Positions 1-35,361 of a stretch of 35,361 nucleotides of DNA are shown here, in pieces. Every line of letters starts with the position of its first letter. Within the stretch, counting starts at the first letter, position 1. Where the stretch lies: NCBI GenBank assembly GCA_023265365.1, contig JAHFTY010000004.1, forward strand, positions 14,420 through 49,780. Direction: 5' to 3'. The translations under genes and the position numbers were made by a program. The notes beneath the pieces were generated by a model. It was not told the DNA's origin. It saw only the letters and a program-made list of their open reading frames with translations, and made no database searches. Source of the stretch: Acidobacteriota bacterium. GTDB taxonomy: Bacteria > Acidobacteriota > Terriglobia > 20CM-2-55-15.

Positions 1-506
1 CCGACGCAGCGCACGAATCCCCCCTGAAGATTCAGGCCGTCCATCCTCAGCCGGCACAGCTCCGAAACACGAAGCCCCGTGGCATAAACCACTTCGAGCA
101 TGGCCTTGTCGCGCATGCCGGCGGGAGTCTCGATATTCGGGGCGGCGAGCAACCGGTCCACTTCATCGACACTCAGAACGTTCGGCAGAGGCTTCCACCA
201 CCTCGGCGCATCGATATTCGCGGTGGGGTTCGTCGAAGTGGCCCGCTCCAGAATGAGGAATCGGTGCACGCCCCGAATCGTCGCGATGGCGCGCGCGGCA
301 GACCGGGGCTTCAGGTCTTTCTGCTGGTAGAGGAACTTGATGAATCCGGAAATATCGGACGCCTCAACCTGAAGCAGTGGGACCGTTCCGAGATGCTCGA
401 GGTACATCGCAAGGTCGTGGCGGTAGGCATCGATCGTGTTCTGCGCCACTCCTTTCTCGATTCGCAGGTACTGGACGTACCGGTCAATCCACTGCTGATT
501 GTCCAT
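1..506 (-). CDS. xerD: Tyrosine recombinase XerD/XerC, N-terminal part (cut by window edge)
   Basis: Site-specific recombinase that resolves chromosome dimers at dif together with its Xer partner. The 168 visible residues begin MDNQQWIDRYVQYL and cover the SAM-like core-binding domain (about 1-90) and the start of the catalytic domain. The motif YATGLRVSEL (residues 141-150) carries the first catalytic arginine (R146); the remaining catalytic residues and the tyrosine lie beyond position 1. The ATG at 506 lies inside the 3' end of murJ, giving a 23-bp overlap on the same strand, so the two are probably co-transcribed and translationally coupled. The family assignment is firm; choosing XerD over XerC is inference from overall look, since both share this architecture. 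Confidence 0.88.
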   Translation of the reverse strand, partial: MDNQQWIDRYVQYLRIEKGVAQNTIDAYRHDLAMYLEHLGTVPLLQVEASDISGFIKFLYQQKDLKPRSAARAIATIRGVHRFLILERATSTNPTANIDAPRWWKPLPNVLSVDEVDRLLAAPNIETPAGMRDKAMLEVVYATGLRVSELCRLRMDGLNLQGGFVRCV

Positions 507-2046
507 ACATCCTCCAGACTTCACTCAATTCGCGCGTCCCGAGCGCATAAGCCGCGGCGAAATACGTGCCGCCGGCGGCAAGGATCGTCGCCGCCAGAGC
601 GCTGACACGCTGCAGGAGTTTACCCGCGTAAAAGCCCGGCACCCGAATCACGAACATCGTGACGAGCGCCATCGCCAGGCCGGCCAGAAGAAACTTCGCC
701 AGCGACTTCGCAACATCCCGCATCCCAATCGATCCGTACCGCCGGTGGAAAATCGCCATCAGGCAACTCGAGTCGAAAAGCGCCGCCAGGCATGTTGCGA
801 GCGCCGGACCTCCATTTTGCAGTGGGCCCATGAACGCATAGTTCAGGCCGAGATTGAGAAACATCGAAATAAAACCCACCTTGACCGGCGTGCTCGTATC
901 TTTCAAGGCATAGAAAGCCGGAATGATGATCTTGACCATCGATATCGTACCCAGGCCCAGCGCGTAAAACAGAAGCGGGTGCGCCGTCAGCGACGTGGAC
1001 TGCGCATCGAAACGTCCGTGCTGAAAAAGAACCTCGACGATCTGGTGGCGCAGCAGCACCAGCCCGATCGTCGCAGGAATCGTGATGAACAGAACCATCC
1101 GCGTCGCCAGGTTGAGCGTGCCGCGCATCTCCGCAAGACGGCGCGTTGCCGCCTGACGCGAAAGCAGCGGCAGGATCGCCGTCGACAGCGCAAGCGTGTA
1201 GCCGCCGAGCACGAGTTCCATCACTCGATCCGCGAGCGTCAACGAGGCAACGCTTCCCTCCGCCATTTTCGACGCGAACTGAATTCCGACGAACAGGTTG
1301 ATCTGCACGATGCCGATCCCGAATACCAGCGGCAGCATGATCCGCCGCACCTGCCTCACTCCGGGGTGCGCCAGATTCCAGATGAAGCGAAACCGCCATC
1401 CGCTGCGGATCAACGGCCGGATCAGGATCGCGATCTGAAGGACGCCTCCCGCCACAACGCCGGCGGCAAGGGCGACCGCTGTATTCGCGAACAGGCCGGT
1501 CCCAAAAAAAGAGAACGCGATGATCGACAGGTTGAGCATCACCGGAGCGAACGCCGGCGCCGCGAAACGATGAAGGCTGTTCAGGACGCCGTAGGCCAGG
1601 GCGGACAGGCTGACCAGCGCAATGTAGGGGAACATGATGCGTGTCAGCATGGCGGTGGTTTCCAGTTTCCCCGGCGTCGATTCGAAACCGCTTCCATACA
1701 AACTCACGATCACGGGGGAAAGCAGGACGCCGGCGATCGTCACGGCAGCCATCGCCACGGTCACGAGCGTGAACATCGCATTGACGAATTCCCAGGCCTC
1801 CTCCCGCTTCTCTTCGGTCAAGTACCCGGTCAGCACCGGAACGACGGCGGCATTCACGGCGCCTTCACCCACCAGGCGACGCAGCAGGTTGGGTATCCGG
1901 AATGCGAGCATGAACGCATCCGCCAGGTCGCCGGTTCCGAGGAGAAAAGCGATCCGGTAATCGCGGATGTAACCGAAAATGCGGCTCAGAATGGTGATCG
2001 TGCTGATGGTGGAAGCGGACTTGAGCAGCTGACGATGGTCGCTCAT
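484..2046 (-). CDS. murJ: Lipid II flippase MurJ
   Basis: Integral membrane protein of the MOP/MviN superfamily that moves lipid II across the inner membrane for peptidoglycan synthesis. From the ATG at 2046 it is 520 residues, the usual length. The N-terminal signature is clear: SRIFGYIRDYRIAFLLG followed by LADAFMLAFRIPNLLRRL and a GEGAVNAAVVPVL segment, the family hallmark. The rest is a series of about 14 hydrophobic helices with short basic loops. An in-frame ATG at 2067 would add seven residues; a much longer extension to 2292 is open but antisense to lpxD and not family-like. It overlaps xerD by 23 bp downstream and is divergent from lpxD across about 40 bp. Confidence 0.93.
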   Translation of the reverse strand: MSDHRQLLKSASTISTITILSRIFGYIRDYRIAFLLGTGDLADAFMLAFRIPNLLRRLVGEGAVNAAVVPVLTGYLTEEKREEAWEFVNAMFTLVTVAMAAVTIAGVLLSPVIVSLYGSGFESTPGKLETTAMLTRIMFPYIALVSLSALAYGVLNSLHRFAAPAFAPVMLNLSIIAFSFFGTGLFANTAVALAAGVVAGGVLQIAILIRPLIRSGWRFRFIWNLAHPGVRQVRRIMLPLVFGIGIVQINLFVGIQFASKMAEGSVASLTLADRVMELVLGGYTLALSTAILPLLSRQAATRRLAEMRGTLNLATRMVLFITIPATIGLVLLRHQIVEVLFQHGRFDAQSTSLTAHPLLFYALGLGTISMVKIIIPAFYALKDTSTPVKVGFISMFLNLGLNYAFMGPLQNGGPALATCLAALFDSSCLMAIFHRRYGSIGMRDVAKSLAKFLLAGLAMALVTMFVIRVPGFYAGKLLQRVSALAATILAAGGTYFAAAYALGTRELSEVWRMYGQSAVD

Positions 2047-2074
2047 TAAGGAAGCAAAGTGTAACATTGGGATC

Positions 2075-2079
2075 GGAGG
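2075..2079 (+). promoter_or_regulatory. Ribosome binding site fixing the GTG start of lpxD
   Basis: GGAGG lies seven bases before the GTG at 2087. An ATG at 2083 is in another frame, so this Shine-Dalgarno supports the GTG as the true lpxD start. Confidence 0.75.
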
Positions 2080-2086
2080 TTGATGC

Positions 2087-3106
2087 GTGAAACTCAGCGA
2101 CATTGCGGCCCGCCTGAACTGTGCCATCAAAGGCGACGGCGACCCGGACATCACGGCCGTCGTGGGTATCGAGGAGGCCGGACCCGGCCATCTCACATTC
2201 GTATCCAACCCCAAATACGCGGCGAAGGCGAAAACCACTCGCGCCAGCGCTCTGATTGTCGCCCCGGATTTTCCGGACATCCCGATCGCCACACTCCGGA
2301 ACGCGAATCCCTACCTGACCTTCGCGCGCGCCATCGAACTGTTTTACACACCTCCGGCCGCACCATCAGGCATCGATCCAGCAGCGCGAATCGCTTCCAC
2401 CGCGCGGATCGGCGAGGGCGCGTCCATCGGGCCGTACGTCGTGATCGAAGAGGATGTCGTCATCGGCGCGCATTGCACGCTGTACCCGTTCGTCCACATT
2501 TCAAAGGGCGCGGAAATCGGCGACCACTTCAAGGCGTATTCCCATTGCTCGGTCCGTGAGTTCTGCAGAATCGGGAACCATGTCATTCTTCAGGACGGAG
2601 TGAAGATCGGGACAGACGGTTTCGGATATGCGAAGAAGGAGGATGGCTCCTACTACAAGATCGTGCAGTCCGGGATCGTCGTGATCGAAGACGACGTTGA
2701 AGTCGGAGCCAACTCCACCATCGATCGCGCAACGATCGGCGAAACGCGCGTACGCCGCGGCGCGAAGATCGACAATCTGGTGCAGGTCGGACACGCATCG
2801 GACGTGGGAGAAAATACGCTGCTCTGCGCGCAGGTCGGTCTTGCCGGAAGTTCGAAAGTCGGAAAGGACGTCGTGCTGGCCGGGCAGGTCGGCGTCGCCG
2901 GACACCTGACGATCGGCGACGGGGCCATCGCCACCGCACAGACCGGAATCCCGAACGATGTCGAGGCGAAGACCGTCGTGTCCGGCTATCCCGCGATCGA
3001 CAATCGTCTCTGGCTCAAGGCCTCCGCGGTTTTCAAACGCCTGCCCGAACTCCTGAAACGCATTGACGCCCTGGAAAAACAAGCCGGATCAGGACGTGAT
3101 TCTTAA
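2087..3106 (+). CDS. lpxD: UDP-3-O-acylglucosamine N-acyltransferase LpxD
   Basis: Third step of lipid A synthesis: transfers a 3-hydroxyacyl chain from acyl-ACP to the 2-amino group of UDP-3-O-acylglucosamine in the cytoplasm. The protein has 339 residues. An N-terminal uridine-binding domain (about 1-95, with NPKYAAKAK and FARAIELFY) precedes a left-handed beta-helix of hexapeptide repeats (about 98-300), as in [13 protein letters not shown] and [16 protein letters not shown]236 in [10 protein letters not shown] matches the catalytic histidine (H239 in E. coli). A C-terminal helix [16 protein letters not shown] follows. It starts with GTG. It stands alone, convergent with the ABC transporter (12 bp apart), rather than in the lpxD-fabZ-lpxA cluster of enterobacteria. 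It shows that the cell makes lipid A. Confidence 0.95.
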
Positions 3107-3118
3107 TTCAGGACTCCC

Positions 3119-4882
3119 TTATGCGTGAACCAGCCTGCCCGCTTTCCGCTCGCCGATCTGCTGGCGCCACATGGCGTAATACAGACCTTTGAGCTCGATC
3201 AGGTCGTCATGGTGGCCGGACTCGATGATCCGGCCGCGCTCGAGAACGTAGATGCGGTCCGCATGCATGACGGTCGACAGCCGGTGGGCGATCAGGATGG
3301 TGATCAGGTCCTTCCTCATCGAAACGTCACGGATCGTCTCGCTGATTTCCTCTTCCGTCAGCGAGTCCAGCGCGGACGTCGCTTCATCGAAAACGAGAAG
3401 ATTCGGATGCCGCAGCAGGGCGCGCGCGATGGACAAACGCTGTTTTTCGCCGCCGGACACCTTCACTCCGCCCTCGCCGATGAGCGTGTCCAGCCCCTTG
3501 TCCGCGCGCCCCAGCAGACTTTGACAAGCGGCCTTACGCAGCACATCCATGCATTCGGCGTCGGTCGCCCCGGGATTCACAAAGAGAAGATTTTCACGAA
3601 TCGTGCCTGAGAAAAGCTGCGTATCCTGAGTCACCAGGCCGATGCGCTCGCGAAGCGCATCGAGATCGACGTCCTTGATCGACACACCCTGATATCTGAC
3701 ATCACCCGACTGCGGACGATACAAGCCGACAAGAAGCTTGACCAGCGTGGTTTTTCCGGAACCCGATGGCCCGACGAAGGCCACGGTTTCACCCGTACGC
3801 ACCGAAAACGATATCTCGTCGAGCGCCCTGGTTGTCGCGGACTGGTGCTGAAACTCGACACGATCGAATTCGACGCGGTTCAGCGAATCCAGCGCCACCG
3901 CCTGGGCAGGCATTGGCTCCTTCGGCGTATTCATGATGTCTTCGAAATTCTTCAGCGAGACTTCCGCTTCGCGATAAATGTTAACGACGTTACCCATCTC
4001 CTGAAGCGGACCAAAAATGAAGAACGAGTAAATGAACAGCGTGAAAAACTGTCCCACCGTGATCGCACGCGAAAAAATGAGATACATCATCAGGAACATG
4101 ATTCCCGTCCGCATCGCATTCACGCAGGTGCCCTGGACGAAACTCAAGCTGCGCAGATACTTCACCTTTTTGAGCTCGAGCTGCAGAATCTTGCCGGTCG
4201 TGCCGTTCAGCCGTTCGATTTCCTGCTTCGCCAGCCCAAGGCTCTTCACCAGTTCGATGTTTCGCAGCGACTCCGTCGTCGAGCCGGCAAGCGCGGTCGT
4301 TTCCGCGACAATCACCTTCTGAATGGTTTTGATCTTGCGGCTGAGGACCGAGATCAGTCCGCCCAGCAACGGAATCGTCAGGAAGTAGACCGCGGCGATC
4401 ACCCAGTGGACGCTGACGGCAAAGACCATCACGAAAAGGAGCGCGATGATCGACGTGAACAGAATATTGATGAAGGCGTTGAGCAGCTTCTCGACGTCCT
4501 GCCGGACTTTCTGCAGCTTGCCGAGAGTTTCCCCGCTCCGCTGATCCTCAAACACCGAGTACGGAAGCTCCAGCGAGTGACGGATGCCGTCGGAATAGAC
4601 CTGGGCGCCAAGTCTTTGCGTGATGACGTTCAGGAAGTAATCCTGAAAGTTCTTCGCCACGCGGGACACAAACGCCACGCCGACCGCCATCAACAGCAGG
4701 GTGCCGACGCCGCGGAAAAACTGGGCGCTGGAGTATTGGTCGTACTTTGTCGCATACCGGTCGATGACGTATCTCAGAATGTAAGGATCGAGGAGCGAGA
4801 AAATCTGATTGATCGCTGCCAGGACCAGCGTCAGCACAACCAGCGGCCAATAGTTCTTGAGATAGCGAAAAAGCAGTTTCAT
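3119..4882 (-). CDS. ABC exporter, fused membrane and ATPase domains (MsbA/multidrug type)
   Basis: Half-transporter of 587 residues from the ATG at 4882. The transmembrane domain (about 1-320) contains six hydrophobic segments and the exporter coupling-helix style sequence YSVFEDQRSGETLGKL. The nucleotide-binding domain (about 335-587) has Walker A GPSGSGKT (371-378), Q-loop VTQDTQLFSGTIREN, signature VSGGEKQ (475-481), Walker B LLVFDE (495-500) and the H-loop histidine in IAHRLST (H533). It would act as a homodimer exporting a hydrophobic substrate; lipid A export by an MsbA homologue or drug export are both possible and the sequence alone does not decide. An in-frame extension to 4972 runs through the hairpin at 4891-4922 and into ppdK, so I reject it. 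It lies downstream of ppdK on the same strand. Confidence 0.9.
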   Translation of the reverse strand: MKLLFRYLKNYWPLVVLTLVLAAINQIFSLLDPYILRYVIDRYATKYDQYSSAQFFRGVGTLLLMAVGVAFVSRVAKNFQDYFLNVITQRLGAQVYSDGIRHSLELPYSVFEDQRSGETLGKLQKVRQDVEKLLNAFINILFTSIIALLFVMVFAVSVHWVIAAVYFLTIPLLGGLISVLSRKIKTIQKVIVAETTALAGSTTESLRNIELVKSLGLAKQEIERLNGTTGKILQLELKKVKYLRSLSFVQGTCVNAMRTGIMFLMMYLIFSRAITVGQFFTLFIYSFFIFGPLQEMGNVVNIYREAEVSLKNFEDIMNTPKEPMPAQAVALDSLNRVEFDRVEFQHQSATTRALDEISFSVRTGETVAFVGPSGSGKTTLVKLLVGLYRPQSGDVRYQGVSIKDVDLDALRERIGLVTQDTQLFSGTIRENLLFVNPGATDAECMDVLRKAACQSLLGRADKGLDTLIGEGGVKVSGGEKQRLSIARALLRHPNLLVFDEATSALDSLTEEEISETIRDVSMRKDLITILIAHRLSTVMHADRIYVLERGRIIESGHHDDLIELKGLYYAMWRQQIGERKAGRLVHA

Positions 4883-4890
4883 GGGGTGTA

Positions 4891-4922
4891 AATTCGGTGT
4901 CAGCGGTGCCTGACACCGAATT
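4891..4922. repeat. REP-like perfect inverted repeat (12-bp arms)
   Basis: Arms AATTCGGTGTCA (4891-4902) and TGACACCGAATT (4911-4922) are perfect inverted copies around an 8-base centre. It fills the gap between the ppdK stop and the ABC transporter start. No T-run follows on either side, so it does not look like a simple rho-independent terminator. The GGTGTCA core resembles REP palindromes mobilised by RAYT transposases, of a different sequence family from the REP pair at 17433 and 18260. It could alternatively act as an mRNA stabilising or attenuating hairpin. Confidence 0.7.
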
Positions 4923-4931
4923 GCCTCTTTG

Positions 4932-7607
4932 TTAGACGGTGCGGCCCCGCTCGCCTGTCGACCGGTCCGCAATGACGGCCTGCGCCGCGGCCAGGCGGGC
5001 GATCGGGACGCGGTATGGAGAGCAGCTCACGTAATCGAGGCCGATGCGGTGGCAGAACTCCACCGACGACGGCTCGCCGCCATGCTCGCCGCAGATTCCC
5101 AGTTTGAGGTTCGAGCGGGCCGAGCGGCCCTTCTCGCACGCCATCTTCATCAGTGACCCGACGCCTTCCTGGTCGAGAACCTGGAACGGATCGACTTTCA
5201 GGATGCCCCTCGAAATGTATTCGGCGATGAACTTCCCGGCGTCGTCGCGGGAAAAACCGAACGTCGTCTGCGTCAGATCGTTGGTGCCGAACGAGAAGAA
5301 CTCGCCCACCTCGGCGATCTTGTCCGCAACGACGGCCGCGCGAGGCAATTCAATCATCGTTCCGGTCTGATATTCGACCGTCACGCCCGTGTCCTTGAAT
5401 ACCTCCTGAGCCACGCGATCCACGATCTCCTTTTGCTCGGACAGTTCTTTGGCCGTGCCGACCAGCGGGATCATGATCTCCGGCTTCACGGGCGTTCCCG
5501 ATTTCTGCACGGCACAGGCCGCTTCGAAGATTGCGCGGCACTGCATCTCGGAGATTTCGGGGAACACGATTCCCAGGCGGCAGCCGCGATGGCCAAGCAT
5601 GGGATTGAACTCGTGCAGCTGTTCGACCCGGTCCAGCAGTTTTTCCTTTTCTTCGATTTCTTTTTTGTCGCCGGACTTCGCTTTGAGGACCGCCAGCTCA
5701 ACCATCAATTCTTCGCGTTTGGGCAGGAACTCGTGCAAGGGAGGATCCAGCAGCCGGATCGTCACCGGCAACCCGTCCATCGCCTGAAACAAACCTTCGA
5801 AGTCCGAACGCTGGAATGGAAGCAGTTTGGCCAGTTCCGCACGCCTGGCCGCTTCGGTCGTCGACAGGATCATCTGCTGCACATGCGGGAGCCGGTCTTC
5901 CGCAAAGAACATGTGCTCGGTCCGGCAAAGACCGATTCCCTCCGCGCCGAACTTGCGGGCAACCTGGGCGTCGCGCGGGATGTCCGCGTTCGCGCGAACC
6001 TTCAGCCGCCGGACCTTGTCGGCCATCGCCATGAAGTCCGCGAATTCGCCGCTGCTCGGATCGGGTTCCATGGTGGGGACCTGTCCCTCGAAGATCTTTC
6101 CGGTTCCGCCTTCCAGCGTAATCCAGTCGCCTTCGTGAAGTTCCCTGCCGGCGACCGTCAGGGTCTTCCGGCGTTCGTCGATTTGAATGGTCTCCGCGCC
6201 GACCACGCAGCACTTGCCCATACCTCGGGCGACGACCGCGGCGTGGCTGGTCATGCCGCCGCGCGACGTCAGAATGCCGACGGCGACGTCCATTCCGTGA
6301 ATGTCGTCCGGCGCCGTTTCCTTGCGTACGAGAACGACCTTGCCTTCCTTTGCTTTCTCGACAGCGTCATCCGCCGTAAACACAATCCTTCCACTCACCG
6401 CACCCGGCGAGGCGGGAAGTCCGTGAGCCAGCGGAGTGGCGTTAGCCTCGGGATCGAGGATCGGATGGAGAAGCTGATCCAGTTGCATCGGATCGACGCG
6501 CATCAGCGCTTCCTCGGATGTGATCAGGCCTTCCTTCACCATATCCGCCGCAAGCTTTACCGCGGCCTTGCCGGTGCGCTTGCCGTTGCGGGTCTGGAGC
6601 ATGTAGAGCTTGCTCTCCTGAATGGTGAACTCGAAGTCCTGCATGTCGCGGTAGTGCTTCTCGAGACGGTCCGTAATCTCACGCAACTGCGTGTAGCACT
6701 GGGGCATGACCTTTTGGAGTTCCTTGATCGGCACCGGAGTCCGGATTCCCGCCACCACATCCTCGCCCTGCGCGTTCATGAGGAATTCGCCATAGAATTC
6801 CTTATTGCCCGTGGAGGGATTGCGCGTAAACCCGACACCCGTTCCGGACGTGTCGCCCATGTTTCCGAATACCATCGCCTGCACGTTCACCGCGGTTCCA
6901 AGGTCTTCCGAAATCTTGTTGCTGCGCCGGTAGTAGATCGCGCGCGGATTGTGCCAGGAACCGAAGACGGCGACGATGGCGCCCTGAAGCTGCCTGAGCG
7001 GATCGTCCGGAAAGTCCGCGCCGGTTTTTTCCTTCACCATCGCCTTGTATTCCTCCACCACCTGCCGCAGGCCCGCGGCACCGATATCCGTATCAAGCCT
7101 GGCGCCGGCCTTCTCCTTGTTGTGGTCGAAGATCTGGTCGAACGCATGTTTCTCGATTTGCAGTACCACGTTACCGTACATCTGGATGAAGCGGCGATAG
7201 CTGTCCCATGCGAACCTTTCGTTGCCGGTACGGGCCGCCATCGCCCTGACGGTCGTCTCGTTGAGACCGAGGTTCAGGATGGTGTCCATCATGCCGGGCA
7301 TCGAAAACTTCGCGCCGGACCGCACGGAGACCAGCAGCGGTTTTTCCGAGGAGCCGAGTTTCTGGCCGGTTGTGGATTCCAGCCGGGAGAGCGCTTCCTG
7401 GATCTGCTGCTGAATGTCGCCGCCGAGCGTGTTCTTGTTCTCGTAGAAGATCCGGCACACTTCGGTGCTGATCGTGAAACCGGGGGGCACCGGCAGTCCG
7501 GCATTCGTCATTTCCGCCAGTCCGGCGCCTTTGCCGCCGAGCGTGTCCTTCATGTCGCCTTTGCCTTCGGCCGTGCCGCCGCCAAAAAAATAGACGTATT
7601 TCTGCAT
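4932..7607 (-). CDS. ppdK: Pyruvate, phosphate dikinase
   Basis: Interconverts pyruvate + ATP + Pi with phosphoenolpyruvate + AMP + PPi, serving gluconeogenesis or PPi-linked glycolysis. The protein has 891 residues, close to family length. The N-terminal ATP-grasp domain opens with FFGGGTAEGKGDMKDTLGG and has SVRSGAKFSMPGMMDTILN. The phosphohistidine domain has LTSRGGMTSHAAVVARG, in which H455 is the phosphorylated histidine and T453 the position used by regulatory protein PDRP in plants and some bacteria. The C-terminal PEP/pyruvate barrel contains GLCRTEHMF, MLGHRGCRLGI and SCSPYRVPIARLAAAQA with the catalytic cysteine. A good AGGAG sits six bases before the ATG. It is downstream of glyQS by 52 bp on the same strand. 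Confidence 0.97.
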   Translation of the reverse strand: MQKYVYFFGGGTAEGKGDMKDTLGGKGAGLAEMTNAGLPVPPGFTISTEVCRIFYENKNTLGGDIQQQIQEALSRLESTTGQKLGSSEKPLLVSVRSGAKFSMPGMMDTILNLGLNETTVRAMAARTGNERFAWDSYRRFIQMYGNVVLQIEKHAFDQIFDHNKEKAGARLDTDIGAAGLRQVVEEYKAMVKEKTGADFPDDPLRQLQGAIVAVFGSWHNPRAIYYRRSNKISEDLGTAVNVQAMVFGNMGDTSGTGVGFTRNPSTGNKEFYGEFLMNAQGEDVVAGIRTPVPIKELQKVMPQCYTQLREITDRLEKHYRDMQDFEFTIQESKLYMLQTRNGKRTGKAAVKLAADMVKEGLITSEEALMRVDPMQLDQLLHPILDPEANATPLAHGLPASPGAVSGRIVFTADDAVEKAKEGKVVLVRKETAPDDIHGMDVAVGILTSRGGMTSHAAVVARGMGKCCVVGAETIQIDERRKTLTVAGRELHEGDWITLEGGTGKIFEGQVPTMEPDPSSGEFADFMAMADKVRRLKVRANADIPRDAQVARKFGAEGIGLCRTEHMFFAEDRLPHVQQMILSTTEAARRAELAKLLPFQRSDFEGLFQAMDGLPVTIRLLDPPLHEFLPKREELMVELAVLKAKSGDKKEIEEKEKLLDRVEQLHEFNPMLGHRGCRLGIVFPEISEMQCRAIFEAACAVQKSGTPVKPEIMIPLVGTAKELSEQKEIVDRVAQEVFKDTGVTVEYQTGTMIELPRAAVVADKIAEVGEFFSFGTNDLTQTTFGFSRDDAGKFIAEYISRGILKVDPFQVLDQEGVGSLMKMACEKGRSARSNLKLGICGEHGGEPSSVEFCHRIGLDYVSCSPYRVPIARLAAAQAVIADRSTGERGRTV

Positions 7608-7659
7608 CTCTTCTCCTGTTGGGAGGGCGAAATCCAGTCAGACCTGGATCTTGTCCTTA

Positions 7660-9036
7660 TTATTGTTGAAGCCGTTCTTCCAGGTACCGCTCGAGCGCGT
7701 CGACGCCGATGCGTTCCTGAAGCATCGTGTCGCGGTGGCGGACGGTGACCTGTTGATCCTCAAGCGATTGGTGATCGACGGTCACGCAGAACGGCGTTCC
7801 GATCTCATCCTGCCGCGCGTAGCACTTGCCGATATTTCCGCTGTCGTCAAAGAGCGACCGAAGCCGCCCCGTCGACTGCAGACTGCGTTTAATCCGCTTT
7901 GCCATCTCCACCATGTCCGGTTTGTTTCTGGCCAGTGGTATGACGGCAACCTTCACCGGCGCGAGATCCGGATGAAGATGCAGGACCGTTCTCTCTTTCC
8001 CGCCGTCGAGTTTCTGTTCTTCGAAAGCGTCCATCAAAAAAGCCAGCGTGATTCGATCCACTCCGCCGGACGGTTCGATCACGTACGGAAACAAATGCCG
8101 ATTCGTCGGCTGATCGAAGTAGGTCTGCTTCAGAACCGCGTGTTCGTTCGGCAGGGAGGAACCGTCTTTGAAGACCGTCTTCCCGCCTTTGGTGTGGCAC
8201 GTCAGATCGTAGTCGGTGCGATTCGCAATCCCTTCAACTTCATCGAACTGTTTCGCGTCCTCCCGTTCCGGGAAAAACCGGTAGAGCAGATCCGTACAGG
8301 CCTTGGCGTAGTGGGCGAGTTCTTCGGACGTTTGCGCATGCCGCATGAGGTTTTCCGGTTTCACGCCGTACTTGTGATACCAGGCGACGCGATCCGCAAT
8401 CCATCGCTCGTGCCACTCCTCGTCCTGGCCGGGCATCACAAAATATTCGATCTCCATCTGCTCGAACTCGCGGACCCGGAAAATGAAATTTTTGGGCGTG
8501 ATCTCGTTGCGGTATGCCTTTCCGATCTGCGCAATGCCGAACGGCAGTTTCCGGTTGGTCGAGTCGAGGACGTTCTTGAAGTTCACGAAGATCCCTTGAG
8601 CCGTTTCCGGACGCAAATACGCGATGTTGTCCTCATCGACGACCGGACCGACCGTCGTCTTGAACATCAGATTGAAGGGCCGCGGCTCGGTAAAATCGTG
8701 CAGCCCGCCTTCCGGACATTTTTCGGCCGGGTCGACCTGATCCGCCCGAAAACGGCGTTTGCATTTACGGCAGTCGACGAGGGGATCGGAAAACGTCGCC
8801 TCGTGTCCTGAATAGCGCAGCACGTACTTGCTCATCAGGATCGACGCATCGAGCCCTTCCATGTCGTCGCGTTCGTAAACGTTGGCCCGCCACCACGCGC
8901 GCTTCACATTGTTTTTCAGCTCGACGCCCATCGGGCCGTAGTCCCACGTTCCCTGAAGCCCTCCGTACAATTCGCTTCCCTGGCACAGGAACCCGCGCCT
9001 CTTACTCAGTGAAACAATCTTATCTATCGTATTCAT
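7660..9036 (-). CDS. glyQS: Glycine--tRNA ligase, single-chain (eukaryote/archaeal-like) type
   Basis: Charges tRNA-Gly with glycine. It has 458 residues and is the homodimeric class II form, not the alpha2beta2 GlyQ/GlyS form. The N-terminus has [26 protein letters not shown], typical of this enzyme. It is followed by a zinc-like CRKCKRRF segment, motif 2 region [31 protein letters not shown], and the [10 protein letters not shown] signature. The C-terminal anticodon-binding domain includes [16 protein letters not shown] and ends with [16 protein letters not shown]. recO ends 6 bp upstream, so recO and glyQS are probably one transcription unit. The start is at the conserved [16 protein letters not shown]. 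Confidence 0.96.
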
Positions 9037-9042
9037 CCGTGT

Positions 9043-9753
9043 TCATCGTTCCGAATAGTGCCGGATCCAGTACCGGTTGAGCTGCTGCAAATCGCTCAAT
9101 GTTTTCGCCTCGAAATCCGACTCGGATTCCCCTTCGAGCGGCCGCTTCAGGACCCGCAGCACCAGCGCCACCACACCGGGCAGCACGCCCACGCCGGCCC
9201 GATGATCGCAGTCGCCGCAGATCACCGCCTGAAGCCCCGGCGCCAGAAAACGTTCGTCTTCAGATTGAAGCGTTCGTGAACAGACCGAACACACAAACAG
9301 GTTCGGAAAAACACCCGCCAGGCGGAGCATCCAGACCTCGAAGTAGCACGACGCAAAGTCGATCGGACATCCCTGTTCCAGAGCCCGAGTCGTCATCCGC
9401 ACCAGCCGGAACACCGTGTCCTGAGGCTCGTGCTCCGGCAAAAACCGGTCGACCAGTTCGATCATATGACCGGCACAGACCGCCCGGTCGTAATCCCCGA
9501 ACAGTTTCATCGGCGAATCCAGCAACTCCGCCGACTGAATCCGCACCAGATCCCGGTTCTCCTTTTCAAAGTACTGGATCCGCGAGTGCGCCAGCGGCTC
9601 CAGCGACGCCCCAAACCGGTTCTTCATCTTGCGAGCGCCGTTCGCCACACCGCGGACTTTCCCCCGGTCGCGGGTGAAGAAGGCCACGATGCGATCCGCC
9701 TCTCCCAGCGGATACGTCTTCAGGATAATGGCGTCACTCTGATGGAGAGGCAT
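9043..9753 (-). CDS. recO: DNA repair protein RecO
   Basis: Recombination mediator that works with RecF and RecR to load RecA on SSB-coated gaps and anneals single strands. From the ATG at 9753 it has 236 residues. The N-terminal OB fold starts HQSDAIILKTYPLGEADRIV, the hallmark of the family. The helical C-terminal part has a zinc-binding CSVC (C155, C158) and CGDCDH (C179, C182). An in-frame ATG at 9774 would add seven residues; neither start has a convincing ribosome site, and I prefer 9753 because the family usually begins two to five residues before the DAIIL strand. It is divergent from the Phd antitoxin. Confidence 0.9.
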   Translation of the reverse strand: MPLHQSDAIILKTYPLGEADRIVAFFTRDRGKVRGVANGARKMKNRFGASLEPLAHSRIQYFEKENRDLVRIQSAELLDSPMKLFGDYDRAVCAGHMIELVDRFLPEHEPQDTVFRLVRMTTRALEQGCPIDFASCYFEVWMLRLAGVFPNLFVCSVCSRTLQSEDERFLAPGLQAVICGDCDHRAGVGVLPGVVALVLRVLKRPLEGESESDFEAKTLSDLQQLNRYWIRHYSER

Positions 9754-9805
9754 TCTGGAAAACCGTAAGCCCATAAAGATAGCACGGCGCCGGTCCCTTG
9801 CGATC

Positions 9806-9824
9806 TGTACAATTCAGGTGTACA
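9806..9824. promoter_or_regulatory. Probable toxin-antitoxin operator: paired TGTACA boxes
   Basis: Two TGTACA hexamers (9806-9811 and 9819-9824), each self-palindromic, lie 13 bp apart and end about 10 bases before the antitoxin ATG. TGTACA is the published core hexamer recognised by YefM-YoeB in E. coli, and the downstream antitoxin is of the same Phd/YefM family. Autoregulatory binding is inference. Confidence 0.6.
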
Positions 9825-9834
9825 AGTGAGGGCC

Positions 9835-10140
9835 ATGAAGCATACGAAGAGGAAGGAGATCACTTTCACGGAAGCGCGACAGCGGCTGACTTCCATACTG
9901 GACGAAGTGGCCAGTTCCGGCAAACCGGTGACGATTCTCCGCCGGGGTAAACCCGCGGCGGTGATTATTTCGCACGAGATGTATGAGCGGCAGGTCACCC
10001 GGACGAAACCCTTTCGCCTTGCGGGATCCCTGAGAGTCACGCCTGGCGTCGACATCGACGAAGCGCTTGCGAAGGCGAAGGAAGAAAGAATCGGGCAGTG
10101 GGAAGACCGGATGAAACGCTGGGACAAGGACGCTACCTGA
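9835..10140 (+). CDS. Phd/YefM-family antitoxin
   Basis: DNA-binding antitoxin of 101 residues from the ATG at 9835; an in-frame GTG at 9826 is possible but sits at the edge of the operator. The N-terminal Phd/YefM domain has ITFTEARQRLTSILDEVASS followed by KPVTILRRGKPAAVIISHEMYER, the classic fold that forms dimers on operator DNA. The charged C-terminal tail (IDEALAKAKEERIGQWEDRM) would wrap the toxin. The stop is 2 bp before the PIN toxin start, a standard module layout. It likely represses its own promoter through the TGTACA boxes just upstream. Confidence 0.88.
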   Translation: MKHTKRKEITFTEARQRLTSILDEVASSGKPVTILRRGKPAAVIISHEMYERQVTRTKPFRLAGSLRVTPGVDIDEALAKAKEERIGQWEDRMKRWDKDAT

Positions 10141-10142
10141 CG

Positions 10143-10535
10143 ATGTACGTCACCGACACTCACTCACTGGTTTACTACTCCGGCCAACAGTTCAGCCGAT
10201 TGGGCAGGAACGCCCGCCGCTTGTTCAACAGTGCCGATGAGAATGAAACTCTGATTTACATTCCAACCGTCGTTCTGTGGGAGGTTACACAGCGGATCGC
10301 CGGCGGGGCCTTGGCCTTGCCGATGCCGTTCGACCGGTGGTGTCGCGCATTCGACTCCACGACCGGCTTCCTGATCGCACCGCTGGAATGGCAGGATATC
10401 GACCAGGCCCGGACGTTCTCTTTCAAGGACCCGTTCGACCGCCTCATCGCCGGGACAGCGTTGCGCCTGGGAGTTCCTCTGATCACCAAGAACAGGGAGA
10501 TCTGCGATTCGGGTCTCGTCGAGACCACCTGGTAA
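10143..10535 (+). CDS. PIN-domain toxin (VapC-like ribonuclease)
   Basis: Predicted RNA-cleaving toxin partner of the preceding Phd antitoxin. It has 130 residues and starts MYVTDTHSLVYY. The acidic PIN residues visible are D5 (VTDTHSL), E47 (VLWEVTQ) and D96/D99 in the KDPFDRLIAGTA motif. At the fourth position the usual TKD/TRD appears as TKN (N117 in LITKNREI), so the magnesium site may be weakened. Translation likely follows the antitoxin, whose stop is 2 bp upstream. The pairing of a PIN toxin with a Phd antitoxin is common. The PfkB kinase start is 6 bp downstream of the stop, so the module may drive that gene too. Confidence 0.87.
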   Translation: MYVTDTHSLVYYSGQQFSRLGRNARRLFNSADENETLIYIPTVVLWEVTQRIAGGALALPMPFDRWCRAFDSTTGFLIAPLEWQDIDQARTFSFKDPFDRLIAGTALRLGVPLITKNREICDSGLVETTW

Positions 10536-10541
10536 GACGCA

Positions 10542-11462
10542 ATGCTTCCAACCGTTGACGTGGTGGGACTCGGGTTGAACGCGATGGACACGATCTGCGT
10601 CGTCGATCGGTATCCGGAACCCAAGACCAAAACCGCCATTCAAAGAGTCCGCGTGGAACCCGGCGGACAAGTGGCCACCGCCCTGGCCGCCTGCGCGCGC
10701 TTTGGGCTGACTGCCCGATACATAGGCTCCGTCGGCGGCGACGACGCCGGAAAGGCTCAGCTCGCGAGTCTGCGCGACGCGGGATTGAGCACCCAGTTTG
10801 TTCGCGTTGTGGAAGGAGCGACCACGCAGTTTGCCGTGATCGTTCTCGAAGAGGGCGTCGGCGAGCGGACCATTCTCTGGCACCACGATCCCCTCCTCGA
10901 TTGCCTCGCTGAAAACCTCCAACGCGAGAGCATTACGTCTGCGCGAGTCCTTCATCTCGACGGCTGCGACTCCGCGGCCGCGCTCAAGGCCGCCCGCTTC
11001 GCCCGCGAGGCCGGCATTCCGGTGGTCATCGATATCGATGAGGTTTACGACCACACCACGGAGGAACTCCTGCGAAACGTGGACTACCTCATTGCTGCCC
11101 AGGACTTCGCGAAGGCCCTTTTCGGAGAGCGGAGTCCCGAAGATTCCGTCCGCGCCCTGGCCGACCGTTTTCGCTCGCCGGTTGCCGGAGTCACGATGGG
11201 CGATTGCGGGGCGGTCTTCTTCGAGAGAGGACGCATTCTTCACTCCCCGGCATTCACGGTTCCGGTCGCGGATACCACAGGCGCCGGTGATGTTTTCCAC
11301 GGCGCGTTCATTTACGGATTGCTTCAGAAGTGGATTCTCGACGACATCGTCCGCTTCGCCAATGCCGCCGCCGCTCTGAAGTGCACACAGATTGGCGCCC
11401 GCCGCGGGATTCCGTCGCTTGAAGACGTTCAGACGTTGATCGCCGGAAATCGGCGATCGTAG
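10542..11462 (+). CDS. PfkB/ribokinase-family carbohydrate kinase
   Basis: ATP-dependent kinase of a sugar or nucleoside; the substrate is not evident. The 306 residues show the family pattern: N-terminal VDVVGLGLNAMDTICVVDRYP, glycine pair VEPGGQVATALAACARFG (about 39-55), and the C-terminal signature DTTGAGDVFHGAF (244-256) with catalytic D250 and the anion hole GAG. The first signature and the small lid strand are typical of ribokinase relatives. It follows the PIN toxin by 6 bp, with no obvious promoter of its own in that gap, so it may be read with the toxin module although it has no functional link to it that I can see. Several in-family functions (ribokinase, fructokinase, KDG kinase) remain possible. 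Confidence 0.88.
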   Translation: MLPTVDVVGLGLNAMDTICVVDRYPEPKTKTAIQRVRVEPGGQVATALAACARFGLTARYIGSVGGDDAGKAQLASLRDAGLSTQFVRVVEGATTQFAVIVLEEGVGERTILWHHDPLLDCLAENLQRESITSARVLHLDGCDSAAALKAARFAREAGIPVVIDIDEVYDHTTEELLRNVDYLIAAQDFAKALFGERSPEDSVRALADRFRSPVAGVTMGDCGAVFFERGRILHSPAFTVPVADTTGAGDVFHGAFIYGLLQKWILDDIVRFANAAAALKCTQIGARRGIPSLEDVQTLIAGNRRS

Positions 11463-11747
11463 CAGGCGGCGCGATGGTCATGGATAGAGTCGCAGGATAA
11501 AGACTTTTCCCCGCCTTGGCGGCTTTGCACAAAAAGTCAGATGTCTCGTTGAAGTACTGCTGTCCCAATGAAGCGAAATCGAGGAAAAGCGTTTTCCCCT
11601 CCTCGACGGGGAGGGGTGGCGCGAAGCGCCGGGGTGGTGCTGTAGAAACTGATTTTGTTGAACGAACCGCCCCGCCGCTTCGCGGCACCCCGCCTTGGCC
11701 AGGGCGGGGAGAAGTCCTTGTGGAAAACGATTTTCCTCGTCTGCCGC
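11463..11747. other. Intergenic region between convergent pfkB and TPR genes
   Basis: No gene is visible. A stretch at about 11500-11525 contains CCCCGCCTTGGCGG, matching the CCCCGCCTTGGC of the element that follows. The remainder is the inverted-repeat element at 11580-11739, reported separately. Convergent gene ends are a common landing place for such repeats. Confidence 0.6.
11580..11739. repeat. Inverted-repeat element with hairpin arms (MITE-like)
   Basis: A 160-bp element. Terminal inverted repeats CGAGGAAAAGCGTTTTCC (11580-11597) and its copy at 11722-11739 differ at one of 18 positions. Inside, 11610-11638 and the reverse complement of 11666-11694 agree at 25 of 29 positions. Each arm folds into two hairpins: CCCC(T/G)CC with GG(A/C)GGGG, and a GAA-capped stem GGCGC/GCGCC in one arm and GCCGC/GCGGC in the other. 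The arm differences are paired changes that keep the stems. It carries no coding sequence. It may also act as a bidirectional terminator for the two converging genes. Confidence 0.75.
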
Positions 11748-12932
11748 CTATCCCTTGTACGGTTTCCGGATGAATCCCTGGGCAGTTTCTTTGTAATCGG
11801 AACCGCAATCCAGCTTAAGGACGGCGTTGTACTGCTGGACCGCTTTCTGACGTTCGTTGCGCGAGTCGTAGATTTTTCCCAGCCAGATGTAGGCATCCGC
11901 CTTCTCTTCCGGCGTGGCTCTGGCGCCGGTCACCACCTTATTGAAAGCGGCAATGGCGTCGTCGAGGTCCAGGCGGTAAACGTTGGCTTCGCCAAGTTCC
12001 CTATAGACGAGTTCTTCGCGAAGCCGGTCGTAGCCATCCTGTTTTGCGACGGTTTTGGAAAGAACGTGCTGATACACCTGGACCGCGCCGTTCCAGTTCT
12101 TCATCTTTTCGTAAACGCCGGCCTTTTCCAGTTCGAGCTGGAAGTTCCGTGGATATTTGGCGAGCAACTCATCGATGAGGTGAAGCGACTCCGCGAAACG
12201 CTTTTCCCGGTTGTAGGCCACGATGAGGATCAGCTTCGCATCCGTGGATGCGCGAGCCCCCTTCGTGGCGGCGATTTGCAGCTTGCGGATGCCTTCATCC
12301 TTGCCCGAGCCGCACACGCCAAAGATGCAGGCGATCATGCGGAAGAACGGGGGAATGACGCTCACGCCGTAATCGAAGGTTCCGATGGCCAGTTGAGCAT
12401 CGTGGAAATTCGGGTCGAGTTTCAGCACCTGCTGGTGGTAGTTCCTTGCGGTTTTCGCACGGCTGACGGCGGAGCGATACGAACGCTGGGCAATACCTTC
12501 GAACGCCGCGAGGGTCGCGTTCGAAACGCCGAGTGCATATAAAGCGCGCACATCTTTCGGGTTTCGTCCGCGCATGGCGCCGGCCTTCGCTATCGCCATG
12601 TTGACGGTGTCGCGCAGCCGTTTTTCGTCTGCCGGTTTGATGGAGTCGCGCGACCGTTTGTCGCCAATGTCGGGTCCCGAGTAGCTGGCCACGTTCAGTT
12701 TCTGCTGGTCGTAGAGAATCTTGAGCCAGATCGTGGAGGCGAGACCGTTCCAGTAATCCGGATTGGATTCGTCCTGCCGGATCAGGCTATTGAATGCCGC
12801 TTCGGCGATGCTAAAGTCGAGGTTGTACAGGGCGTCCGCAGCCTGCTGGTAGGTGACGGCGGACGACTGGGGCGTCGCAACGGCAAGGGTTGCGGAAAGC
12901 AATACGACGATGATTCCGTTCAAAGACAACAT
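11748..12932 (-). CDS. Secreted TPR-repeat protein, function unknown
   Basis: A protein of 394 residues from the ATG at 12932. The N-terminus MLSLNGIIVVLLSATLAVATPQS is a signal peptide, so it is probably periplasmic. Helical repeats of tetratricopeptide type run through the chain: AADALYNLDFSIAEAAFNSL near 30-50, DVRALYALGVSNATLAA in the middle, and YIWLGKIYDSRNERQKAVQQYN near the end. A hydrophobic segment with two cysteines (MIACIFGVCGSGKDEG) interrupts them. TPR proteins mediate protein contacts; no partner can be named. An in-frame extension to 12980 lacks a leader. The start lies 23 bp inside the divergent rhomboid gene, which is unusual. Confidence 0.75.
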   Translation of the reverse strand: MLSLNGIIVVLLSATLAVATPQSSAVTYQQAADALYNLDFSIAEAAFNSLIRQDESNPDYWNGLASTIWLKILYDQQKLNVASYSGPDIGDKRSRDSIKPADEKRLRDTVNMAIAKAGAMRGRNPKDVRALYALGVSNATLAAFEGIAQRSYRSAVSRAKTARNYHQQVLKLDPNFHDAQLAIGTFDYGVSVIPPFFRMIACIFGVCGSGKDEGIRKLQIAATKGARASTDAKLILIVAYNREKRFAESLHLIDELLAKYPRNFQLELEKAGVYEKMKNWNGAVQVYQHVLSKTVAKQDGYDRLREELVYRELGEANVYRLDLDDAIAAFNKVVTGARATPEEKADAYIWLGKIYDSRNERQKAVQQYNAVLKLDCGSDYKETAQGFIRKPYKG

Positions 12933-13584
12933 TCCTTCCCGCACGATTCCTTTCATCACCGTTCTGATCATCATTCTCAATGTGCTCGTCTTTGTCTTCG
13001 AGATCTCACTCGGTCCTCGAACGCTTCAGGCTTTCATCTACGCTTTCGGGGTCGTTCCGGCACAGTTCTTAGCGGAGCCATACATCGTTCCGTTCTTCAC
13101 TTCCATGTTCCTGCATGGCGGCTGGATGCATCTCATCGGAAACATGTGGTACCTCTGGATATTCGGCGACAACGTCGAAGATAAACTCGGGCACTTCCGG
13201 TTTCTCCTATTCTACCTGCTGTGCGGCCTCGGCGCGGGAATCGTCCACATGGCGTTGAACGTAAATTCCGTCATTCCCAGTGTCGGCGCAAGCGGCGCGA
13301 TAGCGGGCGTGCTGGGCGCCTACATGCTGTCCTATCCGGGCGCGCGGGTTCTGACGCTGGTTCCGATCTTCATCTTTATCCAGGTGATCGAGATCCCGGC
13401 GCTGGTCGTTTTGTTTTTCTGGTTCGTCATGCAACTGTTCTCGGGAATGGCGTCGCTCGCGGTTGCCACAACCAGCTCCGGCGGTGTTGCCTGGTGGGCG
13501 CACATCGGCGGCTTCGTCATCGGAATGATTCTCCTCGGCGTCCTCGGGCGCAAACCTCGTTATGGCGATTACTCCAGGTATTAG
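12910..13584 (+). CDS. Rhomboid-family intramembrane serine protease
   Basis: Integral membrane protease of 224 residues that would cleave transmembrane helices. It has about six or seven hydrophobic helices. The loop and helix motif FLHGGWMHLIGNMWYLWIFG includes H74 and N78 of the oxyanion site; the catalytic serine is S128 in SVGASGAIAGVLGAYM, and the catalytic histidine is H198 in WWAHIGGFVIG. The ATG at 12910 gives the usual short N-terminus MIPFKDNIPSRTIPFIT. It overlaps guanine deaminase by 23 bp downstream (same strand) and its first codons overlap the 5' end of the divergent TPR gene. No cysteine-rich N-terminal domain is present. Confidence 0.93.
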   Translation: MIPFKDNIPSRTIPFITVLIIILNVLVFVFEISLGPRTLQAFIYAFGVVPAQFLAEPYIVPFFTSMFLHGGWMHLIGNMWYLWIFGDNVEDKLGHFRFLLFYLLCGLGAGIVHMALNVNSVIPSVGASGAIAGVLGAYMLSYPGARVLTLVPIFIFIQVIEIPALVVLFFWFVMQLFSGMASLAVATTSSGGVAWWAHIGGFVIGMILLGVLGRKPRYGDYSRY

Positions 13585-14824
13585 ACGCATCTTCCGCGGC
13601 CTGGTCATGAACCCCGTCGCCTTCGACCGGGTGGACGCCTACGACCCCGGATACCTCGTCGTCCACGATGGCCGCATCGAGAGCATCGGCAGCGCCGATC
13701 CCCGGCCCCAATTTCCGGACGCGGAGTTTCTCGACTTCAACGGCGATGCGATCCTTCCCGGTTTCGTCGACACGCATGTCCACCTTCCGCAGTTCGCCAT
13801 CATGGGACTCGGCAGCGAGTCGCTGCTGGACTGGCTCGACCGATTGACCTATCCCGAAGAGGCGCGGTTCTCCGATCCGGAATATGCCCGGCTGATCTCG
13901 GAATCTTTTTTCGACGCGCTGCTCGCTAACGGCACAACCTGCGCCAGTGTCTACTGCTCCATTCATGAACACGCCACGGATATCGCATTTGAAGCCGCGC
14001 GAAGCCGCGGCATCCGGGCCTTCATCGGCAAGGCCATGATGGACCGGCATGCGCCGCCACCTTTATTAGAAGATACCGGCGAGGCGGTCGACGCCAGCAT
14101 CCGCCTTCACGAGAAATGGGACGGCGCGAACGGCGGGCGCCTGCGCTACGTTTTCACACCGCGGTTTGCCGGATCGTGCTCGATGGAGTTGATGCAACGC
14201 ACCGGGAACGCCGCAAAGGAACGGAACGCCTTTATCCAGACGCACCTCAGCGAGAACAAGGCCGAAGTCGACTGGATCCGATCGCTGTTCCCGGAACGCT
14301 CGTCGTATACCGACGTTTACGACTTCGCGGGACTGCTTGGCCGGCGAACCATCGTGGCGCACTGCATTCACCTGTCGAACGGAGAGATCGGCAGGCTCTC
14401 CGAGACGGAAACGAACATCGCGTTCTGCCCGTACTCGAACCGGACGCTGCGCAGCGGCGTGATGCCGTTCGCGCGATTGAGAGATGCGGGATTGAAGGTC
14501 GGGCTTGGCAGCGACGTTTCGGGGGGGCCATCGCTCTCCATGTTCCGGCAAATGGGAGAGGCGTCCAACTCCACCTGGATGTCGCCGCGAAGCGCGTTGT
14601 ACCTCGCGACACTGGGGGGCGCCGAAGCGCTGAACGTGGCGGATCGCACCGGCAATTTCGCGCCCGGCAAGGACGCCGACTTTGTGATCGTGGATCATCG
14701 AAGGACCGATCCGATTCCCGGAAAAGGAGCATACAATAGCCCCGACCATGTGCTTTCCCGTCTCTGTTATCGCGCGGATTCGGACTGCATCAGGGACGTT
14801 TACCTCACAGGACACCGGGTATGA
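13562..14824 (+). CDS. guaD: Guanine deaminase (amidohydrolase superfamily)
   Basis: Predicted to hydrolyse guanine to xanthine and ammonia in the cytoplasm. The 420 residues show the metal-dependent amidohydrolase pattern: GFVDTHVHLPQ (H72, H74), QTHLSENKAEVDW (H228), IVAHCIHLS (H267 or H270) and GLGSDVSGGPSLSMFRQM (D318). The combination HVHLPQ plus FCPYSNRTLRSG and GSDVSGG is characteristic of GuaD rather than cytosine deaminase or dihydroorotase. Starting at 13562 keeps the first beta-strand (IRRIFRGLVMNPVAF) that the family needs, although it overlaps the rhomboid stop by 23 bp. The stop TGA overlaps the next start as ATGA. A purine permease is encoded about 6 kb away at 19911-21239. Confidence 0.88.
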   Translation: MAITPGIRRIFRGLVMNPVAFDRVDAYDPGYLVVHDGRIESIGSADPRPQFPDAEFLDFNGDAILPGFVDTHVHLPQFAIMGLGSESLLDWLDRLTYPEEARFSDPEYARLISESFFDALLANGTTCASVYCSIHEHATDIAFEAARSRGIRAFIGKAMMDRHAPPPLLEDTGEAVDASIRLHEKWDGANGGRLRYVFTPRFAGSCSMELMQRTGNAAKERNAFIQTHLSENKAEVDWIRSLFPERSSYTDVYDFAGLLGRRTIVAHCIHLSNGEIGRLSETETNIAFCPYSNRTLRSGVMPFARLRDAGLKVGLGSDVSGGPSLSMFRQMGEASNSTWMSPRSALYLATLGGAEALNVADRTGNFAPGKDADFVIVDHRRTDPIPGKGAYNSPDHVLSRLCYRADSDCIRDVYLTGHRV

Positions 14825-17427
14825 GACTGCTGAAATCGGTCTGCTTCATCTTTGCGTTACTGTGCACCGTCGACGCCAACGCGGCAGATCCGCTGATTAC
14901 CTTCAACAATCAGGTGATTCGCATCTTCCAGCAGCAATGCCAGACTTGTCACCGGACCGACAACATCGCCCCATTTCCGCTCCTGACCTTCACCGACGCG
15001 CTGACGCACGCCACCGCCATCAAACGGCAGGTCCAGTCGCGCGCCATGCCGCCATGGAAGCCGGTCGGGTCGAAAGGTGTGTTTCAAGGGGAACGAATGC
15101 TGACCGATCAGGAGATCCAGACGATCGTCCGCTGGGTGGATGAAGGCATGATCGAAGGATCGCCGAACGATCTCCCCGAGCCGATCAAGTTTCCCGCCAT
15201 CTGGACCTACAACACACCCGATGTCGTCGTGCAACCGGACGTCTCCTATGCACTGAATCCGGCCGGCGGCGAAATCTACCGCTGCTTCACGATGCCGGTG
15301 AACTCGATCGCCGATTTGAACGTCCGTGGATACGAAGTCCTGCCGGGTAATCGAGAAATCGTCCATCACGTTCTTCTGTTCATCGACACCACCGGAATCT
15401 CCGCCGGCCTCGACGCCGCGGATCCCGGCCCCGGCTATACGTGTTTTGGCGGTCCGGGCTTCATTCCCGACAGCGCTCTCGGTGGATGGGTCCCCGGGAT
15501 GACGCCGGAGATCTTCCCGCTCGGTGTCGGCGTCACGGTTCCGGCGAATTCAAGAATTGTGATGCAGGTGCATTACAGCCCTCTCGGCCATCTTTCGCAT
15601 CCGACGGACGGTCCTCCCGCCCCGGACAGGACTCGGATCGGGATGTTCCTGTCGCCGTCGAAACTGAGGCCGGTGGAATACTGGCCGGTCGTGAATCCGC
15701 TGTTCTCGATTCCTGCCGGGAACTCCCGGTATCTCGTCACAGCCGTCATGCCCATTCCGACCACGCTCGACCTCACCGCCGTCACGCCCCACATGCATCT
15801 GCTGGGACGGGAAGTCCTGGTGGAAGCCCGGTTCCCCAACGGCGCTACGAAAGAGCTGGTCCACATTACGGACTGGGACTTCCAATGGCAGGCGACTTAT
15901 ACGTTCAAGGAACCGGTACGGTTGCCTGCGGGAACGGTGGTGACGTCGCGAGCGTGGTACGACAACTCGTCGAACAATCCGCGCAACCCCTCGAATCCTC
16001 CGGTTCCCGTGCGATGGGGCGAAAAGACCACCGATGAAATGTGCCTGACCTTTCTGTCGGTGACCGCTCCCGGATCGCGGTCGATGACGGAAATTCCGTT
16101 TACCATCGGCGATCGCGGCGGCGTCGCGATCAACGGAACCGGCGAAAGCGCCTCGACGACGGTCGGTTATGCGAAGCTGACCCCGCTACCCAACAATCCG
16201 TCTGCGGAAGGGCTCGCCATCTTCGGATTCCGTCAGAACAACGTGCTCGTGACGGAAACCGCCGTGTCCGCTTCCGCGCCGGTCACCGGCGGCCGCATCT
16301 TTGCCGAGACGAATGGCCCGGTGAACAGTGGCATCGCCATGGCGAATCCGGGAGCGGACCCGGTCACCGTCTCGTTCTATTTCACCAACGGCGCCGGAGT
16401 CCAGATCAAGTCGGGTTCGACCGTCATTCCCGCCAACAGTCAGATCGCTTCGTTCCTCAATGAACCTCCGTTCGACGGTCCGGCCGACTTCGTCGGAGCG
16501 TTCACGTTCAGTTCGATCAGACCGGTATCGGTCGTCGCATTGCGCGGCACCGTCAACGAGCGCGGCGAGTTCCTTCTCACCACGCTGCCGGTATCCGAGG
16601 TGACCTCATCCAGGTTGGTGTTTCCACATTTTGCCGACGGCGGAGGCTGGCAAACACAGATCCTCCTCGTGAATCCGTCGGACTCGGCGATCTCCGGGAC
16701 CTATCAGTTCTTCGACCAGGCCGGACTCGCGACGGGCGCCCCGTTGAGCTACTCGATCGCGGCCAGGAGCGCGGCCCGCTACTCAACGCCCGGAACCGCA
16801 AGCGCCGTCAGCGTGGGATCCGTGCGGTTCACGGCAGCGGCGGGCACGTCGAACCCGCGAGGATCGCTGGTCTTTTCATACCGCAATGGCGGCGTCCGCG
16901 TCGCGGAGGCGGGAGTGCCGGCGATTCCCGAAGCGAAGACATTTCGGGTGTATGTCGAGTCTTCCGAAAACGGATTGATTCAGTCGGGTGTGGCCATCAC
17001 GAATACCTCCGCTTCACCCGCCAGCGTGACCCTCGAACTGACCAACCTGAATGGCAGTTCCGCCGCCCGCACGACCGTCAGCATTCCGGCAAACGGTCAA
17101 CTCGCGAGCTTTATCGGACAGATTCCCGGTTTCGAATCGTTGCGGCTTCCCTTCCAGGGGGTGCTTCGGATCACAAGCGCCTCGACTCTCTCGGTCGTTG
17201 GACTCCGGGGTCGCTACAACGAACGATCGGACTTTCTCATCACCACCACTTCGCCGGTCATGGAAACCCCGGCGACGCCGGCCGCCGACAAATACTTCGC
17301 GCATTTCGTGAACGGCGGCGGCTACACCACCCAGTTCATCGTGTTCAGCAGCTCGTCGGAACCGAATGGCGGCACGCTGCTCTTTTACTCGAATTCGGGA
17401 CGACCCAACAGCGTCAGCGTGAAGTGA
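14821..17427 (+). CDS. Secreted cytochrome c / copper type II monooxygenase fusion with C-terminal beta-repeats
   Basis: An 868-residue exported protein. A signal peptide (1-21) precedes a haem-binding domain with CQTCH (40-44) and the probable axial methionine in RAMPPW (M75). A peptidylglycine-monooxygenase-like domain (about 130-415) follows. All six copper ligands expected for that fold are visible in order: H181-H182 (IVHHVLLF), H250 (MQVHYSP), H323 and H325 (TPHMHLLG), and M406 (TDEMC). The region from about 430 to the end holds two copies of a beta-rich unit (NSGIAMANP... SVVALRGTVNERGEFLLTT and QSGVAITNT... SVVGLRGRYNERSDFLITT) with spacer segments PHFADGGGWQTQI and AHFVNGGGYTTQF. Substrate is unknown. 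ATG overlaps the guaD stop (ATGA), indicating coupling. A REP begins 6 bp after the stop. Confidence 0.85.
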   Translation: MRLLKSVCFIFALLCTVDANAADPLITFNNQVIRIFQQQCQTCHRTDNIAPFPLLTFTDALTHATAIKRQVQSRAMPPWKPVGSKGVFQGERMLTDQEIQTIVRWVDEGMIEGSPNDLPEPIKFPAIWTYNTPDVVVQPDVSYALNPAGGEIYRCFTMPVNSIADLNVRGYEVLPGNREIVHHVLLFIDTTGISAGLDAADPGPGYTCFGGPGFIPDSALGGWVPGMTPEIFPLGVGVTVPANSRIVMQVHYSPLGHLSHPTDGPPAPDRTRIGMFLSPSKLRPVEYWPVVNPLFSIPAGNSRYLVTAVMPIPTTLDLTAVTPHMHLLGREVLVEARFPNGATKELVHITDWDFQWQATYTFKEPVRLPAGTVVTSRAWYDNSSNNPRNPSNPPVPVRWGEKTTDEMCLTFLSVTAPGSRSMTEIPFTIGDRGGVAINGTGESASTTVGYAKLTPLPNNPSAEGLAIFGFRQNNVLVTETAVSASAPVTGGRIFAETNGPVNSGIAMANPGADPVTVSFYFTNGAGVQIKSGSTVIPANSQIASFLNEPPFDGPADFVGAFTFSSIRPVSVVALRGTVNERGEFLLTTLPVSEVTSSRLVFPHFADGGGWQTQILLVNPSDSAISGTYQFFDQAGLATGAPLSYSIAARSAARYSTPGTASAVSVGSVRFTAAAGTSNPRGSLVFSYRNGGVRVAEAGVPAIPEAKTFRVYVESSENGLIQSGVAITNTSASPASVTLELTNLNGSSAARTTVSIPANGQLASFIGQIPGFESLRLPFQGVLRITSASTLSVVGLRGRYNERSDFLITTTSPVMETPATPAADKYFAHFVNGGGYTTQFIVFSSSSEPNGGTLLFYSNSGRPNSVSVK

Positions 17428-17432
17428 CGGTT

Positions 17433-17452
17433 TGGGGACAGTCCCCGAACTC
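17433..17452. repeat. Left REP palindrome of the RAYT element
   Basis: Positions 17433-17452 hold a GGGGACAGTCCCC palindrome (17434-17446) with the tail GAACTC. The same 20 bases occur in perfect reverse complement at 18260-18279, bracketing the transposase. Confidence 0.88.
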
Positions 17453-17557
17453 TCCTCTGAAAGAACTTGCGATCACCGCTTGGTTCAGGAATTATTGTGG
17501 TCGCCCCTTGCTTTTGAACGTGGCGCTCGCACGAACGGGTTGCCCGCCAGGAGCAAC

Positions 17558-18238
17558 ATGCCTCGAATCGCTCGAGCCGTGATTCCGGAAGTTCCTCATC
17601 ACATCACTCAGCGCGGCGTCCGGCGGATGCCGGTGTTTCTAGACGACGCCGATCGTCGGAGGTATCTGGAACTCCTGCAAGAGAATGCCGAACGCTATGG
17701 GCTCTCGGTTCAAGCCTATTGCGTGATGACCAATCACGTCCACATTGTGGGGGTCCCGGCGGCCAGGGATTCGATGTACCGCGCCCTGCACCGTTGTCAC
17801 GGAATGTATGCGTCGGAATTCAATGTCAAGTATCAGAAAGCCGGACACGTCTGGCAGGCACGGTTCTATTCCTGTGCCCTGGACGACGCGCACTTTTGGG
17901 CGGCAATGCGTTACGTCGAACGAAATCCGGTGCGGGCCGGGATGGTGGAACGCGCAGAAGACTATAGATGGTCCAGCGCCGCCTTTCACTGCGGACGGGC
18001 CGCCGACCCTGTGGTGATGCGGAATAACCAGCCTCAGGGCATGCAGCCGGAGCAGTGGCGCCGGTGGCTGGCCGGAGAAAACGAATCGAACCTGGATGAA
18101 CGAATCCGGGAACGGACGGGAACGGGCCGTCCTTGCGGCGACGATGGCTTCCTGAAAATGGCCGAGCATCTGACCGGACGGAGGTTGGCGCCGACAAAGC
18201 CCGGCCCAAAGCCAAGAGAGCGAGGGGGTCCATCATGA
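17558..18238 (+). CDS. REP-associated tyrosine transposase (RAYT, Y1_Tnp family)
   Basis: A single-strand DNA transposase of the IS200/IS605 Y1 superfamily, thought to move REP palindromes. It has 226 residues from the ATG at 17558 (AGGAG four bases before it), beginning MPRIARAVIPEVPHHITQRG, the classic RAYT start. The HUH metal motif is in YCVMTNHVHIV. The conserved KAGHVWQARFYSC and the helix RYVERNPVRAG follow; the tyrosine in the latter region is the likely nucleophile. The open frame reaches back to 17432 but that extension reads through the REP and has no family match. It is intact. The flanking perfect inverted REP copies are expected substrates. It lies between the cuproenzyme gene and a broken DinB gene. 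Confidence 0.93.
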   Translation: MPRIARAVIPEVPHHITQRGVRRMPVFLDDADRRRYLELLQENAERYGLSVQAYCVMTNHVHIVGVPAARDSMYRALHRCHGMYASEFNVKYQKAGHVWQARFYSCALDDAHFWAAMRYVERNPVRAGMVERAEDYRWSSAAFHCGRAADPVVMRNNQPQGMQPEQWRRWLAGENESNLDERIRERTGTGRPCGDDGFLKMAEHLTGRRLAPTKPGPKPRERGGPS

Positions 18239-18259
18239 CGCAGTCCTGTGGAGTTTGTG

Positions 18260-18279
18260 GAGTTCGGGGACTGTCCCCA
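18260..18279. repeat. Right REP palindrome of the RAYT element
   Basis: GAGTTCGGGGACTGTCCCCA, exact reverse complement of 17433-17452. The sequence right after it reads directly into a DinB-like coding region lacking its start codon. Confidence 0.88.
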
Positions 18280-18732
18280 TTCGACACGCGCTTGCGACAC
18301 TGGCCTATCGCGCGAATCGTGCGATCCGAAATGCGCCGCCGTCGTTTGCGGAGTTTCCGGCAGGCTCTCCGGACCGGACGCCACTGAAAATCCTCTCGCA
18401 CATCAGCGATCTCCTGGACTGGGGCTTGTCCATGGCAAATGGCACGCCCGCATGGCGCGACGCGCCGCCGCAGCCGTGGGACCAGGAAGCCGCGAGATTC
18501 TTCGCGGCTCTGGAGGCGTTCGACCGGCGACTCGCTTCGGAGGAACCCCTGGCTTGTACCTGCGGACCGATTCTTTCAAGGTCCAATCGCGGACGCGCTC
18601 ACGCACGTCGGGCAGCTCGCGATGCTGCGCCGGATGGCGGGATGCGGCGTCGGCGGAGAGAACTACTACGTCGCCCGTATCGAGACCGGGCGTCTTGGCC
18701 CGGACCAGGCGCCACCGGTCAGAGAGTTCTAA
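18279..18732 (+). pseudogene. DinB-like protein gene, start lost at the REP and frameshifted
   Basis: Translation immediately after the right REP gives IRHALATLAYRANRAIRN and then LKILSHISDLLDWGLSMANG, the helical pattern of DinB/YfiT-type four-helix proteins. In this frame the similarity stops near 18557. It resumes one base later with PADRFFQGPIADALTHVGQL and AMLRRMAGCGVGGENYYVAR, ending at the TAA 18730-18732. One extra base at about 18554-18560 explains the shift. No start codon is available except a TTG inside the REP, and the first codon position reads ATT where a start would be expected. Two independent lesions make a functional product very unlikely. The histidines H in SHISD and THVGQ would have been metal ligands in the intact family. 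Confidence 0.75.
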
Positions 18733-18840
18733 ATTCAGGGGCGGGGCGCGTCCACGCTGAGCGCGATTCCTGTCCTGGTTCGGCGCTTCGTCCTACACGC
18801 ACACCTGCGCCTTGAAATCCGCGGGGGTGGCGCTACCGGG

Positions 18841-19830
18841 TCAACGCTTCGGCGGCAGGTATTTCTTATCGATGATCGCGATCACGACGTAGTTGGGATC
18901 GACCATTTCCGTCAGATGGATGCGAGCCGCGACCGACAGGAGTTCGTAGGCGTCCACCCGGTTCAGACCGTAATCTTTTTCGATCCATTTCACGAGTTCG
19001 GATGCCGCGATACGCAGCGCATCGTCGAGCGGACGGGTAACGCCCACCGCCATCAGCGACTCCGCGGTTTCGAACCGCGGCCAGTCGATCGTCTTGCCTT
19101 TGATGATGTCGACCTGAAAGCGGACGCGGGTCGGCACCTCGATCGCGGTTCCGGCCAATTCGCCATCGCCCTGGGCCGCATGCCCGTCACCGACGTACAG
19201 CAATGCGCCCGCAACATTGACCGGCAGGTACAGCGTGTGGCCGACACTGGCTTCGGGTGAATCCATGTTGCCGCCCCACTCGCCGGGAGTTTGGGAGTTC
19301 CGCGATTCGCCTCCCGCCGGCGCTACGCCGACGCAGCCGAGGAAAGGCTTCATCGGGATCTTCGTGGTGAAGTTGGAGTGAATCGCCTTGAAGGTTGCCG
19401 TATTGGAGGCCTTGTCGATGTCGTAGAACCACACGTTCTCCGAAAAATCGGGACTGATCATCGGCGTGAACTTGTTGGTATTCAGGATTCCAAAACCTGG
19501 AGCATTCGCCCCCCAGCCCACGCTGCCTTCGACCTGCAGGTCCAGAATCTTCACGGCTATCGTGTCGCCCGGCTGCGCACCTTCGATGAAGAACGGCCCG
19601 GTCAGCGGGTTGAACCCCTTCGCCTTGCTGAGCGTATCTCCCCGTTTTTGAAGAGCGCCGCCTGCCGCATCCAGCGTGTTCGTTTCCACAATCTCACCGG
19701 CGCGCACACGCGCAACCGGTTCTGCCGGCCCGAAGGTGTATTTCACAGAATTGATCGTCGCTTCGTAACGGACCGGACGGGGCGCTGCCTGGATCAACAC
19801 GAGCGCGCCGAGTAGCCATGTTCCGAGCAT
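18841..19830 (-). CDS. Acetamidase/formamidase family protein, exported
   Basis: Predicted amide hydrolase of the FmdA/AmdA family, releasing ammonia from short amides. From the ATG at 19830 it has 329 residues and a good GGAGG about four bases before the start. MLGTWLLGALVLIQAAPRP is a signal peptide, so this member is probably periplasmic, as in many acidobacterial and planctomycete homologues. Family features: GPFFIEGAQPGDTIAVKILDL, PMKPFLGCVGVAPAGG, EWGGNMDSPEASVGHTLYLP and YVGDGHAAQGDGELAG with the metal-site residues. The open frame extends to 20685 through another gene, which I reject. It follows the purine permease by 80 bp, so a shared nitrogen-scavenging role is possible but unproven. 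Confidence 0.9.
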   Translation of the reverse strand: MLGTWLLGALVLIQAAPRPVRYEATINSVKYTFGPAEPVARVRAGEIVETNTLDAAGGALQKRGDTLSKAKGFNPLTGPFFIEGAQPGDTIAVKILDLQVEGSVGWGANAPGFGILNTNKFTPMISPDFSENVWFYDIDKASNTATFKAIHSNFTTKIPMKPFLGCVGVAPAGGESRNSQTPGEWGGNMDSPEASVGHTLYLPVNVAGALLYVGDGHAAQGDGELAGTAIEVPTRVRFQVDIIKGKTIDWPRFETAESLMAVGVTRPLDDALRIAASELVKWIEKDYGLNRVDAYELLSVAARIHLTEMVDPNYVVIAIIDKKYLPPKR

Positions 19831-19910
19831 AGTCCCTCCATTCGTAGGCCCAACCTTATATACGGTGTCCGGCCCCGGTTTCACCAGCAATCCAGTGACG
19901 GGCCAAAATT

Positions 19911-21239
19911 CTAGAGGGCGATGTAGCGGACGAGAAACAAGGCGGTGAAGAGGACCATCAGCCAATGCAGCTTGCGCCACCGGCCCGAAGTCAGGCACAA
20001 CGCCACGTAGCTGATGAATCCGAAGGCGATGCCATCCGTGATGCTGAACGTGAACGGGATCAGGGCCATCGTGATGAATGCCGGAATGTATTCCAGCGGA
20101 TCGCTCCATTCGATTCGTCCGGCTCCACGCATCATGAAAGCGCCCACAACGATCAACGCGGGCGCCACCGTCGGATAGAGCGTCAGACCGGAAGCCGCCT
20201 TGTACCCTTCGCCGACCATCTGCGCCAGCGGCGCAAAGAACAGCCCGGACAGCATGAGCAGCCCCGTCACCACACTGGCCAGCCCCGTCTTCGCACCCTC
20301 CGCCACGCCCGCCGCGCTTTCGATGTAGCTGACGACCGGTGAATTCCCCAGCAGGCCCGCGATCGATGTGCCGATGGCATCCGCCAGCAGCGCTTCCCGG
20401 GCGCGCGGCAGTTCGCCCTTTCGCATAAAACCGCCCTGCTCCGCTATTCCGATCAGCGAGCCGATGCTGTCGAAGAGATCGAGAAAAAAGAAAATGAAGA
20501 TCACCGGGATGGCGCCGAGTTTGAATGCGCCCAGAACGTCCAGTTTGAACGCGATCGACGCGATCGACGGCGGAGCGCTCACGACGCCGTGAAAGCGCAC
20601 CACGCCGAGCATCAGACCGATGATCGTGCTCGTGAGAATGCCCGCAAGGATGGCGCCCCTCGAGCGGCGGACCAGCAGCGAACACGCCACCATGAGTCCT
20701 GCCCCCGACATCCAGACCGCCGGTTCATGCAGGTTACCGAGTGTGAGCAGCGTTGCCGGATTCGCGGTAACCAGGCCACTCCATTCGAGACCGACCAGCG
20801 TAATGAGCAACCCGATTCCCACCGCGATTCCGCGCTTCAGGGAATCCGGAATCGCATAGACCAGCGCCTCCCGTACTCCCCAGACCGACATGATGAGAAA
20901 CACAATCCCTGAAATGAACACCGCGCCGAGCGCGATCTGCCAGGAGTAGTGCATTCCGGCGACGACCGTGAATGCAAAGAAGAAATTGTGACCCATCGCG
21001 GGCGCCACGGCGATCGGATAGTTGGCGAGGAATGCCATGAGGAAGGTCGACAGAGCGCTGACGATACACGTCGCGGCGAGAACCGCCTGGAAATCCATGC
21101 CGGTTGTCGAGAGAACCGCGGGCTGGACGAAGATGATGTACGACATGGTCATGAACGTCGTCACGCCGGCAAGCACTTCAGTCCGGACCGTCGAGCCGGA
21201 CTCGGTCAGATGAAAAAGCCGGTCGAGCCGCGCATTCAT
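19911..21239 (-). CDS. NCS2-family purine permease (AzgA-like)
   Basis: Inner-membrane proton-linked transporter for hypoxanthine, guanine or adenine. The 442 residues form about 12-14 hydrophobic helices. AzgA-type signatures: the N-terminal ETLAGVTTF-like EVLAGVTTFMTMSYIIFVQP, ANYPIAVAPAMGHNFFFAF in helix 3 (AzgA proteins usually read APGMGLNA, so GHN is a variation), FFFLDLFDSIGSLIGIAEQGG with the substrate-binding aspartate region, and LGNSPVVSYIESAAGVAEGAKTG. Substrate cannot be fixed from sequence; the guanine deaminase at 13562-14824 makes guanine plausible. The start is 9 bp after the stop of the isopropylmalate-type dehydrogenase, same strand. Confidence 0.92.
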   Translation of the reverse strand: MNARLDRLFHLTESGSTVRTEVLAGVTTFMTMSYIIFVQPAVLSTTGMDFQAVLAATCIVSALSTFLMAFLANYPIAVAPAMGHNFFFAFTVVAGMHYSWQIALGAVFISGIVFLIMSVWGVREALVYAIPDSLKRGIAVGIGLLITLVGLEWSGLVTANPATLLTLGNLHEPAVWMSGAGLMVACSLLVRRSRGAILAGILTSTIIGLMLGVVRFHGVVSAPPSIASIAFKLDVLGAFKLGAIPVIFIFFFLDLFDSIGSLIGIAEQGGFMRKGELPRAREALLADAIGTSIAGLLGNSPVVSYIESAAGVAEGAKTGLASVVTGLLMLSGLFFAPLAQMVGEGYKAASGLTLYPTVAPALIVVGAFMMRGAGRIEWSDPLEYIPAFITMALIPFTFSITDGIAFGFISYVALCLTSGRWRKLHWLMVLFTALFLVRYIAL

Positions 21240-21248
21240 GACAGGGGT

Positions 21249-22295
21249 TTACAAATACGAGAGGATGGCGTCGGTGACTTCGCGGGTCCCGAGTTTGCCG
21301 CCGATGTCCGAGGTCGTCTGGTCCGCAGCAACACACTTCGCAACAGCCGACTCGATCGTCCGGGCCGGCTCCGCCAAACCGAGATGTTCGAGCATCATCG
21401 CGGCGGTAAGGATCGAGCCCATCGGATTCGCCACGTTCCTGCCTGCCAGCGGCGGCGCCGAACCGTGGACCGGCTCGAACAAGGAAACTCCCCCGGGATT
21501 GATGTTTCCGGAGGCCGCCATTCCCAAACCGCCCTGCAGCGCGGCCGCGAGATCCGTCACGATATCGCCGAACATATTATTGGTAACGATCACCTCGAAG
21601 TCCGCGGGTTTCAACACCATCAGCAGCGTCAGCGCGTCCACGTACAGATGGCTTGACCGGATGCCCGGATACCGCGCCCCGACGTCTTTGAAAGTCCGCT
21701 GCCACAGATCGCCGGCGAAGCGCATGACGTTCGATTTGTCGCTCATGCACACTTGGCCGCGGCCCTTCGCCTGCGCGTACTCGTAGGCATAGGCGATCAC
21801 GCGCTCGACGCCCTTGCGCGTATGAATCTCCTCCTGCGTTGCGATCTCGTCCGCGGTGCCCTTCTTGAACACGCCGCCCGCATTGACGTAAGCGCCTTCC
21901 GTGTTTTCGCGGATCACGGTGAAGTTCACGTTTTCCACAGCGGCGTTCTTCAATGGGCAGAGTTTTTCGTGCATGAGCACCACGGGCCGGACATTCGCGT
22001 AGAGATCGAGGCCGAAACGCATGCCCAGAAGGATGTCGGCGGCGTGCCGGTTATCGGGAACCCGCGGATCGCCGATGGCTCCGAAGAGAATCGCCGCAAA
22101 GTCGTTCCGCAGCATGTCGAGCGCGCCGGCGGGCAGGGTCACGCCTTCCTGGAGATACTTGTCGGCGCTCCAGTCGAACTCGGTGAATTCAAGACCGGCG
22201 CTGAAGGTGTCGTTGACGCGATGGAGGACGCGCATGCACTCGCGCGTCACGTCCACACCGATCCCGTCGCCGGGAATTACCGCTATGGTTTTCAT
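21249..22295 (-). CDS. Isocitrate/isopropylmalate dehydrogenase family (probably 3-isopropylmalate dehydrogenase)
   Basis: NAD-dependent oxidative decarboxylase of a 2-hydroxy diacid; 348 residues. It starts MKTIAVIPGDGIGVDVTREC. The metal and substrate residues are in YVDALTLLMVLKPADFEVIVTNNMFGDIVTD, and SLFEPVHGSAPPLAGRNVANP is the NAD-binding signature. The substrate loop reads GDPRVPDNRHAADILLGMRFGLDLYANVRPV, unlike the GGPKWD/RPEQGLL loop of classical LeuB; tartrate dehydrogenases have a related GDP loop. I therefore leave the gene symbol open. It sits 4 bp after the TonB receptor stop and 9 bp before the purine permease start on the same strand, and no other leucine genes are in the window. 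Confidence 0.8.
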   Translation of the reverse strand: MKTIAVIPGDGIGVDVTRECMRVLHRVNDTFSAGLEFTEFDWSADKYLQEGVTLPAGALDMLRNDFAAILFGAIGDPRVPDNRHAADILLGMRFGLDLYANVRPVVLMHEKLCPLKNAAVENVNFTVIRENTEGAYVNAGGVFKKGTADEIATQEEIHTRKGVERVIAYAYEYAQAKGRGQVCMSDKSNVMRFAGDLWQRTFKDVGARYPGIRSSHLYVDALTLLMVLKPADFEVIVTNNMFGDIVTDLAAALQGGLGMAASGNINPGGVSLFEPVHGSAPPLAGRNVANPMGSILTAAMMLEHLGLAEPARTIESAVAKCVAADQTTSDIGGKLGTREVTDAILSYL

Positions 22296-22299
22296 TGTT

Positions 22300-25200
22300 C
22301 TAGAAACGGAACTTGACTCCCAACTGGATCTGGCGCGGGTCCGACGCGGAGGTAAAGCCGAGCGGATCCGTCGGGCTCACGTCTTTGCGGGCATCCACCC
22401 GATACGTTGTGAACGTGGTGTTGCCGACAACGTTGTTCACGCCGGAGTAATTCACCCGGTTGAACAGGTTGAACGCCTCGAAGATGCCTTCCAGACCATA
22501 GTGGCGGTCGGGACCAAACGATGCCTGCTTGGCAAGGCGAACGTCGAAGCTCATGTAGTTCGGGCCCATGCCCGTATTGCGTCCCGCTCCGAGGGGCCGG
22601 TCGGTGTTGGCCTGCGTGTCGTTGTTGGCGTCAAAGCCGAGCAGCAGGTTGAACGGATGCCCGCTCGAGTACGTGACGATGGGAGACAGCGTCACGCCGG
22701 AAAGAACCCGTCCCACACCCGACGCCGGATCGAGCGGCGATCCGAACACGCCGCTGACCACAAGCCGGTGCCGCTCATCGAACGACGACAATGAGCGCTC
22801 GGCCCGAAGGTCCAGCTGATTGGCCGGCTGCAGGTCCGTGATGAAATCCGTGGTGTCGTCGATCGCTTTTGAGAACGTGTACGACACCTGAAACTGATAG
22901 TGATCGCTGAAACGCTTCGACACGCTCGTCGCCAGGCCGTGATAAATGGAACCGCCGGACGACTCCGCGATGTTGTCCTGCAGAATCCTCGGATTGATGG
23001 AAGTGAAGGTCGGTCCGAAGGCATTCGTTCCCACCTGCCTCAGGTTCACGTTTCGCGAACGCACCAGCTTCAGCCCGCGGTTTCCGAGATAGTTCAGGCT
23101 GAGATTCATCGTTCCGGCCACTTCACGATCCAGGCCGAAACTGAACTGCTGGCTGTATGGATTCACCACGCCCGCATCCGCTCGCAACAGAACCGGAGGG
23201 GTGACCCCGGGACGGATGCCCAGCGGCGCAATGTCCGCTTCGGTGAGCGATCGCGTGCACGGATAGGGATTCGAGGCCAGGGCCGTGCCCGTGCAGGCCA
23301 CGGCCTTTGCGCGTCCCCACACCTGTGCGGACGTGGCGTTGATCCCGAGTTGGGGCAGGCCTGTCAACGGAACGAACACTTGCGAAATCTGGGTGCCGTC
23401 CAGAACGCGGCCGACGAAAGCGATGGCTTCAAACAACGGCGCAAAGTAAACGCCATATCCGCCGCGCACCACAGTCTTCGCGTCCGGACTGTATGAGAAG
23501 CCCAGGCGGGGGCCGAAATTGTTCTTGTCGCGGTGGATCGGCTTGGGCTGCAACTCGACGTCGTACCGCAATCCCATGTTGAGCGTCAGGTTCGACGCCG
23601 CTTTGAAAGAGTCCTGCACGTAGCCCGAAAACAGGTGATTGGTCAAGGCCGCTTTGGGATTGCCGAAACCCTGCTGGTAAACGATCGGCAAACCGAAGTT
23701 GTACGACTGCAGCGCGCTGATCGGCGCGGACAGGTTCGGAATCAGATCGGCCCGGCCCGCTCCCGCGAGTTGGGCGCCGATGCCGCTGGCGGTTCCGGCC
23801 CCGGCAAAGCTGTCCAGCACGAGACCCAGAGGCACCTGTTCGCCGAAAATGAATCGGCCGCCGAGGAAGACTTCCGTAACGGTGTTGAACGGAATGTAGT
23901 TGTAGTCGCCTCCAAATTTCAGCTCATGCTTGCCGACAACGGCCGTGAAGTTGTCCAGAAACTGGTAACGCTTTTCATTGCGGGTCGACGGCAGGAAGAA
24001 ATCGCGGCCCAGCAGAGCGACGCCGTTGATGTTGATTTCGGGCCCATACGGATCGCGCGGCAGGGTCGCATAGTCGCGATTGGCGTATTGAAAGCGGAAT
24101 TCGTTCACGCGTATCGGACTGAAGAAGTGCGTATCGCCGAAGACGCCCGAGAAATCCTGAATCTGATAATTCGCGCCGCGAGACGGTCCCTTCAAGCCTC
24201 CGAACGCGCCACCCACCGTGTCGATGTCGGAAAAGGTGAATCGGCCGAAAAGCTGGTTCGTCCCGTTCACCGAATGATCGATGCGCAGCGATGCGGTGTT
24301 GTCGTTGTTGCGGAAGGGGAAAGCGCCGCTGTTGGAGCGGAGCAGACGCACGGTGTCCGGGAACAACTGCTCGTTGGTCGTCAATAACGCGCCGAACTGC
24401 GCGGCGATGGTGCGAAGCTGGACGCTGGGGCTTGCGGACATGCCGGCAAGCAGGGCTCGCTGTGACGGGGTCGCCTGGAAAAACTTGTCGTTCTCCAGGA
24501 ACGTTGAAAAACGGGATTCCCGTTGACGCAGTCCTTCATAGGAAAGAAAGATGAAACTGCGATCCCTCTTCAGCGGACCGCCCACCGTGAAGCCCGCCTG
24601 CTGCCTCGAGTACGGCGGATCGATATTCGCGCCGAGCGCGCCGAACGCGAACGGATTGCGCGCATCGAGCGACTGATCGCGGAAAAACGTAAAGACGTTC
24701 CCATGCCACTCGTTGGTTCCGGACTTCGACACGATGTTGATCATGCCCCCGGCGGCGCGGCCGAACTCGGCGGAATAGTTGGACCGGTTGATCTGGAATT
24801 CCTGAACGGCTTCCTGGCTCATGGTCGAACGGACCGCGGCGACGGCGTTGTCGTTGTTGTCGACGCCGTCGATGGTGACGTTGTTCGAGCGGCCGCCCTG
24901 TCCGAGAAAAGAAAGGCCGGAGGTCGGCGCCATCGGCAGGCCGAAGGTGACCAGGCCTTTGCCGTCCGTGACGCCGGGAGTGAGAAGCGAAAAATTGAGA
25001 AAGTTCCGCTCGTTGATGGGAAGGTTCTGGATGCGCTCTTCGGTAATCGTGTCGGACTGCTGCACCTTTTCGGTCTCGATGAGGGCCAGTTCCTCCTGCA
25101 CCACCACTTCCTGTTGAATCGCCGCCGGCTTCAACTGCGCGTCCGCCACGACAGCCTGCCCGACCGTGACCTGAACGGGACGGCGCGTGTAGATCGAAAA

Positions 25201-25452
25201 CCCGGGGACCTCGATCTTCAACTCGTAGGACGCCGGCGGAAGCACCAGGAACCGGAAGCTTCCTTCGGCATCGGATGTGACGGTCCTGGCGACTCCGGTT
25301 TCAATATTCGTTGCGGTGACCTTCGCGTTCGGAATGACGCCACCGGTTACATCGGAGATGGAACCCTTGATGTCGCCCGAGGACATCTGACTTTGAGGGA
25401 AGGCGAACCGGGTCAGGAGCAGCATCAGGAAGACCGCCTTCAGGATACGCAT
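22300..25452 (-). CDS. Oar-like TonB-dependent receptor with carboxypeptidase-regulatory N-terminal domain
   Basis: Outer-membrane protein of 1050 residues. Signal peptide 1-19, then a carboxypeptidase-regulatory-like beta-domain (about 26-105: GDIKGSISDVTGGVIPNAKV, GSFRFLVLPPASYELKIEVPGF). The plug region includes IQNLPINERNFLNFSLLTPGV, RSNNVTIDGVDNND and EFQINRSNYSAEFGRAAGGMINIVSKSG. A long beta-barrel ends GVKFRF with a terminal phenylalanine as used for barrel assembly. The ligand is unknown; such receptors are greatly expanded in Acidobacteriota. The ATG overlaps the stop of the Fur-diiron gene by one base (TAATG), so its translation is probably coupled to that regulator, which makes iron or metal-complex uptake an attractive but unproven role. 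Confidence 0.9.
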   Translation of the reverse strand: MRILKAVFLMLLLTRFAFPQSQMSSGDIKGSISDVTGGVIPNAKVTATNIETGVARTVTSDAEGSFRFLVLPPASYELKIEVPGFSIYTRRPVQVTVGQAVVADAQLKPAAIQQEVVVQEELALIETEKVQQSDTITEERIQNLPINERNFLNFSLLTPGVTDGKGLVTFGLPMAPTSGLSFLGQGGRSNNVTIDGVDNNDNAVAAVRSTMSQEAVQEFQINRSNYSAEFGRAAGGMINIVSKSGTNEWHGNVFTFFRDQSLDARNPFAFGALGANIDPPYSRQQAGFTVGGPLKRDRSFIFLSYEGLRQRESRFSTFLENDKFFQATPSQRALLAGMSASPSVQLRTIAAQFGALLTTNEQLFPDTVRLLRSNSGAFPFRNNDNTASLRIDHSVNGTNQLFGRFTFSDIDTVGGAFGGLKGPSRGANYQIQDFSGVFGDTHFFSPIRVNEFRFQYANRDYATLPRDPYGPEININGVALLGRDFFLPSTRNEKRYQFLDNFTAVVGKHELKFGGDYNYIPFNTVTEVFLGGRFIFGEQVPLGLVLDSFAGAGTASGIGAQLAGAGRADLIPNLSAPISALQSYNFGLPIVYQQGFGNPKAALTNHLFSGYVQDSFKAASNLTLNMGLRYDVELQPKPIHRDKNNFGPRLGFSYSPDAKTVVRGGYGVYFAPLFEAIAFVGRVLDGTQISQVFVPLTGLPQLGINATSAQVWGRAKAVACTGTALASNPYPCTRSLTEADIAPLGIRPGVTPPVLLRADAGVVNPYSQQFSFGLDREVAGTMNLSLNYLGNRGLKLVRSRNVNLRQVGTNAFGPTFTSINPRILQDNIAESSGGSIYHGLATSVSKRFSDHYQFQVSYTFSKAIDDTTDFITDLQPANQLDLRAERSLSSFDERHRLVVSGVFGSPLDPASGVGRVLSGVTLSPIVTYSSGHPFNLLLGFDANNDTQANTDRPLGAGRNTGMGPNYMSFDVRLAKQASFGPDRHYGLEGIFEAFNLFNRVNYSGVNNVVGNTTFTTYRVDARKDVSPTDPLGFTSASDPRQIQLGVKFRF

Positions 25453-26402
25453 TATTTTCCCCTTTTCTTAACGAGCGTGTCGTATTCCGACATCAACGCC
25501 TGAAGATGAGACGCTTCATCCTCGGCAACCTCCAGAAAAATCTTCTTGCCCCGGCGGTCGGCGATCTGCCGGGCAAAATCGCTGAAGAACCGGTGAGACC
25601 GGCGTTCCAGGTCCATCGCGAGATTCAGGGCCTTCAGATCGCTGGTGCCTTCCATGACTTCAATCTTCAACAGCGCCTTCTGTGGAAAGATTCCGTCCGC
25701 AATCTTCCGGCTCACCGGCAGTCGCGCCGGCTCTTTCGTGAGCCACGGGCTCCCGATCATCAGCATCCGATACTCTTCCTGAAGACGGCGCAAATGACCC
25801 GATTCCTCGGCAGCCAGTCGATGGAACATCAAACGTCCTCCGGAGTCCTTCGTCTTGCGGGCCGCATTACTGTAAAACGTGTAGCCGCGGCGCTCGATCG
25901 CCAGGGTCAGTTCAAGCGCGTCGCGAATCATGGTTTTCTCAAGGCGCTGCTTCTGGCTCATGCCGGCGTGCTTCGCTTCCTTCCTGACGCAGGATTTGCA
26001 GAGGCCGTGAATCGCATAGCGGCTGTAACGCTCCTCGAAACCATGTTCCTTCGTCACCTGCCGGATGAGGGTTTCCACCTTGCGCGACGGAAACTCTACG
26101 TTGCTACCACAGCTGTTGCAAATGAAATGCAGATGATTGGGCTGCCCAAACACAGGCTCGTAGCGGGTCATGCCGTTCAGTCTCGACTGCCGGACAAACC
26201 CGGAGGCGAGCAGAATCTTCAGCGTCCGGTAAATGGTCGCGACGCCGATACGGTGGCCTTTCGCAATCAGCAGATCGCGAAGTTGCTCCACAGAAGGATG
26301 CCCCTTCACGTCGAGCAACGCTCCCCAGATCAACGCCCGTTGCGAAGTCCTTTTCAGGTTCTTCTGTGCCAGCAGATGTAGCAGTTCTTTCCGTTGTCGC
26401 AT
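25452..26402 (-). CDS. Fur/PerR-type repressor fused to a diiron ferritin-like (rubrerythrin-type) domain
   Basis: A 316-residue fusion. Residues 1-145 are a Fur-family regulator: the winged helix has HPSVEQLRDLLIAKGHRIG and the recognition helix ATIYRTLKILLASGFV (55-70). Metal residues are in NHLHFICNSC (H90, H92, C95, C98) with a second zinc pair CKSC (C135, C138). A linker (about 140-155) leads to two helical hairpins: LELTLAIERRGYTFYSNA with LAAEESGH (E170, E200, H203), and NLAMDLERRSHRFFSDF with AEDEASH (E266, E296, H299). These are the two E...ExxH halves that build a rubrerythrin-like diiron site, and they are complete. No internal frameshift or stop separates the domains. It is divergent from the tlpA-like gene by 36 bp and overlaps the TonB receptor start by one base. 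Function is inferred: a metal- or peroxide-responsive repressor carrying its own iron-oxidising or peroxide-reducing module. Confidence 0.87.
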   Translation of the reverse strand: MRQRKELLHLLAQKNLKRTSQRALIWGALLDVKGHPSVEQLRDLLIAKGHRIGVATIYRTLKILLASGFVRQSRLNGMTRYEPVFGQPNHLHFICNSCGSNVEFPSRKVETLIRQVTKEHGFEERYSRYAIHGLCKSCVRKEAKHAGMSQKQRLEKTMIRDALELTLAIERRGYTFYSNAARKTKDSGGRLMFHRLAAEESGHLRRLQEEYRMLMIGSPWLTKEPARLPVSRKIADGIFPQKALLKIEVMEGTSDLKALNLAMDLERRSHRFFSDFARQIADRRGKKIFLEVAEDEASHLQALMSEYDTLVKKRGK

Positions 26403-26438
26403 GCCGGCCCCGATTATATGAGATGCTATAGTGACGCT
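26403..26438. promoter_or_regulatory. Divergent promoter/operator region with AT-rich imperfect palindrome
   Basis: Only 36 bp separate the two divergent starts. On the minus strand TATAAT (26418-26413) ends 10 bases before the Fur-fusion ATG; on the plus strand TATAGT (26427-26432) ends six bases before the tlpA-like ATG. Together they form ATTATA-N8-TATAGT (26413-26432), with five of six outer pairs matching. Both mRNAs would be leaderless or nearly so. A metal-regulator operator is plausible, but it is not a canonical 7-1-7 Fur or PerR box, and no good -35 hexamers are visible. Confidence 0.5.
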
Positions 26439-26978
26439 ATGAAAAAACTCGGTTTAGGCCTTGTTTTCACGTTGATTCTGTCGGGCTGCCAGACGGCCGA
26501 CACCCCCCGGACGGCCTCCGAAATCAAGCCGGCCTCGCTGGACAACGGTAAACCGCTTCCCCAATTCGAAGTGCCCCGGCTTACAGGCGGCACGCTGAAA
26601 AGTTCGGACCTTCGCGGCAAGGTCACGGTTGTGGACTTCTGGGCAACGTGGTGCAACCCCTGTATCGCGGAAATTCCGAACTACAACAAGCTGAAGGAAA
26701 AGTTCGCGGGCAAAGACGTCGAGATCCTCGGAATGACCGTCGAGTCCGGCTCGCTGGAGGACATCAAGCCGAAGGTGGAGGAGTTCAAGATCCAGTACTC
26801 CGTCGTCGTCGGCACGGATGAGATTGCACAGGATTTCGGCGGAATCATCGGCTGGCCCACCACCTTCCTGGTGTCGAAGGATGGCAAAATCGTCAAGCGC
26901 ATCATCGGATCCCCGCCGGGCAAGATCGAACAGATGGAAAAAGACATCGAAATGCTTCTTGGCCGCTCCCCACAATAA
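26439..26978 (+). CDS. TlpA/ResA-like thioredoxin-fold lipoprotein
   Basis: Membrane-anchored thiol-disulfide oxidoreductase, 179 residues from the ATG at 26439. MKKLGLGLVFTLILSGC is a lipoprotein signal with lipobox LSGC (C17). The thioredoxin domain begins near LPQFEVPRLTGGTLKSSDLRG, with active site WATWCNPC (C72, C75) and the cis-proline loop GWPTTFLVSKDGKIV. Such proteins reduce periplasmic disulfides, for example during cytochrome c maturation. It is divergent from the Fur-diiron gene across a 36-bp shared promoter and may therefore respond to the same signal. An in-frame extension to 26394 has no leader and overlaps the divergent gene. Confidence 0.9.
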   Translation: MKKLGLGLVFTLILSGCQTADTPRTASEIKPASLDNGKPLPQFEVPRLTGGTLKSSDLRGKVTVVDFWATWCNPCIAEIPNYNKLKEKFAGKDVEILGMTVESGSLEDIKPKVEEFKIQYSVVVGTDEIAQDFGGIIGWPTTFLVSKDGKIVKRIIGSPPGKIEQMEKDIEMLLGRSPQ

Positions 26979-27023
26979 ACAAAGTTTCCCCTCCGGTCAC
27001 ATCGCTGGAATCCAAGACCTTCG

Positions 27024-27833
27024 TCAGAGCGGCAAATTCAGCGAGAACAGCAGGAACTTCGAAAAGAACTCCCCGAACAACACCGCAACCACGCCGAGAT
27101 ACAACAAGCCCGTCGCGGCCTGCGTGTGATTCAGTTTGACGGTGCTCCAGATCATGACGGCAAGCACGATGGGAACAATCACACCGAAGATCACCCGCGG
27201 CCAGAAGAAGAAACCCTGCCGGATCATCAACTCATTCAGTACGTTCGCCAGAGGAATGGACTGCTCCGCCCGCAGCACCACAAGAGAAAAGAAGATCGCC
27301 GTCACCCGGAGTCCGATCGCGACGCTCATGACTTTGGTCAGTCGAGCCAGGTGCTCAATGGACAATCGGGGAATGACCAGATACCAGTGACCGAAGACCA
27401 TGGTCAGCATCACGGACCCCAATAATGCCGTCGCCGAGAGATGGTTGACCACAAGCACCCAGTTTTCCCATCCGCCCAGCGCCATCAGTTTGGTAAAAGC
27501 AAAACAGTCCCAGACGATGGATAGCAGTCCCGTCCCAATCACGCCGGCGAGCAGGACGTTCGCTGCCGTGAATTTCTCCACGTCGACGACGCGGTTGTAA
27601 ATCGCCATCAACAGCGCCGAGGCGGCAAGCAGAATCACCGGCAATTGCCCCGACCTGACGGGCGATGGAAACAGGAAATCGAATCCCAGCACGACGCCCA
27701 GAAGGATCGCAGCCGTCAGGCTCGCAAACTTGAAAAAACTGTTCCCGATGCTGCGCGGCGAGATGAACATCAGGCAGAGCATCATGCCGACGCCCAACTG
27801 CGAAAACAAAAAGAAAAATGTGGATGAAATCAT
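27024..27833 (-). CDS. Polytopic membrane protein of unknown function
   Basis: A protein of 269 residues that is almost entirely hydrophobic, with about eight predicted transmembrane helices. It starts MISSTFFFLFSQLGVGMMLCLMF. Histidines occur within or beside helices (VNHLSATALLGSV, FGHWYLVIPRLS), which would suit haem or metal binding, but I do not recognise the family. The start overlaps the stop of the HD-domain gene by four bases (ATGA), so the two are translationally coupled and probably act together. It is convergent with the tlpA-like gene. Confidence 0.8.
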   Translation of the reverse strand: MISSTFFFLFSQLGVGMMLCLMFISPRSIGNSFFKFASLTAAILLGVVLGFDFLFPSPVRSGQLPVILLAASALLMAIYNRVVDVEKFTAANVLLAGVIGTGLLSIVWDCFAFTKLMALGGWENWVLVVNHLSATALLGSVMLTMVFGHWYLVIPRLSIEHLARLTKVMSVAIGLRVTAIFFSLVVLRAEQSIPLANVLNELMIRQGFFFWPRVIFGVIVPIVLAVMIWSTVKLNHTQAATGLLYLGVVAVLFGEFFSKFLLFSLNLPL

Positions 27834-29080
27834 TTCGAAATGGCGATGACGCTTTCCGCGGCGCGCCGTACCGATTCACTCTTGCCGGCGGCAACACGAT
27901 CGACAAACACAAAGAACTTCCAGAGGGCCCTGTGCTTCTCTTTCAGTATACGGATTTCGTCGTTGTTGCTGCCGGAGAGCGGCGCAAGACGCCCGCCTTC
28001 GAGCCTCACCGGAACCTCGGCCTCCGGCAACGACATCCCGATCGAGGGACAATAAACAATCACCTGGCGCGGCTCAATCCCCACCGCGAGCGCAATCGCG
28101 CGCTCGGCCTCGTCGCGTTCCGCGAGGTCGTCATGAAAGCGATGCACGATGTCCTGCTGACGCGCTTCGCCGATCTCGGATGTCAGCACAAAACAGGCCT
28201 TGTAAAGCTGCCGGGCCACGAGCTTGTCGATGAGATAGCCAATCGCCGGCTCTTTTCCAAAACGCTCGGTAAGAATTAAGAACAGCGTTTCGTCCTTCAA
28301 CACGCGCAACTGCTCCGGCCTCAAGCCCTCACGAAGAGCCAGCTCGACCGCTTTGGAGATCATCGCGCCGGACGCAATCTTCGTGTGATGAAAGTAAACG
28401 CGCTCGGACAAGGTGTACCGGATGCGCAGCAGGTTCACGAGTTCCGACAATGCGTCCCGGCGGAGCATTCCGTTCTTTTCAAGATTCATCACAAGCCGGT
28501 TCCGCTCGACGACGAAAGTTTCGAACACGCGCGCATCGTAGTTTTGAGCGAGACCGCAGAAATAGGTGTCACGACACAGATAATCCAGCAGGTCGGCGCT
28601 GATGGCGCCCGAGGCGATGTCGGACATGAAGTCGTCCTGACCTTTCAGGATGCCGGCAATCTTGTCCTGGATGCCTTCCCTTTCGAGAATCCGTCCAACA
28701 CGCGACTCGCCCAGGAAATACGTGAGGCGGAAGTCGTCCTTATCGTGGCGGGGAAGGACACGCCGCTCGTCTTCGAGCGTATGCCCGAACGGGATATGCG
28801 TGATGTCGTGGAGCAGAGCGGCCACCCGCACCAGAAGCTCTTCGTCCTTCGAGATTTCGCGCGTGCGCCGCACCGCCTCGACGATGCGGTGGGCCATCCA
28901 CGAGGTCCCCAGCGAATGCTCGAAACGCGTGTGCACCGCCGACGGGAACACGAGGTACGCCGTTCCGAGTTGCTTGATTCCGCGCAGCCGCTGGAACTCC
29001 GGCGTGTCCATCAACTCCACTTCGAGGGAACCCATCTCAATGTCGCCATGTACGGCGTCGCGTATCAATTTCCGGCTCAT
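27830..29080 (-). CDS. SAMHD1/dGTPase-like HD-domain phosphohydrolase
   Basis: Metal-dependent phosphohydrolase of 416 residues, related to COG1078 and SAMHD1-like proteins that act on nucleotides. The N-terminus KLIRDAVHGDIEMGSLEVEL and FQRLRGIKQLGTAYLVFPSA are the family lead-in. The HD residues are H55 (TRFEHSLGTS), H91-D92 (ALLHDITHIPFGH) and an aspartate in SADLLDYLCRD (about 163-166). The C-terminal third lacks recognisable motifs. It shares an ATGA overlap with the downstream membrane protein, and its start is 15 bp from the divergent small gene. Whether it hydrolyses dNTPs is not certain. Confidence 0.88.
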   Translation of the reverse strand: MSRKLIRDAVHGDIEMGSLEVELMDTPEFQRLRGIKQLGTAYLVFPSAVHTRFEHSLGTSWMAHRIVEAVRRTREISKDEELLVRVAALLHDITHIPFGHTLEDERRVLPRHDKDDFRLTYFLGESRVGRILEREGIQDKIAGILKGQDDFMSDIASGAISADLLDYLCRDTYFCGLAQNYDARVFETFVVERNRLVMNLEKNGMLRRDALSELVNLLRIRYTLSERVYFHHTKIASGAMISKAVELALREGLRPEQLRVLKDETLFLILTERFGKEPAIGYLIDKLVARQLYKACFVLTSEIGEARQQDIVHRFHDDLAERDEAERAIALAVGIEPRQVIVYCPSIGMSLPEAEVPVRLEGGRLAPLSGSNNDEIRILKEKHRALWKFFVFVDRVAAGKSESVRRAAESVIAISK

Positions 29081-29095
29081 GCTATTGTGGATTCC

Positions 29096-29359
29096 ATGGC
29101 GATCGACTCATTCGAGCACCCATTCTACGACATCGAAGTGGAAACCCTGGACGAGACGGAAAATCTTCATCTCATCAAGATCCTCGCGATCGACGGCCGC
29201 CGTTTTACCTACCAGTTGAGCGGCAGCCTCGACGACCACGCCATCCTTTATATAAAGAGCGTCATTGACGCCGCCTGCTTCGGCGACATGCGGATCGAAC
29301 GCAACGGCCACGACTTCACCATCACCGAAGCCCCGCGCCGCCTGAAGCGACACTCGTAA
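29096..29359 (+). CDS. Small conserved-looking protein of unknown function (87 aa)
   Basis: A compact acidic protein beginning MAIDSFEHPFYDIEVETLD and containing ILAIDGRRFTYQLSGSLDDHAILYIKSVIDAACFGDMRI. The alternation of polar and hydrophobic residues suggests a small alpha/beta domain. I do not recognise the family. A GTG at 29087 would add three residues. It is divergent from the HD-domain gene by 15 bp and precedes tRNA-Gln. It reads as a real gene because the codon pattern is protein-like and the opposite strand has no competing gene here, but confidence is moderate. Confidence 0.6.
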   Translation: MAIDSFEHPFYDIEVETLDETENLHLIKILAIDGRRFTYQLSGSLDDHAILYIKSVIDAACFGDMRIERNGHDFTITEAPRRLKRHS

Positions 29360-29365
29360 ATCCGA

Positions 29366-29395
29366 TTTACCCGATTCGCCGCGATCTGTTAGGAT
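29366..29395 (+). promoter_or_regulatory. Probable promoter of tRNA-Gln
   Basis: TTTACC (29366-29371) and TAGGAT (29390-29395) are 18 bp apart; transcription would start near 29402, eight bases before the tRNA. Confidence 0.45.
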
Positions 29396-29409
29396 CTCCG
29401 GAGTCTTTT

Positions 29410-29480
29410 TGGGACGTCGTCCAACGGTAGGACCGCAGACTCTGGATCTGCTTATCGGGGTTCGAATCCCTGCGTCCCAG
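29410..29480 (+). tRNA. tRNA-Gln (anticodon CTG)
   Basis: A complete cloverleaf. The acceptor stem TGGGACG (29410-29416) pairs with CGTCCCA (29473-29479); the discriminator is G29480. D stem GTCC/GGAC, anticodon stem GCAGA/TCTGC with loop CTCTGGA (anticodon CTG at 29442-29444), and T arm CGGGG-TTCGAAT-CCCTG are all intact. CCA is not encoded. It reads CAG codons. An integrase relic lies just downstream, so this tRNA was probably an island attachment site; I could not find a second copy of its 3' end. Confidence 0.95.
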
Positions 29481-29651
29481 TTCCTACACACAAAAAGAGA
29501 TACCGAATGGCGGGTATTGTCTCGCCGTTTGTATTCTGGCCAGTGTGGGGGATTTTGTGGGACCGCGAAGGGAAATTGCGCTTGCGATCCCCGGGGCACT
29601 TTCTTTTTACGCTTGAGCGGCGGCAGCAGCAGGCGTAGGCAGGATGTGCGA

Positions 29652-29855
29652 TTAAAGCCGGTTGGCAGCAGCGCGGTTTCCGCCGGGAATCAGATGGCCG
29701 TAAAGATCGACAGTGGTCGGGATGGAATGATGGCCCATCTGCTCTTTCACGTATGCCGGGGATTCCCCTTGCTGAAGCATCGGACTGGCGTACGCATGTC
29801 GTTTGCCGGCGAATTCAAACTCGTACCAGTAGTACTTTCCGCGCTTGTAAATCAT
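29652..29855 (-). pseudogene. Internally deleted tyrosine integrase remnant
   Basis: The 67 residues fuse two distant parts of a phage-type integrase. The start MIYKRGKYYWYEFEFAGKRH is the N-terminal arm-type DNA-binding segment. It runs directly (around residues 24-27) into LQQGESPAYVKEQMGHHSIP followed by TTVDLYGHLIPGG, the C-terminal end that carries the late active-site histidine and the nucleophile tyrosine. The core-binding domain and the catalytic arginines are missing, so it cannot recombine DNA. Its ATG overlaps the stop of the upstream antitoxin as ATGA, showing that the intact element had antitoxin and integrase in one transcript. It sits 171 bp from the 3' end of tRNA-Gln. Confidence 0.82.
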
Positions 29856-30160
29856 CGTTTCCCCTTTCGCGGCCCCGCGGTTTTCTTTGCCGCTTTGGCA
29901 TCGTTCTGGTACTTCGCTTTCACTTCATCAAGCGAAACGACCTGCTCCGAGCCCGTGCGCACACGTGCCAGAATCTTCTCCGCTTCTGTTACGTCCATGT
30001 GGTCCTCGATCGCTTCGAGTATGTTTAGGTCGTCCATCGGAACGATCGCCGCCACATCCTTCCCGCGGCGGGTGAGCACGACACGCTCCTTCCCATAGGC
30101 AGCACGGTTGAGAATATCTGCCAAATCCTTCCGAGCATCAATCACTGCAATCTTTGCCAT
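29852..30160 (-). CDS. Phd/YefM-family antitoxin of the RelE module
   Basis: A protein of 102 residues starting MAKIAVIDARKDLADILNRA, then GKERVVLTRRGKDVAAIVPMDD, the Phd/YefM DNA-binding fold. The basic C-terminal tail (KAAKKTAGPRKGKR) is atypical, since toxin-neutralising tails are usually acidic; the helical stretch MDVTEAEKILARVRTGSEQV may do that job. A strong GGAGG precedes the ATG at 30160. It starts 2 bp after the stop of the relE toxin, so the toxin is encoded first, reversed from the usual order. Its stop overlaps the integrase remnant start by four bases. Confidence 0.87.
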   Translation of the reverse strand: MAKIAVIDARKDLADILNRAAYGKERVVLTRRGKDVAAIVPMDDLNILEAIEDHMDVTEAEKILARVRTGSEQVVSLDEVKAKYQNDAKAAKKTAGPRKGKR

Positions 30161-30162
30161 CG

Positions 30163-30420
30163 TTACCTCCGGTAGACCTCGCGCCGATGGCGGATTCTCG
30201 TAATCACGACTTTCCGTTCTTTGTCGTTGACGTTGTAGACAATCCGATAGTCGCCAACGCGGACTCGATACGTAACGTCGTCGAGTTTCTTGGAATCCGT
30301 CCCACGAGGGTCTTTCCCGATCTCTTCACATTTTTCGATGATTCGCTGACGAAGCACCTTTTGCATGCCAGCGAGTTCTTTCTCCGCGCTGGCAGCAATC
30401 AGAACTTCGTAACCCTTCAT
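30163..30420 (-). CDS. RelE/ParE-family toxin
   Basis: Predicted ribosome-dependent mRNA interferase of 85 residues. The compact fold is visible as MKGYEVLIAASAEKELAGMQ, the hinge IGKDPRGTDSKKLDDVTYRVRVGDYRIVYNV, and the terminal strand VVITRIRHRREVYRR, which carries the basic residues used by RelE-type enzymes. It precedes its antitoxin by 2 bp. No Shine-Dalgarno is visible before the ATG at 30420; instead TGTAC boxes abut the start, so the mRNA may be leaderless or poorly translated, which would suit a toxin placed first. Confidence 0.88.
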   Translation of the reverse strand: MKGYEVLIAASAEKELAGMQKVLRQRIIEKCEEIGKDPRGTDSKKLDDVTYRVRVGDYRIVYNVNDKERKVVITRIRHRREVYRR

Positions 30421-30422
30421 AA

Positions 30423-30438
30423 TGTACTACATGTACAT
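30423..30438. promoter_or_regulatory. Candidate TGTACA operator of the RelE/Phd module
   Basis: TGTACT (30423-30428) and TGTACA (30432-30437, inside the palindrome ATGTACAT) lie right upstream of the relE ATG at 30420. The hexamer matches the boxes before the first Phd module in this window. Confidence 0.5.
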
Positions 30439-30582
30439 GAAGTGCGTTATGTTCTCAATGTAAATTATGAAAATTGTACGCCCAGGAAAGACGGGCTCCA
30501 CCAAGGTCACTCGAACCGATCACAATCTATTTCACACGACGAAGGACCGAATTCATACGCCTCGACGTTCTCGGTCTCATGT

Positions 30583-30910
30583 TTATTCAACTGGACCTTC
30601 TGGGTCGGAGTTGACTTCACGGTATAGCCAAGCTTTCGCCAGTCGCCACTGCCGTTGCACGGTTCTGGTTGAAACTCCAAGATCCTCCGCGGCCTCTTCG
30701 ATGGAAAGGCCTCCGAAGAAACGCAGTTCGAAGATGTGGCTTTTTTCCTAGTCCACGAGCGCCAGGCTGTTCAGGGCTTCGTCGATGAGAATGAGATTTG
30801 TATCCGGCCGGCTGGTAACGACGCAGGCATCATCCAGGTTGATCTTCGAGCCGGCTGCGCGCTTGGCCGCCTGACGGGCCCGAGCATGATCCACCAGGAT
30901 GCCGCATCAT
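30583..30910 (-). pseudogene. ECF-type RNA polymerase sigma factor, C-terminal relic
   Basis: Reading from 30900 the translation is ILVDHARARQAAKRAAGSK, then TNLILIDEALNSLALVD, an in-frame TAG (30748-30750), then [20 protein letters not shown] and [20 protein letters not shown], ending LYREV... at the TAA 30583-30585. This is region 4 of the large ECF sigma subfamily common in Acidobacteriota. Upstream of ILVDHAR, ATGATGCGGC is two bases out of frame with the family's MRRILVDHAR, and nothing recognisable precedes it. A premature stop, a frame shift and loss of regions 1-2 make it a dead fragment. Confidence 0.8.
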
Positions 30911-31010
30911 AGTTTTTCGGTTACCGGATCGAGACCGGATTTTTTCGTTAATCCTTGGCTGAGTTTGCGGCGGCGGCAAGCGCCGACGCGTCCAATCCAC
31001 ATGAATAGAG
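30911..31010. other. Short non-coding stretch between the sigma relic and the RES toxin
   Basis: No gene seen. It contains CCGGATCGAGACCGG followed by six T (about 30924-30944), a weak terminator-like arrangement in the plus direction with no plus-strand gene before it. Confidence 0.35.
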
Positions 31011-31541
31011 TCATTTCGAATAGCGGACACGAGCGAGAACTTCGGTTCCAGGTGCGCCTGGGGCGCAAGCTCGCCAGCCGGTCAGATTTGGCCGAGCGCC
31101 AGACAGGATGATCGTTGTTTCCGCACGCCGAGTGCCGGGGCGCAGACCGGCCTCGACGCGCCATCCCGAATGCGATCGAGGAGCGACTGCAGCTGAAGGA
31201 GCGACAAGGCGAGTGGCGCCGGTGGTACGCAGGCGTGCAGCTTCGGCCTGGCATGCCCAATAGCTGGTTCTGTCTCCGGTCAGAGTGGCGCGGGGAAGGT
31301 CCGGTTCGACCGCGGGCTCATTGTCGTCAATCTCCACCGTCCACAACACGCGCTCGACACCGGCCAGATCCGCCGCCTCTCGAATCTCCTGGTGGCGCAG
31401 GAATTCGGCCCACGCCGATTCAGGCGTCGATGAGAAGTATTGAGCCGGTCCTTCGCCATCGCCGTGCCATCGAGCCGGTGGCTGAGCGCTGGTCTCCCAC
31501 AAGAAGGGGACGTCAATGTCAGTGTTGCGGAAAACGATCAC
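31011..31541 (-). CDS. RES-domain toxin (NAD+-degrading type)
   Basis: Predicted toxin of the RES family, related by fold to ADP-ribosyltransferases and known in characterised cases to deplete NAD+. The 176 residues carry the three family residues in context: an arginine in QPPARWHGDGEGPAQYFSST, a glutamate in PESAWAEFLRHQEI, and a serine in GATRLVAPSAAV. The start is GTG at 31541 (VIVFRN...), overlapping the antitoxin stop as GTGA, so toxin synthesis is coupled to the antitoxin. The frame appears intact to the TGA at 31011. Confidence 0.87.
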   Translation of the reverse strand: MIVFRNTDIDVPFLWETSAQPPARWHGDGEGPAQYFSSTPESAWAEFLRHQEIREAADLAGVERVLWTVEIDDNEPAVEPDLPRATLTGDRTSYWACQAEAARLRTTGATRLVAPSAAVAPRSHSGWRVEAGLRPGTRRAETTIILSGARPNLTGWRACAPGAPGTEVLARVRYSK

Positions 31542-32107
31542 GCAAGTAACTCGACCGCTAATTGCATTGCGGCTTGAGGACCAGGTTCATCCGGTGACCA
31601 ATCGCCGCGCAGCGTGCTGGCCGGCGTCCGGCCGCCGAGCGTCTGGCGTGGGCGTTCAAACCAACGCCGGATGCCGAATTCATTGAAACTGCCACGCAGA
31701 ATCGCTATCAATAACGCCAAAAAATGCAACCGCTGCGCCGCAGGATCGGGAACTTGCCTCTCACCTGCGGCGTAACGGCGGAGGGAGGGCTCCGACACCG
31801 CAGCCAATTCAGCCAGCCGCGCATAACCAAGAATGGCGGTCAGCCGGGGGATTTCACCTTCCGGCAGCGGCGACGATTCCAAGGCTTCGAGCAGACGACG
31901 CGGATGGATCTGGCTGCCGACTGCGATGCCTTCGGCGATTCCCGCCTGCCGAGCCGCTGCGGCCAGGCGTGCGAGTGTGTCCTCGTTGATGGACTTCCCC
32001 GGCTGATGCTCAACTAAACCCATCAGATCCGCGAGACGTGTTGCGACGACGGCGGCGCGCGGCGCATCCAGTTGGTCCAGCACGGATTTGGATTGGATTC
32101 TAGCCAT
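31538..32107 (-). CDS. Xre/MbcA/ParS-type antitoxin of the RES toxin
   Basis: The cognate antitoxin, 189 residues. The helix-turn-helix portion is ILGYARLAELAAVSEPSLRR followed by YAAGERQVPDPAAQRL (about 92-127). The C-terminal toxin-binding domain has SFNEFGIRRWFERPRQTLGG and RTPASTLRGDW, the signature of antitoxins paired with RES toxins. The N-terminal 80 residues are an extra helical segment. Antitoxin comes first, and its TGA overlaps the RES GTG. A short palindrome sits six bases before its ATG. Confidence 0.88.
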   Translation of the reverse strand: MARIQSKSVLDQLDAPRAAVVATRLADLMGLVEHQPGKSINEDTLARLAAAARQAGIAEGIAVGSQIHPRRLLEALESSPLPEGEIPRLTAILGYARLAELAAVSEPSLRRYAAGERQVPDPAAQRLHFLALLIAILRGSFNEFGIRRWFERPRQTLGGRTPASTLRGDWSPDEPGPQAAMQLAVELLA

Positions 32108-32112
32108 TATCC

Positions 32113-32121
32113 ATACAGTAT
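32113..32121. promoter_or_regulatory. Candidate operator of the Xre/RES module
   Basis: ATACAGTAT is a 4+1+4 palindrome five bases upstream of the antitoxin ATG (32107). Position and symmetry fit autoregulation by the Xre protein, but the site is short. Confidence 0.35.
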
Positions 32122-32192
32122 CCGCGCTGCCGGCCAGTTGTCAAACACGGTGGTGTTCATTCTGGAAGGAACCGCTCCGTGTCCTCGCGGGT

Positions 32193-33377
32193 TCAGTTTG
32201 CCAGCCGAGAGAGCCGCACCACGCTTTCAATGTGTTCGGTGTGCGGAAACATATCGACAACGCGAACATCGTCAACGCGGTAGCCGGCGCGGAGCATTGC
32301 CGGCAACTCCGCGGCCAGGGCGTCCGGATTGCACGAGACATAGACGACACAGGGCGGGCGCAACCGGTCAAACACGCCGGCGATGACCCCCGGGGGACAG
32401 CCCTGGCGTGGCGGGTCGAGGACAACGGCATCCCAGGCTTCGCGTGCCAGGCCGGGCAGGGCGTCTTCAACTCGAGCGCACATCAGGCGTAAACGTCCAG
32501 GCGCGACACGGTTGATTCGCGCATTCGCCTCGGCATCTTTCACCGCCACCCTGTTTTCCTCGATCGCAACCACCCGGCTCGACTCGCGTGCCAGAGCCAG
32601 CGAGAAGAGTCCGCTTCCGGAGTAGAGATCCAGAACCCGGTCTCCCCGGATTGCCGAAACAACCAGCCGTTGAAGTGCAGCGGCGGCCATTGCGTTGGTC
32701 TGAAAGAAGGCGGCCGGTGAGATCAGGAACGTGATTCCATTGATGGACTCGGCAACATGGCGTTGTCCGGCAATAGGGATGGTCTTCGGTCCAACCATGA
32801 ACGGCCCCGGCCCCGGATGGATGTTGATGAAGAATCCGTCCGGCCGGTCTGCGGAGTCCATCAAGGCACGGACCGGCCGGCGCAGGCTCTTGTCATTGCC
32901 GGTCACCACCAGCATGGCCACCGCCTGGAGATTGTCCTGGCTGGCGCGAACCAGCAAATGCCGCAGGACGCCTCGCCGGGATCCGGCCGCCTCCACTCCG
33001 GCTCGGACCAGTTGATCGCGCAGAGCGAACGCCACCCGATTTCCACGGGCGCTGTGCACCGGGCATTCGGTCACCGGCACCACCTTTTGGGATCCCCGCG
33101 CGTAGTGTCCCATCACCAGGCTGCCATGTGGACTCGTACCAAAAACGAATGCCACCTTCTGCCGGAATCCGCCGGGCATCCGGTCATTCGGAAACAAGGG
33201 TTCGAACTCCGGCGTCATGCTCACCCCCGCCGATGCCAGCCGGCCGGCCAGCGTCGCCGCTTTCAACCGCAACTGCTCCGCATACGTTTTACCCAGGAGA
33301 TCACAACCGCCGCATATCCCTGAATGACGGCAGAACAAACAACACGCTCCTTTCGCGCAAACCCTATTCTGCAACAT
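32193..33377 (-). CDS. rlmD: 23S rRNA (uracil-5-)-methyltransferase RumA/RlmD family
   Basis: SAM-dependent RNA m5U methyltransferase of the TrmA/RlmC/RlmD family. From the ATG at 33377 it has 394 residues. The N-terminus has a cluster of cysteines (CAKGACCLFCRHSGICGGCD) expected to hold a 4Fe-4S cluster. Motifs: GPFMVGPKTIPIAGQ and FLISPAAFFQTN, SAM-binding VLDLYSGSGLFSLALA, VVLDPPRQGCPPGV, catalytic cysteine in VYVSCNPDALAAE, and general-base glutamate in MFPHTEHIESVVRL. No TRAM domain is visible at the N-terminus. In-frame ATGs at 33452 (with a fair GAGG) and 33473 are alternatives. They would add an arginine-rich leader through a GC hairpin. RlmD versus RlmC is not resolved. Confidence 0.85.
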   Translation of the reverse strand: MLQNRVCAKGACCLFCRHSGICGGCDLLGKTYAEQLRLKAATLAGRLASAGVSMTPEFEPLFPNDRMPGGFRQKVAFVFGTSPHGSLVMGHYARGSQKVVPVTECPVHSARGNRVAFALRDQLVRAGVEAAGSRRGVLRHLLVRASQDNLQAVAMLVVTGNDKSLRRPVRALMDSADRPDGFFINIHPGPGPFMVGPKTIPIAGQRHVAESINGITFLISPAAFFQTNAMAAAALQRLVVSAIRGDRVLDLYSGSGLFSLALARESSRVVAIEENRVAVKDAEANARINRVAPGRLRLMCARVEDALPGLAREAWDAVVLDPPRQGCPPGVIAGVFDRLRPPCVVYVSCNPDALAAELPAMLRAGYRVDDVRVVDMFPHTEHIESVVRLSRLAN

Positions 33378-33407
33378 TGCCCGGACGTCATCGGTTCTGA
33401 ATACCGC

Positions 33408-33430
33408 GCCGCCGGTTTGGCGCCGGCGGC
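33408..33430. repeat. GC-rich inverted repeat upstream of rlmD
   Basis: GCCGCCGG (33408-33415) and CCGGCGGC (33423-33430) form a perfect 8-bp stem with a 7-base loop, in the leader if rlmD starts at 33377. It could influence expression of rlmD. Confidence 0.45.
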
Positions 33431-33492
33431 GCTGAACGCGCTGACGGAGCATTAGACCTCTGTGCGAAAACATGGCACTCTACTGGTCCATT

Positions 33493-35013
33493 ATGCGATC
33501 CATCGTCCCCGGCATTCTTGTTCTGGCGGCAAGTCTCACGTTTGCCGGGCAGCAGAAGACTGCGCCGGCCGCCACGGGACGTATTGAAGGCGTGGTGGTG
33601 GACGGCGTCAGCGACAAGCCGGTTGCCGGCGTGAATGTGACGGCTCTGCAGGAGAAGGACCGGCGCAACATCACGACCGATCCGCAAGGCCGGTTCACCT
33701 TCACTCTTCCGCACGGCACCGTTCGACTGCATGCCGCCAAAGATGGCTACGCGCCGCTGCGCGTGGACGGACACCGCTTTCCGACCGATGGTGTGCTCGT
33801 CAGTGTCGGTCCCAATCAGCAGGTTCGAGGCGTCCGGCTGAAGCTTTTCGCGAACGGCAGCGTTTCCGGCGCCGTTTACGACACGAAGGTGAAACCCGTG
33901 CAATACGCCAGGGCCCAACTTCTCCGCTACTGGTATGACGACAATGGCGATCGCACCCTGCAGCCGGCAATGACCGGTAAAGGTGGCGAGACGAATGACC
34001 ACGGCGAGTTTCGTATCGAGGGCGTGGATCCGGGCGATTACCTCATTCAGATCACGCCACCCATCCTCGCCGAACGCGAGCCGGGAGAACCCTTTACTCC
34101 GACGAAACCGATGCCTATCGTGGTCAAAAGCGGATCCGACACCAGGATTGACGACGCCACGCTTCCCTCCGTGCGCGGCGCCGGCATTCGGATTCATCTC
34201 GTGAATCAGACCGGCGAAACGATACAGAACACACTCAATAAATATCTGCGCTGGAAGGGTAAAGACACGCCGGGCATCTCGGTGGTGATTCCGCTCCTGA
34301 TCATGGGAGGACCCGAGCGGGCGGAGATTCCCGTCGCACCGGGAACGTACGAGGTGGTGGCCGGATGGTCCCGCGGAAACGCCGCGCCGATCGGCCTCGG
34401 CCGCAGGACAGTCGAAGTCGTGCGGAACAACGTGAACGTCGAAATCCCCGTGACCCGGGGCGTGCCGGTCACGCTTCAAATGCCGGCCGGCGTGCGTTGC
34501 GATCTGAGTAACGACAGTTACGGAACCGTTCCGGCTTCGGACAACGTCCAGGCCGGAATCTATCGGGTCACCTGCTCGGGCTTCCCGTCCGACTCCTACG
34601 TGTCGCAGATTCGCCAGGGCGATCGCGACGTCATGAAGGACGGACTGCAGGTGCACGCCGTGGGAGATAACACTGCCGTCGTCACACTGAGCAATATCGT
34701 GACGACCGCCGAGGGGACAGTGACCGATTCGAAAGGGCAGAAAGCAGCCGGCGTCCTCCTCGCACTGGTTCCGGACGCACGCGACGCCAAACACCTGTAT
34801 CGCACGACAACCACGGACCAGAACGGCGCGTTCACGCTGCGATCGATCGCCCCGGGCGCCTATAAACTTTTCGCGTGGACGGAGTTGGAAGGCGCCGCAT
34901 ATAAGAACCCGGACTTCATGAAGACGTCTGAAGACCAGGGTTCCGTCATCAAAGTGGACCGCACTCCTCTGAAAGAGATTGCGGTCCGGCTTGCTCCGAA
35001 CAGCAGCAATTAG
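33493..35013 (+). CDS. Secreted carboxypeptidase-regulatory-domain protein
   Basis: An exported protein of 506 residues from the ATG at 33493, chosen because MRSIVPGILVLAASLTFAGQ is a signal peptide; an ATG at 33472 would add seven residues. It has several transthyretin-like beta-domains: one at about 30-110 (GRIEGVVVDGVSDKPVAGVNV, DPQGRFTFTLPHG), one at about 125-205 (GSVSGAVYDTKVKPVQYARA, EFRIEGVDPGDYLIQITP), and one near the end (AEGTVTDSKGQKAAGVLLAL, NGAFTLRSIAPGAYKLFAW). No protease or barrel domain is present, so it is a stand-alone binding or structural protein of a kind abundant in Acidobacteriota. It is divergent from rlmD. Confidence 0.85.
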   Translation: MRSIVPGILVLAASLTFAGQQKTAPAATGRIEGVVVDGVSDKPVAGVNVTALQEKDRRNITTDPQGRFTFTLPHGTVRLHAAKDGYAPLRVDGHRFPTDGVLVSVGPNQQVRGVRLKLFANGSVSGAVYDTKVKPVQYARAQLLRYWYDDNGDRTLQPAMTGKGGETNDHGEFRIEGVDPGDYLIQITPPILAEREPGEPFTPTKPMPIVVKSGSDTRIDDATLPSVRGAGIRIHLVNQTGETIQNTLNKYLRWKGKDTPGISVVIPLLIMGGPERAEIPVAPGTYEVVAGWSRGNAAPIGLGRRTVEVVRNNVNVEIPVTRGVPVTLQMPAGVRCDLSNDSYGTVPASDNVQAGIYRVTCSGFPSDSYVSQIRQGDRDVMKDGLQVHAVGDNTAVVTLSNIVTTAEGTVTDSKGQKAAGVLLALVPDARDAKHLYRTTTTDQNGAFTLRSIAPGAYKLFAWTELEGAAYKNPDFMKTSEDQGSVIKVDRTPLKEIAVRLAPNSSN

Positions 35014-35128
35014 TATCTCCGGTCGTCAGGCCGCGCGGCCGCCCGGCGAGTCGCGGCGCTGCGGTGACTGAACCGTGAGACCTCCGAGCGGACCATCGCT
35101 CCCACGGTCGTGTTATGGTGGACCCGCT
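35014..35128. other. GC-rich intergenic stretch after the carboxypeptidase-regulatory gene
   Basis: It contains the palindrome GGCCGCGCGGCC (about 35031-35042), a possible terminator stem without a T-run, and TGTTATGGT (35111-35119), which resembles an extended -10 element for the small frame that follows. Confidence 0.35.
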
Positions 35129-35272
35129 ATGACCAAGGAGCAGTTGCTCGATAGACTTCAGGAACTCTGGGCCCAGGCGTCGAACAGTTGAGGGCGCGTA
35201 CTTCCCCAGGTACTGGAGGAATTGCGCGAGATCGAAAAGCAACTGGAGGAACTGGAAGCGAATCAGGCATAA
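35129..35272 (+). pseudogene. Small coiled-coil frame interrupted by an in-frame TGA
   Basis: ATG at 35129 gives MTKEQLLDRLQELWAQASNS, then TGA (35189-35191), then in the same frame GRVLPQVLEELREIEKQLEE and LEANQA to TAA at 35272. Both halves have the heptad leucine/glutamate pattern of one short helical protein of about 47 residues. CGA (Arg) to TGA would be a single change. It could instead be two unrelated short frames, a real 20-residue peptide, or a read-through product. No convincing ribosome site is seen. The final TAA overlaps the likely -10 of tRNA-Glu. Confidence 0.5.
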
Positions 35273-35273
35273 T
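35268..35273 (+). promoter_or_regulatory. Possible -10 element of tRNA-Glu
   Basis: CATAAT, 13 bases before the tRNA; no good -35 is visible. It overlaps the stop codon of the preceding small frame. Confidence 0.35.
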
Positions 35274-35286
35274 CTGGATTCCGCTC

Positions 35287-35358
35287 GGCCCCATCGTCTA
35301 ACGGTCAGGACGTGGCCCTCTCAAGGCCAAAATACGGGTTCGATTCCCGTTGGGGCTA
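35287..35358 (+). tRNA. tRNA-Glu (anticodon CTC)
   Basis: Acceptor stem GGCCCCA (35287-35293) pairs with TGGGGCT (35351-35357) with a G-T first pair; discriminator A35358. Anticodon stem TGGCC/GGCCA with loop CTCTCAA (anticodon CTC at 35320-35322), T arm ACGGG-TTCGATT-CCCGT. No CCA encoded. Reads GAG codons. Confidence 0.95.
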
Positions 35359-35361
35359 TTC

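Follow-up and report, generated by a model that had tools for sequence, protein, structure and literature searches.

The intergenic element described here consists of two inverted repeats which, to judge from their sequence, very probably belong to the triplex type, and in other genomes repeats of this type enclose small genes of the DUF559 nuclease family. The explanation that we favor, and consider probable, is that the element represents a non-autonomous miniature mobile repeat, whose autonomous form in other genomes is a DUF559 gene between two such repeats, with the DUF559 protein as mobiliser. The element was analyzed in the context of a window, i.e. the whole stretch of 35,361 nucleotides from an Acidobacteriota bacterium (contig JAHFTY010000004.1, positions 14,420 to 49,780).

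A pair of inverted triplex-type repeats between convergent genes

In the window, the element occupies the intergenic region between the convergent 3' ends of two genes. Upstream, a PfkB-family carbohydrate kinase gene (10542..11462, plus strand; PF00294, E 5e-48) stops before the element, while a tetratricopeptide-repeat protein gene (11748..12980, minus strand; TPR families) is located downstream. The element itself spans positions 11592..11713 (plus strand) and is composed of TTTT, the left triplex repeat, a spacer, the right triplex repeat in inverted orientation and AGAA, the latter reading AAAA in other copies. These boundaries were set from 76 distinct copies of the core in the same genome, many of which have unrelated flanks: such copies start with TTTCCCC and end with GGGGAAAA, and elsewhere the unit reads TTTTCCCC...GGGGAAAA. 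A preliminary description of this DNA had placed the element at 11580-11739, which is too wide. The outer repeats reported there (11580-11597 and 11722-11739) do match at 17 of 18 positions, but they are not the ends of the element. On the left, the match is to the end of a distinct 39-nt repeat module (CTGTCCCAATGAAGCGAAATCGAGGAAAAGCGTTTTCCC; 11560..11598, plus strand), which abuts the unit and, as partial matches show, is also present alone elsewhere in this genome. On the right, a piece of the same module appears in inverted orientation (11722..11739, minus strand); this piece lies outside the unit and is missing from other copies, where the sequence reads AGTCCTCGTCCTGCGACTCC.

The units follow a three-block architecture, comprising a C-rich block, a G-rich block and a mirrored third G-rich block, with a covarying hairpin in the second loop. 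The general plan is a pyrimidine block CCCCTCCT, a purine block AGGAGGGG, the hairpin GGCGC-GAA-GCGCC and a third block GGGGTGGT. In the left unit (triplex finder match at 11596-11639, plus strand), pyrimidine block 1 (CCCCTCCT; 11596..11603) pairs with purine block 2 (GGAGGGG; 11610..11616), the hairpin in loop 2 (GGCGC-GAA-GCGCC) covers 11618..11630, and block 3 (GGGGTGGT; 11631..11638) mirrors block 2 except that T replaces A, all on the plus strand. Block 3 is a candidate for the third strand of an antiparallel purine triplex. A spacer of 27 nt (11639..11665, plus strand) separates the two units, and this is the position occupied by the DUF559 gene in autonomous-type elements of other genomes. 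The right unit (11666..11709, minus strand; finder match at 11667-11711, minus strand) is inverted and contains CCCCGCC / GGCGGGG, the hairpin GCCGC-GAA-GCGGC and the third block GGGGCGGT. Both arms obey the three-block rule with one imperfect triad each, C.C being counted as a triad.

As previously described, the arms 11610-11638 and 11666-11694 (reverse complement) agree at 25 of 29 positions, the mismatches being A/C at position 3, G/C at 10, C/G at 20 and T/C at 26. Positions 10 and 20 face each other in the stem and thus represent the swap from G-C to C-G that had been noticed in the GAA-capped stem (GGCGC-GAA-GCGCC versus GCCGC-GAA-GCGGC). The A/C change is likewise accompanied by T/G in the CCCC(T/G)CC strand. 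The fourth mismatch, T/C, for which no explanation had been given, resides in the third G-rich block, where it is the mirror-position partner of the A/C change. Relative to shuffled sequence, folding goes far beyond chance, with -97 kcal/mol and z -6.2 for RNA and z -6.7 for DNA.

Copies, hairpin covariation and relation to BoxC-type repeats

The pattern GGGGTGGCNNNNNNNGCCGGGGTGGT yields 301 exact matches in the window's own genome (4.72 Mb in 362 contigs) and none for the reversed control. The element is thus not single-copy, a case that the preliminary description had named as speaking against its own reading. The 76 distinct copies fall into three forms: form A, to which the window copy (11592-11713) belongs, is the paired arrangement (TTTTCCCC-unit-GGTGGT-spacer of about 30 nt-ACCGCCCC-inverted unit-GGGGAAAA), lone units make up form B, and in form C two units point away from each other. 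The preliminary description had mentioned similar GGGGTGGCGCGAAGCGCC-type repeats in other bacteria, and the core is found across many phyla: the same 21 nt occur in MAGs named Acidobacteria, several classes of Proteobacteria, Oscillospiraceae and other Firmicutes, Coriobacteriales, Nitrospinota and Capsulimonas.

The stem of the loop 2 hairpin covaries strongly over distinct variants. Watson-Crick pairing is seen in 123 of 144 outer pairs among 29 variants of the GGAGGGGT type (shuffled mean 87, maximum 103) and in 159 of 191 among 39 variants of the GGGAGAGGGT type (shuffled mean 109, maximum 127). For either type, none of 5000 shuffles reached the observed pairing; relatedness of the sequences inflates these counts, but the changes nonetheless include full exchanges between G-C, C-G and T-A. 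The third block was assessed separately. A full 9/9 mirror block follows 38 of the 109 hairpins flanking DUF559 genes, as compared to 0.5% of shuffles, and the mirror arrangement beats the direct one in 9 loci and loses in 1 (sign test p 0.02). The hundreds of copies and the covariation support the preliminary interpretation of the element as small, structured and either mobile or functional; a pairing of triplex repeats about a nuclease gene is a step beyond it.

Knowledge of BoxC-type triplex repeats in E. coli goes back to the 1990s. The window element resembles BoxC/PIT/TM repeats in its succession of pyrimidine block, purine block and mirrored third purine-rich block, and it shares with them the G/C-richness, the intergenic location, the dispersal in both orientations and the occasional arrangement in inverted pairs. 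These intrastrand-triplex repeats (BoxC/PIT/TM_ECO) have been reported for E. coli and more than 260 bacteria, and a mobility function was not found near the E. coli copies (Holder et al. 2015, PMC4666352). In contrast to the published search, in which loops had 1-6 nt (PMC4666352), loop 2 comprises 14 nt here and harbors the covarying inner hairpin, so that the element is a variant of the intrastrand-triplex repeat rather than a member in the published sense. Further differences are the pairing of the arms across a fixed spacer and the copy number, which is roughly 300 as compared to 23 BoxC-type copies in E. coli K-12.

Location between two convergent genes and a very stable fold are also features of a transcription terminator or an RNA element at convergent gene ends, which might have been amplified for its usefulness. 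We regard this as very unlikely. A search of Rfam with the element returned no family match, the BoxC/PIT repeats were reported to have no promoter or terminator activity (PMC4666352), and the 301 copies are divided almost equally between the two orientations (152/149). Moreover, a terminator leaves the association with DUF559 genes unexplained.

Triplex-type repeats enclose DUF559 genes

As DUF559 genes can lie near repeats of this kind, they were tested next, following RAYT genes. Of 32 genomes that carry the repeat, 26 also have DUF559, and many of the 26 show inverted repeats directly before and after the DUF559 gene. Inverted repeats at a distance of at most 300 bp were detected for 28 of 43 DUF559 genes, but for only 11 of 1200 random segments and 4 of 24 RAYT genes. 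A finder based solely on the three-block rule detected repeats on either side in 38/52 DUF559 loci, 0/24 RAYT loci and 9/400 random segments, and on both sides in 21/52, 0/24 and 0/400 cases, respectively; the thresholds of the finder were set after the motifs had been seen and the loci are related, so that the p-values given here are optimistic. A subset of 17 DUF559 loci from class relatives, which had been picked without regard to the repeat, gave 13 loci with repeats on either side and 7 with repeats on both. The corresponding numbers for 8 loci from a plasmid collection, representing E. coli (ycjD), Synechocystis, Sphingomonas, Sinorhizobium, Azospirillum, Methylobacterium and Photobacterium, were 8 and 2. 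At 15 of the 19 both-sided loci listed, the repeats have a common inward orientation (25% expected, p about 1e-6). About one quarter of the DUF559 genes have no triplex repeat within 250 bp. One of the E. coli BoxC-type copies adjoins ycjD, and the gonococcal NGO0050 gene has triplex-type repeats downstream as well.

Two loci deserve separate mention for their arrangement. In Sphingomonas parapaucimobilis (L255 1427-1857), a DUF559 gene that triplex repeats flank on each side is located between sufB and sufC in an otherwise compact operon. In Photobacterium sp. GJ3 (L257 1871-3313), a long array of alternating triplex-type repeats in both orientations immediately follows the DUF559 gene.

Alignment of the DUF559 proteins revealed conserved residues E13, D42, E53, D55 and H59 (aligned rows). 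A structure model (pLDDT 83) matched NGO0050 of Neisseria (3hrl), the homing endonuclease I-Bth0305I and, more weakly, Vsr. These matches agree with the published assignment of YcjD/DUF559 (PF04480) as a putative PD-(D/E)XK nuclease near Vsr (PMC1189080). Judging from the model, DUF559 would thus share its nuclease fold with I-Bth0305I. Homing endonucleases are also encoded by selfish elements; unlike the dispersed short repeats at many sites that are considered here, however, they use a fixed homing site.

RAYT genes carry other repeats

Two inverted hairpin units with a total length of about 120 bp, an intergenic location and hundreds of copies are also characteristics of a REPIN, in which a RAYT (Y1 tyrosine transposase) mobilises two paired REP sequences. 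The likeness to REPIN/RAYT systems extends to the mobile unit, which is an inverted pair of hairpin repeats, and to the coexistence of a non-autonomous high-copy form with a low-copy enzyme gene flanked by the same repeats (PMC3116915, PMC2817692). The window even contains a RAYT-type Y1 transposase gene (17432-18238, plus strand), the only one found in this genome. However, this gene is not flanked by the triplex repeat but by unrelated repeats of its own (GGGGACAGTCCCC), and in other genomes triplex repeats were near 0 of 24 RAYT genes, for which reasons RAYT was rejected as the mobilising enzyme. Furthermore, a GTAG or CGTC tag at one REP end, which typifies REPIN/RAYT according to PMC3733652, is absent from the element, whose unit ends are TTTTCCCC and GGGGAAAA. 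A classical REPIN is therefore a highly improbable explanation; the enzyme associated with the repeats is a Vsr-like PD-(D/E)XK nuclease rather than a Y1 tyrosine transposase. On either side of the RAYT gene of the window lies a copy of its own REP-like repeat (TTTGGGGACAGTCCCCGAAC / AATGGGGACAGTCCCCGAAC, near 17431-17449 and 18262-18281), the two copies being inverted relative to each other; this repeat is unrelated to the element.

Repeats and DUF559 co-occur and co-diverge

Among 60 relatives from the same class, repeats are present in all 13 genomes with a stand-alone DUF559 gene and in 1 of 47 genomes without one (Fisher 3e-12), presence meaning that one of two repeat types was found three times or more. 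The single exception (G066) has 5 copies. The same contrast is seen within one genus (g4), in which five genomes possess DUF559 and repeats and a sixth (G039) has neither. In addition, the repeats diverge together with the nuclease: on the DUF559 tree, the CCCCTCC repeat type requires 2 changes as compared to 14.0 for shuffled labels. The repeat type tracks the clade of the DUF559 protein and not the host family, and two genomes from the window's own family (G036 and G040) group with the CCCTCTCCC clade. Repeats flanking DUF559 are closer to the dispersed repeats of the same genome than to those of other genomes (permutation p 5e-5, owed partly to related gammaproteobacteria).

In the window's own genome, which has about 300 copies, a search for DUF559 gave no match even at E 10. 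Of 100 copies listed, 7 lie no more than 200 bp from the beginning of a contig, where 1.5 would be expected. Contigs thus tend to begin in repeats, and an assembly gap could hide a DUF559 gene in this genome. Such a gap is a possible reason for the absence; the alternative is loss of the gene after amplification of the repeats.

Repeat-DUF559-repeat units and their flanks

Two loci from different genomes (L164 and L170) share a repeat-DUF559-repeat unit with 91% identity, which is bounded by the repeat ends and has unrelated flanks. The same unit occurs at a third locus (L166), whose right flank is common with L164 and whose left flank is not. The target duplication that the preliminary description had proposed to look for is not visible at copies with unique flanks or at these three loci, and a search for a clean empty site with which they could be compared found none. 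The sapF-ycjD-fabI region of E. coli was rejected as such a site, as other lineages hold the eef operon in place of ycjD and the sapF-fabI interval is consequently not clean. In relatives of one genome (G006) the flanks fall on different contigs, and for the Azospirillum and Synechocystis loci an empty site was looked for and not found. A candidate in Sinorhizobium meliloti Ak57 (L273) turned out to be a deletion inside DUF559: compared with L252 (1604-1946), it takes the second half of the DUF559 gene and stops at a triplex-type repeat. This deletion is an example of repeat-associated instability.

Small size, inverted ends and high copy number would also suit a MITE derived from a common DDE-type insertion sequence with an unrecognised transposase. 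We regard this as very unlikely, since an insertion sequence with these ends was not met among the loci read, and the internal three-block structure would be unexpected for the ends of an insertion sequence. Full-length relatives encode DUF559 and not a known transposase, and a target duplication was not seen at the copies mentioned above.

In a different view, replication slippage, recombination or repair would spread the repeats as triplex-forming DNA, and DUF559 would have come to lie between them by coincidence, either because genes and repeats both collect in loose intergenic regions or because the nuclease is a host or defence gene with repeat-tolerant borders. In line with this, BoxC/TM repeats have been reported together with genome rearrangement and without any mobility gene (PMC4666352), the window's genome retains its copies in the absence of DUF559, and the Sinorhizobium deletion ends at a repeat. 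However, coincidence would not predict the shared inward orientation, the co-occurrence in relatives or the co-divergence with the DUF559 tree, and RAYT genes, which are likewise intergenic and mobile, have triplex repeats in 0 of 24 cases in the same genomes. We therefore consider it rather unlikely.

A model for mobilisation by DUF559

The association with DUF559 makes it likely that the element is mobile in origin, while movement itself we infer. That DUF559 is the responsible enzyme is probable in our view, but association alone is no proof that the nuclease acts on the repeat. In the model, two BoxC-like intrastrand-triplex repeats, inverted around the 27-nt spacer, would constitute the non-autonomous miniature, and the autonomous form elsewhere would be the same inverted pair enclosing a small gene for a Vsr-like PD-(D/E)XK nuclease of the E. 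coli YcjD family. The nuclease would most likely read the folded repeat by structure and not by sequence, probably on single-stranded DNA during replication, and would place a nick at or beside the TTTCCCC...GGGGAAA ends. The nicked element could then be copied or moved by host repair or replication. Under this model, the window's genome would once have had a DUF559 enzyme, or would carry one in an assembly gap.

BoxC-type repeats as such were known already. In the open-access literature, to which the search was confined, we found no report that connects DUF559, YcjD or COG2852 with repeats, and the novelty of the link is accordingly provisional. By enclosing itself in the repeats and by co-occurring and co-diverging with them, DUF559 becomes a concrete and testable candidate for the long-missing enzyme, and its E. 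coli K-12 representative ycjD is open to standard genetics. More tentatively, DUF559 nucleases may form a new and very widespread class of prokaryotic mobile elements, the minimal autonomous form of which, with a length of about 470 bp, would be a Vsr-like nuclease gene between inverted triplex-forming repeats. BoxC-like repeats, in E. coli as in many other bacteria, would then be the non-autonomous offspring, moved through recognition of structure and without a transposase of known fold. If so, a nuclease fold unused by RAYTs would join the builders of high-copy bacterial repeats.

Further features of the window

Additional repeat modules are found beside the element at 11480-11560 and beside other copies in this genome (GGCTTTGCACAAAAAGTC..., GTCCTGCGACTCC... 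and the 39-nt module). The intergenic repeats of this genome are thus mosaic, with several families represented. Upstream of the kinase gene, at 9826-10535 (plus strand), a Phd/YefM antitoxin gene overlaps a gene for a PIN-domain (VapC-like) protein, and the two genes represent a probable toxin-antitoxin pair.
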